A stretch of 64,000 bases of DNA from Myxococcales bacterium (GTDB taxonomy: Bacteria > Myxococcota > Myxococcia > Myxococcales > Myxococcaceae): NCBI GenBank assembly GCA_016191815.1, contig JACPVI010000036.1, positions 1 to 64,000 of the forward strand, given 5' to 3'. The position numbers and the translations under genes are program-made. Shown here piece after piece: positions 1 through 64,000 of the stretch. The notes beneath the pieces were generated by a model that was given only the letters and a program-made list of their open reading frames with translations, did no database searches and had not been told where the DNA came from. Position 1 is the stretch's first letter, and the number at the start of each line of letters is the position of its first letter.

Positions 1-411
1 AACGACCGCTACGGGCACGACGTCGGGAATCAGGCGATCGTCGCGGTGGCGAGGCGGCTGGTGGAGGACCTCCGCGGAGCCGATTTCGCGGCGCGCTTCG
101 GCGGCGACGAGTTCGTGGTGCTGCTCCCGCACCAGACGCCTCGCGAGGCGCTCGCGCTCTCCGAGCGGCTGCTCGGGGCGCTCAGGAGCGTCAGGCTGGG
201 GTGCGCGGCCGACGAACGCTCTTCGCCGCCCGGGCTCACGGTGAGCATCGGCATCGCCGGGCACTGGGAGGACAGCCCGAAGAGCGGCGCCGAGGAGCTG
301 TTGCACGCCTCCGACGCGGCGCTCTACGAGGCGAAGCGGCGGGGCCGGGATCAGGCGGTCGTCTACGAGGACGCCCTCGAGGCTCGGGGGCGCGTGGAGT
401 ACCACGCGTAG
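1..411 (+). CDS. GGDEF diguanylate cyclase, C-terminal part (5' truncated by window)
   Basis: The reading frame is open from base 1 and ends in TAG at 409-411. It starts inside a GGDEF domain: NDRYGHDVGN is the usual nucleotide-binding helix region, followed by the active-site loop FGGDEFVVLL. The end, with VSIGIA and DAALYEAKRRGRDQ, is the normal C-terminus of the domain. The active-site residues are intact, so synthesis of cyclic-di-GMP from two GTP is expected. Upstream sensory domains lie outside the window. The next gene starts 7 bases later, so the two are probably co-transcribed. Confidence 0.93.
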   Translation, partial: NDRYGHDVGNQAIVAVARRLVEDLRGADFAARFGGDEFVVLLPHQTPREALALSERLLGALRSVRLGCAADERSSPPGLTVSIGIAGHWEDSPKSGAEELLHASDAALYEAKRRGRDQAVVYEDALEARGRVEYHA

Positions 412-418
412 GTGCCAG

Positions 419-2128
419 ATGGACGAAGGTGGGCTCCGCAGCGGTGCAAGGGTCGCGATCATCGGCGGAGGAGTGTGCGGCGCGGGCGTGGCCGCGGCCC
501 TCTTGAATTCGGCCCGGGCAAGGACGCGGTCCCTGGAGGTCACCGTCTTCGAGGGGAGCTGCGAGCCCAGCGAGCTCCGCCCTCCGGTGGTGCTCACCCC
601 GGAGTGCCGCTCCCGGCTCGCGGCGCTCGGCTGCCGGGTCCACCCGGATTGGCGCGCCCGGTCCCTCGAGGGGGCGGAGGTGTTCGCCTCCGGCCAGAGG
701 GTGCGGCTTTCGGCTCCGCCGGGAGCCCTCTGGGTGGTGGACGGCGAGCCGCCCTCCTGCACAGGCACCGAGCTGGTGAGGCGATCGCTCTCGGCGGCGG
801 CGGCGCTCTTGGGAGCCACCTTCCTGCCGAGGGCGGTGCAGCAGTTGGAGCGCCTCCCGCCGCCGCGGAAGCCCGAGCCCAACTCCGGGCCGATCGCGGT
901 CTTCTCACAGGGCAAGGTGGAGCGCTTCGATGCCGCGGTGCTCGCCACCGGAGCTGCCGGCACCCTGGGCGAGCGATTCTTCCGCGGATTCCGTGGCCCG
1001 CCGACGGTGCCGGCGGCGCATGCCCGGCTGCGCTACCCGTTCGCGCACCCGATCGGGCAGAACCTCTTGCGGTTGATGCTCGCGCCGGTAGCCGGCGTGG
1101 AGGCGCTCTACCTGATTCCCTGCGGCCGCTCGGTGCACGCGGTGGGGTTCGGCCCGGCGATCACCCCGGTGGAGCTGTGCCAGGCGCTGATGGCCGCCTC
1201 CCGCGACGGGGTGCTCCGGGACGGCTTCGAGCTGGCGGGCATGCGCATGGGGCGGGTCCCCTCCGGCGCTGGACGCCGCATCACCTCCGCCGGCATGCTC
1301 GCCGTCGGCGCCGCCGGGCTCGGGCACCCGCTCCAGGTCGGGCTCGCCGAGGCGCTCTCCTCGTGTACCCGGGCCGCGGTGGCGCTGCTCGATGCGGGCG
1401 GCGACGGCGGGGCCCTGGAGCGGCGGTACGTCCAAGACGGGATGTTCGACCTCATCGAGGACGCGGCCATGGGCTCGAAGGCGCTGAGGTGGCTCTTGCG
1501 CGCGCGGCATCGGGCGCCGGACGCCTTGGAGCGCGCCCGGAGGCGGTGTCCTCCGGGCGGCTCGTACTCCGCCGGGGTGTTGGGCCTCGGCTCCCCGGAT
1601 GGCCGGACGCTCCTCTCGAGCGCTCGAAGGGCCGGCCTGTGGGAGATCCTCCGTTCGGCGTTCTTCACTGCCGAGGAGCCGGCCGGCCGGACCGTTTCGC
1701 CCGAACCGAACCTCTTCTTCATCGTGGAGGACGACGAGACCGCGCGGGAGGCGCTGACTCACTACCTCGAGTCGCAGGGCGCCAAGGTCGTGGCTTTCTC
1801 CGACGAGTTGTCCCTCTTCGCGGCGGTCGCCCAGCGGCCGCCCACCGCCGTCCTGCTTGACGTGGTGCTGTCGTGGGTGGACGGCCTTCGGCTGTGCGAG
1901 GGGCTGAAGCGGCACCCGCTCACCCGCGCGGTCAGGGTGCTGGTGACCAGCGGGCTCGACCGCCCGCACATCAGGGCGCGTGCGCTCGCGGCCGGCGCCG
2001 AGGCTTTCCTCCCCAAGCCGCTCGATCCGCCCCTTCTGTGGGCCGCGCTGGCGGGCGTGGCGCCGGCGCTGGGGGCGGGGACGTCGCTCTGCCACCCGGC
2101 CACCGTGGGGAGCGCGGCGCCCGCCTAG
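419..2128 (+). CDS. FAD-dependent oxidoreductase fused to a C-terminal receiver domain
   Basis: This is a 569-residue protein. Near the N-terminus VAIIGGGVCGAGVAAALL is a dinucleotide-binding GxGxxG fold. The mid-region AVGAAGLGHPLQVGLAEAL resembles the second FAD-contact motif (G-D/A-A-x4-P) of squalene epoxidase and geranylgeranyl reductase type flavoproteins, although the usual Asp is Ala here. From about residue 435 the protein becomes a response-regulator receiver: VEDDETAREAL supplies the acidic pocket, LLDVVLSWVDG the phospho-acceptor Asp and LPKPLDPP the conserved Lys. The two parts are continuous in one frame with no stop. The substrate is unknown. The order suggests a flavoprotein controlled by, or acting on, a phosphorelay, next to a diguanylate cyclase. 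This fusion is unusual. Confidence 0.75.
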   Translation: MDEGGLRSGARVAIIGGGVCGAGVAAALLNSARARTRSLEVTVFEGSCEPSELRPPVVLTPECRSRLAALGCRVHPDWRARSLEGAEVFASGQRVRLSAPPGALWVVDGEPPSCTGTELVRRSLSAAAALLGATFLPRAVQQLERLPPPRKPEPNSGPIAVFSQGKVERFDAAVLATGAAGTLGERFFRGFRGPPTVPAAHARLRYPFAHPIGQNLLRLMLAPVAGVEALYLIPCGRSVHAVGFGPAITPVELCQALMAASRDGVLRDGFELAGMRMGRVPSGAGRRITSAGMLAVGAAGLGHPLQVGLAEALSSCTRAAVALLDAGGDGGALERRYVQDGMFDLIEDAAMGSKALRWLLRARHRAPDALERARRRCPPGGSYSAGVLGLGSPDGRTLLSSARRAGLWEILRSAFFTAEEPAGRTVSPEPNLFFIVEDDETAREALTHYLESQGAKVVAFSDELSLFAAVAQRPPTAVLLDVVLSWVDGLRLCEGLKRHPLTRAVRVLVTSGLDRPHIRARALAAGAEAFLPKPLDPPLLWAALAGVAPALGAGTSLCHPATVGSAAPA

Positions 2129-2355
2129 CTCGACGGGCGGATGGAACCTCGAAGGCTGCGAGTAGCGAGGACCGCGTCGGGCGTCTCGCTCTCCGGCACC
2201 GCGGCTGCCCGGCGCGCCGCGAGAACCCTCTACGTCGGTGTGGCTCTCACCCTGGCGCGGGACCACGCCCCAGTCGCCTCGCCGTGCCCCCGCCCGTCCC
2301 TCGGCAATTTGACGGCGCCCCTCGCGACCAGGAACGGCACGGCGAGCTGGAGGTC

Positions 2356-2757
2356 TCACCAGCGGACGAGCTTCAAGCTCCTGACGCATCGGAAGTGACG
2401 CGTGTTCCGCGTGACCACCGTCAGGTCCTCTGCGAGCGCGATCGCGGCGATCATGCAATCGGACTCGCCGATGAGGCGACCCGCGCGCTCCAGCTCCGCG
2501 ATGATCTGGCCGCAGCGTTCGGCTGCACGGTCGTCAAAAGGAAGCGACCGGAAGGCGGTGAAAAACTGGTCGAGCCGCGCAATCACGATTACGGGGTCTC
2601 GGCTGCCCCACGCGCCGCGAAAAAGCTCTTTCTTCACGACGCTGCACAGCGCGACGTCCTCGGCCGGCGTTCCGAGCCAGCGGTCACGGACCTTGACGTC
2701 GGTGCCGTTCAGAAACGCGACGCACGCGTCGGTGTCGATCAGGAATCTCAGCGGCAA
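2356..2757 (-). CDS. vapC: VapC-like PIN-domain toxin ribonuclease
   Basis: This 133-residue PIN protein begins with FLIDTDACVAFLNG, the first catalytic Asp strand. It also has VVKKELFRGAW with the Glu, GESDCMIAAIALAEDLTVV with the central Asp, and TRNTRHF at the end, so the four-acidic-residue metal site of VapC RNases is present. The start is TTG; a GGAGG lies 9 bases upstream of it inside the preceding ORF, which supports translation from that point. It is the distal gene of a two-gene toxin-antitoxin cassette. VapC proteins usually cleave tRNA or rRNA; the target here cannot be read from sequence. Confidence 0.88.
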   Translation of the reverse strand: MPLRFLIDTDACVAFLNGTDVKVRDRWLGTPAEDVALCSVVKKELFRGAWGSRDPVIVIARLDQFFTAFRSLPFDDRAAERCGQIIAELERAGRLIGESDCMIAAIALAEDLTVVTRNTRHFRCVRSLKLVRW

Positions 2758-2974
2758 ATCGGGGCGCCTCCGGAACGCGGTCGGGGGGGACCTTCAGCAT
2801 CCCCTTCAGGCTTCCAAACAGCTCGGCGAAGCCTTCCGGCCAACCGCGCTCGTCAAGGCTTGCTGGGCGGCCCAGCGACGCAACATACGCCGACAGGGTC
2901 GTCTTCCTCCGCCTCGCCTCGCGACGGAAGCGCTTCTCGACCGCGTCCGGAAGGTAGATCGTCAGCTGACCCAT
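2684..2974 (-). CDS. vapB: putative VapB/CopG-type antitoxin of the vapC pair
   Basis: From the ATG at 2974 the product is 96 residues and begins MGQLTIYLPDAVEKRF, a ribbon-helix-helix type beta strand, followed by a helix with KTTLSAYVASLG. This is the fold of small DNA-binding antitoxins. A longer GTG start at 3007 is possible. The 3' end overlaps vapC by 74 bases, more than usual, and the overlapped tail is Arg/His rich and may be only the other frame of vapC. The AT-rich DNA just upstream would be the autoregulated promoter. The antitoxin role is inferred from position and fold. Confidence 0.65.
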   Translation of the reverse strand: MGQLTIYLPDAVEKRFRREARRRKTTLSAYVASLGRPASLDERGWPEGFAELFGSLKGMLKVPPDRVPEAPRFAAEIPDRHRRVRRVSERHRRQGP

Positions 2975-2994
2975 ATGATATGTCTTATACGATA
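2974..2994 (-). promoter_or_regulatory. AT-rich imperfect palindrome at the vapB start, candidate operator and -10 region
   Basis: The plus strand reads TATGATATGTCTTATACGAT then A. The ends mirror each other: TAT pairs with ATA at the outside and TAT with ATA again inside, 6 of 10 base pairs around a central C. The minus strand contains TATAAG ending about 9 bases before the ATG, which would give a leaderless or very short leader transcript. Only 43 bases separate this start from the miaA stop, so the toxin-antitoxin promoter should lie here. The low GC stands out against its surroundings. Confidence 0.4.
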
Positions 2995-3017
2995 CTGCAT
3001 CCTTCACCGCCAGCGGT

Positions 3018-3902
3018 TTATCCTTCCAACACCTCCCGGTAGGGCGGCCGGACGAACTGGGCGCCCTTCTCCTTGCGAAACCAGGTGAGCTGGCGCTTGG
3101 CGTACCGCCGCGTCTCCTGCGCCGCCTGCCGAATCGCCTCCTCGCGGCCGAGCCTGCTCTCCACCAGCGCCAGCGCCTGCGCGTAGCCGACGCTCCTCAT
3201 CGGCGCCGCCTCCCGAAAGCCCATCGACACCAGCCGCCGCACCTCTTCCTCGATGCCCGTCTCGAACAGCGCCCGCGTCCGCCGATCGATCGCCGCGTAC
3301 AGCTCCTCCCGGGGAGGCGAGAGCACCCATAGCCGAAAGGGATAGCGTTCCTCGGCGAAGGCGTGCTTCGCCCGGTGCGCCGACGCCGGCACTCGGGTCA
3401 GCTCGTAGATCTCCAACGCCCGCACCGTCCGGGTTACGTCCGCCGGGTCGATCGCCGCCGCGCTCTCCGGGTCGACCGCGCGCAGACGGTCGTGGAGGGC
3501 CTTCTTGCCGAGCCTCTGCGCTTCTTCCTCGAGGCGAGCCCTGAGCGCTGGCTCGCCAGGTGGCGCGGGGACGACTCCGTGCAAGAGCACCCGGAGGTAC
3601 AGCCCCGTTCCGCCCACCACCACCACCTCCTTGCCGCGGGCGCGGATGTCCGCGACGGCCTGGTCAGCCAGCTTCTGGAACCGCGCTGCGGAGAACCCCT
3701 CCCAAGGCTCCACCACCGACACCAGGTGGTGCCGGACCCGCGCCAGCTGCTGCGCCGAGGGCTTCGCGGTGCCGATGTCGAAATGGCGGTAGACCTGCTG
3801 GGAGTCCGCGCTGACGATCTCCGCCCTGATGCGCTCCGCCAGCTCGATCGCGAGCGCCGTCTTGCCCGAGGCCGTCGGGCCGGCGATCACCTCGAGCTTC
3901 AC
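3018..3902 (-). CDS. miaA: tRNA dimethylallyltransferase MiaA
   Basis: MiaA transfers a dimethylallyl group to N6 of A37 in tRNAs that read UNN codons. The 294-residue length matches the family. The N-terminal P-loop is AGPTASGKTALA, followed by SADSQQVYRHFDIGTAKP, VVVGGTGLYLRVLLHG and RRYAKRQLTWFRKEKG near the end, all characteristic of MiaA. I chose the GTG at 3902 because it puts LEVIAGPTASGK at the N-terminus and overlaps the upstream HprK-like stop as GTGA. A longer open frame to 4145 only reads the upstream gene in another frame. This housekeeping gene appears attached to the end of the PqqD/HprK-like operon. Confidence 0.95.
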   Translation of the reverse strand: MKLEVIAGPTASGKTALAIELAERIRAEIVSADSQQVYRHFDIGTAKPSAQQLARVRHHLVSVVEPWEGFSAARFQKLADQAVADIRARGKEVVVVGGTGLYLRVLLHGVVPAPPGEPALRARLEEEAQRLGKKALHDRLRAVDPESAAAIDPADVTRTVRALEIYELTRVPASAHRAKHAFAEERYPFRLWVLSPPREELYAAIDRRTRALFETGIEEEVRRLVSMGFREAAPMRSVGYAQALALVESRLGREEAIRQAAQETRRYAKRQLTWFRKEKGAQFVRPPYREVLEG

Positions 3903-4696
3903 CGCGGCTCCAGCGCCGAGCCGATCACCTCCGCCACGGAGGTTTCCTTGGCAAAGTGGAGCCGGACCGAGGGCACCCGGTTGAGCAGGTCGGACGCGGC
4001 GCGGAAGAGCCTCGCGCGCCCGGAGGCGGTGGGATCGCCGATCAGCGTATTCGCCGACAGGTCGCGGAACAGGTCGGTAGGGCTCACCGCCTCGAGCCGG
4101 TGCCGATCCGACCATGCCAGGAGTCCGACCGACTGGAGCCGGCACCGCCGCGGAAGGCCCAGGTACCAGGGAGTGCCTTCGAGTAAGTACTCCTCTGCCT
4201 CAGGCCTGACCGCGACCAATTCGTCGGAGAGCACGGTCAGACCAGCCGAAGCGCAGAGCCTCCCCAGCGTACTCTTTCCTGCCCCTGAGGGTCCGAGGAA
4301 CAGAGCCGCCCGCTCTCTCTTGGCGATACCCACCCCATGCACCAGCAGCCCGCCATCAGCGGACAGCTCCCGAGCCAGGAGCACCTTCAGCACCGCCTCG
4401 ATCGGGAAGCGCTCCGCGCACTGCTTGACGCTCGCGCGCCTGTGGGCGGTGTGGACCTGCGCCGAGTAGCAATCGCCCCGGAGCACCACTCCCTCGGGCG
4501 ATGGCTCTATCTCTGGAAGGGTCCGGGGACCAGCCGGCGGCTCGCCAGCCACCACGCTCGCCTCGATCACCCAATCCGCGGAGGAGCCGGTGGCGAAGGC
4601 CGCGAAGTCTTTCCGGAGGCCGGCGATGACCGGCTCCGGGGCCTGAACCTCGACCGACAGGCCTGCGATGCGAAAGCGCGCCGCGGACAAGCCCAT
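3899..4696 (-). CDS. HprK-related kinase (HprK/PEPCK-like P-loop protein) of a PqqD-linked peptide system
   Basis: In this 265-residue protein a Walker A loop, GPSGAGKS, lies at residues 135-142, preceded by GGLLVHGVGI. That is the arrangement of the C-terminal kinase half of HPr kinase/phosphorylase and of the HprK-like kinases found with PqqD-like proteins and in some lasso-peptide clusters. LTVLSDELVAVRP follows as the Asp-bearing strand, as in HprK. The N-terminal 110 residues are not the HprK N-domain and look specific to this subgroup. The gene starts on the base next to the stop of a 63-residue peptide gene and overlaps miaA downstream. By family knowledge it may phosphorylate a peptide or small protein; the substrate is not proven. 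Confidence 0.78.
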   Translation of the reverse strand: MGLSAARFRIAGLSVEVQAPEPVIAGLRKDFAAFATGSSADWVIEASVVAGEPPAGPRTLPEIEPSPEGVVLRGDCYSAQVHTAHRRASVKQCAERFPIEAVLKVLLARELSADGGLLVHGVGIAKRERAALFLGPSGAGKSTLGRLCASAGLTVLSDELVAVRPEAEEYLLEGTPWYLGLPRRCRLQSVGLLAWSDRHRLEAVSPTDLFRDLSANTLIGDPTASGRARLFRAASDLLNRVPSVRLHFAKETSVAEVIGSALEPR

Positions 4697-4888
4697 CTAG
4701 TCCGTGCACCAGTCGCTCCCCGGGGGGTCGCAGTCTGGTGGGGGGTCGATGTGGCCGCTGACGTGGGACGCAAGCCCCACAAACTCCTGCTCCCAAACAA
4801 TCGCAGGCGGGGAGTACCGGGCAGTGGCGCCAAGCCGTTCAGTCGGCTCGGGCTCCAGCTCACTGTCGGCTGTCTCGTGCGGCGCCAC
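4697..4888 (-). CDS. 63-residue peptide, candidate RiPP-like precursor with YxxPxI recognition motif
   Basis: The GTG start directly follows an in-frame TAG, and AGGA sits 4 bases upstream, so no other start is possible. The stop abuts the kinase start. The first half is acidic and Glu/Pro rich. The middle contains RYSPPAIVWEQEF, in which YSPPAI fits the Y-x-x-P-x-L/I pattern that PqqD-like recognition elements bind in lasso-peptide leaders. The C-terminus is Pro/Asp rich with two Cys (DPPPDCDPP, then SDWCTD at the end). There is no signal peptide. Its position between a large secreted protein and an HprK-like kinase, in an operon headed by a PqqD-like gene, suggests a substrate or precursor. 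I see no cyclase, radical-SAM or peptidase gene nearby. Confidence 0.6.
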   Translation of the reverse strand: MAPHETADSELEPEPTERLGATARYSPPAIVWEQEFVGLASHVSGHIDPPPDCDPPGSDWCTD

Positions 4889-4959
4889 TTCGTCCTACGC
4901 CCTCCGGCCCTCAAGTCTCACGGGAATGAACGCCCACCACAAGGAAACGCACCACGACC

Positions 4960-7900
4960 CTAGAAGGGGACTGCCACCGCGCACAGTCGCCCGTCTTCGG
5001 AGTTGACGTGTAGACGTTTCGGAGAAGTGCCGGCCTCGATCGCAGGTGGCCCCAACGCGAATCCCGAGATCAGGGTGAGCGGGTTCTCGTCCGCCCCGGT
5101 GTAGGTGCTGAGCTGGTGGATCACGCCGTCGCGATCGCCCACGTAGATCTTCTGAGAGGTGTAATCGATCCGGATGCCCGCTGGAGAGGTCATCGCCGGC
5201 AGCGAGGCCCAGGCCCAGAACGGGGTGACCGCCTTGGTGGTCGGGTCCACCGAGTAGCGCTGCACCACCCCGCTGGACTGCGAGGCGATGAAACCGTTGG
5301 CGATCGGAGCGACGTAGGTCGTGGTCGCGTCCGGAGTCACTCCGTCGGCTTTGAGGAGCTGGTAGCTCCACACCTGCGCCAGCGTGCTCGGATCGTACGC
5401 GTAGATGAGGCCAGAGTTGGTCGTCACGATGACCACCTGGTTGGCCATGTTGACCGAATGATCGATGTCGCCGAGGTTGAAAGAGGTGACCAACCCCCCG
5501 TTCAAGGTATTGACCACCCACAGCGACGGCTGGGTGCCTCCGTTGGAGCGGCTCGCCACCCACAGGCGGTTGTTCTGGTAGTCCACCAGCATGCCGCCGC
5601 TGATCATGTCCAGGTTGCCGGGGGCGAAGGTCCACGCCTGCGTCCCGTCGTTGCTGTAGCGCGCCCGCACCTCGTTCTGCGTCCGGTTGGCGGTCCGCCG
5701 CGTCGCGAAGAGGACCAGGTCTTTCCCGGGGAAGGCCGCCTGGAAGGCCGCGTTGCCGTATTGGTATAGCTGGACCATCGGCGGCGCCTGGATTCCGCCG
5801 TCGAGGACGAAGGGGCCCGCCCTCCACGCCACGGCTCCCGAGGTGGCGCTGATCACGTAGCCGTTCGCGCTCTGGTCCCCGACCAGGATCCACTTCCCGG
5901 ATCTCCCGGCGAGCGGAACCACCGGCGAGCGGCTCTGCACCGCGCCGGTGACCCGAACCGGCCTCCAGCGCTCCGAGCCGTCCAGCGTGGGATCGGTGGA
6001 GGTGAGGTTGGAAGTCACCGCCTTCAAGTTGCCCGCGCTGTAGACGCCGACGCCGGTCTCGGTCACCGGCTGCACGCTGCTCGAGAAGCCGGTGTTGTAG
6101 CACCACAGCGGGGTGCGGGCGGCGCGGCTGGTCGGCTCCGAGAAGATGCCCTGCGTGCTCGGCACGTTCCCGGAGGAGTAGATCCAGAACTCGTCGTGGT
6201 TGTAGACCTTGTAGTAGTAGCGCTGGCCGTCGGTGAGGCCAGTGTCGGAGAAGCTGGAGCTGAAGCTCAAAGTGTCCACGTAGGCCACCGAGGCGTTGCC
6301 GATCACGTCCCCCACGGTGTAGCGGGTGCCGGAGGCCGGCGGGGTCGACGGCGCCCCGGTCGTGGAGCGGAGCACCAAGACGCCGTCGTGATCGCCGGGG
6401 TTGGTCCAGATCAGCCGGTTGCGGCCCGGTCCCGAAAGCGCGATCAGGTCGATGATGTCCGGCACGGTCCGGGAGATGAAAACGGTCACCTGGTCCTCCA
6501 CCCGCACGGTGGTGCCGTCGGCAAGCGTGAGGATGGCGCGGTGGGTGTAGGTGGTGGTCTGCGTCACCGTGCCGATGGTGTACTGCATGGTGAAGGTCTT
6601 GCTCTGGCCGGGGGCTAGCTCGGCGGCGGCGTTGGGCGCGGTGAAGGTGAAGGTCTTGGGGCTCTGCTTGCTCGCGTCCACGGTCCACCCGGAGGTGTCC
6701 ACGCTGTTGGTGGCGCTGCCGAACGGAGCGCCGGGGTCGATGATTCCCAGTTCCTTGATGTTCTGCCCGCCGCCGTTGAAGACGGTGTACTGGATGGTCT
6801 TCACCCCCGCGCCGGAAATCACCGAGGAGGGGTTGGCGCGAATGGTGTGCGTCACCACGTATCCCAGCGCGGAGGCCACCGGGACGCTGGCGACCGGCAT
6901 TCCCTCCTTCACCGCGGTCGCCTGTCCGGAGAACTGGTAGGTCTGGCCGGGAGTCCCGTTGATCCGGTACACCCAGTAGAAGCGGGCCGCGCTCCCCGCC
7001 GAGAGGGTCGCCACGTTCGCCGGCTCGGGCCCCGACACCAGCGTGCGCGTCGCGGTGCCGCTGATGCTCAGCGGGTTCGGCACCACGTTGGTCAGCGGCG
7101 AGGTGCCGTTGTTGCTCACCATCAGCGACACGGTGACCTGCGCGCCGTCGGTGACTCCGGGCGGGGTGAGGCTCATCGCTCCGGTGAAATCCCCTACGCT
7201 CACCGTCTGGCTCTGGGCGAGGTTGGAGGTGACCGCGTTGGCGCCGGTGGTGAACGCCGAGGTGCTGAAGGTGGAGACGCCGTCAGAGTTGGCCACGTAC
7301 CTCCAGCTGATCTGCGCGGAGGCGTTCTGAGCCAGGCTGGCAATGCTCGCAGGGGTGGGCCCGGCGGTTAGTCCGAAGGTGGCCCCTCCCTGCGCCGCCG
7401 GCGGGCTGGTCGAAGGCTGGTAGGGAGTGATGCTGGTCTTGGTCTGAGAGGCGCGGTTGGTGACGGTCATGGTGACCGTCACGCTGCCGCCCTGCGAGAG
7501 CACGCGCGGGGAGACGTTGAGCTGGGCGGAGAGCCCGACCCGCGTCCAGCTCGAGGCGCCGGTCCAGTGCGGGAACGTGACGCTGGGGTTGGCGCACCCG
7601 TCGTAGGCCTCGGTCTTGCCCGTGCCGGAATCGTCCAGGTCCTCGCCAGCGACGTCCTTGGTCGCCGGGGTGGCCACCACCCGGACGCCGAAGAGGTCGG
7701 ACTGGCCCGGCGACAGGCCCACCGCGGGGCAGCCGCCGGCGGGGACGAAGGTGATCGACCGGTTCAGCATGTCCATGGCCTGGACGACCCAACCCGGCGG
7801 CGCCACTCCTCCTTCGATGTCGTAGTCGTTGGCGCTGCCACCCGCGAAGGGGAACTTGAGGGTGATCTTGTTGAGGCTGTTGGTGCTCGAGGCCCCGTTC

Positions 7901-8034
7901 GCGATGGTGAAGGTCAGGGTGGAGATCTCTCCCATCACCGCTACGCCCGACGACCGGTTGATGGTCCAGCTGTTGGCTGCGAGCGCCACGGCCGGAAGAA
8001 GGAGCGCCGCGAACACGATGTTTGCTTTCTTCAT
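4960..8034 (-). CDS. large secreted protein with Ig-like/fibronectin-like repeats and a C-terminal PQQ-type beta-propeller
   Basis: This protein has 1024 residues. Residues 1-20 (MKKANIVFAALLLPAVALAA) form a clear signal peptide. There follow several 110-140-residue beta-rich repeats with conserved turns such as VTVTMTVTNR, VTVSLMVSNNG and IQYTVFNGGG, resembling CARDB/DUF11 adhesion modules. A fibronectin-III-like part with RLIWTNPGDHDG and YYYKVYNHDEFW comes near residue 560-640. The last 350 residues have propeller-like strands such as GLIYAYDPSTLAQVWSYQ and QKIYVGDRDGVIHQLSTYTG, as in PQQ-repeat (BamB-like) propellers. GGGAGG lies 4 bases before the ATG, so strong translation is expected. 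It is 12 bases behind the lipoprotein gene. The predicted location is extracytoplasmic; the role is unknown. Confidence 0.8.
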   Translation of the reverse strand: MKKANIVFAALLLPAVALAANSWTINRSSGVAVMGEISTLTFTIANGASSTNSLNKITLKFPFAGGSANDYDIEGGVAPPGWVVQAMDMLNRSITFVPAGGCPAVGLSPGQSDLFGVRVVATPATKDVAGEDLDDSGTGKTEAYDGCANPSVTFPHWTGASSWTRVGLSAQLNVSPRVLSQGGSVTVTMTVTNRASQTKTSITPYQPSTSPPAAQGGATFGLTAGPTPASIASLAQNASAQISWRYVANSDGVSTFSTSAFTTGANAVTSNLAQSQTVSVGDFTGAMSLTPPGVTDGAQVTVSLMVSNNGTSPLTNVVPNPLSISGTATRTLVSGPEPANVATLSAGSAARFYWVYRINGTPGQTYQFSGQATAVKEGMPVASVPVASALGYVVTHTIRANPSSVISGAGVKTIQYTVFNGGGQNIKELGIIDPGAPFGSATNSVDTSGWTVDASKQSPKTFTFTAPNAAAELAPGQSKTFTMQYTIGTVTQTTTYTHRAILTLADGTTVRVEDQVTVFISRTVPDIIDLIALSGPGRNRLIWTNPGDHDGVLVLRSTTGAPSTPPASGTRYTVGDVIGNASVAYVDTLSFSSSFSDTGLTDGQRYYYKVYNHDEFWIYSSGNVPSTQGIFSEPTSRAARTPLWCYNTGFSSSVQPVTETGVGVYSAGNLKAVTSNLTSTDPTLDGSERWRPVRVTGAVQSRSPVVPLAGRSGKWILVGDQSANGYVISATSGAVAWRAGPFVLDGGIQAPPMVQLYQYGNAAFQAAFPGKDLVLFATRRTANRTQNEVRARYSNDGTQAWTFAPGNLDMISGGMLVDYQNNRLWVASRSNGGTQPSLWVVNTLNGGLVTSFNLGDIDHSVNMANQVVIVTTNSGLIYAYDPSTLAQVWSYQLLKADGVTPDATTTYVAPIANGFIASQSSGVVQRYSVDPTTKAVTPFWAWASLPAMTSPAGIRIDYTSQKIYVGDRDGVIHQLSTYTGADENPLTLISGFALGPPAIEAGTSPKRLHVNSEDGRLCAVAVPF

Positions 8035-8046
8035 CGCGACCTCCCT

Positions 8047-8556
8047 TCACTGCGCCAAGTCGAAGGCCTGGGTGCCCACCGCCGTTTCGTCCACCAGGAA
8101 CAGCGCCTCCCACTGCCCCCACAGGCGCGCGGTGTCGATCATCGTCCCGGCGACCATCAGCTCAAAGTCCACTCGTTGCGCCTCGAATGGCGTCCCGGTC
8201 AGGATCGCCTCCCGGCGCTCGTAGGGCATCCCGCGGGGGGTGAGAAGCTCCACCACCAGCTTCTGCCCTGTGCGCGCGCCAAGCACGTTCGCGCAGACCT
8301 TCACCGACCGGACCGAGGACACGCTGGTGGCGCCGGCAGGATCGAGCTCCGCGCAGGTGGTGGCCGAAAGCGGAGGAGGCTTCAAGGGCTCCACCATCTC
8401 CAGCTCGGGCACTGGGCCCGGCTCGGCTGTGCTCACCTCCGGCGGCGCGGGCGCGAGCTCCTCCGGGGGAGACTGCTCCTCCGGAGGCGGCTGCGTCGGC
8501 TTCTGGGTGCAGGACAGCCCGAGCGCGGCGCTCAGAAGCAACGGGATCAGCCTCAT
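8047..8556 (-). CDS. small lipoprotein with Pro/Glu linker, paralogous at its C-terminus to the lipoprotein at 9075
   Basis: A 169-residue product starts at the ATG overlapping the PqqD-like stop (ATGA). The N-terminus LLLSAALGLSC is a signal peptide with a lipobox-like Cys at residue 16. A Pro/Glu-rich linker follows, then a compact domain ending VAGTMIDTARLWGQWEAL and AFDLAQ. The protein at 9075-9596 ends with VAGTMIQTSGLTGTWTGEV and AFDLY, so the two share this domain. It sits between the PqqD-like gene and the giant secreted gene and is probably attached to the inner or outer membrane. I do not recognise the family. Confidence 0.75.
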   Translation of the reverse strand: MRLIPLLLSAALGLSCTQKPTQPPPEEQSPPEELAPAPPEVSTAEPGPVPELEMVEPLKPPPLSATTCAELDPAGATSVSSVRSVKVCANVLGARTGQKLVVELLTPRGMPYERREAILTGTPFEAQRVDFELMVAGTMIDTARLWGQWEALFLVDETAVGTQAFDLAQ

Positions 8557-8855
8557 CGCGCGCCTCCTTTCGGCCCCGGCCCGGCACCGGCGCCGCCTTC
8601 CCGGTGGACCAGCGCTCGGTCCTCGAGCACCAAGAGAAAGGTGCCCACGTCCGCGAGAGCCGCCTCCACCGGAACTGCGAACTCGCGCGAGATGGAACGG
8701 GCGATCTCTCCCGCCGACCGGCGCCCGTCGAGCAGCTCCCACACCCGCGCCCCCGCCGCGTTCAGTCCCCGCAGCGTGCGGCCGGATTCATCGAGCACCA
8801 CGCACTCGTCGCCGAAGCGGCTCGTTTCCGAGCCTGCCTGACGCCGGAAGACCAT
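8553..8855 (-). CDS. PqqD-family peptide-binding protein (RRE-like winged helix)
   Basis: The product is 100 residues from the ATG at 8855, which has GGAG 3 bases upstream; TTG 8918 and ATG 8909 in the same frame lack a ribosome site. The sequence ECVVLDESGRTLRGLNAAGARVWELLDG, then EIARSISREFAVP and a final helix, matches the PqqD fold. That fold is the RiPP recognition element, which binds leader peptides and presents them to modifying enzymes. It heads a minus-strand operon with a lipoprotein, a large secreted protein, a YxxPxI peptide and an HprK-like kinase. By family knowledge PqqD-like and HprK-like genes recur together; the biochemistry here is inferred. Confidence 0.82.
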   Translation of the reverse strand: MVFRRQAGSETSRFGDECVVLDESGRTLRGLNAAGARVWELLDGRRSAGEIARSISREFAVPVEAALADVGTFLLVLEDRALVHREGGAGAGPGPKGGAR

Positions 8856-8976
8856 TGACTCCGAGACCGCCGCGGGGTGGGCGCCGCGACGACCATCCGC
8901 GCCTCTCATCGGATACAAGGGTAGCCGAATTCGCGGCGGCGGACCAAGGCGGGCCCGTCAGATTTTGGAGTTTTTT

Positions 8977-8996
8977 CCCTACCTTAGCGGGTAGGG
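8977..8996. other. hairpin upstream of the PqqD-like operon
   Basis: CCCTACC (8977-8983) and GGTAGGG (8990-8996) can pair around a 6-base loop, and six T precede the stem on the plus strand. On neither strand does a U run follow the stem, so it is not a normal intrinsic terminator. It lies in the 219-base gap between the stop of the lipoprotein at 9075 and the PqqD-like start, where the operon promoter is expected. Confidence 0.3.
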
Positions 8997-9074
8997 TCGG
9001 CCCCCGGGTCGTTCACCCACGGGTCGCCCCGAACCTGTGTCGAGCTCCGAGGGCGGCGCAAGGCCGCGATCCTG

Positions 9075-9596
9075 CTAGTAAAGGTCGAAGGCCGTCCGGG
9101 CGTTGGGCGTGGACGCGGAGTCGATCAGGACCTCGCCCGTCCATGTGCCGGTGAGGCCGGAGGTCTGGATCATGGTGCCGGCGACCGGCATGGAGACCCA
9201 GACTCGCCAGCCGGTGGCGGTCCGCTCGGCCTGCTGCTCGCCGGATCCGGCGGGGACGTCGGTGGCGAAGGCCACGTCGTACCGCTGGTAGGCGGCGCCG
9301 CTCGGGGTGAAGACGAAGACCGTCTCGGTGTGGTGTCCGGAGAGGGAGCCGGTGATCTCGGTGGCGAAGAAGACGTCGTAGGTGCTCATGATCGGGTACG
9401 CCGTCTTCCAGGTCGGCTCGACGCCCGCGACGTGCTCGTCGGTGGTCCTTAGCGCGTAGGTCGGCGCCGAGGTGCTGCCGCTGCGCGACTTGTTGCCCTT
9501 GAGGCCGTCGGGCGAATCGCTTTGCAACTCTGGCCCGCAAGCGGCGAGGGTGAGGGCGGCGGCAGCGGCGACGACGGCGGAAAGCATTCGGTGCAT
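9075..9596 (-). CDS. lipoprotein sharing the C-terminal domain of the 8047 lipoprotein
   Basis: From the ATG at 9596, with GGGAG upstream, the product is 173 residues. MHRMLSAVVAAAAALTLAAC is a lipoprotein signal peptide with an LAAC lipobox. After a Ser/Gly-rich stretch comes a beta-rich domain with DVFFATEITGSLSGHHTETV, VAGTMIQTSGLTGTWTGEV and AFDLY. The ending parallels the lipoprotein at 8047-8556, which suggests duplication within the peptide locus. It lies between a TlpA-like thioredoxin and the PqqD-like operon on the same strand and may be part of the same system. No known function is recognised. Confidence 0.75.
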   Translation of the reverse strand: MHRMLSAVVAAAAALTLAACGPELQSDSPDGLKGNKSRSGSTSAPTYALRTTDEHVAGVEPTWKTAYPIMSTYDVFFATEITGSLSGHHTETVFVFTPSGAAYQRYDVAFATDVPAGSGEQQAERTATGWRVWVSMPVAGTMIQTSGLTGTWTGEVLIDSASTPNARTAFDLY

Positions 9597-9728
9597 GGCG
9601 TTCTCCCTGTGGTTGGGATCGCCTCGGTGCAACCGAAGGGCCGCTCGGTCGCCGGCCCGTTTCCGCCCGTTTGAGGCCGGCCGGGAGGGTCCGGCGGCTC
9701 GGAGGGGTCGGCCGCAACCCTCTGGGGG

Positions 9729-10322
9729 CTACGGGCCGCCTTTTTCTGCCTTGGGGGCGCCGGTTTTCCCGCCTTCGAGCGCCCGCTCCACCGCGGCGGC
9801 GATCGCCTCGATGGTGCCCTCGGAGTACCCGCGGTGGACGGCGGCCACGGTGCCGTCGGGGCGGACGATGAACACCGAGGGGAGGGGGCTTTTGGGGCCG
9901 AGCCAGCGCCGCGCCACCAGGTTGAACCGGTCCTTGAGCACCGGGAAGGTGACCTGGTTCTGTTCGATCAGCTCCTGCACCGCCTTCTGGCCCTCCGGCT
10001 CGGTGTCGATGGAGACCATCAGCACCCTTAGGCCCTCGGTCCTGCGGCGCTCGTAGAGCGACTGGAGGTAGGGCATCTCCTTCTTGCAGGGCTTGCAGAA
10101 CGAGGCCATGAACGAAAGGAGCAACACCTTGGCGCCCTTGTCCTCGGCGTCGGGGCCGACATAGCGATGGAGACCGTCGGCCGCCGCCCCGGTGGCCTTG
10201 GCGTTGTAGACCGGCAGCCGGAACATCGGGGCCGGCTTGTCGATCGCCGCGACCTCCTCGGCCAGCGCCGGCGCCGGGAGGGTGAGCGAAAGAAGCGCGA
10301 ACAGACATCCCCGTCCAGTCAT
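9729..10322 (-). CDS. TlpA/ResA-like periplasmic thioredoxin
   Basis: This 197-residue protein has a signal peptide (FALLSLTLPAPALA) and a thioredoxin fold of the AhpC-TSA/redoxin type. The active-site pair is FCKPCK with Cys 76 and 79, the cis-Pro loop is SPLPSVFIVRPDG, and EGTIEAIAAAVERAL forms the last helix. Such proteins reduce disulfides outside the cytoplasm, often for cytochrome c maturation. The start is the ATG at 10322, between hisS and this gene. The C-terminus has a charged GAPKAEKGGP tail. It may serve the heme proteins encoded further right, but that link is only inference. Confidence 0.85.
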   Translation of the reverse strand: MTGRGCLFALLSLTLPAPALAEEVAAIDKPAPMFRLPVYNAKATGAAADGLHRYVGPDAEDKGAKVLLLSFMASFCKPCKKEMPYLQSLYERRRTEGLRVLMVSIDTEPEGQKAVQELIEQNQVTFPVLKDRFNLVARRWLGPKSPLPSVFIVRPDGTVAAVHRGYSEGTIEAIAAAVERALEGGKTGAPKAEKGGP

Positions 10323-10360
10323 CGCTCTTGCTCTCCGGGCGCGAGGATACAGCACCGGCT

Positions 10361-11623
10361 TCACGCTCGCCTCAGCACGGCGGAAAGCTCCGAGAAGGCG
10401 ACCCGCCTCGGCTCCCCGCCTGCCATCGGCCTGAGCTCGCCGGCCCGATCGGCCAGTTCCTTCTCTCCCAGGACCAGCGCGAAGCGGGCGCCGGACTTGT
10501 CGGCGCGCTTCATCTGGGACTTCAGGCTTCCGCCGCGGGTGTCCAGCTCGACGCGAAGCCCTGCGCGCCTGAGCGCGGAGGAGAGCCTCATCGCCTCGTC
10601 CTGGGCCTGGACGTCCACGAAGGCCACGAACAGATCCGGTCGGACCCCGAACCTCTTCCCCGCCGCGCCAAGGAGCAGGCAGATCCGGTCCAGCCCGAGC
10701 GCCACCCCGACCGCCGGCACGTCCGGCCCGCCCAGCTCGCGGACCAGCCGGTCGTATCGCCCTCCCCCCCCGACCGCGCTCGCGGTGCCCAGCGCCGGAT
10801 CGTCGGCGACGAACTCGAACGCGGTGCGGGTGTAGTAGTCGAGCCCCCGAACCATGGAGGGGTCCAGCTCGTAGCGGACCCCGAGCAGGTCCAGCCGCCG
10901 CCGCACCTCGGCGAGGTGCTGGCGGCACGCCTCGCAGAGCGAGTCCTGCACCTTCGGCGCTCCCTGGGCGATCGCCCGGCACGATTCGTTCTTGCAATCG
11001 AGCACCCGGAGCGGGTTCCGCTCCAGGCGGGTCTGGCAGTCCGGGCACAGCTCCTCGCGGTGGGCGGAGAGGTAGGCGACCAGCCTCTTCTGGTGCTCGG
11101 GCCGGCACGCCTCGTCGCCGAGCGAGTTGAGGTGCAACGCCACTCCCGAAAGCTCGAGGGCATTGAGGAAGTGGACCACCATCTCCATCACTTCGACGTC
11201 CTGGGCCGGCTCCTTCGCCCCGAAGGCCTCCACGCCGATCTGGTGGAATTGCCGGTAGCGGCCGGTCTTCATCCGCTCGTACCGGAACATCGGGCCGATG
11301 TAGTACCAGCGGGTGAGCGGCTCCTTCTGGGCCACCGCGTGCTCGACGTAGGCGCGGACCGCCGGGGCGGTGCCCTCGGGCCGCAAGGACACCGAGCGGC
11401 CGGCCTTGTCGTGGAAGGTGTACATCTCCTTGCCCACGATGTCGGTGGCCTCGCCCACGCTTCGCTCGAAGAGCGAAGTGTCCTCGAGCACGGGCGTGCG
11501 GACTTCGGCGTAGCCGTACCGGGAGAAGATCTCCCGCGCAGCCGCCTCGACGTGCTGCCAGATCCCGATCTCCTCCGGGAGGAGGTCGTTCATCCCCTTC
11601 ACCGCGGCGAGCTTCTGGCTCAC
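10361..11623 (-). CDS. hisS: histidyl-tRNA synthetase
   Basis: This 420-residue class II aminoacyl-tRNA synthetase charges tRNA-His. VKGMNDLLPEE is the standard HisRS N-terminus. Motif 2 is FRYERMKTGRYRQFHQIGVE; the histidine A box is seen as LDYYTRTAFEF, and GVALGLDRI is motif 3. The C-terminal anticodon-binding domain carries DTRGGSLKSQMKRAD. The GTG at 11623 is chosen because it gives this canonical N-terminus and overlaps the psd stop as GTGA. Confidence 0.96.
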   Translation of the reverse strand: MSQKLAAVKGMNDLLPEEIGIWQHVEAAAREIFSRYGYAEVRTPVLEDTSLFERSVGEATDIVGKEMYTFHDKAGRSVSLRPEGTAPAVRAYVEHAVAQKEPLTRWYYIGPMFRYERMKTGRYRQFHQIGVEAFGAKEPAQDVEVMEMVVHFLNALELSGVALHLNSLGDEACRPEHQKRLVAYLSAHREELCPDCQTRLERNPLRVLDCKNESCRAIAQGAPKVQDSLCEACRQHLAEVRRRLDLLGVRYELDPSMVRGLDYYTRTAFEFVADDPALGTASAVGGGGRYDRLVRELGGPDVPAVGVALGLDRICLLLGAAGKRFGVRPDLFVAFVDVQAQDEAMRLSSALRRAGLRVELDTRGGSLKSQMKRADKSGARFALVLGEKELADRAGELRPMAGGEPRRVAFSELSAVLRRA

Positions 11624-12462
11624 GACTGCGCTCCAATCCGGCGCCCCACGCGCACCGCCGCGCCTTTGGCGAGCTCCGGCGCCCACGCCACCCGCCCGCG
11701 CTGGAAGAGCAGGATCACCGTGGACCCCATCTCGAAGGTCGCCAGCTCATCCCCCTTGTTGATCGGCAGCGGAGAGCCGTAGCGCCTGCGGGCGCGGATC
11801 TGCCCGTCGCGGGTCACCACCTCGTCGTAGGCGGCGCGGATCCTCCCCACGCAGGTCGCGCCCACTGCCACCAGCGCCACCCTCCCGAGGCCGGTGGAGA
11901 AGTAGGTGGCGAGCCGCTCGTTCAGGCAGAACAGCGCCTCCTTGCTGCGCACCAGGCGAGGGCTCACCGGCCAGATGTCGCCGGGGATGTAGGTGTAGCC
12001 CTCGATGCCCCCGCTGACCGGCGCGTGGATGCGGTGATAGTCGCGCGGCGAGAGGTAGAGCGTCGCGAACGCGCCCCCGTCGAAGGCGCGAGCCTCCTCC
12101 GGCTCGTCGAGCAGGCGCTCCAGGCTGTAGCGGATGCCCTTGGCCTGCAGGCACTCGCCGGCCTCGATCGCCCCGCCTTCGCTGACCGTGCCGTCGACCG
12201 GGGAGACCACCGCGCGCGGGTCGGGATCGATCGGTCGAGCACCGGACCTGAGCCGCCGGGTGAAGAACTCCGCGAGGGTGCGGTACTGCTCCAAGGGCAG
12301 CTCGGCCTCGCCCAGATCGACCCCGAAGGCGCGCGCGAACGCCCGGGTGGCCAGCCGGTGTACGCCCGCCGGCAGTGGCGCCCGCGCCGCCGCCCCGGCC
12401 GCGGTCGAAAGTGCCGACCTGGGCAACAGCTGCACCAGGCTGATCAACGTCTGGTCGCGCAT
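11620..12462 (-). CDS. psd: phosphatidylserine decarboxylase proenzyme
   Basis: The enzyme converts phosphatidylserine to phosphatidylethanolamine at the inner membrane. The 280-residue length fits the PSD-B type. Motifs seen are FFTRRLRSGARPID, VVSPVDGTVSEGG, FATLYLSPRDYHRIHAPV, RVALVAVGATCVGRI and, near the end, FEMGSTVILLF, where cleavage between Gly and Ser creates the pyruvoyl group. The usual motif is LGST; here it is MGST. It is translationally coupled to hisS. Confidence 0.95.
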   Translation of the reverse strand: MRDQTLISLVQLLPRSALSTAAGAAARAPLPAGVHRLATRAFARAFGVDLGEAELPLEQYRTLAEFFTRRLRSGARPIDPDPRAVVSPVDGTVSEGGAIEAGECLQAKGIRYSLERLLDEPEEARAFDGGAFATLYLSPRDYHRIHAPVSGGIEGYTYIPGDIWPVSPRLVRSKEALFCLNERLATYFSTGLGRVALVAVGATCVGRIRAAYDEVVTRDGQIRARRRYGSPLPINKGDELATFEMGSTVILLFQRGRVAWAPELAKGAAVRVGRRIGAQS

Positions 12463-12501
12463 CGGTAGAGGACTAACGAAGCGTTGCGCCCGCGGCCAAA
12501 G

Positions 12502-13155
12502 TCACCCGCCCGCGTCCAAAGAGCCGCCATCGGGCAGGCGCCACTCGAGCCGGAAAGCGCTCTTGGCGACGAAGTCGTACACCTTGCCGGCCTCGAGGAG
12601 CACCACCCGATCCGCGAAGCCCGGGTGGCGGTCCCGGCAATTGGCGATGTCCTTGAGCTCGTACGAATCCATCTTGCCCCGGCCGGTGACCTCCACCGCG
12701 TCGGCCTGCCGAAAGCAGCCGGAGAAGCGCGCGAGGAACTCCGCCGCGCTCATTCCGCTCACCGGCTGGGTGGGGCCGGCGTCCGGCGGCGCCTCGGCCG
12801 CCTTGGGAGCGGGGGGCGGGAGCGCCGATGGCTCCGAGGGCGGCATGGGGACCGGCTTTAGCGCCTCGGCCACTGCTTTTTTCCTCTGCTCGTCCTCTGC
12901 CTTCACGCGCTCCCGCCCGCTCGCGATGCGCTCGAGCATGTCCTTGGCGGCGGCGTGGTCCAGGCTGGACTCCGGCACCTTCGAGAGCAGCGCTTCCACC
13001 TCGGCCATTCGGGGATCCCAGTACGCGTCGTCCAGCTTCTCGGCGTACAGGGAGGCGTGCAGCGACATCGCCTGGGCGTATTCCGGCGAAGGCTTGCTCT
13101 TGCTGCAGGCGAAGAGGGCGAGGGCGAGGACGAGGGTCCCAAGAGGGTTGCGCAC
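12502..13155 (-). CDS. putative lipoprotein, function unknown
   Basis: The 217-residue product begins at GTG 13155. Residues 1-17 end in LALFAC, a lipobox-like site. A helical charged region follows, then a Pro/Ala-rich linker (PPSEPSALPPPAPKAAEAPP) and a C-terminal domain with two Cys (SGCFRQAD and IANCRDRH) that may form a disulfide. No family is recognised. It lies between psd and a metallophosphoesterase gene, 39 and 23 bases away, on the same strand. Confidence 0.7.
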   Translation of the reverse strand: MRNPLGTLVLALALFACSKSKPSPEYAQAMSLHASLYAEKLDDAYWDPRMAEVEALLSKVPESSLDHAAAKDMLERIASGRERVKAEDEQRKKAVAEALKPVPMPPSEPSALPPPAPKAAEAPPDAGPTQPVSGMSAAEFLARFSGCFRQADAVEVTGRGKMDSYELKDIANCRDRHPGFADRVVLLEAGKVYDFVAKSAFRLEWRLPDGGSLDAGG

Positions 13156-13178
13156 GGCGGTGGACCTTAGCTCGTTTG

Positions 13179-13910
13179 TCAGACCCCCAAAAACAACCTC
13201 TTCCCGAAGTTCAGCGCCAGGTCCGCATCGAAGATGCGCTGGGCGCTGGTCTCGATGTCGTACTCCACCCGGACGTACTCCACGGTGCGGGCGTCGGTGT
13301 CGCAGATCACGAAGCAGGCCCGGTTGTCGTAGTCGCGCGGCTGGCCCACCGAGCCCACCGAGATGATGTACTTGTAGCCGCGCCTCACCCCGAACTTCTG
13401 GGCCACCACGTCGTTCACCTCGCCGTTGCCGATCGCGAACGCCTTGCAGAGGTGGCTGTGGCCGATGAAGGTGACTTCGGGCAGATCGGCCACGTGCGGC
13501 ATCAGCTCGCGGGCTTGCTCGAGCGCGAAGATGTACTCGTAGGCGCGCGGCTCGATGGGCGAGCCGTGGCTGAAGCCGACCTCGCCGATCTGGTAGGTGT
13601 AAGGCAGGCTCCTCAGCCACCCCAGATTGTCGTCGGAGAGCACGCTCGCTGACCAGTCCAGGGCGTGCCTCGCGGCGTCGTAATAGAAGGAGTAGTCCAT
13701 CCTCCCCGAGACCGCGGCGTCGTGGTTTCCCAAGAGCGTCACCTCCGCCACCGAGCGCACCAGATCGCAGCATGGGTTCGGCGAGGCCCCGTAGCCCACC
13801 ACGTCCCCCAGGGAGACCACCCGGTCCACCTTCTGCTGGTCCGCCGACCTTAAGACCTCGGTCAGGGCCTCGACGTTGCTGTGCACGTCCGAGATGATCG
13901 CGATGCGCAT
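13179..13910 (-). CDS. calcineurin-like metallophosphoesterase
   Basis: This 243-residue protein has all the metal-binding blocks of the family: ISDVHSNVEAL, VVSLGDVVGYGASP, VTLLGNHD, GFSHGSP and TFIGHSH. The order and size match the stand-alone YfcE/MJ0936-like phosphodiesterases. It hydrolyses a phosphomono- or diester with a dinuclear metal site; the substrate is not predictable. It starts at the ATG at 13910 and lies 23 bases from the start of a PilZ gene's downstream end, so co-transcription with that gene is likely. Confidence 0.9.
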   Translation of the reverse strand: MRIAIISDVHSNVEALTEVLRSADQQKVDRVVSLGDVVGYGASPNPCCDLVRSVAEVTLLGNHDAAVSGRMDYSFYYDAARHALDWSASVLSDDNLGWLRSLPYTYQIGEVGFSHGSPIEPRAYEYIFALEQARELMPHVADLPEVTFIGHSHLCKAFAIGNGEVNDVVAQKFGVRRGYKYIISVGSVGQPRDYDNRACFVICDTDARTVEYVRVEYDIETSAQRIFDADLALNFGKRLFLGV

Positions 13911-13933
13911 CGCTCCCCTTTTACCCGACCTGG

Positions 13934-14278
13934 CTAGGGGCTGCCCGGCTTTCGGCCATTCTGCTCGCTCTGGATGATCTTCCGGATCAGCTCCAGCTTC
14001 GGCGCATCCACGTCATCGAACCTGAGCCCCATTCCAGGTGGCCCCGCCGCTCCGCTGCTGCGCGTCCAGACGACCGTCGCGTGGGCTTCGACCTCCTGGG
14101 CCTCGCCCATGCCGAACCGGAGCACCGCCCTGGCGCCTTCTGCCAAGGGGGTGCTGGTCCTCACGAACAGCCCGCCCTCGCTGAGGTTGCCGATCCGGGC
14201 GTAGACCGTCACGTTGTCGCCCTCGCACCAGCACCGAAGGCGCGAGGGGAGGCGGTCGTACTTGCGGTTGTCGGTCAC
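13934..14278 (-). CDS. PilZ-domain protein (Myxococcus-type)
   Basis: A single PilZ domain of 114 residues. The Arg-rich N-terminal switch is YDRLPSRLRCW, followed by ARIGNLSEGGLFVRT, equivalent to the D/N-x-S-x-x-G block, and GMGLRFDDVD. These residues bind cyclic-di-GMP in active family members. The layout resembles the short PilZ paralogs abundant in myxobacteria. The gene heads a minus-strand run divergent from a sugar kinase. It may transmit the signal made by GGDEF proteins such as the one at the window start. Confidence 0.88.
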   Translation of the reverse strand: MTDNRKYDRLPSRLRCWCEGDNVTVYARIGNLSEGGLFVRTSTPLAEGARAVLRFGMGEAQEVEAHATVVWTRSSGAAGPPGMGLRFDDVDAPKLELIRKIIQSEQNGRKPGSP

Positions 14279-14541
14279 CTCGGCCCTCCGGCGCGCGGCC
14301 CGCTCCGCGCTTCTCCCCCCGGTGGGACTGCGCCAGGGCCAGGCGCCGCGGCCAACCGGGCGCTGCCCAGGCTCCGAAAGCGTAGGGAGGCCGGATCCCG
14401 AACGTCAAGCGCGAGCCGCGGGTCGCCGGCGAAACCAACCCGCACAGGAGGTCACAGCGGGCGTCTGACCCTCCCACAGGGCCTTGTCAATGGGGAATCG
14501 GCGTTGCATCGTGCCGCGCCCCGAAGGGCAAAGGAGCAGCC

Positions 14542-15516
14542 GTGAGAATCGTCGTCACCGGCTCGTTGGCGTACGACTACCTGATGACTTTCCCGGGGCA
14601 CTTCAAGGACCACATCCTGCCGGACAAGGTCCACACCCTGGCGGTCAGCTTCCTGGTGGACTCGATGAGGAGGATGCGAGGCGGAGTGGCGGGGAACATC
14701 GCCTACTCCCTGGCGCTGCTCGGCGAGCGCCCGCTGGTGGTGGCCACGGCGGGAGCGGACTTCGGCGAGTACCGCGCCTGGATGGAGGCGGTGGGCATCG
14801 ACACCTCCGGGGTGGTGGAGATTCCCGATGAGTTCACCGCCTCCTGCTTCATCAACACCGACCGGGCCAACAACCAGATCGTGGCCTTCTACTCGGGGGC
14901 GATGTCCCGGGCGAAGGACCTCTCCTTGGCCACCCGCGGGCTGACGAAGGACGACCTGGTGATCATCTCCCCCACTGATCCGATGGCGATCGCCCGCTAC
15001 GCTGGCGAGTGCCAAAAGCTCGGAGTCCCGTACATCTTCGATCCGGGCAAGCAGACGCCGAGGTTGGAAGCGGAGCAGATCCTCACCGGCCTTGCGGGCG
15101 CCTCGGTGCTGATCGGCAACGACTACGAGTTCGGCATGATGGCGCAGAAGCTCGGCCGCACCGAGGGAGACCTTTTCGCCTCCGCTCCGGTGACGGTGGT
15201 GACCCAAGGAGAGCGCGGCTCGACCATCTTCTCCCGCGGGAGGACGATCGAGATCCCCGCCGCGATACCTAAGGAGGTGCGGGACCCCACGGGGGCCGGA
15301 GACGCCTACCTCGCGGGGCTGGCCTTCGGCATCCGCCGGGCGCTTCCGCTGGAGGTGGCCGGGAGAGTGGCCTCGCTGGTGGCCGCCTACGCCATCGAGC
15401 AGCGCGGCTGCCAGGAGCACCGCTTCACCCTGCCCGGGCTCGAGGAGCGGTTCCGCACGGTCTTTGGACCTTCGAGGGAGCTGCAGGCGCTCGCGGGGAA
15501 GGCGCTCACGGGCTAG
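14542..15516 (+). CDS. PfkB/ribokinase-family kinase, adenosine kinase-like
   Basis: This 324-residue protein starts at GTG 14542 with GGAG 8 bases upstream (AAAGGAGCAGCC). It has the N-terminal GSLAYDYLMTFPG, the first signature region GGVAGNIAYSLALLG, and the second signature DPTGAGDAYLAGLAFG with the catalytic Asp. The closest pattern is the bacterial adenosine/ribokinase group. The phospho-acceptor sugar or nucleoside cannot be fixed from sequence. It converges on mlaD, and the coding regions overlap by 11 bases. Confidence 0.9.
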   Translation: MRIVVTGSLAYDYLMTFPGHFKDHILPDKVHTLAVSFLVDSMRRMRGGVAGNIAYSLALLGERPLVVATAGADFGEYRAWMEAVGIDTSGVVEIPDEFTASCFINTDRANNQIVAFYSGAMSRAKDLSLATRGLTKDDLVIISPTDPMAIARYAGECQKLGVPYIFDPGKQTPRLEAEQILTGLAGASVLIGNDYEFGMMAQKLGRTEGDLFASAPVTVVTQGERGSTIFSRGRTIEIPAAIPKEVRDPTGAGDAYLAGLAFGIRRALPLEVAGRVASLVAAYAIEQRGCQEHRFTLPGLEERFRTVFGPSRELQALAGKALTG

Positions 15517-17065
15517 GGATGGGCGCCGCGGTGAGGATCGCCTTGAGGTCCTGATCGGTGAAGAAGAGGCCGGCGCCGACGAAGAAATCGCGCCCGGCGA
15601 TCAGCCGGTTGGTCTGCCGGTCCCGGGTGGGGACGTTGAGGAGGTCGTCCACTCCGGCGTTGATGAACAGGTGCTCGTACGGCACCAGCCGCACGGTGGC
15701 CCGGATCCTCGGGTAGTCCAGCTCGACCACCGAGAAGTTGAACGCGTCGACCTTGATCACCAGCGCGTCCTCGATCCAGCGGGAGTACCAGAGGAACTTG
15801 AGCGGGAAGTTGAAGTCGGCGCCCACTCCGCCGGTGGACTCGATGATCCCGAACCGCAAGGTGGTGAAGGAGAAGCGCTTGGCGAACTGCGCCGAGAACT
15901 TCACCGCGTCCTTGGTGATGGTCCGCTGCTGGATCACCGGGTCCCCCGAAGAGGGAGGGTTGGACTGCACCAGCACCGTCTCCACCGAGCCGCGGGGATC
16001 GTCCACCACCTCGAGCAGGTAGTACTTGTCCGGCCTGGGGATGAGCCTGAGGGCGAGGGAGTTCTTCGCCGCGCCCTGGCTCAAGAGGTAGTCGCTCTTG
16101 ATGCCCACCTCGGCCTCGAGCTGGGTCAGCCGGGCGGTGAAGTCCGAGAGGTCCTCCACCGACTCCGAGATGCGCTGGCCCAGCCGCTCGTTGGCCAAGA
16201 GCGCCCCGACCGGGCCGTGGCCCTCCTTCACCTTCCGGGTGACGTCTTCGAGGTTCGCCAGGGTGGCGTCGAGCCGGTTGAGGGTCTGCTTGAGGCTGGC
16301 CACCGAGTCTTTGAGCTCGCCCTCGCCGCTGCCGAGGACCTTCTTCACCGTGGCGAGCACTTCGCGGGTGTCCTTGGTGATGAGGTCGATGTTGTGGACG
16401 ATGTTGCGGACGGTGTCCTCCTGGCCGCGGGTGATGCCGCGGACGTCGTCGGAGACGCCCTCGAAGTTCTTCAGGATCTCCGCCAGGCGCTCGGCGCTCT
16501 CGCGCACCGTTCGGTCGACCGTCGCGGAGAGCTGGATCAGGTTCTCGATGATCTGCTGGAGCGAGCCGGCGCCCTTCTCCCCGCCCAGGACCTCGCGCAG
16601 GGCGGAGGTGACCTGCTGGATGTCGGCGGTGATCTGGGCGAGAGTGTTGAAGACCTGCTCCATCCCCGCAGCGTCGATCACCAGCTTGATCTCCCCGCCC
16701 TCCGGCATGAGGGGAGCGGACTCGGAGCCCGGGTAGAGGTCGAGCAGGAAGTCGCCCAGGAGCGACTCCGACCGCTTGGTGAGCGAGGCGTCCTGGCGCA
16801 GCCCCACGTCGCGGCGGATGCGCAAGGAAACCTTGGCGCGGGTGCCCTCGAGGGCGATGTCCTTAACCTCTCCCACCGCGATGCCGGCGATCTGCACCCG
16901 GCTCTTCTTTCCCAGCCCGGAGGCGTCGCGGAAGTGCGCGTAGACGGTGAGGGCCTCCCGTTCGGCGAGGCCTCCCTTCTTCACGAAGGTGAGGAGGACG
17001 AAGAGGAACACCCCCGAGGCGAGCACCAAGAGCCCCACCCGGAAGGGCGTGAGGATCTTCTTCAC
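15506..17065 (-). CDS. mlaD: MlaD-like MCE-domain lipid transport protein
   Basis: In this 519-residue protein a single N-terminal membrane anchor (VGLLVLASGVFLFVLLTFV) is followed by an MCE domain with ASGLGKKSRVQIAGIAVGEV. A long helical section of about 230 residues comes next, then a beta-rich C-terminal domain of about 170 residues starting near KYYLLEVVDDP. MCE proteins bind phospholipids in the periplasm and form a channel with MlaE/MlaF. It starts at GTG 17065. mlaE and mlaF lie on the same strand but more than 2 kb upstream, separated by the 17147-19370 segment, so the operon looks split. Confidence 0.9.
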   Translation of the reverse strand: MKKILTPFRVGLLVLASGVFLFVLLTFVKKGGLAEREALTVYAHFRDASGLGKKSRVQIAGIAVGEVKDIALEGTRAKVSLRIRRDVGLRQDASLTKRSESLLGDFLLDLYPGSESAPLMPEGGEIKLVIDAAGMEQVFNTLAQITADIQQVTSALREVLGGEKGAGSLQQIIENLIQLSATVDRTVRESAERLAEILKNFEGVSDDVRGITRGQEDTVRNIVHNIDLITKDTREVLATVKKVLGSGEGELKDSVASLKQTLNRLDATLANLEDVTRKVKEGHGPVGALLANERLGQRISESVEDLSDFTARLTQLEAEVGIKSDYLLSQGAAKNSLALRLIPRPDKYYLLEVVDDPRGSVETVLVQSNPPSSGDPVIQQRTITKDAVKFSAQFAKRFSFTTLRFGIIESTGGVGADFNFPLKFLWYSRWIEDALVIKVDAFNFSVVELDYPRIRATVRLVPYEHLFINAGVDDLLNVPTRDRQTNRLIAGRDFFVGAGLFFTDQDLKAILTAAPIPSP

Positions 17066-17133
17066 TCGCTCGCGGCTCCGGCGCGGCCGACCACGCTTCC
17101 ACTCTAGCCCGAAGGGCGCCGTCCGCCAGCATC

Positions 17134-17146
17134 GGCCTCAGGACCT
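17134..17146. repeat. 13 bp direct repeat, left copy (GGCCTCAGGACCT)
   Basis: GGCCTCAGGACCT occurs here and again at 19371-19383. The right copy contains the mlaF stop codon and its last codons. The bases flanking the two copies differ on both sides, so the match is exactly 13 bp. This fits a target-site duplication around the inserted segment. Confidence 0.8.
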
Positions 17147-17147
17147 C

Positions 17148-17240
17148 GGGTGCGGATCCCAAGAGTCGGGGCAGAAGGGAAACCGTTCCACGCGCAAGTG
17201 ATCGTTCCCTCTGGGGAATCGGCTGCCCCGACTCCGCGGA
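17148..17240. repeat. 93 bp palindromic repeat, left copy
   Basis: This matches 19273-19365 at 90 of 93 positions by direct comparison. Internally, AGTCGGGGCAG (17164-17174) is the exact reverse complement of CTGCCCCGACT (17223-17233), and GGGAA/TTCCC form an inner stem, so the whole can fold as a long hairpin. It resembles REP- or MITE-like non-coding repeats. Confidence 0.85.
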
Positions 17241-17440
17241 ATCGCGCCCCGCCGTCGGCCGTGCTTCTGGGGATGGCCCAGAAGGCCGTCTCGCTCGCAC
17301 GAATCTCCGCACGGCCTCCACCTCATCGCCATCCCCTCCCTCATCGCGCAGTCGCCCCTGATGTCTGCGACGCTTCGATTCGCTGGTCATGACGGCATCG
17401 GCCCGCGCAAGGGCCGCGCGGCGACACGTTGTCGTAACGG
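17241..17440. other. non-coding stretch inside the inserted segment
   Basis: About 200 bases lie between the left repeat and the stop of the Cys-rich gene. No convincing coding frame, RNA gene or terminator is seen. A short GGCCCGCGCAAGGGCC stem near 17399-17414 is the only structure noted. Confidence 0.4.
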
Positions 17441-18850
17441 CTACGGCGGGCACTCGACGCAGCTGCCGCCACCGTCGGGTTGGCGCACGCACAAAAGCGC
17501 GCCGCATTCTTCCGCCGGGGAATAGTCCAACAACCAAACCGTGCAGGGTTCACCCGCGGCCTTGACCGCGGTGCAGATCCCCTCGTTGCAGTAGGAGCTC
17601 GACTCACAGCTCGCCCAGCCGACCGACGCGTAATCGCACACTGAACCATTGGGGATCGGATCCGTTCGACAGGTGTGGACGGCGGCGGCGACGGGAAGCG
17701 ACGAGCACCTGAGAAACTTCTTGCAGAGCCGGGAGCTGCACGGCTCGCCCGCAGACCGGAGCGGCTGACAGATTCCGTCGAGGCAGGTCGCCCCCAGTGC
17801 GCATGGGCGCGTGCAGATCGCGCCGAGTTGAGCGCGCTGCACGCACTGTCCGGAGCGACGGTTGTACCATTCCGGCTCCCAGCAGATCAGCGGATGCTCG
17901 CACTGCCAGCTCTCCTCGCACTCCGCCCCGAGCGGTCTCGAGTACGGAGCGACGTTGACGCAGTGGCCGTCGAGACAAGTGGCGCCCAGACCTTCGCAGC
18001 CATCGTCGAAGCTCTGGTTGACGCAGGGCTCACCCAATCTGATTCGAACGCGGCACTCCGCATAGGCTGCGTCGGGCGCCGGCCAGACACAGATGCGGGA
18101 AGGGCCGCATCCTCCAGCGAGCGAGGAACAAGGAGCTCCGATGGGCGCGAGGCCGCAGGTGCGTCCGGAGGCGCCACCGTCGTCGACAGGCGGAAACGAA
18201 CACCTGCCAGCGAGACACTCGTCGTTCACGGCACAACCCTGCCCATCCGCATATTTCACCACGCAGGTGCTGGTTCCTCCGTCGGCCGGCGCACACCGCA
18301 AGCCCTCGTCGCAGAGTCGCGGCCAGTCGTCGCACTCGCCTCCCAGAGGCACCAGCGGCTGACACGTCGGACAAGTTTCGGCTGGCGCTCGCGCGCACAC
18401 ACGCGACGCGCAGTCGTTGTTGAAGGAACAGCTCGCGCCGGCCGGAGCCCCATCGAACAGTCGATCGCACGCGAGCGCCAGCGCGCCACCCGGCTCGCAC
18501 CCGGCCGCGATCAGGCCGAAACAACCTCGCGCGCGCGCTCCGTCGATGTGCAACTGACCGGCGTCGAGCTTGACGCCATAGTGCCGATCGCAGCGGCTGG
18601 CCACAGCGGCCTGACAGGCGGAACGCTGCGCCAGGTCCAGCCACCCGCAGCAGGCGGCCTGCTCGCACGTCGCGCGCGCATACTCGGAGCAGTACTCATC
18701 GGCCTGCACTGGTGGCCGGGCCGGCTCGGGCCATCGGCACCAGCTGTGGAATGCATCCGAGCTTGCGTCGGAGGGGCTGGGTCCGCCGCAGGGCACGCAT
18801 CCCCAGCACAGCATCGCCACGAACAACCGGGCCGTGGGGCGTGCCGCCAT
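17441..18850 (-). CDS. Cys-rich secreted lipoprotein with Dickkopf-like repeats
   Basis: The 469-residue product begins at ATG 18850 with GAGGAG upstream. The signal region (ARLFVAMLCWGCVPC) ends in Cys, suggesting a lipoprotein. More than 40 Cys occur in repeated units such as GAPCSSLAGGCGPSRIC, GQGCAVNDECLAGRC, LGATCLDGHC and EPCSSRLCKKFLRC. This is the pattern of the Cys-rich EB/Dickkopf-like domains common in myxobacterial surface proteins. Disulfide-rich folding outside the cytoplasm is expected. It lies inside the repeat-flanked segment and is unrelated to lipid transport. Confidence 0.8.
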   Translation of the reverse strand: MAARPTARLFVAMLCWGCVPCGGPSPSDASSDAFHSWCRWPEPARPPVQADEYCSEYARATCEQAACCGWLDLAQRSACQAAVASRCDRHYGVKLDAGQLHIDGARARGCFGLIAAGCEPGGALALACDRLFDGAPAGASCSFNNDCASRVCARAPAETCPTCQPLVPLGGECDDWPRLCDEGLRCAPADGGTSTCVVKYADGQGCAVNDECLAGRCSFPPVDDGGASGRTCGLAPIGAPCSSLAGGCGPSRICVWPAPDAAYAECRVRIRLGEPCVNQSFDDGCEGLGATCLDGHCVNVAPYSRPLGAECEESWQCEHPLICWEPEWYNRRSGQCVQRAQLGAICTRPCALGATCLDGICQPLRSAGEPCSSRLCKKFLRCSSLPVAAAVHTCRTDPIPNGSVCDYASVGWASCESSSYCNEGICTAVKAAGEPCTVWLLDYSPAEECGALLCVRQPDGGGSCVECPP

Positions 18851-18980
18851 CTCGAACTCCTCGATGGCGAGCAGACCACGGGCCGGCCGGCAAGGCGAGC
18901 GACGACGTCTCGCGTTCCGCTCCGGCGCCGGCCATCGACCGGGCGGGCGTCGGTCAAGCACCCCAGTGCTCGCACGGGCA

Positions 18981-19223
18981 TCAGCCGCCGAGCGCGCGGA
19001 GGAAGTAGGCCTTCAGGTGGTCGGTCTCGGGGAGCGCGGCCAGCACGGGGTGGTCGATGCCGGCGCCGCGCCGCTCGAGGATCTGCACCGGCCGCTTGGC
19101 GTCCTCCGCGGCCGACAGCAGCATGGCCTCGAGCCTGTCGCAGGTGAGCTTGCCTGAGCGTGAGTAACTCACTAGCAGCCCTTCGGGCCGGGAGATGCGC
19201 AATGCATAGGACAAGAATCGCCC
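18981..19223 (-). pseudogene. 3' fragment of an RlmI-like rRNA (cytosine) methyltransferase gene
   Basis: The frame ending at 18981 encodes LRISRPEGLLVSYSRSGKL, then AAEDAKRPVQILERRGAG, DHPVLAALPETDHLKAYFL and the end. This is the C-terminal 80 residues of SPOUT-independent PUA-RlmI type methyltransferases, where the normal sequence is close to RPGGLLVTCSCSG. The Cys residues of that motif are replaced by Tyr and Arg. Upstream, the frame runs into the right 93 bp repeat and has no catalytic domain. It is therefore a truncated, decayed gene. Confidence 0.7.
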
Positions 19224-19272
19224 CGAGTGTACAGCGGCTCGGCGCGGCTGTTCGAGCGGGGCAGTGGCGAGT

Positions 19273-19365
19273 GGGTGCGGATCCCAACAGTCGGGGCAGA
19301 AGGGAAACCGTTCCACGCGCAAGTGATCGTTCCCTCTGCGGAATCGGCTGCCCCGGCTCCGCGGA
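19273..19365. repeat. 93 bp palindromic repeat, right copy
   Basis: This lies in the same orientation as 17148-17240, with three mismatches (G/C in AAGAG versus AACAG, G/C in CTGGGG versus CTGCGG, A/G in CCCCGACTCC). The CTGCCCCG arm is disturbed by the last change. It sits 5 bases inside the right 13 bp repeat. No further copy was found in this window. Confidence 0.85.
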
Positions 19366-19370
19366 ACCGA

Positions 19371-19383
19371 GGCCTCAGGACCT
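19371..19383. repeat. 13 bp direct repeat, right copy at the mlaF stop
   Basis: GGCCTCAGGACCT here includes TCA, the complement of the mlaF TGA stop, plus its last two codons. It is identical to 17134-17146. Confidence 0.8.
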
Positions 19384-20142
19384 GCCGAACCAGGTCGTGA
19401 GGAAGCGTCTCAGGGCCGGGTTCTCGGAGCGCCGGAAGGCGTCCGGCGGGCCTTGCTCGACGATCCGGCCTTCGTGGAGGAAGGCGATGTTGTCGGCGAC
19501 CTTGAAGGACGAGGCGATGTCGTGGCTGATCACCACCGAGGTGACCCCGAGCTTGTCCTTGGCGTCGAGGATCATCTCGTCCACGTACTCCGTGGTGATG
19601 GGGTCGAGCCCGGTGGTGGGCTCGTCGTAGAGGACGATCTTCGGGTCGAGCACGATGGCGCGGGCGAGGCCGACCCGCTTGCGCATGCCGCCGGAGAGGT
19701 CCGCCGGGTAAAGCTCTTCCACCCCTTCGAGGCCCACGATGCCGAGCTTCTTCCTCACCACCTCGCGGACTTCCTCCTCCGGCAGCTTCGAGTGCTCGCG
19801 CAGGGGGAAAGAGACGTTCTCGTAGACGGTCATCGAGTCGAAGAGGGCGGCGGCCTGGAAGACCATCCCGAACTTCCGGCGGACCTGCTCCAGCTCGGCG
19901 GGGCCGAGCGGGACGATGTCCTCCCCGTCGACGATCACCTTTCCGCGGTCGGGTTTGAGCAGGCCGATCATGTGCTTCATGAGCACGGTCTTCCCGCTGC
20001 CGGAGCCGCCGAGGATGACGCAGGTGCTCCCCTCGGGAACCTCCAGCTCGATGCCGCGGAGGACGTGGTGCTCGCCGAAGCTCTTGTGCAGGCCGACGAT
20101 CTCGATCATCGGCCGCCGCGCGGTGCCGGGCGACCTCGCCAT
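19375..20142 (-). CDS. mlaF: MlaF-like ABC transporter ATP-binding protein
   Basis: A 255-residue ATPase of the Mla retrograde/anterograde phospholipid transporter. Walker A is GGSGSGKT, the Q loop is GMVFQAAALFDSMTV, the signature is LSGGMRKRVGLARAI and Walker B is IVLYDEPTTGLDP. The FDSMTVYENV and LSGGMRKR wording is typical for MlaF. The ATG at 20142 overlaps the mlaE stop (TGATG), so the two are coupled; an ATG at 20109 is an alternative. Its stop lies in the duplicated 13 bp. Confidence 0.93.
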   Translation of the reverse strand: MARSPGTARRPMIEIVGLHKSFGEHHVLRGIELEVPEGSTCVILGGSGSGKTVLMKHMIGLLKPDRGKVIVDGEDIVPLGPAELEQVRRKFGMVFQAAALFDSMTVYENVSFPLREHSKLPEEEVREVVRKKLGIVGLEGVEELYPADLSGGMRKRVGLARAIVLDPKIVLYDEPTTGLDPITTEYVDEMILDAKDKLGVTSVVISHDIASSFKVADNIAFLHEGRIVEQGPPDAFRRSENPALRRFLTTWFGRS

Positions 20143-20936
20143 CAGTGCAATACCACTCCGACGAAGTAGTCGAGGATGAAGATGCTCACCGCCGAGCTGA
20201 CCATCGCCTCGGTGGTGGCCTGGCCGACACCCTTGGCGCCGCCCTTGGCGTGGAAGCCCTTGTAGCAGGCGATCAGGGCCACGGTGAGGCCGAACACCGC
20301 GCCCTTGATCAGCCCTTCGGCGACGTCCTCGGGGTCGAGCCACTGGTGGGTGCGGGCGAGGAAGGTGCCGGCGGAGATGCCCTTCACCGTCACCGCGACG
20401 AAGTACGAGCCGGCGATCCCGGCGGCGTCGAACAGCATCACCAAGACCGGCACCATCACCAGCCCGGCGATCACCCGAGGCACCAGGAGGTACTGCACCG
20501 GGTTCACCGCCATGGTTTCCAGTGCGTCCACCTGCTCGGTGACGCGCATGGTGCCCAGCTCGGTGCACATGGCGCTGCCGGCGCGCATGGTGACGACGAG
20601 GGCGGTGAAGACCGGAGAGAGCTCGCGGGTGATGCTCAAGGCGACGGTCGGTCCGACCAGGCTCTCGGCGTCGAACAGCTCGAAGGCTCGGGCGGACTGC
20701 TGGGCGAAGACCATGCCGGTGAACACGCCGGTGAGACAGACGATGAAGATCGAGCCCACTCCCACGAAGTCGAGCTGGGAAAAAAGGTTGGCCACCCGGT
20801 AAGGGGGGCGGAGCGACCAGCGGGCGACCGACAGTCCGAGCGAGGTGAGCGCGCCGAGGTCGTTCACCGCGGCGTAGACCGAGCGGCCGAGGCCCTCCAC
20901 GGCCTGGCCGGCGGGGTTCTCGGTCGGGCGGGGCAC
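20142..20936 (-). CDS. mlaE: MlaE-like ABC transporter permease
   Basis: This permease of the Mla system has about 264 residues from GTG 20936; a TTG at 20960 is also possible. It has five to six hydrophobic segments and the family core: FTGMVFAQQSARAFELF, LVVTMRAGSAMCTELGTM, EQVDALETMAVNPVQYLLVP and GQATTEAMVSSAVSIF. The Glu-rich coupling stretch EQVDALE is the region that contacts MlaF. It starts right beside an inverted-repeat element that separates it from alr. Confidence 0.93.
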   Translation of the reverse strand: MPRPTENPAGQAVEGLGRSVYAAVNDLGALTSLGLSVARWSLRPPYRVANLFSQLDFVGVGSIFIVCLTGVFTGMVFAQQSARAFELFDAESLVGPTVALSITRELSPVFTALVVTMRAGSAMCTELGTMRVTEQVDALETMAVNPVQYLLVPRVIAGLVMVPVLVMLFDAAGIAGSYFVAVTVKGISAGTFLARTHQWLDPEDVAEGLIKGAVFGLTVALIACYKGFHAKGGAKGVGQATTEAMVSSAVSIFILDYFVGVVLH

Positions 20937-20965
20937 GGCGGGGAGTCGAGCACGCCCCAACCGTC

Positions 20966-21109
20966 TAGTCGAGCGTCGAGGGTCGAGCGTCGAGCGGAAT
21001 CGTCCAGCGATCGTCCAGCGCCCGCGACGTCCGTGGTCGACTCGTCACGGTCCACCGCTGGACGGCCGCTCGACCACTCGTCTCGACGCTCGACACTCGA
21101 CCCTGGACA
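20966..21109. repeat. inverted-repeat element of GTCGAGCG units between alr and mlaE
   Basis: The left side has repeated GTCGAGCG/GTCGAGGG units followed by two CGTCCAGCG. The right side carries CGCTGGACG, then CGCTCGAC and CTCGACGCTCGACACTCGAC, in reverse complement, around a loop near 21021-21053. The arms can form a long imperfect hairpin. The right arm lies inside the last codons of alr and supplies a non-typical C-terminus and its stop. It may be a REP-like element or a transcription end structure. Confidence 0.6.
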
Positions 21110-22253
21110 CTCGGCCAGCGATCCCGCACACCACTTCGTAGTGGATGGTCCCGGCCAACCTCGCCAGCTCTTCCGCCGAGACGCCAAGACCGCCCTGCTG
21201 GCCGAGCAGCACCACCTCGTCTCCGACCTCCACCTCGCCGATCTCGGTGACGTCGGCCATGCACAGGTCCATGCACACCCGGCCCACGATGGGCGCCCGC
21301 CTGCCGCGCACCAGAACGGCGGCGCGCCCGGAGAAAGCGCGGCTGTAACCGTCGGCGTAGCCCACCGGCAGCGTCGCGATCCGCGATTCCCGCGGCGCAA
21401 CCCAGGTGCCCCCGTAGGACACCGGCGTCCCCGCAGGCACCGTCTTCAGGTGAATCACCGCGGTCTTCCAGCTCAACACCGGCCGCAGCTCCGCTCGAGA
21501 GGCGAGCCAGCCGGCGGGCGAGAGGCCGTAGAGCATGATGCCGGGCCGCACCAGGTTCAGCTCCAGGCCTTCGCAGGCCTCTGGCAGCTCGAGCACCGCC
21601 GCCGAGTTCGCCAGGTGCCGCCAGCGCGGCTCGATCCCGCGCCGCCGAAGGGCCGCGAGCGCAGCCCCGAAACGCGCCGCCTGCTCGCGCGTCAACGCCT
21701 CGTCGGCGAGATCAGCGTTGGCGAAGTGCGACAAGAGCCCGTCCAGCGAGACGCGCCTCACTCGCTTCGCCGCGTCCAGGAAGGCCTCCAGCTCGGATGG
21801 GAGCAGGCCGATCCTCCCCATCCCGGTGTCGAGCTTGAGGTGCGCCGAGACTGACTGGCCCAGGCGAGCCGCCGCCCGCTCCAGCCGCGAGAGGTGATCG
21901 ATCCGGAACACGGCCGGCGAAAGCTCGTGCTCCACCATCAGCTCGTAGCCGCCCTCGTAGGTGCCCCCCAGCACCAGGATCGGCGCCTTCACCCCGGCCG
22001 CGCGCAGCTCGATCCCCTCCTCCACCAGCGCCACCCCCAGCATCGCCGCGCCGAGCCGTTCGAGCTCCCGCGCCACCGGCACCGCCCCGTGGCCGTAGGC
22101 GTTCGCCTTCACCACCGCCAGCACCCCCGCCGGGCCGGCGAGCTTCTTGGCCACTCCGAAGTTGTGCTCCAGCGCGGCGAGATCGATCTCCGCGCGGGTA
22201 GGACGGATGAGGCGATCGAGGGCGCCGCGGCCAGGGAGCGTTCGCGTGGGCAT
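21045..22253 (-). CDS. alr: alanine racemase
   Basis: The 402-residue enzyme makes D-alanine for peptidoglycan using pyridoxal phosphate. The PLP-binding block is AVVKANAYGHGAV with Lys 49. LKLDTGMGRIG, PGIMLYGLSP, PVLSWKTAVIHLKTVPAGTPVSYG and RVCMDLCMADVT follow in normal order. The start is ATG 22253, which places RPTRAEIDLAALEHNF near the N-terminus. The usual end is near CGISARVPR; here CGIAGRVSR is followed by about 19 extra residues read from the inverted-repeat element. Confidence 0.95.
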   Translation of the reverse strand: MPTRTLPGRGALDRLIRPTRAEIDLAALEHNFGVAKKLAGPAGVLAVVKANAYGHGAVPVARELERLGAAMLGVALVEEGIELRAAGVKAPILVLGGTYEGGYELMVEHELSPAVFRIDHLSRLERAAARLGQSVSAHLKLDTGMGRIGLLPSELEAFLDAAKRVRRVSLDGLLSHFANADLADEALTREQAARFGAALAALRRRGIEPRWRHLANSAAVLELPEACEGLELNLVRPGIMLYGLSPAGWLASRAELRPVLSWKTAVIHLKTVPAGTPVSYGGTWVAPRESRIATLPVGYADGYSRAFSGRAAVLVRGRRAPIVGRVCMDLCMADVTEIGEVEVGDEVVLLGQQGGLGVSAEELARLAGTIHYEVVCGIAGRVSRVECRASRRVVERPSSGGP

Positions 22254-22401
22254 CTGGGCCTCGGCGTGGCCCCAGTGACGCGCCACGCTCGCGCGGACGC
22301 GGCTCGGGGGCCGCGCCTGCGGCCCTCGCGTACAGTTCTCCGGAGGCCTAGTCAAGTTGTGCTTCCTCGCGCCGCGCTCCTCTGCAAATGTTGGGCGCGC
22401 C

Positions 22402-22953
22402 ATGGCCACTCACCGTGTCGGCGGCGAGGTCGACGCATTCTGCACTCGCTGCCGCTTGACGCTCGCACACACCATCCTGGCGATGGTCGGCACGAAGATC
22501 GCCCGGGTCCGCTGCAACACTTGCGGCGGGGACCACGCCTTCCGCGCCGAGCCCGGCAGCCGGGCGCGCTCGTCGGCGCCCCGCGAGCCCCGCGCGCAGA
22601 AGGTGATCGTTCCCTTCGACCAGCGGCTGGCCGCGAAGGACCTCTCCAAAGCCCGTCGCTACAGCGCCAAGGACACCTACTCGGTCGAGGAGGTGGTGAA
22701 CCACCCCAACTTCGGTCTGGGGATCGTCAGCGCGGTGCGAGGGGACAAGGTGGATGTCGCCTTCAAAGCTTTCGAGAAGACGCTGGTGCACGGCCGGGGG
22801 GAGGGCGGACCGGCCAGGGCCTCGTTCAATCCGCCGCGCCCGGGCGCCTCGGGACCAGCGGACAAGCCTGCCGAGGCCCCCGCCGACAGCCCTCCTCCCG
22901 CCGAGCCCGGCGAGGCCCCACCGGCCGAGCCGCGAGCCGAGCCTTCGACGTGA
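22402..22953 (+). CDS. zinc-ribbon protein with acidic/Pro-rich tail, unknown function
   Basis: The 183-residue product starts at ATG 22402. Two Cys pairs, CTRC near residue 14 and CNTC near 38, form a zinc-ribbon-like N-terminus. A middle domain with YSVEEVVNHPNFGLGIVSAV and DKVDVAFKAFEKTLVHG resembles a small beta barrel (SH3/CarD-like turn). The C-terminal 40 residues are Pro/Ala/Glu rich. Similar proteins are known to me from myxobacteria without assigned function. It is divergent from alr and overlaps the next gene by 4 bases (GTGA). Confidence 0.75.
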   Translation: MATHRVGGEVDAFCTRCRLTLAHTILAMVGTKIARVRCNTCGGDHAFRAEPGSRARSSAPREPRAQKVIVPFDQRLAAKDLSKARRYSAKDTYSVEEVVNHPNFGLGIVSAVRGDKVDVAFKAFEKTLVHGRGEGGPARASFNPPRPGASGPADKPAEAPADSPPPAEPGEAPPAEPRAEPST

Positions 22954-24299
22954 GGCGAACCGCTTCGCGCTTCGACCTCCTCGTCCTCATCGGCCTTCTC
23001 GCAGGCGCGAGCGCCGGGGCGGATCCGCCGGCGATCGAGGTCGAGCCCCGCTCGCTGGTGCTGGGCACTGGCTCGCTGGCTCGCGTCACCGTGCGCCACG
23101 CCGGCGATCTTCCCCTGCGCGCCACGGTCAGCCTGGGCAGCCTCAGCAGCTCGCCCGATCCGCTCGCCGCGGTCCAGACCTTCACCTACACCCCGCCGCC
23201 GATCCGCTATCCCCAGCGCGCGCTGCTGGTGTTCTGGACCGAAGACGAGGAGGAATTGCCGGAGGCGGCCTGGGTGGAGATTCCCCTGGTGGGGCGGCTG
23301 GACCTCGCGGTCGCGACCGAGCCCAGTGCCGCGGTGCGAGTGGAGCTTGCGGGCGCGACGTTCGGGCCGGTGAAGGCGGATGCGGCGGGAGCGGCCACGG
23401 TTTCGATCGAGGTGCCTCCCGGTGTCACCTCGGCCAAAGTGCTCGCTGAGTCGCGCTCGAAAGGGAGCATCCGCGAGGTTGCAATCGAGCAGCCCGGGCC
23501 GGGCCCGGCGGCGGCCTTGCTCTCTCCCGAGCCCATGCACCCCGACCGCGGAGGTTGGCTTTGGGCGCTGCACCCCGACGCCCGCGCGGCGGAGGACATC
23601 TCAGCCGAGGTGGCCGGCGGAAGCCTCACCGCGCGGGGAGCGCTCGCCTTGGGGTTCGCGTACGCGCTCGAGCCGGACCCGAAGTCCAAGGTGGCCCGGG
23701 TGACGGTCGGCCTGGCAAGGGAGCCGAAGGACAATTGGACCGTGGTGGAGGCGAGGCTTTCCCGCGAGGTGCCCATCCCGATCGGCAAGCTCGGCCGCAT
23801 GTCGCTGGAGGCGTCGGCCGGCGCCGCCACCGCGAGCGGCGGCCTGGGCTTTCCCGTCGCCATCGCCGCGGGGTTCCGACTTCCTCCAGGGCGGGACCGG
23901 CTCTCCGCCGAGTTGGGAGGCGGCTACCGAGCGCTGAAGCTCGTCTCGGAGGACTTGACCGGGAAGCTCGAGTCCGCGGTGTCGGCGGTGCCGATCGAGC
24001 TGTCGCTCCGGGCGCGCCTTGCGCGGTACGGGCCCTATCTCGCCTACGCGCGCGCCGGCGGAGGGCTGGTGCCGTTCTCGCACAAGACTCGCTCCAGCTC
24101 GCAGCCCGATTACTCCGAGTCGGCGCTGGGGTACGACGCCTTCGCGGCGCTTCAAGTGAGCCGCCGGTTCAACGCGCTGGAGCTGTTCGGCGAGCTTCGA
24201 GGCATCCTGCTTCCGCTCAAGGCCTCCCGCCTCAACGGAGATGGGAGCGGGGTCGCGCTCCTGGTCGGCGCGCGGTACGCCCTACCAATCGGGCGGTGA
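22950..24299 (+). CDS. secreted beta-rich, probably outer-membrane protein
   Basis: The 449-residue product starts at GTG 22950, coupled to the previous gene. The signal peptide spans about residues 1-24 (LLVLIGLLAGASAGA). Residues 30-190 form two Ig-like beta modules (VEPRSLVLGTGSLARVTVRH; RLDLAVATEPSAAVRVEL). From about residue 215 onward alternating strands such as GALALGFAYALEPD and LVGARYALPIGR suggest a small outer-membrane barrel. No family could be named. Its job could be surface adhesion or envelope support. Confidence 0.65.
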   Translation: MRRTASRFDLLVLIGLLAGASAGADPPAIEVEPRSLVLGTGSLARVTVRHAGDLPLRATVSLGSLSSSPDPLAAVQTFTYTPPPIRYPQRALLVFWTEDEEELPEAAWVEIPLVGRLDLAVATEPSAAVRVELAGATFGPVKADAAGAATVSIEVPPGVTSAKVLAESRSKGSIREVAIEQPGPGPAAALLSPEPMHPDRGGWLWALHPDARAAEDISAEVAGGSLTARGALALGFAYALEPDPKSKVARVTVGLAREPKDNWTVVEARLSREVPIPIGKLGRMSLEASAGAATASGGLGFPVAIAAGFRLPPGRDRLSAELGGGYRALKLVSEDLTGKLESAVSAVPIELSLRARLARYGPYLAYARAGGGLVPFSHKTRSSSQPDYSESALGYDAFAALQVSRRFNALELFGELRGILLPLKASRLNGDGSGVALLVGARYALPIGR

Positions 24300-24356
24300 G
24301 CGGCCGGACGGGCAGGCGCCGTGCCGGGCCCCTTGCCGCGAGCTATCCTCCGGCCG

Positions 24357-24560
24357 ATGGCACTAAAGAGCCGGGAGGAGCTCGAGGGCGAATTCCTGCG
24401 GGAGGCCGCCGTGCTGGTCGCTGTGTTCTACCCGCTGGAAGCGATCATCACGGGAGAGCTGGACAGGTGGGTGCGTGTCGGGTTGTTCGCAGGAGGCTTT
24501 ATCCTTAGCATTATTGCGTTCTGGCTCGGCGTGAAGATCGAGGAAAATCGAAATGACTGA
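24357..24560 (+). CDS. 67-residue protein with two membrane segments
   Basis: It starts at ATG 24357. After a charged helix (KSREELEGEFLREA) come two hydrophobic stretches, AAVLVAVFYPLEAII and VGLFAGGFILSIIAFWLGV, and a charged end. Local GC is lower than in the flanking genes. It overlaps the next tiny membrane gene by 8 bases. The size and pairing recall holin/antiholin or small-membrane stress proteins, but there is no family match I can name. Confidence 0.55.
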   Translation: MALKSREELEGEFLREAAVLVAVFYPLEAIITGELDRWVRVGLFAGGFILSIIAFWLGVKIEENRND

Positions 24561-24726
24561 GACGCTGGTCCTGGTACAATTGGGCGCGACCGCAGTTCTG
24601 ATCGTTACCTTGTACGTGTCCGCGAAACTCCGGATTCGGGCGCGCAAAGCGCAGACGGCCGTTCGCCCCCCTGCCGGCCAGACTCGAACCGCCGGTGCTG
24701 ACGGCCAGACTCAAACCGCCGCGTAG
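24553..24726 (+). CDS. 57-residue single-pass membrane peptide
   Basis: The gene reads ATG ACT GAG from 24553 to TAG 24724-24726. One membrane span (LVLVQLGATAVLIVTLYV) is followed by a basic stretch (KLRIRARKA) and a tail in which GQTRTA and GQTQTA are encoded by two 19 bp direct repeats (24675-24693 and 24702-24720, one mismatch). The 8-base overlap with the upstream gene argues that both are translated. Function unknown. Confidence 0.5.
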   Translation: MTETLVLVQLGATAVLIVTLYVSAKLRIRARKAQTAVRPPAGQTRTAGADGQTQTAA

Positions 24727-24736
24727 CTGAGGGCAT

Positions 24737-25426
24737 TCAGGAAGCCCTGAGCAGATCGAGCGCCCGGGCCATGTCCCCGGGGAGCGGCGCGGTGATCTCC
24801 GCGGGACCGATCCCCTCCTGCGCGGGGACGCTCAAAGAGGCCGCATGGAGAGGCGTCCGCGAGAGCACCACCTCGTCGCCCTCTCCGCCGAGAGCTGCCG
24901 CGGTCAGCGGCTGCTTGCGCCCGTACTGATGGTCGAAAAGGAGCGGGTGTCCCGCCGCGGTGAGGTGCACGCGGATCTGGTGGGTGCGCCCGGTGAGCGG
25001 CATTGCCTCCACCAGCGTGGCCTCGGAGAAGACCTCCACCGGGCGGACCTGCGTCCGGGCCACCTTTCCGCCCTCGCCCCCCCGCGCAACTCTCATCCGG
25101 CCCCGCCTGGACGGGAGCAGCGGCCAGGCAAGGTCCAGCGGCGCCTCCACCTTCCCCTCCACCAGTGCCAGATACCGCTTCACGATTCTCCCTTCCTCGA
25201 AGGCCATCGACAGCAGGCGGTGGCACTCCGGGGTGAGCGCGAAGAGCAAGACACCCGAGGTGTCGCGATCTAGCCGGTGCACCACGTACACCTTCCGACC
25301 CAGCTCCAGCTCGATCCTCTCCCGCATCGACTCCGGCCCGGCTTCTCCCCTCCCCGGGATCACCGGCACCCCCGGCGGCTTGTGCACCGCGAAGAAGCCA
25401 CGGCCCTCGAAGATCCGCTCCGTCAC
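24737..25426 (-). CDS. RluA/RluD-type RNA pseudouridine synthase without S4 domain
   Basis: This 229-residue protein has the catalytic motif VHRLDRDTSGVLLFA with the active-site Asp and GRTHQIRVHLTAAGHPLLFD of the RluA family. It lacks the N-terminal S4 domain of RluC/RluD, so it is a short-form enzyme; the target uridine (rRNA or tRNA) is not set. The start is GTG 25426, overlapping the M16 stop (GTGA). It is the last gene of a six-gene minus-strand operon. Confidence 0.9.
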   Translation of the reverse strand: MTERIFEGRGFFAVHKPPGVPVIPGRGEAGPESMRERIELELGRKVYVVHRLDRDTSGVLLFALTPECHRLLSMAFEEGRIVKRYLALVEGKVEAPLDLAWPLLPSRRGRMRVARGGEGGKVARTQVRPVEVFSEATLVEAMPLTGRTHQIRVHLTAAGHPLLFDHQYGRKQPLTAAALGGEGDEVVLSRTPLHAASLSVPAQEGIGPAEITAPLPGDMARALDLLRAS

Positions 25427-26808
25427 TCCAGCTCCGCAAGTGCCATCACCTTCGTGCTTCCCAGGTCTTCAAGCTGCACAGAGACCTCGGCCGCGTTTCC
25501 GACCACCACGATCGTCGGCGTGCCCTCGAAGAGGTACCGAGCGGCGGCCTCGGCGGCCTGCTTGGGCGCGACGGCGGCGAAGCGCTCGCGGTACCTCTGG
25601 AGCCAGTCGTCCGGCAGGCCGTAGATCTCCAGCTCGGCGATCGCCGCCGCTAGGGCCTCGTTCGTCTCCAGCCGCGCGGGGAAGAGCCCGGTGACGAACC
25701 TTTGGGCGGCGCGCAGCTCCTTCGCCGTCGGCCCCTTCTTCCGCATCTTGGCCACTTCCCCGAGCGCGACGTCGATGAGCTGCCGCGACGCTTCCGTCTT
25801 GGTGAAGCTGGAGATGGAGAAGGTGCCGGCCGCGGCGAGGGTGTCGACCTCGCTCCCGGCTCCGTAGGACAGCCCGCGCTTCACGCGGATCTCCGTCACC
25901 AGCCGCGAGGTGAAACCCAGCCCGAGCACCGCATTGAAGGCGGCGATCGGGAAGTAGTCCGGATGGCCCTTGGGCACGCCCGGCGCACCGATGCGAACCT
26001 GGGCCTGGGTCTGCTCCGGCTTGTCGACGATCAGGATCTGCCCCGGCGCCCCGATGGCGTCGGGCTTGGGCGTCGGAGGAGGAGACGGCGGCCCGAAGTC
26101 CCATCCCGCGAAAGCGCGCTCCGCCGCCGTGGCCACTTCCGCGGGCTCGGCGGCTCCCACCACCACCAGGGTGGAGACCGCGGGGCCGATCCGCTCGCGG
26201 TGGAAGTCGATCACGTCCTCACGGGCCAGGGCGCGCAGGTGCGCCGCCCGCCCGTTCACCTCGTGCCCGTACGGGTGGTCTTTGTACATCGCCAGCTCGA
26301 GCGCGCGGTCGGCGAGGGCGCCGGGATCGTCCAGCTCGTTGGCGATCTCCGCCAGCACCCGCCCCCGGGCCGATGCGAACTCGGCCGCGGGGAAGGAGGG
26401 CTCTCGAACGAGCTGCCCGAGCACCTCCATCATCGCCCCAAGGTGCTCCGATGGCGCGCTGATGGAGATCGAGAGGTAGTCCTTCTGCGCGCCGGCGAAA
26501 AGGCTGCCGCCCACGTACTCGACCGCCTCGTCGATCTGGTCCGCAGTGAGCTTCGCGGTCCCCCGCCGCAGCAGCCGCGCCGTCAGGTCGGCCAGCCCGT
26601 GCTTCCCCGGAGGATCCGCGGCGCTGCCCGCCCGCACCACCAGGTCCAGCGCCACCAGCGGAAGCTTCCCGCGCTGGGCGACCAGCAGGCGGAGCCCGTT
26701 CGAGGTTTGCGCGCGGTGCGGCTCCGGAAGCTTGAACGGCCTCAGCTCCATCCTGGAAGAGGCGGCCGCCGGCGAGCTTGCCATCGGAGTCGTTCCTTTC
26801 GGGCTCAC
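25423..26808 (-). CDS. M16-family peptidase-like subunit, non-catalytic
   Basis: The protein has 461 residues with the two-lobed M16B layout. In the zinc-binding position it has GKHGLADLTARLL, so the HxxEH motif is absent and no catalytic zinc is expected. The helix RKKGPTAKELRAAQRFVTGLF and VKRGLSYGAGSEVDTL in the second half are typical M16 features. Such subunits pair with a catalytic partner, which is encoded immediately upstream (26805-28094). The start is GTG 26808, overlapping that gene's stop; ATG 26784 is an alternative. Confidence 0.9.
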   Translation of the reverse strand: MSPKGTTPMASSPAAASSRMELRPFKLPEPHRAQTSNGLRLLVAQRGKLPLVALDLVVRAGSAADPPGKHGLADLTARLLRRGTAKLTADQIDEAVEYVGGSLFAGAQKDYLSISISAPSEHLGAMMEVLGQLVREPSFPAAEFASARGRVLAEIANELDDPGALADRALELAMYKDHPYGHEVNGRAAHLRALAREDVIDFHRERIGPAVSTLVVVGAAEPAEVATAAERAFAGWDFGPPSPPPTPKPDAIGAPGQILIVDKPEQTQAQVRIGAPGVPKGHPDYFPIAAFNAVLGLGFTSRLVTEIRVKRGLSYGAGSEVDTLAAAGTFSISSFTKTEASRQLIDVALGEVAKMRKKGPTAKELRAAQRFVTGLFPARLETNEALAAAIAELEIYGLPDDWLQRYRERFAAVAPKQAAEAAARYLFEGTPTIVVVGNAAEVSVQLEDLGSTKVMALAELE

Positions 26809-28094
26809 GGGGTCGGGACCAACGTCGCCACCGCGCGGCGAGTGGGGGCGAAGTACTTTGCCGCGACGGCCTTCACCTGCTCCGAGGTGATCGCCTGGTA
26901 GCGGCTCGGCAGCGTCAGCCCCTCACGCCAAGAGCCGAGCAGCTCCTCGTAGGTGCCGAAGGCGTGGGCCCGCCCTCCGTTGGTGGCCAGCTCGCGCAAC
27001 AGGTGTGCCTTGAGGTTGTTCTTCGCCTTCTGGATCTCCCGATCGGTGAGCCCCAGCCTCGCCACCGCGTCGATCTCCGCGAAGAGCGCGCGCTCCACCT
27101 GCTCGGGCTTCGAGTCGGGCTTGAGGTCCAGGACGATCTGGAAGATCCCCGGGTCGATGCGCCAGCTCCAGTCGACCCCCACCGCGATCGCCAGCTCCTT
27201 GCGGTACACCAGCTCGCGGACGAAGCGGCTGCCCTGCCCGACCGAGAGCGCGTACTGGAGCAAGTCCAGCACGAGGGTGTCGGGGTCCTTCGCCGGGGGG
27301 GCGCGGTAGCCGACCATCAGCGACGGCGCCTGGGCCGGGTGGTGGACGCGGGCCCGCCGCTCGCCCTTCTGCTCGGGCTCGGCGTCGGCCACCCCGGGCG
27401 CCGCCGGCCCCTTGGGGATCGGGCCGTAGCACCGCCCGATCAGCGCGAGGGCCTGCTCGGGATCGAAGTCCCCCGCCACGTACACGGTGGCGTTCTGCGG
27501 GGCGTAGTAGGTGCCGAAGTACTCCATGCACTCCTGCCGGGTGATCCGCTCGATGTCCTTCCGCCAGCCGATCACCGGCCAGCGGTAGGGGTGGGCCTTC
27601 CACGCGAGCGAGGCCAGCTCCTCGTCGAGGAGCCCGCGGGTGTCGTTCTCCACCCTGAGCCGTCGCTCTTCCAGCACCACCTGCCGCTCGCTCTGTAGCA
27701 CCGAGTCGGTGATGGAGAGCGAGCGCATCCGGTCGGACTCGAGGTCGACCACCGTCTCCAGGGCCTCCGCGGCGAAGTCGTCGTGGTAGACGGTGAGGTC
27801 GTTCGAGGTGTAGGCGTTCGAGGTGCCGCCGCTGGACTCGAGCACTCGGTCGAACTCGCCCGGGCCGTAGCGCTTGGCTCCGTTGAACATCATGTGCTCG
27901 AACAGGTGGCTGATCCCGGTGGCGCCGGGCCGCTCGTTGCGCGAGCCGACGCGGAAGAAGGTGAAGTAGCTCACCGTCGGCACCGAGTCGTCGGGCAAGA
28001 GCCTCACCCGGAGCCCGTTCTCGAGCGTGTGCTCGGTGAGGGAGGAGACCGCGGCCAGCTCGGGAGGGGGCCCGTTGGGAGTCTTGCTCGGCAT
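26805..28094 (-). CDS. M16-family zinc metallopeptidase, catalytic subunit
   Basis: This 429-residue protein has the inverted zinc motif GISHLFEHMMFNG with His 63, Glu 66 and His 67, and the downstream Glu-bearing VVDLESDRMRSL. YRAPPAKDPDTLVLDLLQYAL lies in the second lobe. It forms a PqqL/pitrilysin-like heterodimer with the next gene. There is no evident signal peptide. It probably degrades short peptides, and it lies in an operon with a response regulator and two hydrolases. Confidence 0.93.
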   Translation of the reverse strand: MPSKTPNGPPPELAAVSSLTEHTLENGLRVRLLPDDSVPTVSYFTFFRVGSRNERPGATGISHLFEHMMFNGAKRYGPGEFDRVLESSGGTSNAYTSNDLTVYHDDFAAEALETVVDLESDRMRSLSITDSVLQSERQVVLEERRLRVENDTRGLLDEELASLAWKAHPYRWPVIGWRKDIERITRQECMEYFGTYYAPQNATVYVAGDFDPEQALALIGRCYGPIPKGPAAPGVADAEPEQKGERRARVHHPAQAPSLMVGYRAPPAKDPDTLVLDLLQYALSVGQGSRFVRELVYRKELAIAVGVDWSWRIDPGIFQIVLDLKPDSKPEQVERALFAEIDAVARLGLTDREIQKAKNNLKAHLLRELATNGGRAHAFGTYEELLGSWREGLTLPSRYQAITSEQVKAVAAKYFAPTRRAVATLVPTP

Positions 28095-28097
28095 CCG

Positions 28098-29168
28098 CTA
28101 GTTCTCGTGGCGCTCGAAGAAGTCTTCCACCTTGGGCCATACCTCGGAGGCGGCGCGGTCGCCCACGATGAGGTCCATGTGCCCGTAGTCGGCCTGGGCG
28201 CCGTTCGCCTCGGAGACCAAGAGCCACTCCTTGGGACCGCCGAGGGCCCGGTAGGCGTCCTTCACCGCCGGGGCGATGGCGAGGCGGTCGAGCTTCCCCG
28301 CCACCACCAAAACCGGCGTGCGCACCTTCGCCAGGTCCTTCCGGTAGTCCAGCCTGCCGTCGGCGCTCCCGAAGCGGCCGCTCCGCACCATTCCGATGAT
28401 CTGCAGCGTCACCCCACCCGAGATGTCGTCGGTGCCGATCGCCACCAGTCGCTTCCAGGTCTCCTTCCCCACGTTCCTGGGATTGTAGAGGAGCAACTGC
28501 ACCGGGCCGGCAGGCAGCTCCCCCTGGAGCGGGACGGAGATCTGCGAGGAGAGCGCCATCGGGACGACGCTCTCCTTGCCCACCGCGACTTCCGCGAGTT
28601 TCTCGAGCAGCGGCTCGAACATCCCGCCCCAGTCCAACCGGGTGGGGCTGCCGAGGGTGGCGACCGCGTTCAGCCCGCCGCCTCCTTGGGAAAGGTAGGC
28701 GTAGGCGAGCATCCCTCCCATGCTGTGGCCGACGTAGTCGATCGTGCCTCCACCGCTCTGCTCGCGGACGTAGGCGATGGCCTCCGGCAGGTCCTCCCTC
28801 CACAGCGTGTCGAAGTCGTAGCCGCCCTGGCGGCCTTTCTCGGGGTTGATCCGATCAGACTCTCCGGTGCCGCGGAGCGAGACCGTCCAGGCGTCGCGGC
28901 CTCGAGAGGCGAACCACCTCGCCATGCTGTGGTCCTTGTCGAGGTCCATGTTGCGGTCGTTGGCAGAGATGCCATGGCAGAGGAGCACCGGCCGGCCCCT
29001 TGGCTCCCCATGGGCACGGTACTGGACCAGGCGGATCTCCCAGCCGTCGCCGGTGCGGGCCTTGTGGAGGATCGCCTCCTTCGGGCGAGGCTCGAAGTAG
29101 GCGCTCTTGCATCCAAGGCAGGCCGCCAGCGCGAGCGCGACGGCGGGCAGTGAGAAATCACCGCGCAT
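28098..29168 (-). CDS. alpha/beta hydrolase, probable lipoprotein
   Basis: This protein has 356 residues. The N-terminus (LPAVALALAACLGC) looks like a lipoprotein signal with Cys near residue 20. The fold is an alpha/beta hydrolase: LLCHGISANDRNMD is the oxyanion loop, VGHSMGGMLAY the nucleophile elbow with Ser, TPVLVVAGKLDRLA the acid strand, and YGHMDLIVG holds the His. Lipase-like or polyester depolymerase-like activity is possible. It overlaps the next upstream hydrolase gene by 11 bases and lies 3 bases before the M16 gene. Confidence 0.85.
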   Translation of the reverse strand: MRGDFSLPAVALALAACLGCKSAYFEPRPKEAILHKARTGDGWEIRLVQYRAHGEPRGRPVLLCHGISANDRNMDLDKDHSMARWFASRGRDAWTVSLRGTGESDRINPEKGRQGGYDFDTLWREDLPEAIAYVREQSGGGTIDYVGHSMGGMLAYAYLSQGGGGLNAVATLGSPTRLDWGGMFEPLLEKLAEVAVGKESVVPMALSSQISVPLQGELPAGPVQLLLYNPRNVGKETWKRLVAIGTDDISGGVTLQIIGMVRSGRFGSADGRLDYRKDLAKVRTPVLVVAGKLDRLAIAPAVKDAYRALGGPKEWLLVSEANGAQADYGHMDLIVGDRAASEVWPKVEDFFERHEN

Positions 29169-30183
29169 CCGCGCCTCCGTCCGCCGCAGCCGGAGAGGAG
29201 GGAGCCGAGGCCGGCTCCGGCGCGTCGAGGAACTCCAGGGCCGGCTCGAACACGTCGTCCTCGGCGTCCTCCCCGTGGAGGAGCGAGAGGTGGCTGTAGT
29301 CCTCGTCCAACAGCTCGACGCGGCTGAGGACTCGCACCGTCACCTTGGCCGCGGAGACCTCGCGCAGTGGCGAGGCGAACTCGGGGTGCGCGAAGTTGTC
29401 TCCCAGCGGGAGGAAGAGCAAGGTCGGGCGGCCGTAGCGCCCGATTCGCCGGCGCACGCTCGAGCCGCCGCCCAGCTCGAGATCGCCCTCACGCATCCAG
29501 CCGAGCAGATCGCTCGAGGCCGCCTTGCCGAGGTCGGACAGCCCGGTGCCGCGAAGCTCCGCAAGCCTCCCGCGGGGGAAATTGCCGCCCAGCGCGAAGA
29601 GCAGCTCGAAGGTGCGCGCGGCGGGGGGGCCGGCGCCCAGCCCCGAGAGCTTTCCTCCCGAGGCGAAAAGCGACTCCGCGTGGGAGCTCGGCACCTCCGG
29701 GAACACCGGGGTGGAGAGCGCCACCACCCTCCGCACTGCACCGCGCAGCTCCACCTCGCTCGCCGCGAGGGCCAAGGTCCCCGAGTAGCCGTGCGCCAAG
29801 AGGTCCAGCGGGCCGGGCCGCTCGGCGCGGATGGCGGCGGCCACCGCGGGCAGATCCAAGGAGACGAGCTGCGAGAGGCGCCACCCGGTGGGCGCGCCCG
29901 ACTTCCCCTGTCCTCGAAGCTCGGCCAGGTAGACCTCCCGGCCGTTCGCCTGGAGGAAGCGGGCGAGGCCGCTGCCAGAGAGATCGTACGCCTCGCGGCC
30001 GAACCCCAGCTCGGGAACCAAGAGCACCGCGGGCTTTCCTCGGCCACCTCCAGATGGGACGTAGCGGTAGAGCGCGAGCGCGGTGCCGTCGGCGGCGACG
30101 ACCCTCTTCCGGAACACGCCCTCCTCGGCGAGCGCCGCCTGGGCCAGCGCGGGGAGCAGGAGGGCGAGAACGGCGGCCTTCAT
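29158..30183 (-). CDS. secreted alpha/beta hydrolase-like protein with altered nucleophile elbow
   Basis: The protein has 341 residues from ATG 30183. The signal peptide is AAVLALLLPALAQAALA. LLVPELGFGREAYDL and LRGQGKSG match an alpha/beta hydrolase core. At the expected nucleophile elbow it reads LLAHGYSGTLAL, so the final Gly of GxSxG is Thr. FLPLGDNFAHPEF and YSHLSLLHGEDAEDD may supply the acid and His. It is related in layout to its neighbour at 28098 and is coupled to the response regulator gene by ATGA. Confidence 0.78.
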   Translation of the reverse strand: MKAAVLALLLPALAQAALAEEGVFRKRVVAADGTALALYRYVPSGGGRGKPAVLLVPELGFGREAYDLSGSGLARFLQANGREVYLAELRGQGKSGAPTGWRLSQLVSLDLPAVAAAIRAERPGPLDLLAHGYSGTLALAASEVELRGAVRRVVALSTPVFPEVPSSHAESLFASGGKLSGLGAGPPAARTFELLFALGGNFPRGRLAELRGTGLSDLGKAASSDLLGWMREGDLELGGGSSVRRRIGRYGRPTLLFLPLGDNFAHPEFASPLREVSAAKVTVRVLSRVELLDEDYSHLSLLHGEDAEDDVFEPALEFLDAPEPASAPSSPAAADGGADAR

Positions 30184-30836
30184 ACCTCCACCAGCCCGGC
30201 CTTGAGCGCCATCACCACCGCGTCGACGTGGGAGCTGACGCCCATCTTCCGGTAGATGTGCGACAGGTGCGTGCGCACCGTCCGCCGCTCGATGGTCATC
30301 ACCCGCCCAACCTCGGCGTTCGATAGTCCCTTGGCCACGAAGCCGAGCACCTCGAGCTCGACCTCGCTGAGCCCCCAGGGGTCCTGGGGCTTCTGGGCAG
30401 GCTTCGCCTGGACCGACTGGAAGTAGTTCCAGAACCGCCGGGCGATGATCGGCTCGAGCACGGTGCCGCCCTCCATCACCTCCATGATCCCGGAGCGGAT
30501 CTTCTCCGGGCCCACCCGCTTCACCAGGTACCCCGACGCCCCCGCCTGGATGGCCTCGTACACCTTCTGCTCGTCGTCGAAGGAGGTGAGGATCAGCACC
30601 TCTACCGCCGCCGCGCGACGCTTGAGCTTCTTGGTCACCGCGATGCCGTCCATCCCCGGCAGCTCGAGATCCATGAGCACGAGCTGCGGCATCGCCAAGA
30701 CGATCTGCTCCACCGCGCTCTCGCCCTCCTGCGCGGTGCCCACGATCTCCAACTCCGGGAAGCTCTCCAGCGCCTTCACCAGCGCCCTGAGCACGCTCAC
30801 CTGGTCCTCGACCAGGAACACCCGGATGCGGTCCAT
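30180..30836 (-). CDS. NarL/FixJ-family response regulator
   Basis: This protein has 218 residues. The receiver domain has FLVEDQVSVL, the phospho-Asp in LVLMDLELPGMDG, LTSF and LVKRVG with Lys. The C-terminal LuxR helix-turn-helix has LSEVELEVLGFVAKGLSNAE and RRTVRTHLSHIYRKMGVSS. It is the first gene of the operon that holds both hydrolases, the M16 pair and the pseudouridine synthase, and it may control that operon. No partner kinase is adjacent. Confidence 0.93.
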   Translation of the reverse strand: MDRIRVFLVEDQVSVLRALVKALESFPELEIVGTAQEGESAVEQIVLAMPQLVLMDLELPGMDGIAVTKKLKRRAAAVEVLILTSFDDEQKVYEAIQAGASGYLVKRVGPEKIRSGIMEVMEGGTVLEPIIARRFWNYFQSVQAKPAQKPQDPWGLSEVELEVLGFVAKGLSNAEVGRVMTIERRTVRTHLSHIYRKMGVSSHVDAVVMALKAGLVEV

Positions 30837-30871
30837 GCTCGCGCCAGTCGATCACAATCCGGCGCGGGTTG

Positions 30872-32821
30872 CTACGGCCGCCGGCTGCCGAACTGCTCCT
30901 CGATCTTCAGCGTCTTCCCCTTCACGATGTTGACGGTGAATTCGCGGCGCTCGCCGGTCTTGCCCTCCACCAGCGCGATCTTCCGGCGCCCCGGAGCCAG
31001 CGGGTACGACGAGAGCGGGGTCTGCTTTCGGACGAGCTGCCCGTCGACGTACACCGCCGCCGGCACGTCGGAGCGAATGGTGAGGAACCCCGCCCCCTTC
31101 CGCGGGGGAGCCTGGGGCTCCGCGGCGGGCTCCGCCGGCGCCTCCACGGCCGGCGGGGGAGCGATCGGCCTGGGCGGGGGCCGCGGCGGCAGGGGCGGCG
31201 GCTCGCTCTGGAGGTACTTGCTGATCGCCCGCTCCACCGAGGCCACCCCCGGATCCTTACGCTTGCCCCGGCGCGACAGCTCGACCAGCACCACCGTCAG
31301 GATGGCCACCCCCACCATCGCGATCGCCAGCGCAAAGAAGAGCATCCGCCGGCGCTTCACCGCGGACCGAAAGAGGTTGCGCTCCTCGGTAATCATCCTC
31401 CTTCGCGTCCCGTCCGGATCGGTCACCTGGAAGCGCGGATCCGAGCTCGCCTGGCTGGTGTCCGGCGCCGGCACCGCCGCGAAGCCCGAGGAGTTGGGAG
31501 TGGCCGAGGGCCAAGCCTGCTCCTGCTGCTTCTCGGCCGGAGCCTCCGCTTCCAGATCCACCCCGGCCTTCGCCCCGGCGAAGTCCTCGATCACCCGGAG
31601 CCGTCTCATCGCCGGGCGCGCCGCGGCGCCCGCTTGATGTGCCCCGGAGGCCGCTTTCCGCTTTGCCGGAGCCGCTCCCGGCGGCGCCTCCCAGCCATGC
31701 TCCAGCGGGCCGGCGCGGCCGGGATCGGTCGGCTCCATCTCGGCCGGCCGGTCCCCTCCCGGAGCACGGTACTCCTCGTGACCGGGCGCCCCCTCGGCGG
31801 TCTCGGCAGTGGAATCGGCGCCGGCCTCCCCGCCGGAGAACGAAGGCCGAGCCGGGAGCACCATCGACTTCTCGCTCACCGGCTGGAGGTCGGCGCCGTC
31901 GACCTCGTCGAGCCGGAAGGGCTCCGCGAACGGCACCGGCCCCGTCGGCTCGATGCTCACCTCGGACGGGAACAGCTCGGCCACGAACCGGCGCAGGTCG
32001 TCGCGGGCGGGCATCCCGCCGGAGCTGGAGAGGAAGTCGCGAAACGCCGCCGCCAGCTCGCCGCAGGAGCGGAAGCGGCGCGCCGGAGTGGGCTCGATGG
32101 CCCGCATCACGATGGCGTCGAGCCGCGCATTGATGCGCCGGTCCAGCCGCGAGGGAGGCGGGAGCGCCTCACGCCGCACGCTCACCGAGACCGCGCCGCT
32201 GGAGGGCTCGCGCAAGGTGAGCAGCTCGTAGGCGATTGCCCCGAGGGAAAACTGATCCGCCACTTCGTCCGGCTCCTCGCCGCGGGCGACCTCCGGGCCC
32301 CGGTAGCTGCCGCGCCCCCTCGAGCCGAAGGACTTCTTGAGCCCGGGAACCGCGTTGAGCGCCCGGAGCGCCCCGAAGTCGCAGAACGCCGGGCGCCCCT
32401 CCTTCGACAAGAGAATGTTTCCCGGAGTGATCGCCCCGTGGATGACTCCCGCCTGGTGCGCGCGGCCAGCGATCTCCAAGAGCTCGATCATCAGCGCCAG
32501 CGCGACGCTGGTGGGCAGGATCACCTCGCGGGTGTTGAGCCTCTGGAGCGCGAGGCCCAGGGTGAAGCCCTCCACGTCCTTTCGGACCACCGCCAGCCGG
32601 CCCCGCACCAACCCGATGTCGATGATGGGGACGATCCCCGGGTGAGGCAGCGCGTTCAGCACCCTGGCGGTCTCCGCCGTCTCTCGCGCGTAGCGCACGT
32701 CGGAGGTGCGCGGGTGGAACAGCTTGAACACCACCGGCTCGGCGCGATCCTTCTCGGCGGCGAACAGCTCGGCCAGCTCGCCGGCCTCGATCCGCCCTTT
32801 CAGGCGATACTCGGCGCCCAT
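30872..32821 (-). CDS. Ser/Thr protein kinase-like protein, predicted pseudokinase with PEGA domain
   Basis: The protein has 649 residues. The N-terminal kinase fold spans about 1-275: VVFKLF gives the VAIK-type Lys 33, and CDFGAL the DFG motif at 148-150. The catalytic loop reads VIHGAITPGNILL, so the HRD Arg and Asp are Gly and Ala (129-130). No glycine-rich GxGxxG loop is visible. A 200-residue linker, a membrane helix (LFFALAIAMVGVAILTVVLV) and a C-terminal PEGA domain (FLTIRSDVPAAVYVDGQLV) follow. It is probably a membrane scaffold or sensor rather than an active kinase. It lies 3 bases from a zinc-ribbon gene. Confidence 0.85.
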   Translation of the reverse strand: MGAEYRLKGRIEAGELAELFAAEKDRAEPVVFKLFHPRTSDVRYARETAETARVLNALPHPGIVPIIDIGLVRGRLAVVRKDVEGFTLGLALQRLNTREVILPTSVALALMIELLEIAGRAHQAGVIHGAITPGNILLSKEGRPAFCDFGALRALNAVPGLKKSFGSRGRGSYRGPEVARGEEPDEVADQFSLGAIAYELLTLREPSSGAVSVSVRREALPPPSRLDRRINARLDAIVMRAIEPTPARRFRSCGELAAAFRDFLSSSGGMPARDDLRRFVAELFPSEVSIEPTGPVPFAEPFRLDEVDGADLQPVSEKSMVLPARPSFSGGEAGADSTAETAEGAPGHEEYRAPGGDRPAEMEPTDPGRAGPLEHGWEAPPGAAPAKRKAASGAHQAGAAARPAMRRLRVIEDFAGAKAGVDLEAEAPAEKQQEQAWPSATPNSSGFAAVPAPDTSQASSDPRFQVTDPDGTRRRMITEERNLFRSAVKRRRMLFFALAIAMVGVAILTVVLVELSRRGKRKDPGVASVERAISKYLQSEPPPLPPRPPPRPIAPPPAVEAPAEPAAEPQAPPRKGAGFLTIRSDVPAAVYVDGQLVRKQTPLSSYPLAPGRRKIALVEGKTGERREFTVNIVKGKTLKIEEQFGSRRP

Positions 32822-32824
32822 CGC

Positions 32825-33169
32825 TCAGCCGGCCGGCTCAGGGTTCCCGCTCGCGCGCTTGGCGCCCGGGCGAGATGCGCCCGCCCGGCCGGAGACCGCG
32901 TCGAAGCGGAAGCCGCACCACACGCACTTCTCTCCCTTTCGGCCCGGTGGAAGCTCCAGGAGGCACCCTGGGCAGCGCAGCCTGGGCCTGCTCCTCCGCG
33001 CCTGCCTGCTCGCCTTGGCCGCCTCGGCGGCGGCGCCTTCGCGGCGGTGATCGGCGTTCAGCGCCCGGACGCGCGCCTCGAGCAGCTTCATGCGGACCTC
33101 GAGGTCGTCGAGGCGGGCCAGCAGCTGGGCCCGCTCCTCGGCCCACGGCTGGAAGCGGCTCTGACGCAT
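32825..33169 (-). CDS. short coiled-coil/zinc-ribbon protein
   Basis: The product is 114 residues from ATG 33169. Residues 10-55 form a coiled-coil helix (AEERAQLLARLDDLEVRMKL), then a basic linker, and a zinc ribbon with CPGCLLELPPG and CVWCGF. It ends in a Pro/Gly tail and is followed 3 bases later by the pseudokinase gene. It is divergent from the nucleotidase gene. It may be a small DNA- or RNA-binding partner of the pseudokinase; the family is unknown. Confidence 0.65.
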   Translation of the reverse strand: MRQSRFQPWAEERAQLLARLDDLEVRMKLLEARVRALNADHRREGAAAEAAKASRQARRSRPRLRCPGCLLELPPGRKGEKCVWCGFRFDAVSGRAGASRPGAKRASGNPEPAG

Positions 33170-33197
33170 CAGGTTGGAAGCGTGCCACGCAATTGTT

Positions 33198-34904
33198 ATG
33201 AAGGGAATTCCATTGCCACCCACGTCGACGTCACCCGGCCCGGCCCCGGGCGCCCCGGCGACGGCCCCCATCCACGGCCGACATGGCGCGCAGCTAGACG
33301 CGGCGCGCTCGCTGGAGGCCGACCGGCGGGCCCGCGAGCTGCTCGCAGACGAGGAGCTGGCGCGGCTGCTCACCCCCAACCGAGAGCGCGCCAACATCGA
33401 TCGGGCCCGGCAGGTGTTCGTCAACCGCAACCTCCGGATGGCCAAGATCGAGCTGATCGGCTTCGACATGGACTACACCCTGGCCATCTACCACATGCGC
33501 CGGATCGAGCAGCTCTCCTACGAGATGACGCTGCGCCGGCTCACTCGCTCCTACGGCTACCAGGAGGAGATCGCCCGCATCCCCTACGATCACCTCTTCG
33601 GGATGCGCGGGCTGATGGTGGACAAGGCGAACGGCAACCTGATCAAGATGGACCGGTTCGGCCACGTGGGGCGCGCCTACCACGGGATGCGGCCGTTGCC
33701 GCAGGACATCTATTACAAGCTCTACCGGAACGAGCGGGTGCGGGTGAAGAACCCCCAGTACGCGTGGATCGACACGCTCTTCGCGCTCCCCGAGGCTTGC
33801 CTCTACGCCGGCATCATCGAGCTGATGGAGTCCTTGGGCCAGCCGGTGGACTACGGCAAGCTCTACGACGCCATCCGCGAGGCGATCGACACCGTCCACC
33901 GCGACGGCTCGCTCAAGGCGGAGATCCAGAAGGACATCGGGCGGTACATCTTCAAGGATCCCGAGCTGGGGCCCGCCCTCCACAAGCTGCGCTCGGGAGG
34001 GAAGAAGCTCTTCCTGCTCACCAACTCGATGTGGGACTACACCGACGGGGTGATGCGCTACCTCTTGGACGGGGTGCTGCCCGAGTACCCGAGCTGGCGC
34101 AACTACTTCGATCTGATCTGCTGCGGCTCCCAAAAGCCGGGCTTCTTCTCGGAGCAGCGGCCCTTCTTGGAGGTGGACACCAGCTCCGAGGAATGCCGGC
34201 TTTGGGGCGAGGCCTCCTCGCTGGAGCGGTGGAAGGTGTACCAGGGCGGCAACCTCGCCGACTTCGAGCGGATGAGCGGCTTCTCCGGAGACGCCATCCT
34301 CTACGTCGGCGATCACATCTACGGAGACATCCTCAAGTCGAAGAAGACCTCGCTGTGGCGAACCTGCATGGTGGTCCAGGAGATCGAGGACGAGATCAAC
34401 TACACCGAGCTGCGCAAGGAGGAGATCTCCCGCCTCTCGGAGCTGGAGCTGGTCCGCGCCCGCCTCGACGACGAGGTGAACCAGCGCAAGGCGCAGCTCA
34501 ACCTTTTGGAGCGCCGATTGGAGAAAGACGACCCTGACGGCCAGGAGCGCTCGAGGCTCGAGGAGGAGCGCCGGCGCGCCAAGGCCGAGCTGGACAAGCT
34601 CCGCAAGTCGCTCAAGGAGACCACCGAGCTGGCCGACACGCTCGAGGCCGACGTGGAAGCGGGCTTCAATCCCTACTGGGGCCTCTTGTTCAAGGAGGGG
34701 AGCGAGAACAGCAAGTTCGGCGAGCAGGTAGAGCAGTACGCCTGCGTGTACACCAGCCGCGCCTCCAACCTGCTGCACTACTCGCCGATGCAGTACTACC
34801 GCTCACCCAGGGAGCTGATGCCCCACGAGCAGGCCGGGGCGCTCTCCGGGAAGCTCTCCCCGCTCGGCGGCGAGGGCCCCCCGAGGGGCTCGGGCAAAGA
34901 GTGA
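33198..34904 (+). CDS. HAD-type purine 5'-nucleotidase (NT5C2/IMP-GMP specific family)
   Basis: The protein has 568 residues from ATG 33198. The HAD motif I is IGFDMDYTLA with the nucleophile Asp 90. LFLLTNSMWDYTDGVM provides motif II, and ILYVGDHIYGDILKSK motif IV. GQPVDYGKLYDAI and CCGSQKPGFF are typical of the cytosolic purine nucleotidase family, which removes phosphate from IMP or GMP. A long coiled-coil insertion (about residues 395-475) precedes the final domain with YTSRASNLLHYSP. A start further downstream is possible because the first 30 residues are low complexity. Confidence 0.88.
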   Translation: MKGIPLPPTSTSPGPAPGAPATAPIHGRHGAQLDAARSLEADRRARELLADEELARLLTPNRERANIDRARQVFVNRNLRMAKIELIGFDMDYTLAIYHMRRIEQLSYEMTLRRLTRSYGYQEEIARIPYDHLFGMRGLMVDKANGNLIKMDRFGHVGRAYHGMRPLPQDIYYKLYRNERVRVKNPQYAWIDTLFALPEACLYAGIIELMESLGQPVDYGKLYDAIREAIDTVHRDGSLKAEIQKDIGRYIFKDPELGPALHKLRSGGKKLFLLTNSMWDYTDGVMRYLLDGVLPEYPSWRNYFDLICCGSQKPGFFSEQRPFLEVDTSSEECRLWGEASSLERWKVYQGGNLADFERMSGFSGDAILYVGDHIYGDILKSKKTSLWRTCMVVQEIEDEINYTELRKEEISRLSELELVRARLDDEVNQRKAQLNLLERRLEKDDPDGQERSRLEEERRRAKAELDKLRKSLKETTELADTLEADVEAGFNPYWGLLFKEGSENSKFGEQVEQYACVYTSRASNLLHYSPMQYYRSPRELMPHEQAGALSGKLSPLGGEGPPRGSGKE

Positions 34905-34941
34905 GGCGACGCGCCCGCCCGCCTGCCGTGCTGTCGCCTGC

Positions 34942-34996
34942 TTGACACAAGTCATTTACCGAAGTCCCTTCTCCGGCCGAGAAAGGCCGCGAGAAG
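34942..34996 (+). promoter_or_regulatory. possible promoter and 5' leader of the cytochrome locus
   Basis: TTGACA stands at 34942-34947, a consensus -35, but 17 bases on the sequence is TCCCTT, not a -10 box. CGGCC (34974-34978) and GGCCG (34985-34989) can pair just before the start, and GAGAAG adjoins the ATG. Only 92 bases separate the previous stop from this start, so the main promoter should be here. Confidence 0.3.
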
Positions 34997-36043
34997 ATGC
35001 GCCGAACGTTGCCATTAGTTGCGCTTGCGCTCGCCGTTGCGGTGGGTTGCGCGACGACCCAGCCAGCCCAGGTGGCCTGGCCCGCGCCGCCGGCGAAGGA
35101 GCGCGTGCGGCTGGTGCGAACCCTGGCGTCCGAGACTGACTTGGAGGGGCCCTGGGCCCGGTTCTGGCGGCGGCTGGCCGGCGTCGAGGCTCCGGTGCGG
35201 ATGTACCACCCGGTGGGCGTGGCGGTGACCCCGGACGGAGATCTGGTGGCGGTGACCGATCAAGGGCTGGGGCAGGTCTTCCTCTTCGACATGCTCGAGT
35301 CGGCGGTGCGCACCCTCACCAAGGAAACGCTGGGCGGCGAGCCGGTCGGTGTGGCCTTCGAGAACGAGACCGTCTGGGTGGCGGTGCCCTCGCGCAAGGC
35401 TCTCTTGGCCTTCGACCGCAAGGCGAAGCCCTTGAGGGCCATCGAGTTGCCAGACGTGGAGCGCCCCACCGGAATCGCCGTCGACGCGGAGAAGGGTCTC
35501 GTCTACGTGTCGGATACCTCGAGCACGGCAGGCGAGGGGCACTCCGTGCACGTGCACGGGCTCGCCGAGGGAGAGCACCGGTCGGCGATCGGCAAGAAGG
35601 GCTCCGGCCCAGGGGAGCTGTATTTTCCGACTTTCCTTCATCTCAGCTTAGACAGGCTCTTCGTGGCAGACACGATGAATGCGCGAGTCCAGGAATTCAC
35701 CACCGAGGGCGAGCTGGTGCGCCAGTACGGCGAGCGCGGCGACCGGTTCGGCTTCTTCGACAAGCCCAAGGGGCTGGCCACCGACGGCTACGGCAACCTC
35801 TACGTGGTCGATTCCTTCTTCTCGGTGGTGCAGATCTTCAATCGGGAGGGGAGACTCTTGCTCTTCTTCGGGGGCCGCGGCGACTCCCCGGGATTCCTCT
35901 CCAACCCCTCCGGCATCGCCATCGACGGGAAGAACCGGATCTACGTCACCAACGGCCTGAACTTCCGGGTCGAGGTGTACCAGCTCTTGAACACCACGGC
36001 GGCGGACAGCCAGCTCCAGGGCGCCGCCGCCTCACTGCAGTGA
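34997..36043 (+). CDS. NHL-repeat lipoprotein, first gene of the cytochrome locus
   Basis: This protein has 348 residues. The signal peptide ends in VAVGC, a lipobox. Six NHL-type blades can be read, for example YHPVGVAVTPDGDLVAVTD, RPTGIAVDAEKGLVYVSD, GELYFPTFLHLSLDRLFVAD, KPKGLATDGYGNLYVVDS and NPSGIAIDGKNRIYVTNG. This is a surface beta-propeller that probably binds partner proteins. It is closely related to the lipoprotein at 38586, and the downstream gene starts within 30 bases. In such loci the propeller may help assemble or anchor cytochromes. Confidence 0.88.
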   Translation: MRRTLPLVALALAVAVGCATTQPAQVAWPAPPAKERVRLVRTLASETDLEGPWARFWRRLAGVEAPVRMYHPVGVAVTPDGDLVAVTDQGLGQVFLFDMLESAVRTLTKETLGGEPVGVAFENETVWVAVPSRKALLAFDRKAKPLRAIELPDVERPTGIAVDAEKGLVYVSDTSSTAGEGHSVHVHGLAEGEHRSAIGKKGSGPGELYFPTFLHLSLDRLFVADTMNARVQEFTTEGELVRQYGERGDRFGFFDKPKGLATDGYGNLYVVDSFFSVVQIFNREGRLLLFFGGRGDSPGFLSNPSGIAIDGKNRIYVTNGLNFRVEVYQLLNTTAADSQLQGAAASLQ

Positions 36044-36069
36044 ATCGGAGCAAGCGGAGGAGAAGCCCC

Positions 36070-36813
36070 ATGGTCGTCCGAGCAATTGCGGCGAGCACCG
36101 TGCTGTTTTCCACGGCGGCGCTGGCGCAAGGCATCACCAGCACCAAGCACAACTTCCAGAGCCAGACCAACCCGGTGCACGTGGATCCGTCTGCCACCGA
36201 GGACGGCATCTGCGTGTTCTGCCACACGCCACACAAGGGCGCGTCCTCGCTCCTTTTGTGGAACCACACCTTCTCGGCCAACAACTACTCCTGGGCCGAC
36301 GTGAGCGGAGGGAAGACCACCGGCGGCACCAGCTACCCGACCAACGTCCGGACCTGGACCGGGTCGACCGCCAAGTGCCTCTCCTGCCACGACGGCACGG
36401 TGAGCATCGGCGCCATCTACTGGAGCAACGCCACCGCCAGCCCCACCGTGACCATGGCCGGCACCGATGTGGGCGCCTCCGGAAACCTGAACAACGCGAG
36501 CTACATCATCCCCGATCAATCCACCGGGACCGACCTCAAGGGCAACCACCCGGTCGGCGTGCCCTACAGCTACGACCAGGCGGTGGCCACCTACAACGGG
36601 ATCAGCACCGGCCCCGACGTGAAGCTCGCCCAGTGGGTCGCCCGGCCCACCGGGGTGAGGGTCTTCGGCTCGGGCGGAGGCGGGGCCCCGGCGGCGGGCG
36701 CGGCCGGCATCGAGTGCGCCTCGTGCCACGACCCGCATGGCACCGGAAACACCTTCTTCCTCCGAGTGACCAAGTCGGGAAGCCAGCTCTGCCTGAGCTG
36801 CCACATCAAGTAG
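36070..36813 (+). CDS. secreted tetraheme c-type cytochrome
   Basis: The 247-residue protein starts at ATG 36070, which has AGGAG 7 bases upstream. The earlier GTG at 36040 overlaps the previous stop but would put the signal peptide inside. The signal is VVRAIAASTVLFSTAALA. The four heme sites are CVFCH, CLSCH, CASCH and CLSCH. STKHNFQSQ and CVFCHTPHKG form the entry of a doubled-CXXCH module, and GNHPVGVPY carries a possible distal His. It is paralogous to 41583-42308. It is exported to the periplasm or surface. Confidence 0.93.
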   Translation: MVVRAIAASTVLFSTAALAQGITSTKHNFQSQTNPVHVDPSATEDGICVFCHTPHKGASSLLLWNHTFSANNYSWADVSGGKTTGGTSYPTNVRTWTGSTAKCLSCHDGTVSIGAIYWSNATASPTVTMAGTDVGASGNLNNASYIIPDQSTGTDLKGNHPVGVPYSYDQAVATYNGISTGPDVKLAQWVARPTGVRVFGSGGGGAPAAGAAGIECASCHDPHGTGNTFFLRVTKSGSQLCLSCHIK

Positions 36814-36835
36814 CGCGCCCGTCACCCCGAGGAGG

Positions 36836-38581
36836 ATGGTGAGAGCCGCGCGGAGAGCCGCAGTGCCACTGCTTGCCGCCTGGGCGTCGCTCGCGCCCGC
36901 GGCGGGCCGGTCCGGGACTACCGGCAGCTTCGACGTGCAGGGCCAGGCCACTCGCATCCTGGGCGAGACGCCGAACGGCACCACCCAGGCATCGACGGCG
37001 GCGCTGCTGCAGGAGAATCTCACCCTGCACTACGCCGGCCTCCCCTTCGGGCCGGCGGTGGCGCTGATCACCGCCGGAGCCGGGCTCACCAACGTCAACG
37101 CCGCGCCGGGCCTGGGGCTCACCCGGAGCGGCCGCACCGCCTCCTTCGATGTCTCCGCCGGCTTCCTCCCGAGGAGGAGCCTGCCGATCCGCGTCTTCGC
37201 CCGGGGAGCGCTGCCCTCGGGAGACCAGGGCCATCTGGCCACCATCGGCCCCGGCCCTTCGCTCGCCTACGGCGCCTCGCTGAACCTCGAGCCCGGCCTC
37301 CTCCCCGGGCTCAGGGTGGACTTCGAAGAGGCGCGGACCACCGGCTTCCTCACCAGGGAGCCGCTGACCGATCTCCGGCGGGTCGTCTCCCTGGGCAGCT
37401 CGCGCTCCATCGGCGGCCACCACCTCAACCTCACCGCGCGGCTGGACCAGTTCCACCCGCAAGGGTTGCCGGGCTACGACTCGTACCTGGCGAGCTTCTC
37501 CTGGCTCTCCGCCCACCACCAGTCGCAGCTGCTCGCCACCCAGATCGACCGGGGCGCGGTCAGCCTGCTCGGCCTCACGCGGGAGCGCGACCTGCACGCC
37601 TCGCACGTGCAGGTGCTCGGCGACCGGCTCACCGCGGACGCTGCGGCCCACGCCGGCGAGGTGGCGGCTCCCAACGACGCCCGAGGCTCGCGCTCCGACG
37701 CCAGGCTGGGAGTCACCTACCGGCCTCTTGCGGGAGAGCAGCTTCTGGTCTCGAGCGGGCTCCACGCCGGGCTCACCTCGGCGCAGTCGCCCACGGTGAG
37801 CCGGAGCGGCCGCTCCTACGGCGCCTCGCTCCGGGGCTCCTACGCGAGGCCGTGGGGCCCTTTGAACCTGGGCCTCTCCGCTGGAGGGGGGCTCGACACC
37901 TGCCAGTGCGAGTTCGGCAATTCGGGGACCCAGGCCCGGGTAGACGGTGGGCTCACCGTGGGCGCGCTGGCGTTCCACCGAGGCAACCTCCAGGCCTCGT
38001 ACAACCTGGGGCGGGTCTTCGCGCCCCCCACCCGCGGCGGCGACCGGCTGGAGCACCAGGTCCAGGCCAACGGCAGCTACCGCCCGAGGTCCGATCTCGA
38101 GCTTCGACTCAACGTCGGCTACGACGACAGGTTCCGCGAGCTGGTCGATCTCGCCTCCGCCCAGTCCCTCACTCTCCACGAGCGCGCCCTGGGGTTGGGG
38201 GCGGGGGCGTCCAAGGCGATCGGCCAGGGCGCGGTCTCCGCGGACCTGAGGCACGCGCGAGGGAGCGTCCTCGTCCCCGAGGGTGGCTCGCAGTTCGTCT
38301 CGGGCTTCCCCTCCAGCGCCCAGTCGATCACCAGCGCGGTGGTCTCCGGCCTGACGCCGATCGGAGAGCGCGCCCACCTGAACCTCCAGCTCCACGGCAC
38401 CTGGACGTCGATCGGCAACGGTCCTCCGCTCGCCACCCTCTTCGCCAACGCCGGCTTCACCTTTGCCTTCGGCCGGCTTTCCACCTCGCTGACCTACCAG
38501 CTCACCCGGTCCACCGTGGGGGAGCTGGCGACGGTGCAGCACGAGGTGCGCGGAACCCTCTCGCGGCCCTTCGAGCTGTAG
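36836..38581 (+). CDS. outer-membrane beta-barrel protein (porin-like) of the cytochrome locus
   Basis: The protein has 581 residues with the signal peptide ending near AGR. It is made of many alternating strands with aromatic ends, for example HLNLTARLDQFHPQGL, LVVSSGLHAGLTS, ASLRGSYARPWGPLNLGL and GRLSTSLTYQLTRS. It ends in Leu after an FEL tail. About 20 or more strands fit a large barrel. With NHL lipoproteins and multiheme cytochromes on both sides, it is a candidate for the outer-membrane pore of an electron conduit. No named family was recognised. Confidence 0.75.
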   Translation: MVRAARRAAVPLLAAWASLAPAAGRSGTTGSFDVQGQATRILGETPNGTTQASTAALLQENLTLHYAGLPFGPAVALITAGAGLTNVNAAPGLGLTRSGRTASFDVSAGFLPRRSLPIRVFARGALPSGDQGHLATIGPGPSLAYGASLNLEPGLLPGLRVDFEEARTTGFLTREPLTDLRRVVSLGSSRSIGGHHLNLTARLDQFHPQGLPGYDSYLASFSWLSAHHQSQLLATQIDRGAVSLLGLTRERDLHASHVQVLGDRLTADAAAHAGEVAAPNDARGSRSDARLGVTYRPLAGEQLLVSSGLHAGLTSAQSPTVSRSGRSYGASLRGSYARPWGPLNLGLSAGGGLDTCQCEFGNSGTQARVDGGLTVGALAFHRGNLQASYNLGRVFAPPTRGGDRLEHQVQANGSYRPRSDLELRLNVGYDDRFRELVDLASAQSLTLHERALGLGAGASKAIGQGAVSADLRHARGSVLVPEGGSQFVSGFPSSAQSITSAVVSGLTPIGERAHLNLQLHGTWTSIGNGPPLATLFANAGFTFAFGRLSTSLTYQLTRSTVGELATVQHEVRGTLSRPFEL

Positions 38582-38585
38582 AGCC

Positions 38586-39617
38586 ATGCGCCTGCCGACC
38601 GCCACCGCCGTCGCCCTCGCCCTCCTGGGGGCAGGCTGCGCCAGCGCGCCTTTGCGCAAGGTGGGCACCGCGGCCGCGGGAGATCCCTCCTGGCCGCGGG
38701 AGCCGGGCAAAGCGATCGCGTATGCGGGGGAGATCCGCGGCCCCGAGAATCTGGGAATCGAACGCGGCTTCTTCGCCCGCCTGTGGAGGGCAATCGCCGG
38801 AGCCGCCGAGTCGGAGCAGCTCTACCGCCCCTTCGGAGTCGCCCTGGCTCCGGACGGCAGGGTGGCGGTGTCCGACCCGGGCCGGAGGGCGGTGCACCTC
38901 ATCGATCCTGGACGGAAGCAGTACCGGCGGATCACCGGTGCTCCCGGCCGGGCGCTCACCTACCCGGTGGCGGCGGTGTTCATCGGGGCAACGCTGGTGG
39001 TGGCCGACTCCGAGACGGCCAGGCTGCTCGCCTTCGACGAGAAGGGAGCCGAAGTGGCGCTCCCGGTGAAGGCGCCGCCGCTCGGGCGGCCCGGCGGGCT
39101 CGCGGTGGACGCCGGCCGGGGGCGCCTCTACGTCTCCGACGTCCTTGGGCACACGGTGCACGCGCTGTCGCTCGACGGCCGCGAGCCGGACCGCCCCATC
39201 GGCGGGCGGGGCGGCGAGGCGGGGAGGTTCAACTTCCCCACCCACCTGGCGGTCGACCGCGAGGGGAACCTCTTGGTGTGCGATGCGATGAACTTCCGCG
39301 TCCAGGTGTTCGACCCGTCCCTGACGCCCCTCCGCAGCTTCGGCCAGCTCGGCGACCAGCCGGGCGCCTTCTCGAAGCCCAAGGGAGTAGCGGTGGACGA
39401 GGAAGGAAACGTCTTCGTGGTCGAGGGCCTCTACGACGTGGTGCAGATCTTCGACCGAAAAGGAAGGCTGCTCGGGGTGATCGGAGGCTCGGGCACCCAG
39501 GCCGGCCGCTTCTGGCTCCCGGGAGGCGCCGCCATTCGGGACGGGCTCCTCTACGTGGCGGACACCTTCAACGCCCGCGTGCAGGTCTTCGAGCTGGCCC
39601 GGAGGGCGACGCCGTGA
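38586..39617 (+). CDS. NHL-repeat lipoprotein, second copy
   Basis: This protein has 343 residues. The lipobox is LLGAGC. Blades include YRPFGVALAPDGRVAVSD, RPGGLAVDAGRGRLYVSDV, FPTHLAVDREGNLLVCDAMN, KPKGVAVDEEGNVFVVEG and RDGLLYVADTFNARVQVF. The last motif also occurs in the 34997 protein as MNARVQEF. It starts 4 bases after the barrel stop, and its stop overlaps the next GTG. Confidence 0.88.
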   Translation: MRLPTATAVALALLGAGCASAPLRKVGTAAAGDPSWPREPGKAIAYAGEIRGPENLGIERGFFARLWRAIAGAAESEQLYRPFGVALAPDGRVAVSDPGRRAVHLIDPGRKQYRRITGAPGRALTYPVAAVFIGATLVVADSETARLLAFDEKGAEVALPVKAPPLGRPGGLAVDAGRGRLYVSDVLGHTVHALSLDGREPDRPIGGRGGEAGRFNFPTHLAVDREGNLLVCDAMNFRVQVFDPSLTPLRSFGQLGDQPGAFSKPKGVAVDEEGNVFVVEGLYDVVQIFDRKGRLLGVIGGSGTQAGRFWLPGGAAIRDGLLYVADTFNARVQVFELARRATP

Positions 39618-41575
39618 CCGCTCCCCTCCTCGCGCTCGCGTTGCTCCTCGGGCAGACGCCCGACATCCGCAACACCAAGCACAACCTCTCGTCGGCCTCG
39701 AGCAACGTGGTCCGGGCGACCACGCTGGATGAAGTCTGCGTGTTCTGCCACACGCCCCACGGCGGCTCGCAGTCCAAGCCGATCTGGAACCGGGACCTGA
39801 GCTACCAGACCGCCGGGCTGTACACCACCTACTCGTCCACCACCCTGGACGCCACCGTCAACCGTCCCAACGGCCCGAGCAAGCTCTGCCTCTCCTGCCA
39901 CGACGGGACGATCGCCATCGGCAGCCTGCTCAACCTGGACGCGGTGCGCCCCGCCACCGTCTCCATGTCGGGAGGCGTCACCACCATGCCGGCGGGCAAC
40001 ACCAACCTGGGCACCGACCTGAGGAACGATCACCCGGTGTCGCTGGTGCCCGACACCGTATCCGACCCGGAGATCGTCACCCCGCCCGCCGGAGACGCCG
40101 TGCAGCTCAAATCGGGCGCCACCGACGGAGTGAAAGACAGCGTGCAGTGCACCTCCTGCCACGACCCGCACCTCGACACCACCAAGTTCCTGGTGAAGAG
40201 CAACCTCCGGGCGGCGGTCTGCACCACCTGTCATTCGAAGCCGGGCTGGCTGGGAAGCCGGCACGAGGCCTCTTTGGCGCCCTACCCCTCCGGAGGCGCC
40301 CAGACGGTGGGAGACCTCGGCTGCCTCGCCTGCCACACCCCGCACAACGGCTCGGCCCCGAGCCGGCTGTTGCACACCAAGAACCTCTCCGGCTCCCCGT
40401 TGCCTTGGGCCGAAGAGAACGTCTGCTTCTCCTGCCACCGCAGCGGCGGCACCGGAGTGGACCCGGTGCGCGGCATCGCCGCCCCCGACATCCAGACCCA
40501 GTTCGGCAAGACCACCCGCCACCCGGTCACCCTCAAGGTCGATGAGCACCAGCCGGTTTTCACCGCCAAGACGCCGGCCCCGGAGGAGGTGCAGAACACC
40601 GTCAAGCACGTCGAGTGCCCCGACTGCCACAACCCGCACCAGGTGCAGGCGCTCCCGGGCAACGTACATGAAGGGATGAAGGGCATCTCCATCGGCGGCT
40701 CGGTGGTGGTGGACGACAGCTCCACCGATCTCAAGCAGTACGAGATCTGCTTCCGCTGCCATGGGACGACCTTCGCCACCTTCATCCCGCCCGCTGCCAC
40801 CCGCCCGCCCTCCGGCTCGGACAAGCGGCTCGAGCTCAACACCACGAACGAGGCGTTCCACCCGGTGGCGGGGACCGGGAAGAACCAGTCCACCTACCTC
40901 AACAACGTACTCGACGCGCCGGACGGGCAGCTCCAGGGGAACGACTGGCAGGGCAACCGGCTGAACCGCTTCTCCACCGTGCTGTGCACCGACTGCCACA
41001 ACAACGAGCAGACCGCCGACGTCACCGGGAGCGCGCGAAACTCCCCCAGCGGGCCGAAGGGTCCGCACGGCTCGACCAACGCGCGGCTGCTAAGGGCCAA
41101 CTACTCCACCCAGGTGGGCACCGCCGGCGGCCCGCCCTTCGGAGGCTACAACGCGAACAACTTCGCCCTCTGCTTCCGCTGCCACGCCGAGCAGCGGCTC
41201 CGCGGGGTCACCGTCAACCGCAGCAACTTCTACCAGCCCGGCGGAGTGGGCGCCGGAAGGGGCAACCTCCACCAGGTGCACCTGGTGGACAGGACCAACG
41301 CCTCCTGCCACGAGTGCCACTACAACGTGCACTCCAACGTCCAGGCGGCGAACACCGACTACCGCAACGTGCCCCCGGGCACGCCCACCCATCTGGTCAA
41401 CTTCGCGCCCAACGTTCAGCCGTACACGAAGGACCCGGATCCCTACTACGGCGACGCGCCCACCAGGCCTCGCTGGGGCCGCACGCCTTCGGGCGACTAC
41501 TACTGCTTCCTGGAGTGCCACGGCAAGGACGCGATGGACGGTGTCAAGACCGTCTACCGGCCGCCGAACCCGTGA
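39614..41575 (+). CDS. secreted dodecaheme-type c-type cytochrome with one CX3CH site
   Basis: The product has 653 residues from GTG 39614 (GTGA overlap). The signal peptide is short (LLALALLLGQ). In order I count CVFCH, CLSCH, CTSCH, CTTCH, CLACH, CFSCH, CPDCH, CFRCH, CTDCH, CFRCH, CHECH and the CX3CH site CFLECH, 12 in all. TKHNLSSASSN before the first site resembles the tetraheme protein at 36070. NDHPVSLVP, TRHPVTLK and FHPVAGTG contribute possible His ligands. This is the largest cytochrome of the locus and a candidate extracellular conductor or terminal reductase. Confidence 0.93.
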   Translation: MTAPLLALALLLGQTPDIRNTKHNLSSASSNVVRATTLDEVCVFCHTPHGGSQSKPIWNRDLSYQTAGLYTTYSSTTLDATVNRPNGPSKLCLSCHDGTIAIGSLLNLDAVRPATVSMSGGVTTMPAGNTNLGTDLRNDHPVSLVPDTVSDPEIVTPPAGDAVQLKSGATDGVKDSVQCTSCHDPHLDTTKFLVKSNLRAAVCTTCHSKPGWLGSRHEASLAPYPSGGAQTVGDLGCLACHTPHNGSAPSRLLHTKNLSGSPLPWAEENVCFSCHRSGGTGVDPVRGIAAPDIQTQFGKTTRHPVTLKVDEHQPVFTAKTPAPEEVQNTVKHVECPDCHNPHQVQALPGNVHEGMKGISIGGSVVVDDSSTDLKQYEICFRCHGTTFATFIPPAATRPPSGSDKRLELNTTNEAFHPVAGTGKNQSTYLNNVLDAPDGQLQGNDWQGNRLNRFSTVLCTDCHNNEQTADVTGSARNSPSGPKGPHGSTNARLLRANYSTQVGTAGGPPFGGYNANNFALCFRCHAEQRLRGVTVNRSNFYQPGGVGAGRGNLHQVHLVDRTNASCHECHYNVHSNVQAANTDYRNVPPGTPTHLVNFAPNVQPYTKDPDPYYGDAPTRPRWGRTPSGDYYCFLECHGKDAMDGVKTVYRPPNP

Positions 41576-41582
41576 GGAGGGG

Positions 41583-42308
41583 ATGAGCGCGCTCGCCACA
41601 GCCTTGATGGTGTTGCTCTCGCAGGCGCCGGCGGAGAGCCTCCTGGACGCCTCCAAGCACAACTTCATGGCCGGCACCCCCCGCCCGCCCACCATGGACG
41701 CCTGCCAGTTCTGCCACGTGGCCAACACCCTCGATTCCGCTCCGGTGCTGCCCCCCGCCTGGGAGCCGGGGGTGAAGACCAAGGACGGCCACGCCGCCCT
41801 CGAAGCAAGGGCCGACCCAAGCGGGCCTCCACTCTCGATGCGCTGGGCAGGCTCGACGCTCCGCTGCCTCTCCTGCCACGACGCCACGGTGTCCTCGATC
41901 AACATCGTCTTCCGCCCCACCTCGGTCTCCCTCAAGGGCGACGAGGTGGCCGCCGATCGCCAGCGGGCCGAGGACAAGCGCTCGGTCTTCCTCGGCCTGC
42001 CCCAGGAGTGGACCGGCCGAGTGATGGGAAACCATCCGGTGGCGGTGCCCTATCCCTTGCAGCTCACCCAATCGGAGTACCGCGGATACAGCCCTCGCTC
42101 CGCCCCGCTGCCCACCAAGGAGTGGCACGCCGACCCGCGGAAGAACGGGCTCAAGCTGTTCAACGACACCAGCGGCTTCGACGTGCTCACCGGCACCGCC
42201 GGGGTGGAGTGCGCCTCGTGCCACGACCCGCACGGAACCCCCAACGTCTTCTTCCTCCGCCTGCCCCTCGCAAGGAGCGAGCTGTGCCTCGGCTGCCATC
42301 GCAAGTGA
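41583..42308 (+). CDS. secreted tetraheme c-type cytochrome, second copy
   Basis: The protein has 241 residues from ATG 41583, with GAGGAGG upstream. The signal region is ALATALMVLLSQAPA. Heme sites are CQFCH, CLSCH, CASCH and CLGCH. SKHNFMAGTP, GNHPVAVPYPLQ, ECASCHDPHGTPNVFFLRL and the CHRK end match the 36070 protein almost block for block, so the two are duplicates. Confidence 0.93.
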   Translation: MSALATALMVLLSQAPAESLLDASKHNFMAGTPRPPTMDACQFCHVANTLDSAPVLPPAWEPGVKTKDGHAALEARADPSGPPLSMRWAGSTLRCLSCHDATVSSINIVFRPTSVSLKGDEVAADRQRAEDKRSVFLGLPQEWTGRVMGNHPVAVPYPLQLTQSEYRGYSPRSAPLPTKEWHADPRKNGLKLFNDTSGFDVLTGTAGVECASCHDPHGTPNVFFLRLPLARSELCLGCHRK

Positions 42309-43438
42309 CACTGAGCGCCGTAGCCTTCATCCTCTGGACGGCCGCCCAGGCCGCCTCCAAAGAGGCGCCGGCCGGCCCGGGCGACGCCTGCCTCTCCTGC
42401 CACGAGAAGCTCGCCAAGGGGACGGTGGTGCACCCGCCGGTGAAGAACGGGCTGTGCCTGGGCTGCCATGAGCCGGCCTCCGACAAGCAGCATGCCTTCG
42501 GCTTCCGAGCCGAGGGAAAGCAGATGTGCCGGCAGTGCCACGCCCCTCGCGACACCCAGAAGGTGCTCCACAACCCGGTCACCGAGGGGCTGTGCCTCTT
42601 CTGCCACGACCCGCACTCCTCGGACCACCACGTGCGGCTGCGGAAGAACATCTTCGACACCTGCACCCAGTGCCACCCCTCCAAGCGCATTCAGGACCGA
42701 ACCAGCCTCACCCGCCACGGAGCGCTGGATCCCGAGCGGAACAAGCTGGTCTGCGTGGCCTGCCACGATCCGCACCAGAGCGACCACCCCAAGCGGCTCA
42801 AGGACTGGCCGCCGATGAACGTCTGCTTCACCTGCCACGACAAGCCCCAAGAGACCCAGGATGGCGAGGTGATGAACATGAAGGCCTGGGTCGATTCGCA
42901 CGAGAAGCTGGAGCTGCGTCACGGCCCGGTGCGCGAGGGGCTGTGCAACGAGTGCCACGAGCCCCACGGGACGGACAACTGGCGGATCCTCAAGCGCCCC
43001 TTCCCGCCGGAGTTCTACTGGCCCTACCGGCAGGACTTGACCTACGCGCTGTGCTTCGGCTGCCACGACCAGCGGCTGATCGAGTCGGAGAAGATCGCCG
43101 AGAAAGCCGCCAACAACGAAGACCCCGCCAAGGATCTCGCCTGGGGCAAGCGGCCGGAAGGCGATCGGCTGATCCGAATCGGCGTGACCGGCTTCCGCAA
43201 TGGCGAGGAGAACCTCCACTTCAAGCACGCCAACAAGGTCGACAAGGGGCGCACCTGCCGCGACTGCCACGACTTCCACGCCAGCCCGAACGTGAAGCAC
43301 ATCCGCGATTCGACCCGCTTCGGGAACTGGGAGTACCGGCTCAACTACCAGCGGACGGTCAGCGGCGGCTCCTGCTGGCCGGGCTGCCACGTGGAGCGCC
43401 GCTACGACCGGGTGGCGAAGAAGGAGAACCCCAGGTGA
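42305..43438 (+). CDS. secreted c-type cytochrome with about 11 hemes, one CX3CH
   Basis: The product has 377 residues from GTG 42305 (GTGA overlap). The signal is AVAFILWTAAQA. Sites are CLSCH, CLGCH, CRQCH, CLFCH, CTQCH, CVACH, CFTCH, CNECH, CFGCH and CRDCH, with a last CX3CH, CWPGCH, near the end. GLCLFCHDPHSSDH and CVACHDPHQSDHP are doubled-CXXCH repeats that bring hemes close together. Confidence 0.93.
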   Translation: MTLSAVAFILWTAAQAASKEAPAGPGDACLSCHEKLAKGTVVHPPVKNGLCLGCHEPASDKQHAFGFRAEGKQMCRQCHAPRDTQKVLHNPVTEGLCLFCHDPHSSDHHVRLRKNIFDTCTQCHPSKRIQDRTSLTRHGALDPERNKLVCVACHDPHQSDHPKRLKDWPPMNVCFTCHDKPQETQDGEVMNMKAWVDSHEKLELRHGPVREGLCNECHEPHGTDNWRILKRPFPPEFYWPYRQDLTYALCFGCHDQRLIESEKIAEKAANNEDPAKDLAWGKRPEGDRLIRIGVTGFRNGEENLHFKHANKVDKGRTCRDCHDFHASPNVKHIRDSTRFGNWEYRLNYQRTVSGGSCWPGCHVERRYDRVAKKENPR

Positions 43439-44370
43439 CGGTGCTCCCCCTCGCCCTCTCGGCGTTTCTGTCTGCTCCGAGGATCATCGCTCCCGGCGAG
43501 GTATCGCAGACCACCCAGCCGACCCTCCGGCTCTTCGCAGAGGTGGAGGAAGCCGCCGCCCGGCTCGAGGTGAACGGCCAGCCGGCGGGGAGCTGCGAGG
43601 GCGGAGGCAAGCGCGAGAAGGTGCTGCACTGCTCGGCGCCGCTCGAGCCGGGGGAGAACGTGGTCGAGCTGTCCTCGGCGGGCGGGACCGCCAAGGTGCT
43701 GGTCCGCCGCTACGTGACCACCGGCCCCATCGTCCCCGGGGTGGATCTCTTCGGCTTCGGCCCAGGCACCGTCCACCGCGCCGAAGTGGAGAAGCAGTGC
43801 GCCCGCTGCCACCCGATGGACGAGGCGAAGGACAAAGCGAAGGACGAGCGCCTGTCCGGCAGCGAGTGCGTCCGCTGCCACGCCCCGCTCACCGAGCGTC
43901 CCAAGCAGCACGGCCCGGTCGGCCAGGCCGCCTGCCTGCTCTGTCACGACCCCTCGTCCGCCCCGCAGCGCTACGCGGTGAAGTGGCCGATCCAGGAGAC
44001 CTGCTTCTACTGCCACTTCGAGATCAAGAAAGCGATGGACACCAAGGCCTACCGCCACGGCCCGGCGGCGGCCGGCCGGTGCACCACCTGCCACGACCCG
44101 CACGGGAGCGATCAGCCGTTCTGGCTCAAGAAGCACCCGTACGATCTCTGCACCAACTGCCACACCGAGAAGCGGAGCGGCCGCCACGTGATCGTCGGCT
44201 TCGTCTACGGAGACAGCCACCCGCTCCGGGGCCGTCCCCACCCGATCAAGCGGGACGTCGAATTCGCCTGCCCGAGCTGCCACAACCCGCACGCCGCCCA
44301 GGCGCGCTACCTCTGGCAGTTCGATGTGACCGTGAGGGAGAAGCTATGCCGAACCTGCCACGCCAAGTGA
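43435..44370 (+). CDS. secreted octaheme c-type cytochrome with an N-terminal beta domain
   Basis: The product has 311 residues from GTG 43435 (GTGA overlap). The signal is LPLALSAFLSA. Residues 20-100 form a beta domain (VSQTTQPTLRLFAEVEEAAARL, LEPGENVVELSSAGG), like a carbohydrate-binding or bacterial-Ig fold. Eight heme sites follow: CARCH, CVRCH, CLLCH, CFYCH, CTTCH, CTNCH, CPSCH and CRTCH. The beta domain could dock onto the barrel or propeller proteins. Confidence 0.93.
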   Translation: MTVLPLALSAFLSAPRIIAPGEVSQTTQPTLRLFAEVEEAAARLEVNGQPAGSCEGGGKREKVLHCSAPLEPGENVVELSSAGGTAKVLVRRYVTTGPIVPGVDLFGFGPGTVHRAEVEKQCARCHPMDEAKDKAKDERLSGSECVRCHAPLTERPKQHGPVGQAACLLCHDPSSAPQRYAVKWPIQETCFYCHFEIKKAMDTKAYRHGPAAAGRCTTCHDPHGSDQPFWLKKHPYDLCTNCHTEKRSGRHVIVGFVYGDSHPLRGRPHPIKRDVEFACPSCHNPHAAQARYLWQFDVTVREKLCRTCHAK

Positions 44371-45155
44371 CGCGCTTCGCCGCCGCGCTCCTCGCTACCG
44401 CCGGTGCGGCCCTCGCCGCCGCGCCATCGTCGGCGCCGGGTTCGCGCACCTTCACCCCGGCCGACAAGCCGCCGCCTCCTCCTCCCGCCCCCAGCCCGGA
44501 GCTGGTCAAGGAGGGCACGCGCGTCTTCCGGGGCGCCTGCATCGGCTGCCACGGCGAGAAGGGCGACGGCCAGGGACGCGAGGGGAAGCTCCTGCCGATC
44601 CCTCCGCGGGACTTCACCGTGGGGCAGTTCATCTCCCGATCGACGCCGTCGGGCTCGCTCCCGCTGGACGCGGATCTCTTCCGCTCCATCCGCCGGGGGT
44701 TCCGGCCGGAGGTGGGGATGCCGCCGTTCACCTTCCTGACCGACCGGGAGGTGTGGGCGGCCATCTCGTACCTCAAGACGTTCTCCGACCGCTGGAAGAG
44801 CGAGGAGGTGCCTCCTCCGGTGGAGGTCCCCTCCCCGCCTCCCCGGACTGCGCAAAGGGTGGCCGAGGGCGCCAAGGCCTACAAGGAGATCGGCTGCTTC
44901 CAGTGCCATGGCGAGACCGGCCGGGGCGACGGGCCGTCGGCCGCCGCGCTCCTCTACGACAACGGCAAGCCCGTTCGGACCGCCGACTTCACCCGGCCGC
45001 AGGACTTCAAGGTCGGGTCCTCGGAGCGGGAGATCTTCCGCACGCTCACCGTCGGCATGGACGGGACTCCGATGCCCTCCTTCGCCGAGTCCTTGACCGT
45101 CGACCAGCGGTGGAACCTGGTCTACTTCATCAAGTCTTTGGGGGAGCAGAAGTAG
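44367..45155 (+). CDS. diheme c-type cytochrome (two cytochrome c domains)
   Basis: The product has 262 residues. GTG 44367 keeps the GTGA overlap and leaves a good signal peptide (RFAAALLATAGAALAA). After a Pro-rich linker come two monoheme class I modules: FRGACIGCHGEKGDGQG with RRGFRPEVGMPPF, and EIGCFQCHGETGRGDG with VGMDGTPMPSF. Met ligands lie in GMPPF and TPMPSF, so the domains have His/Met ligation unlike the other cytochromes. It may receive electrons from the periplasm. Its 3' end overlaps the antisense receiver gene by 26 bases. Confidence 0.92.
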   Translation: MTRFAAALLATAGAALAAAPSSAPGSRTFTPADKPPPPPPAPSPELVKEGTRVFRGACIGCHGEKGDGQGREGKLLPIPPRDFTVGQFISRSTPSGSLPLDADLFRSIRRGFRPEVGMPPFTFLTDREVWAAISYLKTFSDRWKSEEVPPPVEVPSPPPRTAQRVAEGAKAYKEIGCFQCHGETGRGDGPSAAALLYDNGKPVRTADFTRPQDFKVGSSEREIFRTLTVGMDGTPMPSFAESLTVDQRWNLVYFIKSLGEQK

Positions 45156-45495
45156 CCGAGGCGAGCTCTGCGGCGAGGAGGTTGTACCGAAGCGGCTTGC
45201 TGAACACCCGCCGCGCCCCTTGGGCCAGTGCGTTCCGCGCTTCCGGCGAGCCGACGTAGGTGGTGATCACGAAGACCCGAGCTCCCGGTTGAGCCACCGC
45301 GGCGCGCACCACCGCCATTGCCCCCGGGTTTCTCAGCTCGAGGTTCGTCACCACCGCGCGGAAGGTCAGCGTGGAGAGCCGGTCGACCGCCTCCTGGGAG
45401 GACCTGGCCCGGCTGGGGCGGAAGCCATCCATCTGGAGCAAGTCGCAAAGCGCCTCCAGCGCGACGGCATCGTCGTCCACGACCAGCACGTCCAT
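45130..45495 (-). CDS. single-domain receiver protein lacking the phospho-acceptor Asp
   Basis: The protein has 121 residues. LVVDDDAVALEAL keeps the acidic pocket and FSKPLRY the Lys (about residue 100). At the usual Asp site it reads FRAVVTNLELRN, so Asn 51 replaces Asp. ITTYVG supplies the Thr. Phosphorylation at the normal position is therefore unlikely. It converges on and overlaps the last cytochrome gene. It may be a pseudo-receiver with a protein-protein role, but the link with the cytochrome locus is only positional. Confidence 0.82.
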   Translation of the reverse strand: MDVLVVDDDAVALEALCDLLQMDGFRPSRARSSQEAVDRLSTLTFRAVVTNLELRNPGAMAVVRAAVAQPGARVFVITTYVGSPEARNALAQGARRVFSKPLRYNLLAAELASATSAPPKT

Positions 45496-45689
45496 GCGCG
45501 CCGCTGCTCCTCCCCTGCTCCGGCGGCGCGGCCGCGGCAGGGCTGTCGACTGTCCGAGCCGGGGCGAGCAATCTTCGGGCCACCCGCTGTGGACTGACGA
45601 TCACTCCTCCGGCGCAGCCCGTGCGCAGCAAGCGGGCCATAGCGCAACCGCTGCGCCCGGCGAGGGGCGCGCCTCACCTGCTCGGCCGA

Positions 45690-46180
45690 TCGAGAAGCCC
45701 CCGCGGCCTGCCGCGTGTGGCCCGGTCGACTCGGCGGAGGCCGATGTCGGCAAGGGCGCGGGCCAGCTCCTCGGAGGTCAGCTCGAGCGTGACCGCAGGC
45801 TTGGCAAGTGTGCCTTCCACCGCGAGGGCAACTCCGCTGACAATGGCTCCTGGAGCTGCATCCAGCCCCGGCGGACATCGAAGCGAGCCTGCAGGCTGAC
45901 CACTGGGGTCCGGACTTGCGGACCGGCCTCGACCGGTGTGCCCTCGCCCGGCCGGGACAGCAGCGTGTGCAGGCGGCTGGCGATCGGACCCACGACATCG
46001 CTCGAGAGAGTGCCCCGGTCGACGGAGAGGGTGCCCTCCCCAGACAGTCGTTCCCGGATTCGCGGCCATCCGGCTCCCTCGCCGCGCAGCGCCAACCTCG
46101 AGCTGGCGCGCCCCTCGAGCACGCGCACGCCGCCGCGGGCACTCAAGGCGGGCACACCTCGTGGCAGCGCCGCTCGCAGT
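45690..46180 (-). pseudogene. degraded AsmA-like protein remnant in two frames
   Basis: In one frame (near 45850-46150) the minus strand reads SRLALRGEGAGWPRIRERLS, GEGTLSVDRGTL and QARFDVRRGWMQLQEPL, as in AsmA C-terminal regions. Continuing toward 45690 the similarity moves to another frame: IVSGVALAVEGTLAKPAVTL, ELTSEELARALADIG. The frame shift within the element and the lack of an N-terminus or start indicate decay. The 45496-46296 region otherwise shows no convincing gene. Confidence 0.45.
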
Positions 46181-46296
46181 CCCCGCGAGTGTCGCGCGCT
46201 TTGGCTGACTCGAGCGCAGGCCGCGGGGCGGCCGCAAGGACGAAGCAGGAGCGCATCGGCCAGGGTAGCGTAGCGCCACCGCCGAAGAAGCGTCCG

Positions 46297-48894
46297 ATGC
46301 CATTTCGCCCTCTGCCCGTGCTGCTTTCCTTGACTCTTCTCGCCGCGGAGGGGGCGCTGGGCCACGCGATCCAGCTCGACTTCACCGCGCCGGTGGGAGT
46401 GGGCAACCGCGCCGACGGCGGGACGGTCAGAATCGGGTGGACGGACAGCCCGGACCCGACACAGGCGGCGATTGTCACCGTGCTCGCCACGCGGAGGTCC
46501 CTGTCGATCGTCGACCTCCGGGACGGCGGCGGAGATCTGCTCCTCGGAACGGCCGCGGTCGACGACGAGACCGACTCCCTCGACTGGGACACCGCCGGGG
46601 TGCCCGAGGGCTGCTACCAACCGTACGCCGTTGTCTCCGACCCCGACGGCCGCGACGTCCGCCCAGCTCGGGGGAGCATCACCGTCGGCTCGGGGCCGAA
46701 CGTGCCGCCGGCGGTGTGGATCTCCAACCCGGAGGGCGACCGGCCAGAGCCCGACGGAACCTTCGTCGTCCGCGTCGCGGTGGACGAACCGGACGACACG
46801 TCCTGGCTGACCATCAGGCGATTCGACGGCTCCGGAGCACCGACCGTGGTTGCGAGCGATCTCGAAGTGCCGGACGGCGGAGGCACCGCCTCGTTCCGGA
46901 TGGACGTGAAGCCGCTCCCTCCCGGAGCCTACCGGCTCCACGCGGAGGTGGTGTCGGCCGACGGGCGCCGGTGCGACTCCCACTGGCCGAGCTGGCTCTT
47001 CGTCTCGGCCGGGTATGACTCCGGGTCGATCGACTCCGGGTCGGTGGACTCGGGCGGGTGGGGGTCCGGCGACGCAGCCGCGGGCGACGCCGACGACGGA
47101 GGGGAGCCAGCGGCTTCCGCGCCGCCTCCTTCTCCCCGCGGCTGCGGCTGCACCGCGCACGGCGCTGCACTCGCCGGGGCGGCGATCCTCTATTCGAGAC
47201 GCCGGCCGAGACCGGGAGCGAAGGATGCGGCTGCGCGCACGGCCGTCGAGCGTCTCGCCGATTTCGTGGCGAACCTCCGCTGGGAGGACGTGCCCGCCCT
47301 GGCCAGGGAGAAGGCGCGGCTGCAGCTTCTCTCGGTGGCCGGGGCGATCTACGCCTCCCGCCACAGCCAGGCTGCCTCCGCGGTACGGCGCGCGGTGCTC
47401 TCGTGGAACAAGCCCGGGCCGTGCACCGTGCTGCCGACGGGCGAGCGGACCGCGCTGCACGAGGCGGTGCTGGCAAACGCGGCGGCGAGCATGGCGCTCG
47501 ACTTCGACGACTACCTGCTCATGGGCCACACCGGGCACTCCTCGGTGCTCGCGAGCCTCGCCTTGGCCGAGCAGGAGCGCCTTTCGGGACGCGACTTCTT
47601 GCTCGCGGCGGTGGCCGCCAACGAAGTGGCCGGCCGCGTCGGCGCCTCGGTGCTGCTCGGGCCGCAGAACGGACAGTGCTGGAGCTTCATCCACGCGGCT
47701 TCCGCGGCGGCGGCCGGCGCCAAGCTCTTGGGCCTCGACGCGCGACGGACCGCCCACGCGCTGGCGATCGCGCTGTACCAGCCGACTTTCACGCTCTGGC
47801 CCGGGTTCATGGGCCCCGGCAGCAAGGTGTTGACCGCTGCCCAGCCCGCGGTGGTGGGTCTCCAGGCCGCCCAGTTCGCGCGCGAGGGCCTCACCGGAGC
47901 GCCCGACCTGTTCGAGAGTGCCCGCCGCGGTTTCTGGGCCTCCTTCTCGTTCACCCCTCTGCCGAGCCTGACCGGCGGGCTCGGCGAGGCGTGGCTCACC
48001 GAGACCCTGGCGTACAAGCCCTATCCTGGGTGCGCCTACCTCGACACGGCCCTCGACGCGCTATTTGCCGCGCTCTCGGAGGCGAGTCCGCCGCGCGCCG
48101 CGCCCCCGGCCGAGGAGGTGCGTGGCGTCGACATCGCCGTGAGCATGCTCTCCCTCGAGATGGACAATCTCGTTCCCGATCTCGACGGCGCGCCGACGGA
48201 GATCGCCTGCAACTTCTCGCTGCGCCTGACTGCGGCCATCGCGCTGCTCGCCGGACGGCTCACCGGCGCCGAGCTGGCTCGGGAGTTTCTCGAGGGGCGC
48301 AGCTCGGAGATCCTGGCGGTCGCCAAGCGCGTGCGGGTTCGGCACGACTGGCGGCTCACCGGCGAAGTGGTGCGCGCGTTTCGCGGCGTGCTCGGCTCGG
48401 AGGTGGACGGCCTCTTGCGCTCCCCGAGGAGGCTCGGGGCGGTCTGGCGCGGGCTTCGTCGCGAGGCGCGCGGCCAGAGGAGAAACCCTCTCCGCGTCGG
48501 GGCCCTGATGACGCGGCACCTCCCCGGCCTGTTGGCCGAGCTGTTCAAGGGTGTCGGCCGGGCGTTCAACCCAGCGCCGCTCGGGTGGAACCTCGGCGGA
48601 TTCCGCTGGGTGTTCCCGGCGGAGGTCTTGCTGACGCTGGCCGACGGCCGGAGCTTCCGGGCGCGGCGCGACGTGCCCTTGGGCGCGCCTGGGGACCCTT
48701 CGCACCTCGAGGTCCCGGAGCGAAAGTGGCGCATCGAGGCCGGCGGCGTCCTCCCGCCCGAACGGCTCGAACGGGCGGTCGAGTTGGTGCGGAAACTCGA
48801 GACGGCCACCGCCGCGGAGATCGCCTTGGCGCTCTCGGCGCCGCCCGGCGAGCTGGATTCAATTCAAGGCCGGGCGAGCAAGAGCGGCGCCTGA
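46297..48894 (+). CDS. secreted MYXO-CTERM-like protein fused in frame to an MmgE/PrpD-family enzyme
   Basis: The product is 865 residues from ATG 46297. Residues 1-23 form a signal peptide. Two Ig-like beta domains follow, then a Ser/Asp/Gly linker (DSGSIDSGSVDSGG). Residues 281-305 have RGCGC, a hydrophobic stretch (GAALAGAAILY) and SRRRPRP, the layout of the MYXO-CTERM sorting tail that normally ends a protein. Instead, the frame continues from about residue 314 into an MmgE/PrpD domain (ERLADFVANLRWEDVP, MALDFDDYLLMGHTGHSS, AYKPYPGCAYLDTALDAL). No start codon lies between the two parts. It may be a gene fusion, or two genes joined by loss of a stop or by an assembly error. Confidence 0.7.
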   Translation: MPFRPLPVLLSLTLLAAEGALGHAIQLDFTAPVGVGNRADGGTVRIGWTDSPDPTQAAIVTVLATRRSLSIVDLRDGGGDLLLGTAAVDDETDSLDWDTAGVPEGCYQPYAVVSDPDGRDVRPARGSITVGSGPNVPPAVWISNPEGDRPEPDGTFVVRVAVDEPDDTSWLTIRRFDGSGAPTVVASDLEVPDGGGTASFRMDVKPLPPGAYRLHAEVVSADGRRCDSHWPSWLFVSAGYDSGSIDSGSVDSGGWGSGDAAAGDADDGGEPAASAPPPSPRGCGCTAHGAALAGAAILYSRRRPRPGAKDAAARTAVERLADFVANLRWEDVPALAREKARLQLLSVAGAIYASRHSQAASAVRRAVLSWNKPGPCTVLPTGERTALHEAVLANAAASMALDFDDYLLMGHTGHSSVLASLALAEQERLSGRDFLLAAVAANEVAGRVGASVLLGPQNGQCWSFIHAASAAAAGAKLLGLDARRTAHALAIALYQPTFTLWPGFMGPGSKVLTAAQPAVVGLQAAQFAREGLTGAPDLFESARRGFWASFSFTPLPSLTGGLGEAWLTETLAYKPYPGCAYLDTALDALFAALSEASPPRAAPPAEEVRGVDIAVSMLSLEMDNLVPDLDGAPTEIACNFSLRLTAAIALLAGRLTGAELAREFLEGRSSEILAVAKRVRVRHDWRLTGEVVRAFRGVLGSEVDGLLRSPRRLGAVWRGLRREARGQRRNPLRVGALMTRHLPGLLAELFKGVGRAFNPAPLGWNLGGFRWVFPAEVLLTLADGRSFRARRDVPLGAPGDPSHLEVPERKWRIEAGGVLPPERLERAVELVRKLETATAAEIALALSAPPGELDSIQGRASKSGA

Positions 48895-48902
48895 CTTCGT
48901 CA

Positions 48903-49673
48903 CTAGAGCGCGAAGGCGACTCCGGCGAGGAACAGCGCGCCGATCCCGAAGATCGTCCCGATGATGCTGCCGATCACCGCGTTGCGGTGGAACTTCGCCG
49001 AGAGATCCTCTTCACTCTTGTCGGTGACGATGAAGAGGTCGTTCCCCCGGCAGAACTCGAGCCCAGCCGGCCCGCTCCCCACGGTCCCCAGGACGTAGAT
49101 CTCCTCCCCTTCGCGCAAGAGCGTCTCGGTGTAGCGCATGGTCTTGTTGAAGACCCAGCCGACGCTGGAGCGTCCGTAGCGCTCGCTCAGGGTGGCCTCC
49201 AATTCCGTCGGCGCGTCGTTGAAGACCCCGGAACGGGCGTGGGCATCGGGAGCGAGGTGCAGCTCCGCCTCGGAGAGGCGGACCGCCACCCGGCCAGTGC
49301 CGTCGAAGACCACCAGCCCGGCTTCGCGCCGGTCGTCGATCACCGTCCTCCAGTACGACCGTTTGCCCCGGCGCCGGTGCTCCTCGACCTGGAACCGGTA
49401 GTAGATGCACGGCGTCTTCGAGAGCGGGCTCTCGAGCGGGAGCCCGGCGGGAGAGGCCCTGCCCTTCACCTCCGCGAAGCCCGGCATCAGCGAAGAGACC
49501 TGGCTGGTGCGCGTCTCCGCCATTCTCCGGTGCCGGTGCGCGTTGGAGCGTCCCCAGAGAAAGACAGCCAACGCCACGGCTGCCACCACCAGCCCGCCCA
49601 CCAGAAAGCCCGGCTCGCGAACGCTGAGCGCGCTCAGAAGTTGCAGCTCGTGCACTGCGCAGAGCGTAGGCAT
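48903..49673 (-). CDS. GIDE-domain membrane protein (MULAN/E3 ligase-like)
   Basis: The product has 256 residues from ATG 49673. It has an N-terminal membrane helix (GFLVGGLVVAAVALAVFLW) and a C-terminal one (AVIGSIIGTIFGIGALFLA). The central domain has LSKTPCIYYRFQVEEHRR, SYWRTVIDDRREAGLVVFDG and GEEIYVLGTVGSGPAG, the pattern of the GIDE domain of mitochondrial MUL1/MULAN and its prokaryotic relatives. No RING domain is present. Function unknown in bacteria. Confidence 0.8.
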   Translation of the reverse strand: MPTLCAVHELQLLSALSVREPGFLVGGLVVAAVALAVFLWGRSNAHRHRRMAETRTSQVSSLMPGFAEVKGRASPAGLPLESPLSKTPCIYYRFQVEEHRRRGKRSYWRTVIDDRREAGLVVFDGTGRVAVRLSEAELHLAPDAHARSGVFNDAPTELEATLSERYGRSSVGWVFNKTMRYTETLLREGEEIYVLGTVGSGPAGLEFCRGNDLFIVTDKSEEDLSAKFHRNAVIGSIIGTIFGIGALFLAGVAFAL

Positions 49674-49913
49674 GGAGAGGACCCCTTGACGCGCAAGCGT
49701 AACCCGGCTCACGCCGACCGGCGAAGCGCGCACGAGCTGGTGTGACCCCAAGCTAACCACCGTCGGACGCCCCTTCGAGCGCACGGGTCGGCAAGCCGAC
49801 GAGCAACGGACCGCCACGCGCCCGGGAAGGAAAGATGGCCCCCGCCCGAGCGCGGTGGTCGGGCACCGCGATCAGCTCGAGAGCCTCGCCCGGAGCAGCC
49901 GCCGCGGGCGCCC

Positions 49914-50957
49914 TCAGCGCGCGTGCGAGCTGGGCGCGTGACGCCCGAGGAACTCGAACGAGTCGCGCCAGCAGCGGCGAGCGCTCTCGCGCAAGACGAA
50001 AGCGTGGAAGGCATGCGGCTCGCCTTCGTAGTAGCGGGACTCGCAGCGGCCGCCCAGCGCCTGGATCGCACGCTCCAGGCGGCTCGACTCGCCGAGCAAC
50101 GGGTCGGCGGTTCCGCAGGAGATGAAGAAGGGCGGCAGCGGACGCTCCGGTGGATTGCCGCGCTCCAGCGCCACCACCGGGTCCGCCAGGTCCAGGCCGT
50201 CCGGTGCGCGCACGCGGACCCCGTCCAAGTAGGCGTCGGCGATCTCCGAGATGCGATCTTGAAGGAAGTGCGAGAGCCGCTTGGGGCCCCGGGCAAAGCG
50301 CTCCGGATCCGAGACCTGGAAGAGCCCGCACGCCGGCAGCACCGCCACGGGAGTCACCCCGGCGTCGAAGACCGCCCTTGCCCACGCCTCGCTCCGCCCA
50401 TAGCACGCCGCGAGAGTGAGGCCGGTGATCAGGTTCGCCCCGGCCGATTCGCCCGCGAGCACCAGCCAGCGAATGTCGCCGCCGAAGCGCTCGGCCTCGC
50501 GCACCACCCAGCGGTAGGCCGCGCAGGCGTCCTCGATCGCCGCCGGGAAGCGGTGCCGCGGCGCCAGCCGGTAGCTGATGTTGAAGACCAGATAGCCGCG
50601 CCGGGCGAAGATCAGCCCGAACAGCCAGTGGCTGTCCTTGGAGAGCATGCGGAACCCGCCGCCGTGCACGTACAGCACCACCGGCAGCGGACCCCTCCGC
50701 AGCCGAGGGCGCCACACGTCCAGCCGGTGCTCCCGAAGCCCGGTGTCCAGGTAGGGGAGATCTCGAGTCACCTCCACGTCGTGGAGGCGAGGATCGGCGA
50801 GCGGAACCCAACGCCCGGCCCGCGCCGCGCCCTTGAAGAAGCTGTCCACCACCAGCGCGCCGACCCGCCGCCGGATCCGCGCGGGGAGGGGCAGCTGTGG
50901 CCGCTCGACCAAAAGCTCGGCCACAAGCCCTGCTCCTCCGTTTCCCGGTTCGGGCAT
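49914..50957 (-). CDS. HSL-type alpha/beta hydrolase (esterase)
   Basis: The product has 347 residues from ATG 50957. YVHGGGFRML is the HGGG oxyanion motif, LVLAGESAGANLI the nucleophile elbow, SCGTADPLLGES carries the Asp and GEPHAFHAFV the His. These match the hormone-sensitive-lipase family IV esterases. It has no signal peptide, so cytoplasmic hydrolysis of short acyl or aryl esters is likely. Confidence 0.9.
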   Translation of the reverse strand: MPEPGNGGAGLVAELLVERPQLPLPARIRRRVGALVVDSFFKGAARAGRWVPLADPRLHDVEVTRDLPYLDTGLREHRLDVWRPRLRRGPLPVVLYVHGGGFRMLSKDSHWLFGLIFARRGYLVFNISYRLAPRHRFPAAIEDACAAYRWVVREAERFGGDIRWLVLAGESAGANLITGLTLAACYGRSEAWARAVFDAGVTPVAVLPACGLFQVSDPERFARGPKRLSHFLQDRISEIADAYLDGVRVRAPDGLDLADPVVALERGNPPERPLPPFFISCGTADPLLGESSRLERAIQALGGRCESRYYEGEPHAFHAFVLRESARRCWRDSFEFLGRHAPSSHAR

Positions 50958-51034
50958 CGAGCGAAGGTTAATCAACGACGTCCCCGAGGGCGACCCCGCA
51001 CAAGCGTGCGGAGATCCAAAGGCCCACGCCATTG

Positions 51035-51838
51035 TCAGCCGAAGAGGTCCCGGCCGAGCTTCACCACCAGGGCGATCACGATCGCCAGCACCGCCCTGCG
51101 GATGATCCGCTCCCCGCCGCGCACCGCCAGGTGGGCTCCCAGCCATCCGCCCACGAGCTGACCCGCGGCCATGGGGAGCGCCACCGACCAGAGGACCGTT
51201 CCACGGTGGGCGAAGATTCCCAACGCGGCCAGGTTGGACGCGAAGTTGACCACCTTGGCCTCGGCCGTCGCCCTCGGCATGGTGAGGCCGAGCACCCCCA
51301 CGAAGGCGAGGAGCAGGAACGTCCCGGTGCCTGGGCCGAAGAATCCGTCATAGGCGCCGATGGCCAGCGCAATGCCCCCTGCGGCCGCACCGCCGTGCCG
51401 CGCTCTCGGCGGCTCCACGCCTTGCGAAGCGGGCCGGCGGAAGGCCACCACCGCTCCGGCGATCACCAGCAGCGTCAGCACCAGGGGCCGGAGCAACGAG
51501 GGATCCAGCCGGAGCAACAGCGCCGCCCCGAGCAGAGCTCCTGCACCGCCTGCCGGGAAAGTGAGCACCGCGAGGCGCCGGTCCACCAGCCCGGACCTCG
51601 CGTATCGAGCCAGTGCCGCCAGCGCGCCGAAGACGGACTGTCCCTTGTTGGTGCCGAGGGCCAACTGCGGGGGCAGTCCGGCGGCGAGCAGCGCCGGCAC
51701 GGTCAACAGGCCGCCGCCGCCCGCGATGGCGTCCACCGCCCCGGCCAGGAGGGACACCGCGCAGAGAATTGCAAGCGTCCCTGGGGACAACTCCACGGCG
51801 ACCACCTGATCACACATGGGCGGCGGGAGCTTCCCCAC
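51035..51838 (-). CDS. TauE/SafE-family membrane permease
   Basis: The protein has 267 residues with about seven to eight membrane spans. It starts at GTG 51838, which has GAGGG upstream; ATG 51817 is an alternative. GAVDAIAGGGGLLTVPALLAAG and ALGTNKGQSVFGAL are the first half-repeat signature. GAYDGFFGPGTGTFLLLAF and KVVNFASNLAALGIF form the second. The family moves sulfur-containing anions such as sulfite or sulfoacetate, or other small anions. Confidence 0.9.
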   Translation of the reverse strand: MGKLPPPMCDQVVAVELSPGTLAILCAVSLLAGAVDAIAGGGGLLTVPALLAAGLPPQLALGTNKGQSVFGALAALARYARSGLVDRRLAVLTFPAGGAGALLGAALLLRLDPSLLRPLVLTLLVIAGAVVAFRRPASQGVEPPRARHGGAAAGGIALAIGAYDGFFGPGTGTFLLLAFVGVLGLTMPRATAEAKVVNFASNLAALGIFAHRGTVLWSVALPMAAGQLVGGWLGAHLAVRGGERIIRRAVLAIVIALVVKLGRDLFG

Positions 51839-51907
51839 TCGCCCTCACCCTGCACCGCTCCACTCCGGAAGGGGGCAAGCGTACAATTCGGCTTTCCGGA
51901 GGCGCCC

Positions 51908-52411
51908 ATGATGCACGTCCGTCCCCTCGCCGTCGCCACCTTGCTGCTCTGCTCGGCGGCCCTCGCCGGCCCCCGCGCGCCCGAGCAGCGCATCAGCCTC
52001 GACGTGAAAGGGGCCGACCTCCACGATCTCATCCGCCTTTTCTCCCAAGTGGGCAGGGTGAACTTCATCGTGGATGACGACGTGGCGGGGAAGGTGACAC
52101 TCTCGCTCCGGAACGTGCGCTGGCAAGATGCGCTGGAAGCGGTGCTCGGCTCCCGCGGCCTGGGCATGGAAAAGAAGGGCAGCATCGTCAGAGTCGCCCA
52201 CCTCCGGCGGCTCTCCGACGAGGCCGCCGAGCGGGTCCGCCTGCAGAAACTCAAGCGCGACGCCGCGCCGCTCGTCACCCACGTCATCCCGGTGAACTAC
52301 GCCCGTGCCTCGGATCTCGCCCCGCAGGTGAAGGCGACGCTGAGCGAGCGGGGCACGGTCAGCGTCGATGAGCGCACCAACTCGCTCATCGTCCGAGACG
52401 CCGAACCCTGA
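51908..52411 (+). CDS. short secreted protein with secretin N-domains (STN and N1), no pore
   Basis: The product has 167 residues from ATG 51908 with signal peptide ATLLLCSAALA. ISLDVKGADLHDLIRLFSQV and NFIVDDDVAGKVTLSLRNV form the STN domain. VTHVIPVNYARASDLAPQV and RGTVSVDERTNSLIVRDAEP form the N1 domain of PilQ-type secretins. The stop follows immediately after NSLIVRD, where a secretin would continue for 300 or more residues. No continuation is found in other frames. It is either a real short PilQ-like domain protein or a 3'-truncated gene. Confidence 0.75.
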   Translation: MMHVRPLAVATLLLCSAALAGPRAPEQRISLDVKGADLHDLIRLFSQVGRVNFIVDDDVAGKVTLSLRNVRWQDALEAVLGSRGLGMEKKGSIVRVAHLRRLSDEAAERVRLQKLKRDAAPLVTHVIPVNYARASDLAPQVKATLSERGTVSVDERTNSLIVRDAEP

Positions 52412-52562
52412 CTCCACACCATCCCCACGACGCCCCGCGATCGAAGCTGCGCCTCTTCTGCCCGGACTTCGGCCGGTGTTGTCCGGGGCCGGGGCGAAGT
52501 TGACCCACCGGGGCTCCGGCGCCGTTGGAATCTCACGGCCGCTCGGGAATACACTGGGGAGC

Positions 52563-54137
52563 ATGACCTCGCCGGGTGGAGCAGCCGGCCAGTCCCCTGC
52601 AGTGCTCGTGGTCGACGACGAGCCGAACATCCGGCACATCCTCGGCAAGGTTGTGAGGACGATCGGGGCGGAGCCCGTCCTCGCCGACTCGGCCTCCCAG
52701 GCGCGCGAGCTGCTCTCGAGCCGTGAGTACGTCTGCGCCCTCGTGGACAAGAACCTCCTCGACGGTTCGGGCATGGTGCTGCTCAAGAGCATCAAGGAGG
52801 ATTACCCGGCCACGGAGGTGATCATCATCTCCGGGTATGCGAGCGTGGAGTCCGCGATCGAAGCCTTGCACCTGGGCGCCTTCGACTACCTGCAGAAGCC
52901 GATCGACATTCGCAGCTTGGTGGATGCGGTCCGAACGGCGATCGATCCCCGGCGCGCGATCACCCGGAATCCTCGTATCGGCGCAGTGCTGGCGCACGCC
53001 GATCGCCTGGCGGCGGTAGGGACGCTCGCCGCCGGCGCCGCGCACGAGATCAACAACCCACTCGCGTACATCCTGGCGAACACCGAGTACGCGATCCGAG
53101 AGCTGCAGAGCGTGGCCGCCGCGATGGGCGAGGCCGATCCCGCGCGGGCGCGCCTTCGTTCTCTGGTGACTCCTCTGGAGGAGAACCTGGAGGGTGGCCG
53201 CCGGATCAAGCACATCGTCCGGGGGCTGAGCCGCTTCGCGCGCGAGGACGTGTCCGAACCGACCGGGCCGGTGAACGTCGAGGTCGTGCTCGACCAGGCG
53301 CTGGCGATCGCTTCGAACCAGACCAGGCCGCGAGCGCGAGTGGTGCGGCAATTCGGCCATCCGCCGCCTGCGCTCGCGGGGGACCGACTGCTGGCCCAAG
53401 TGTTCTTGAACCTCGTGGTGAACGCCGCCCAGTCGATCGGAGAGGGCCGGCCGCTCGAGAACGAGATCCGCGTCGTGACGCGGAGCGAGCCGCCAACGGT
53501 CATCGTGGAGATCATCGACACGGGCTGCGGGATCGGGCCCGAGATCCGAGATCGCATCTTCGACCCGTTCTTCACCACCAAGCCGGTCGACGTGGGCACC
53601 GGGCTGGGACTGTCGATCTGCCACGGGATCGTCAGCTCGTTGAAGGGGCAGATCGAGGTGGAGAGCGAGCTGGGACGCGGCACCCTGATGCGAGTCCGCC
53701 TTCCGGCGGCCCAGGTATCCAAGGCGGCCGCCCCCTCCGAGCCTTGCGCCGCCGAGGTGCACCGGGTGGGAGGACGCATCATGGTGGTGGACGACGAGCC
53801 TTGGTTCCTCGCTTCGGTCGGCCGGATCCTCACCCCTGACCACCAGGTCGTCGCCTACTCCAGCGTCACCGAGGCCCTGGCGCACCTCGAGGGGGACCGC
53901 CAGTTCGATCTCATCCTCTGCGACGTCTACCTTCCGGAGATGACCGGGACCGAGCTCTTCGCGCTCCTGAGCGCACGCTGGCCGGAGCTGGAGGGACGGA
54001 TTCTGTTCGTCACCGGAGGCGCCTTTACTCCGGAAGCGGTGGACTTCCTGATGCGCCGAAAGGAGCTCGTGCTCGAGAAAACCGCTGGATCCTTCCATGC
54101 TGAGGAAGATTCTCTCCGATCGACTCGAGCGGGCTGA
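52563..54137 (+). CDS. hybrid sensor histidine kinase (receiver-HisKA-HATPase-receiver), frameshifted 3' end
   Basis: The product is 524 residues. The first receiver (VLVVDDEPNIR, phospho-Asp 62 in ALVDKNLLDG) is followed by a dimerisation box GAAHEINNPLAYI with His 161. ATP-binding boxes are FLNLVVNAAQSIG, DTGCGIGPEIRDRIFDPFFT and GTGLGLSICHGIV. The second receiver has IMVVDDEPWF and LCDVYLPEM. The end reads LEKTAGSFHAE, but a one-base shift in the AAAA at 54078-54081 restores LEKPLDPSMLRKILSDRLER with a stop at 54160-54162. So the real protein may be longer and intact. Confidence 0.9.
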   Translation: MTSPGGAAGQSPAVLVVDDEPNIRHILGKVVRTIGAEPVLADSASQARELLSSREYVCALVDKNLLDGSGMVLLKSIKEDYPATEVIIISGYASVESAIEALHLGAFDYLQKPIDIRSLVDAVRTAIDPRRAITRNPRIGAVLAHADRLAAVGTLAAGAAHEINNPLAYILANTEYAIRELQSVAAAMGEADPARARLRSLVTPLEENLEGGRRIKHIVRGLSRFAREDVSEPTGPVNVEVVLDQALAIASNQTRPRARVVRQFGHPPPALAGDRLLAQVFLNLVVNAAQSIGEGRPLENEIRVVTRSEPPTVIVEIIDTGCGIGPEIRDRIFDPFFTTKPVDVGTGLGLSICHGIVSSLKGQIEVESELGRGTLMRVRLPAAQVSKAAAPSEPCAAEVHRVGGRIMVVDDEPWFLASVGRILTPDHQVVAYSSVTEALAHLEGDRQFDLILCDVYLPEMTGTELFALLSARWPELEGRILFVTGGAFTPEAVDFLMRRKELVLEKTAGSFHAEEDSLRSTRAG

Positions 54138-54202
54138 CTCGTGCCCTCGACCGGAGAGCTAGACGAGGCGGCGCGCAGCTCGACTGCCCAAGTAGCGGCC
54201 TC

Positions 54203-54685
54203 TCAGGCCTTCGGCCCGACCAGGCAGCGCAGCTTCGCCCGGGCGACCACTTCTCCCGCGCCGTTCTCGAGGCGGATGTCGGCCTCGACCTCTTTCCGCT
54301 CGGCGGTGGCGATGGGCGGAGCGTCGGCCACCGCGGCGATCGGCCCGCGCGCCTTCTTCAAGTAGTCGATGGAGAGCCCGGTGACGATCAGCCTCGCCCG
54401 ATTCGGCAGACCGGCGATCAGCGAGAGATTGCCCGCCAGCTCCGCCAGGTTCACCAGCGCCACGGCGTGAATCGACCGAAGGTGGTTCCGCACCGCCCTT
54501 CGGTCGCGCATCCGCACCCTCGCGTGACCGGGCCGAATCTCCTCTATCCGGGGGTCGATGGTCGCGGTGTAGGGCACGAACAGGCCCATTGCCTTGCTGA
54601 ACAGCGCCTTCCCTCCGGGCACGGCAGAGATCCTCTCCCAGTGGCCCCGGACCGAAGCCAAGTCCAAGAGCTCGCGTTTGGCCAT
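54203..54685 (-). CDS. DUF4442 hotdog-fold thioesterase-like protein
   Basis: The product has 160 residues from ATG 54685 with GGGAG upstream. NHLRSIHAVALVNLAELAGN matches the central helix of DUF4442/YiiD-like hotdog proteins, and VVARAKLRCLVG is the last strand. Members are thought to act on acyl-CoA thioesters. It is convergent with the kinase gene and divergent from the MoxR gene. Confidence 0.85.
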   Translation of the reverse strand: MAKRELLDLASVRGHWERISAVPGGKALFSKAMGLFVPYTATIDPRIEEIRPGHARVRMRDRRAVRNHLRSIHAVALVNLAELAGNLSLIAGLPNRARLIVTGLSIDYLKKARGPIAAVADAPPIATAERKEVEADIRLENGAGEVVARAKLRCLVGPKA

Positions 54686-54756
54686 GCTCCCACTGTATCG
54701 GCTCGTGCCGCACTGGGCGATGCGCAAGCGGCACAAGGCTGCTATTCCCTTCTGCC

Positions 54757-55599
54757 ATGCCGACCAGCCCTCGAAGGTTCAAGGGAACCGACCGCTACCT
54801 CACCAGCGAAGGGCTCCAGGCCGCCGTCGACTGCGCGCTGGCGCTCGAGAGGCCGCTTTTGGTCCGCGGGGAGCCGGGGACCGGAAAGACCTTGCTCGCC
54901 GAGGCGGTCGGGCGCGCCCTGGGGCTGCCGCTGCTCACCTGGCACGTGAAGAGCACGACCCGCGCCCAGGACGGCCTGTACGTCTACGACACCGTGCAGC
55001 GGCTGTACGACTCGCGCTTCGGGGACGGCGACGTGCGGGACATCAAGCGCTACATCCGGCTCGGCCCGCTCGGGAAAGCCTTCGCCTCCAGCGAGCGCGT
55101 GGTGCTGCTGATCGACGAGATCGACAAGGCGGACTTGGAATTCCCGAACGACTTGCTCCACGAGCTGGACCGGATGCGCTTCCACATCCTCGAGACCGGC
55201 GAGGAGGTGGTGGCCGCCCACCGGCCGGTGGTGATCATCACCAGCAACAACGAAAAGGAGCTGCCCGACGCCTTCCTCCGCCGCTGCGTCTTCCACTTCA
55301 TCGAGTTCCCCGGAGATGAGCTGATGAGACGGATCGTCGCGGTGCACCACCCGGGCCTCGAGGAGAGCCTGGTCTCCCAGGCCATCTCCATCTTCTACGA
55401 GCTGCGGGCGGTATCGCGCATCCGCAAGCGGCCCAGCACCAGCGAGCTGATCGACTGGATCGGCGCGCTCAAGGCGGCGGGAATCGCCAGCGTGAAGCTC
55501 GATGAGAACCTCCCCTTCCTCGGGGCGCTGCTCAAGCGAGAGCAAGACCTCCTCGCCTTCGCCGACGCCTTCTCCCAGGGCAGAAGGTCGCGGGCCTAG
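54757..55599 (+). CDS. MoxR-family AAA+ ATPase
   Basis: The protein has 280 residues. Walker A is LVRGEPGTGKTLLAEA, Walker B is VVLLIDEIDKAD, and the sensor region is VVIITSNNEKELPDAFLRRC. The pattern matches the MoxR subfamily that works with VWA proteins in protein maturation or chaperone-like tasks. The VWA partner gene starts directly after the stop. Confidence 0.92.
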   Translation: MPTSPRRFKGTDRYLTSEGLQAAVDCALALERPLLVRGEPGTGKTLLAEAVGRALGLPLLTWHVKSTTRAQDGLYVYDTVQRLYDSRFGDGDVRDIKRYIRLGPLGKAFASSERVVLLIDEIDKADLEFPNDLLHELDRMRFHILETGEEVVAAHRPVVIITSNNEKELPDAFLRRCVFHFIEFPGDELMRRIVAVHHPGLEESLVSQAISIFYELRAVSRIRKRPSTSELIDWIGALKAAGIASVKLDENLPFLGALLKREQDLLAFADAFSQGRRSRA

Positions 55600-56793
<1,194 letters not shown>

Positions 56794-56832
56794 AGGCTGT
56801 CTTCCGGGGCGGAGTCGTGCTTTTTTCGAGCC

Positions 56833-57345
56833 ATGCCCACCGACGACCTCAAGCCCTTCCTCTCCGGGATTGCGCTGTTCGGCGGGCTCTCCGATGCCGC
56901 CCTGGACAGGCTCTCCCAGATGCTGGTGCACAAGGAGTACGGCAAGGGCGACACCATCTGCCGCCAGGGCGACACCGGCCGGTCGATGTACGTGGTGCGC
57001 TCGGGCGAAGTGGTGGTGTGCCGGGACATGGGCAAGGGCGACCTCGTCCGGATGGTGAGGCTCGGCCCGGGTGAGTTCTTCGGGGAGATGACGCTCATCG
57101 ACATTCAGCCGCGCTCGGCGACCGTGGTGGTGGAGCGGCCGGCGCTCCTCTACTCCCTCACCAACCGCGACCTGTACCAGCTCTACCAGCAGGACACGGA
57201 AGGCTACGTGATGGTGCTGCAGAACATCTGCCGCGAGCTTTCCCGGCGCCTGCGGAAGGCCGACCAGCGCATCTCGCAGATGGCGCACGAGCAGGGCGAC
57301 GAGCAGACGCAGATCCGCGCACCGGTGCGGCCGAAGTCGGGCTAA
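56833..57345 (+). CDS. cyclic-nucleotide-binding domain protein
   Basis: This 170-residue protein has a single cNMP-binding domain: FLSGIALFGGLSDAALDRL, KGDTICRQGDTGRSMYVVRS and GEFFGEMTLIDIQPRSATVV, the last being the phosphate-binding cassette. No helix-turn-helix follows, so it is a stand-alone sensor. It lies 39 bases after the VWA gene and may belong to the same unit. Confidence 0.9.
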   Translation: MPTDDLKPFLSGIALFGGLSDAALDRLSQMLVHKEYGKGDTICRQGDTGRSMYVVRSGEVVVCRDMGKGDLVRMVRLGPGEFFGEMTLIDIQPRSATVVVERPALLYSLTNRDLYQLYQQDTEGYVMVLQNICRELSRRLRKADQRISQMAHEQGDEQTQIRAPVRPKSG

Positions 57346-57536
57346 GGGTCTGAGACCGGATTACCCGATCGGCCTCGACGGCGCTCGGTCGACCCGGGTA
57401 CTTCGGCGCCCGGTGGTCGGAACTGCGCTTCACCTCCTCTGGTCCAGCGTTCCCTCGGAATCCCCCAGTTGGCCCCAAATGGGCCCCGCCGGCCTGGCGC
57501 GCCGCTCGCAAAGGCCGTGTCACCAATGGAGGAGCC

Positions 57537-59075
57537 ATGCGCCGCGCCACGTTGGGAGCAGTCCTCAGCGCGCTCTGCTGGATAGGTTGCCGGCCAAGCG
57601 AGGAGCCGGCCGAGAGCCCGCCCTCCGGCGAGCCCGAGGCGACTGCGCCGCCCCAGACGCCCTCCGGCGTGCCCGATGCCGGCGCGACGTTCCCGACTAC
57701 CCCGGACGCGGGGCCCGACGCCGGCCGGCCCGACGCCGGAGCGGCTGACGCGGGCTTCGCCTTCGGCACTCCCGGACCCTGGCCCATCGCCAATGCGATC
57801 TTCAACGAGGGCCACGGCATCGCCGAGACCGGCGTGGTCGGATTCAGCACCGACGAGGCGCAGAACCGCTGGGCCGCCACCGCCCAGGCGCTCTACCTGC
57901 TCAGGCCCGGCGAGGCCGCCTTCCGGCGCTTCACGGCTGCCGACGGGCTCCATCTCCAGTCCAACCCGGTCGCCTACTGCGACTCCAACTTTGCCGGCGG
58001 CGATCGCGCTTGCCCGATCTATGGCGCCGCCGTCGATCCGGGCATCAGCGAGATCGTCGGCGGAGGTCCCAACGAAGTCTTCGTCGGCTACCACGGAAAC
58101 ACCGATGGCCCGGGCGACTGGAGCGATCCCCACCGCCACACCGGCAAGCTCGACCGCGTGCGGCTCCGCCCGGGCGGCACCCTGGAGGTCGACCGGATCG
58201 ATCTCTTGGCCAACCTCCACGGCGCCCAGTGGTGGCACGACCGCACGGTGCACCGGCTGGTGTTCGACCACTTCGTCCACAAGCACGACATGTACGTCGG
58301 GCTCAACCACGGCGTGGCGATGCTCCGGCCCGACCGCTACCGCCGCCCGAACCCCGGAGAGTGGTTCGACTCGGTGAACGTGGAGTACATGGCCGATCAC
58401 CTTCACGCCCGGGTTTGCTTCCACGCCCCTTGCGATCCGCAGAGCTCCGGCAACCAGCGGATGGGCGGCTGGCGCGGCCTGGCCATCGCTCCGGACGGCA
58501 ACCTCTGGACCGCCGGCAAGTGGACCGCGGCGAAGATCCGGTGGGATCCCTCATTGGTCAACTGGATCTCCCGGGGCGGCTCCGCCTCCTTCGAAGCGGC
58601 GTTCGGAGACCCCTACCCGCTCCCGCCCAACGCCGACGGCTACATCAACGAGCCGGTCTTCCGCCCGCCTTTAGAGGGCGACCCGGTGCACCTGACCGCG
58701 GTCTCGGTGGGAGCCGACGGCAGGGTGTGGTTCGCCAGCGGCCCCGACGGGTCCGACGGCTTCGCCTACGGGGTGGCGTCCTGGGACGGGCGGAAGTTCA
58801 CCGTCTACGATCCGATCGGCCAGCTCGGCATGTCGGAGGCCAGCGTGCGCGACCTGGTGGCACTCCCCGACGGGCGGATCGTGCTTTCGGGCCACCGCAC
58901 CGGCCTCACGCTGTGGGATCCGCTCACCGGCTCGCACCAGCCGCTGCGTGCTCCGAGCTACCTGGCGGACGACCGGGTCCGGCGACTGGAGCTGGACCGG
59001 ATGGTCAACCCGCCCGCGCTGCATGTCTCCACCGAGCGGGGCGCCGCGGTGATCCGCGTGCTGCCTCCAAGGTGA
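57537..59075 (+). CDS. lipoprotein with two-component-regulator-like propeller
   Basis: The protein has 512 residues. The signal peptide ends with WIGC, a lipobox. A PDAG-rich linker follows (PDAGPDAGRPDAG), common in myxobacterial lipoproteins. The rest has blade-like repeats (WAATAQALYLLRPGEAAFRR, GLAIAPDGNLWTAGKW, TAVSVGADGRVWFASG and RDLVALPDGRIVLSGHRTGL), as in two-component-regulator propellers. Role unknown; probably a surface sensor or binding protein. Confidence 0.8.
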   Translation: MRRATLGAVLSALCWIGCRPSEEPAESPPSGEPEATAPPQTPSGVPDAGATFPTTPDAGPDAGRPDAGAADAGFAFGTPGPWPIANAIFNEGHGIAETGVVGFSTDEAQNRWAATAQALYLLRPGEAAFRRFTAADGLHLQSNPVAYCDSNFAGGDRACPIYGAAVDPGISEIVGGGPNEVFVGYHGNTDGPGDWSDPHRHTGKLDRVRLRPGGTLEVDRIDLLANLHGAQWWHDRTVHRLVFDHFVHKHDMYVGLNHGVAMLRPDRYRRPNPGEWFDSVNVEYMADHLHARVCFHAPCDPQSSGNQRMGGWRGLAIAPDGNLWTAGKWTAAKIRWDPSLVNWISRGGSASFEAAFGDPYPLPPNADGYINEPVFRPPLEGDPVHLTAVSVGADGRVWFASGPDGSDGFAYGVASWDGRKFTVYDPIGQLGMSEASVRDLVALPDGRIVLSGHRTGLTLWDPLTGSHQPLRAPSYLADDRVRRLELDRMVNPPALHVSTERGAAVIRVLPPR

Positions 59076-59207
59076 TCCTCAGGGGCGCACGCTCGCGCGC
59101 AGCCGCCACAGAATCAATACCGCCCGCGGGTGGAGGCGAGAGTCGGCCATGCGGCCCTTCGCCGGTCGAGACTTGAACGCGCGGCCGGCGGGAAGCACGA
59201 TGGCCTC

Positions 59208-59600
59208 ATGGGCAACCCGGCTCCCCGCGAGGGCCCCGCCGAAGGCGGCAAGTGCAGTCGGCGCGTGCTCATCGTGGACGACAACGTCGACGCCGCTTCC
59301 ACCCTCGCCGAAGTCATGGAGTTCTCGGGCTTCGAGGCCCGGGTAGTGCACGACGGGCCGTCAGCGCTGGAGGCGGCCGAGGCCTGGGGCCCGGACGTGG
59401 TGGTCCTCGACATCCGCCTGCCGGGAATGGACGGCTACGAGGTCGCCCAGAGGATGCGCGAGCGGCTCTCGGCAGCGCCGCGGGTCATCGCCCTCACCGG
59501 GGACAGCTCCAACCTGGCCCGCGCCCGGGAATCGGGCATCGAGCAACAGCTCACCAAGCCGGTCGACCTCGACCGGCTGGTTGCGCTGATCGGGCTCTGA
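59208..59600 (+). CDS. stand-alone response-regulator receiver domain protein
   Basis: This protein has 130 residues. VLIVDDNVDAASTL, VVVLDIRLPGMDGYEVA with phospho-Asp, IALTGDSS and LTKPVDLDRLV with Lys give a complete receiver with no output domain. The ATG at 59208 is chosen. The next gene starts 38 bases downstream. Confidence 0.9.
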   Translation: MGNPAPREGPAEGGKCSRRVLIVDDNVDAASTLAEVMEFSGFEARVVHDGPSALEAAEAWGPDVVVLDIRLPGMDGYEVAQRMRERLSAAPRVIALTGDSSNLARARESGIEQQLTKPVDLDRLVALIGL

Positions 59601-59638
59601 GCGGCCCCTTCGTCCCGACCGGAGTATGTTCCGTCTAG

Positions 59639-61192
59639 ATGCCTCCCCAGGGGCCCAGCGGCCAGAGCGAGCTGTTCGCCAGGTACGTCTACGCCGCGCC
59701 GCTGGCGCAGGGTAAGCGGGTGCTCGAGATCGGCGCCGTGGCGAGCACCTTCGGGCTGAGCGCTCTGCTTCTGGTGAAGCGCGGGGCGGCGTCGGTGGTG
59801 GCCTGCGACGAACCCGCCGAGGCAGTGAAGCGCGCTGAACGCGCCCTCACCTCGCCACAGCTCTCCTTCGCCGCGGACTACCGTTCGCTCGAGGCCGCCA
59901 GCTTCGACCTGCTGCTGTTCGCGGACCTCTCGCGGCTCCCTCCCGACCCCGACGGCCTCGAAACCGTGCTCCGGCTCCTCGACCGGGGCGGCTACCTGCT
60001 CGGCGCGGTGGCGCTCTCCTCGCCCTCTCTCTCCCAGCACGAGGAGATCTCCTCGCGGCTGTCGAAATACTTCTCCTCGATCCAGCAGGTCCGCTTCACC
60101 CTCGCCTCGGGCGCGAGCCTCGAGGCCGACGGCGGAGGGGACCACCGCTTCGACTCCTCCTTGGCCGGACCGGTGGACCCCGCGCAGGTCCTCCTGCTCG
60201 CCGGGGAGCGCCCCGCGCGCCTTCCCTCTGCCGCGTGGATCCAGCTTCCGCCGGAGGTGGCGGGGGTCGCCGGCGGCCAGGACCGGATTCGGGCCCTCGA
60301 GGCGGAGGTCCACGAAGCCCGCGTCGAGCTGGTCGATCGCCAGGCCGAGGCCCACGAGCTTTCCCGGCAGCTGGCGAAGCTCCACAAGGGGAAGGGAGGC
60401 ACGAAGAGTGGGTCCTCTCGCGAGCTGGCGGCCGCGCTGGAGGTGGCCCACGAGCAACTCAAGCGCGCCGCCGGGGAGCTGCGCCGCGCCCTCGACGAGT
60501 CCTCCCGGCTCCGGCAGCAGCTCTCGGACGCGGAGGCGCGCATCGAGCAGGAGTCGTCCCAGCGCGCCGGGCTGGCCGTGAGGGTCGCCGAGGCCCGCTC
60601 GGAGCGCAGCGCCCGCGAGGCGCAGCTTTCGGAGGCGAAGGCGGAGGTCGAGTCCACGGTGAACGAGCTGGCCCAGCGGGACGTGCGCCTGGCCGAGCTG
60701 ACCACCCGAGCGGAGACCGCCGAGGCCGCCCTCGAGAAGAGCGTGCGAAGGCTCGCCGTGGCCGAGGCCGAGCAGCAGCGCTTGACCGAAGACAGAAAGC
60801 AGCTGGCCTCCGCGGTGGAGAGCCAGGTGGCGCGGCTGGAGCGGGAACGAGACGAGGCCGTGCAGGCGTTGACGGTCGAGAGGGAGCGCACCAAGCGGCT
60901 CGTCGAGGCCTTGGAGCGCGAGACGGCGCGGGCCACCGCGCAAGAGTCGGCGCGCGCCGCGGCCGAGGCCTCGCTGGCCGGCGAGCGCGCTCGGCTCCAC
61001 TCGCTGGAGCTGTCCGCCAACGCCGCCCGCGAGGAGGCCTCGAGCTTCGAACGCCAGGTGCAGGGGCTGATGCGGGAGATCGCCTCGGTGAGCGAGGAGA
61101 AGGCCGAGTTGGAGCGGAAGCTCTCTTCCGAGAAGCTCGAGCGGGCTCGCCTCGAGCGGGCGCGCTCCTCGCCGCAGGGCGAGCCGGGGTGA
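59639..61192 (+). CDS. methyltransferase-like domain joined to a long coiled coil
   Basis: The protein has 517 residues. Residues 10-180 show a Rossmann methyltransferase fold with RVLEIGAVASTFGLSALLL and FDLLLFADLSRLP. Motif I is degraded, with GAVAS where GxGxG is usual. From about residue 215 to the end the protein is a continuous charged heptad-rich coiled coil (for example ELVDRQAEAHELSRQLAKL). It recalls myxobacterial FrzS/AgnA-like scaffold proteins in layout only. It may be a structural protein with a non-catalytic head. Confidence 0.72.
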   Translation: MPPQGPSGQSELFARYVYAAPLAQGKRVLEIGAVASTFGLSALLLVKRGAASVVACDEPAEAVKRAERALTSPQLSFAADYRSLEAASFDLLLFADLSRLPPDPDGLETVLRLLDRGGYLLGAVALSSPSLSQHEEISSRLSKYFSSIQQVRFTLASGASLEADGGGDHRFDSSLAGPVDPAQVLLLAGERPARLPSAAWIQLPPEVAGVAGGQDRIRALEAEVHEARVELVDRQAEAHELSRQLAKLHKGKGGTKSGSSRELAAALEVAHEQLKRAAGELRRALDESSRLRQQLSDAEARIEQESSQRAGLAVRVAEARSERSAREAQLSEAKAEVESTVNELAQRDVRLAELTTRAETAEAALEKSVRRLAVAEAEQQRLTEDRKQLASAVESQVARLERERDEAVQALTVERERTKRLVEALERETARATAQESARAAAEASLAGERARLHSLELSANAAREEASSFERQVQGLMREIASVSEEKAELERKLSSEKLERARLERARSSPQGEPG

Positions 61193-61208
61193 GCGGGGAG
61201 AGGGAGTC

Positions 61209-63119
61209 TCACAGCTCGATCTGGGCCCCCAGCTCCACCACCCGGTTGGGTGGAATGTTGAAGAAGGCGGTAGGGCTGCGGGCGTTGCGCGACATCCAGG
61301 CGAACAGCGCCTCGCGCCAGAGCGCCATCCCCGGCCGATGGGAGGGCAAGAGCGTCTCCCGTCCGAGGAAGAAGGTCGCCTCCATCGGCCTCACCTCGAG
61401 CCCGAGCTTGCGGCAGCGGGCCAGGATCTCCGGCACGTCGGGGTGCTCCATGAATCCGTAGCGGGCCACCACCCGGAGGAGCCCGTGCTCCAGCTTCTGA
61501 ATCTGCACCCGCTCGTCGGGCGGCACCACCGGGACTTCCTCGGTGAGGATGGTGAGCAGGAGCACGCGCTCGTGCAGCACCTTGTTGTGCTTGAGGTTGT
61601 GCAACAGGGCCGAGGGAACTCCCTCGGGGTTCCCGGTCATGAAGATCGCCGTCCCGCCCACGCGCACCGGCGGCTCTGCCCCGAAGCCGTGGAGGAAAGT
61701 CTCCAGGGGTAGCGCCGCCTCCCGGAGCCTTTGGGCCAAGAGCTGCCGTCCCCGCTTCCAGCTGCTCATCAGGGTGTAGACGCCGGCCGCCAGGGCCAGC
61801 GGGAACCATCCCCCTTCGTCGATCTTGAGGACGTTGGCGCCGAAGAAGGACAGGTCCACCGCGAGGAACGCCGCCACCACCGGCAAGGCCAGCGCCGCGC
61901 GCCAGCGCCAGACGTCGCGGGCGACGAAGTAGGCGAGGAAAGTGGTGATCACCATGGTGGTGGTGACTGCGATGCCGTAGGCCGCCGCCAGCGCTCCCGA
62001 GCGCCTAAAGCCGATCACCAGCGCGCTCACCGCGGCGAGCAAGGCCCAGTTGACGGCGGGCACGAAGATCTGCCCGATCTCCCGCGCGGAGGTGTGGACG
62101 ATCTCCAGGCGCGGGCTGTAGCCGAGCTGCACCGTCTGGCGGGCGAGCGAGAACGCTCCGGAGATGACCGCCTGGGAAGCGATGCAGGCGGCCCCGGTGG
62201 AGAGCACCACCAGCGGGATTCGGGCCCAGGCGGGCGCGAGCAGGTAGAAGGGGCTCTCCGCCGCCTCGGGCGAGCGCAAAAGCAGCGCCCCCTGACCGAA
62301 GTAGTTGAGGACCAGCGAGGGAAGCACCAGCCCGAACCAGGCCAGCCGGATCGGCCGGCGCCCGAAGTGGCCCATGTCCGCGTAGAGCGCCTCCGCCCCG
62401 GTGACCACGAGGAAGATCGCCCCCAGGACCAGGAAGGCCCGAAAGCCGTGCTCGGCAAAGAAGCGCACCCCGTGATGCGGGGACAGAGCCCAAAGGACGT
62501 GAGGCTCCCGCACGATGCCCCACACGCCGAGGGCGGCGATGGCCAGGAACCAGACCAGGGTGAACGGGCCGAACATCGCCCCCACCCTCGCGGTCCCCCG
62601 CTTCTGTAGGAGGAACAGCGCCACCAGGATGGCGAGGGCGATCGGCAGCACCAGGTGATCGAGGGCCGGGCTCACCACCGCCACTCCCTCCACCGCGCCA
62701 AGCACGGAGATGGCTGGGGTGATCACCCCGTCGCCGTAGAGCAGCGCCGCGCCGAACAGGCCGGCCGCGAGCAAGAGCCCCTGCCGGCGGCGGGCGGGCG
62801 CCTTTCGCAGCACCAGCGCCATCAGCGCCAGGATGCCGCCCTCCCCCCGGTTGTCCGCGCGCATCACGAACGCGAGGTACTTGAGCGAGACCACCAGCAA
62901 GAGCGACCAGAAGATGAGCGAGAGCGTCCCAAGCACCGACGAACGATCGGGCGTGAGCCCGTGTGCCGGGTTGAAGCACTCCCGGAAGGCGTAGAGCGGG
63001 CTGGTCCCGATGTCCCCGTACACCACCCCGAGCGCCGCCAGTGAGAGCGCGAAGAGGTAGCGCCCCCGAGGGCGTCTCCCGCCTCCGTCGGGGGAAGGCT
63101 CCGGTCGGTCCTGTGGCAT
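61209..63119 (-). CDS. kup: Kup-type potassium uptake protein
   Basis: The protein has 636 residues. The N-terminal SLAALGVVYGDIGTSPLYAF signature is typical of Kup, followed by RADNRGEGGILALMALVL and GDGVITPAISVLGAVEG. About twelve membrane spans are followed by a cytoplasmic C-terminal domain with GGTAIFMTGNPEGVPSALLH. It imports K+ with protons. The coding region ends 16 bases from the opposing methyltransferase-like gene. Confidence 0.95.
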   Translation of the reverse strand: MPQDRPEPSPDGGGRRPRGRYLFALSLAALGVVYGDIGTSPLYAFRECFNPAHGLTPDRSSVLGTLSLIFWSLLLVVSLKYLAFVMRADNRGEGGILALMALVLRKAPARRRQGLLLAAGLFGAALLYGDGVITPAISVLGAVEGVAVVSPALDHLVLPIALAILVALFLLQKRGTARVGAMFGPFTLVWFLAIAALGVWGIVREPHVLWALSPHHGVRFFAEHGFRAFLVLGAIFLVVTGAEALYADMGHFGRRPIRLAWFGLVLPSLVLNYFGQGALLLRSPEAAESPFYLLAPAWARIPLVVLSTGAACIASQAVISGAFSLARQTVQLGYSPRLEIVHTSAREIGQIFVPAVNWALLAAVSALVIGFRRSGALAAAYGIAVTTTMVITTFLAYFVARDVWRWRAALALPVVAAFLAVDLSFFGANVLKIDEGGWFPLALAAGVYTLMSSWKRGRQLLAQRLREAALPLETFLHGFGAEPPVRVGGTAIFMTGNPEGVPSALLHNLKHNKVLHERVLLLTILTEEVPVVPPDERVQIQKLEHGLLRVVARYGFMEHPDVPEILARCRKLGLEVRPMEATFFLGRETLLPSHRPGMALWREALFAWMSRNARSPTAFFNIPPNRVVELGAQIEL

Positions 63120-63272
63120 CGTCCCCCTGGGGCAGCCGAAAGCTCATGCCCCTCCGGGCGCAGGACAACCCCTGGCGGAGATCCACCGCGCCCAAGAGTC
63201 ATCACCTGGACAACAGGTGCGCCGCGGTAGGGATGGATCGGCCGGCTGGAGTTGCAGCCAGCGGCCCTTCCC

Positions 63273-63995
63273 TCAGCCCGCCTTGGCGTGGATCCGCTTC
63301 TCCAGCTCCGTGAGCTGCTGGCGCTTGTCGTAGTCTCGCTTCACCTGGTCGGCGACGATGCGGTCGTCGAGCTGCCGCTTCTTCGCGTCGTTCGCCTGGC
63401 GGTCGTTGAAGTCGACCATCCAGCGCTCGAAGCTGACGACGACGGAGTTGAAGTGGAACCACTGGGAAAGCATGGAGGTCAGGGATTCTTCGGGCGACGG
63501 AGGAGGCTCGATCGAGTCCTCCGCGTGGGCGAGCATCTCGATCTTGAGCCCGTGCTTCTCGAGCAGCTTGTCCGCCTCGACCAGCAGCTCCTTTTGCTCC
63601 CTGCGGAGCGCCCGCAGAGTCCTCGCCGCCTCGGTCCGCCCGCCCGGCGGGTTGCCGGCCTTCACCTGCTCCTGGACGCTGTCGATCTTGGCCTGCGCGG
63701 CCTCGGCCTGCTGCACCATCGCCGAGAGCTTCTGCGCCGCCTCCGCCGGCAACTTCCCGCCTGCGATGTACTCGTTGATCAGGCGGATCCGGGTCTTGTA
63801 CCGCATCCGGTCGAACCGCTTCTCCAGCTTCCCGGCGCGGTCGGCGATCTGCCCCTCGATGTGGCGGCACTTCTCCTTGGCGTCCTTGAGGCACTCCTCG
63901 CGCTCCGCCCGGCTCATGCTCGCGAACTCGGCCCGCAGATCCTTCTTGTGATGGCCGGTCTGCCACAGGTGCTCCGGCGAGGCGCTGGCCGACAA
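63273..63995 (-). CDS. coiled-coil protein of unknown function (5' end possibly outside the window)
   Basis: At least 240 residues. TTG 63995 is the first usable start, but the frame stays open to the window edge, so the true start may lie beyond 64000. The sequence is helical and charged (EECLKDAKEKCRHIEGQIAD, TLRALRREQKELLVEADKLL), with a more ordered middle (LTSMLSQWFHFNSVVVSFE) and a basic end. No family is recognised. It is divergent from nothing visible and precedes kup on the same strand. Confidence 0.65.
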   Translation of the reverse strand: MSASASPEHLWQTGHHKKDLRAEFASMSRAEREECLKDAKEKCRHIEGQIADRAGKLEKRFDRMRYKTRIRLINEYIAGGKLPAEAAQKLSAMVQQAEAAQAKIDSVQEQVKAGNPPGGRTEAARTLRALRREQKELLVEADKLLEKHGLKIEMLAHAEDSIEPPPSPEESLTSMLSQWFHFNSVVVSFERWMVDFNDRQANDAKKRQLDDRIVADQVKRDYDKRQQLTELEKRIHAKAG

Positions 63996-64000
63996 GGGAT

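Follow-up and report, generated by a model that had tools for sequence, protein, structure and literature searches.

Kinases that modify RiPPs are known from lasso clusters. In the bsf cluster of Bradymonas sediminis (BsfA/BsfB1/BsfK), a phosphorylated lasso cluster with a YxxPxL precursor, the kinase BsfK phosphorylates Ser3 of the precursor, 19 residues past the leader tyrosine, and the PqqD-like protein BsfB1 accelerates this reaction (PMC10368454). The cluster is bordered by a gene for an FG-GAP repeat protein (PMC10368454). Leader recognition follows short motifs: YxxP is recognised by the RiPP recognition elements (RREs) of lasso systems and W/Y/LxxP/L/I by those of the PqqD-related group (PMC12710340). 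Paeninodin-type lasso kinases (PMC8498205) are likewise HPr kinase homologues acting on a RiPP precursor, but they modify a C-terminal serine. The SynChlorMet cassette (ScmC, ScmD, ScmE, ScmF) also combines HprK-like and PqqD-like proteins, but together with radical SAM enzymes.

We analyzed a window of 64,000 nucleotides from the genome of a Myxococcales bacterium (contig JACPVI010000036.1, assembly GCA_016191815.1). A minus-strand run with overlaps or short gaps had been predicted here, leading from a PqqD-like gene to a kinase gene, and all five of its genes were located as predicted. The run is tightly packed and coupled to miaA:

8553-8855, minus strand: PqqD-like RiPP recognition element, 100 aa (ATG at 8855, stop at 8553; PF05402, E 1.2e-14)
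8047-8556, minus strand: lipoprotein, 169 aa (ATG at 8556; lipobox LSC; 4-base overlap with the PqqD stop)
4960-8034, minus strand: secreted Ig/propeller protein, 1024 aa (signal peptide by sequence; PF13360)
4697-4888, minus strand: precursor-like peptide, 63 aa (GTG at 4888, TAG at 4697)
3899-4696, minus strand: HprK-like P-loop kinase, 265 aa (ATG at 4696, immediately after the peptide stop)
3018-3902, minus strand: miaA, tRNA dimethylallyltransferase (GTG at 3902; TIGR00174, 266 bits against a cut-off of 149)
9075-9596, minus strand: second lipoprotein, a possible associate (distant homologue of the lipoprotein at 8047-8556, 27% identity in the alignment)

The kinase stop and the miaA start overlap in the sequence GTGA. 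We regard miaA as a translationally coupled neighbour that probably lies outside the system. Further along the window, inspection by eye revealed a VapBC-like pair just downstream of miaA (2356-3007; a PIN-domain-like ORF at 2356-2757 and an antitoxin-like ORF at 2684-3007) and, at 419-2128, a FAD-dehydrogenase-like ORF apparently fused to a response-regulator receiver domain.

No description of the operon was found in the open literature. It appears to be an undescribed, family-wide myxobacterial operon whose PqqD-type RRE and HprK-like kinase are proposed to act on a small peptide without a nearby lasso cyclase or radical SAM enzyme, and gene order links it to secreted Ig/propeller proteins. 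Known relatives exist for every part; the novelty lies in the combination and its spread. We think it rather probable that the operon encodes a RiPP-like phosphopeptide system, in which an RRE-guided kinase modifies a peptide that is cut, exported and acts together with surface proteins. This reading makes definite predictions for the phosphosite and the peptidase.

The proposal depended on a conserved peptide beside the kinase/PqqD pair in related genomes, and such a peptide is present. Searches of 145 genomes of the order with the kinase and with the peptide found 54 that have an orthologous kinase, and in 53 of these the gene immediately upstream is a peptide homologue (51 from the searches and two, G090 and G015, by reading), with presence in every genome of two genera (27/27 and 16/16). 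For 19 homologues, codon analysis gave a pN/pS of 0.33 in the peptide frame, and the other two frames were without such constraint. Adjacency and frame-specific constraint together indicate that the peptide is a real gene and rule out a chance open reading frame. The sole genome without the adjacency, G091, has a solitary type-1 kinase (L067, contig C93, 9728-10537) with no PqqD, peptide or propeller gene nearby, possibly a remnant.

The 63-residue peptide had no match in PDB, NCBIfam or Pfam. It consists of a leader with the motif Y25-x2-P28-x-I30-x5-F36 and a tail with two cysteines, C53 and C61. Its family comprises 27 distinct leader-tail variants, 18 representatives of which were aligned on the leader tyrosine. 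The tyrosine, the proline at +3 and a tryptophan at +7 are invariant, Ile or Val at +5 and Phe or Leu at +11 occur in all 18, and two tail cysteines in 17. Leader and tail have a similar pS of about 0.3, but pN is 0.041 in the leader versus 0.163 in the tail, showing that the leader is the more constrained part. By these values and the alignment, the peptide has the anatomy of a RiPP precursor, which is short and joins a conserved leader to a more variable core.

Among solved structures, the profile of the PqqD-like protein matched the lasso RRE TbiB1 (5v1u) best, with an E value of 2e-11, and also PqqD (3g2b) and TfuB1 (6jx3). Against TIGR03859, the model for PqqD of PQQ biosynthesis, it scored 25.1 bits, below the cut-off of 46. 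The leader motif YxxPx[I/V] is present in 18/18 peptides and resembles the YxxPxL of lasso leaders that are bound by PqqD-type RREs. As in RiPP clusters, a co-encoded RRE of the PqqD type (PF05402, TbiB1 match) is thus paired with a recognition motif in the leader. We propose that the PqqD-type protein docks onto the YxxPxI leader and presents the 63-residue peptide to the kinase.

The AlphaFold2 model of the kinase (pLDDT 95.5) has a PEPCK/HprK fold; PEPCK was its full-length match (Z 15.6, 235 residues), HPr kinases matched its core, and the kinase profile also matched HprK. Alignment identified the catalytic residues H120, G135/G138/G140, K141, S142, D158 and E159. The motif H-x14-G-x2-G-x-G-K-S-x15-D-[D/E] has exactly the spacing of H148-G163-G166-G168-K169-S170-D186-D187 in BsfK (PMC10368454), with the final catalytic Asp of HprK and BsfK replaced by Glu. 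The protein therefore carries the features of the HPr kinase/phosphorylase fold (P-loop, His, GxSGxGKS/T, Asp-Asp/Glu), with Glu as the second acidic residue. Family models returned generic P-loop matches. HprK-related kinases A and B (TIGR04352 and TIGR04355) have the P-loop kinase core in common with it, but their models gave 29 and 26 bits, far below the cut-off of 200. In a kinase tree the type-1 Myxococcaceae kinases formed one clade (100/99) apart from the rest, with the long-branched L127 also inside. Scanning contigs for kinase relatives yielded none with the single kinase as query and four distant loci with an alignment as query.

By analogy with BsfK, the closest precedent with experimental proof, the kinase probably phosphorylates the peptide, and its target would be a Ser or Thr just past the leader. 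Seventeen of the 18 representatives have Ser or Thr at Tyr+18. The window peptide is the exception, with serines at +16 and +19 (+5 and +8 relative to the Phe); among paralogous peptides, Ser or Thr is found at Tyr+19 in 14 of 18. The candidate sites in the window peptide are Ser44, Ser41 and Ser58. Since BsfK acts at Tyr+19, Ser44 is the best prediction, with Ser41 and Ser58 as alternatives. The serine of the PGES/PGS motif between the cysteines was weakened as a candidate by its absence from some members (CEPGAC, CIPGQDPRC). Phosphorylation of a C-terminal serine, as in paeninodin, was rejected, as the last residue of these peptides is Pro, Asp, Leu, Glu or Val and never Ser.

With the bsf cluster, the locus shares an HprK-like peptide kinase with identical catalytic spacing, a separate PqqD-type RRE, a Tyr-Pro leader motif, a conserved Ser near Tyr+19 and a link to propeller-type proteins in the form of the bsf FG-GAP neighbour. 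Unlike bsf, the window peptide has a two-Cys tail, and the lasso cyclase, B2 peptidase and ABC transporter of bsf have no counterpart at the window locus. Neither a B2 peptidase (PF13471) nor an asparagine-synthetase-like cyclase was found among the locus genes, and PF13471 had no match above cut-off in the whole genome. Scores against SynChlorMet ScmC (18 of 125 bits) and ScmD (25.5 of 100 bits) were, like all such matches, far below the NCBIfam cut-offs. By the tests run, the operon belongs to none of the lasso, SynChlorMet and PQQ systems. Its kinase, RRE and precursor might still be what was left of a phosphorylated lasso cluster after loss of the cyclase, given that both the leader motif and the PqqD most resemble those of lasso systems and that the bsf cluster, with its kinase and YxxPxL precursor, adjoins an FG-GAP repeat protein (PMC10368454). 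We consider such decay highly improbable: purifying selection acts on an intact operon, whose synteny holds throughout the family, the genome is without a lasso-type B2 peptidase above cut-off, and in several related clusters it is a radical SAM gene, not lasso enzymes, that accompanies the kinase.

Sixteen Myxococcaceae-type loci (L062-L066, L068-L078) retain the gene order PqqD, lipoprotein, propeller, peptide, kinase, usually between psd-hisS and miaA; to judge from genome sizes and gene content, their hosts probably belong to the Myxococcaceae. In 15 of the 16, a gene for an S24/S26-type peptidase overlaps or abuts the PqqD start (motif GDSMWPSL..GD ... HRV or HRL; Pfam S24, 44 bits). The sixteenth locus, L076, and the window are without this gene and have the second lipoprotein instead; the homologue in L076, 39% identical, also lies upstream of PqqD. 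An orthologue of the relatives' peptidase was not found in the window's genome by a search of limited power, and the window locus has no peptidase, transporter or immunity genes. The relatives' Ser-His enzyme is likely the leader peptidase. The original prediction had stated that neither a radical SAM enzyme nor a peptidase is near; this holds for the window and fails for its relatives, in which both kinds of gene occur.

The peptidase also bears on the role of the peptide. If the kinase targeted another protein, the peptide could be a regulator that engages the PqqD/kinase pair in the manner of an inhibitor or sensor tail, and not a product. An operon that is core to two genera would be unusual for a specialised product and would suit such a role, as would the short tail and the one-residue shift of the Ser/Thr site in the window. 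We regard it as quite unlikely, because a leader far more constrained than the tail is what one would expect in a precursor, the relatives have a peptidase gene coupled to PqqD, and BsfK/BsfB1 provide a precedent for modification.

The RiPP-like reading itself is well supported at the sequence level by the conserved peptide beside the kinase, the RRE-type leader motif, the TbiB1-like PqqD and the HprK catalytic residues. To this extent the original proposal stands; for its putative phosphopeptide, BsfK/BsfB1 (PMC10368454) are a close published precedent. After phosphorylation the tail, held by its two cysteines in a putative disulphide, would be cut off the leader and exported, and may act at the cell surface together with the lipoprotein and the secreted Ig/propeller protein of the same operon.

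Both of these partners have recognisable architectures. In the lipoprotein at 8047-8556 the lipobox Cys16 is invariant in the alignment. It belongs to no Pfam or NCBIfam family; its AlphaFold2 model (pLDDT 83, mostly >90 in the C-terminal half) predicts a C-terminal Ig-like beta-sandwich, and fold comparison gave weak Ig-like matches. The 1024-residue protein consists of N-terminal Ig-like repeats and a C-terminal beta-propeller, with PF13360 (PQQ_2) at 788-924 preceded by weak NEW3, CARDB and DUF7507 matches. Syntenic propeller homologues with 34-42% identity occur in the 16 complete operon loci and in the contig-end locus L081; the homologue in L080 is more distant (26%).

The window's genome contains a second, paralogous operon (L084, contig C72, 6213-14375 within the segment 12000-31000 labelled G000:C72), which encodes a PqqD, an Ig/FG-GAP protein, a peptide, an HprK-like kinase and an S24-like/acetyltransferase-like protein. 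Its large protein of ~1960 residues is secreted, with an Ig/FG-GAP propeller and a lipoprotein-type signal. The peptide is of the YxxP type and contains ...RPYRAPRVRSQKLLVPNLFDHSPTCGGG..., and the operon ends with the S24-like protein fused to an acetyltransferase-like part. Relatives of this operon are widespread. With two parallel operons each carrying a secreted Ig/propeller protein, the predicted link to a surface protein, also backed by gene order, is better supported than by one locus. It is conceivable, though we propose it only tentatively, that the kinase is the sole modifying enzyme, and that on the myxobacterial surface a phosphorylated two-Cys peptide is permanently partnered with a secreted Ig/propeller protein. 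Two such systems would exist in parallel, with a PQQ-like and an FG-GAP propeller respectively and one of the two core to whole genera, and they would serve surface function or signalling and not antibiosis.

Alternatively, the main modification could come from an enzyme, radical SAM or other, whose gene lies at a different place in the genome; it would cross-link the two-Cys tail and leave the kinase an accessory part. Related operons of other lineages have a radical SAM enzyme next to the kinase, in most cases one with a SPASM domain; its gene follows the kinase in L080, L109, L095, L117, L125 and L126 and precedes the peptide in L105, L112 and L137. Two of these, L080 and L109, are type-1 systems whose peptide is related. 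In operons with a radical SAM enzyme, phosphorylation may not be the main modification. The window's genome also holds several radical SAM/SPASM-like genes. Against this, neither the window nor any of the 16 Myxococcaceae type-1 operon loci showed a radical SAM gene, and the only two PqqD genes found in the genome lie one in each of the two paralogous operons. No clear candidate for a dedicated partner in trans emerged from this genome: the best are 33-34% identical over about 146 residues and most resemble other peptide-maturase families. We hold main modification by such an enzyme to be unlikely and retain the RRE-guided kinase as the preferred reading. A further peptide family, with SICKGG or GICKGG...GGG(S) tails, was observed beside HprK-like kinases in L112, L119 and L137, which come from family f11 of the phylum; L112 and L137 also have PqqD and radical SAM genes.
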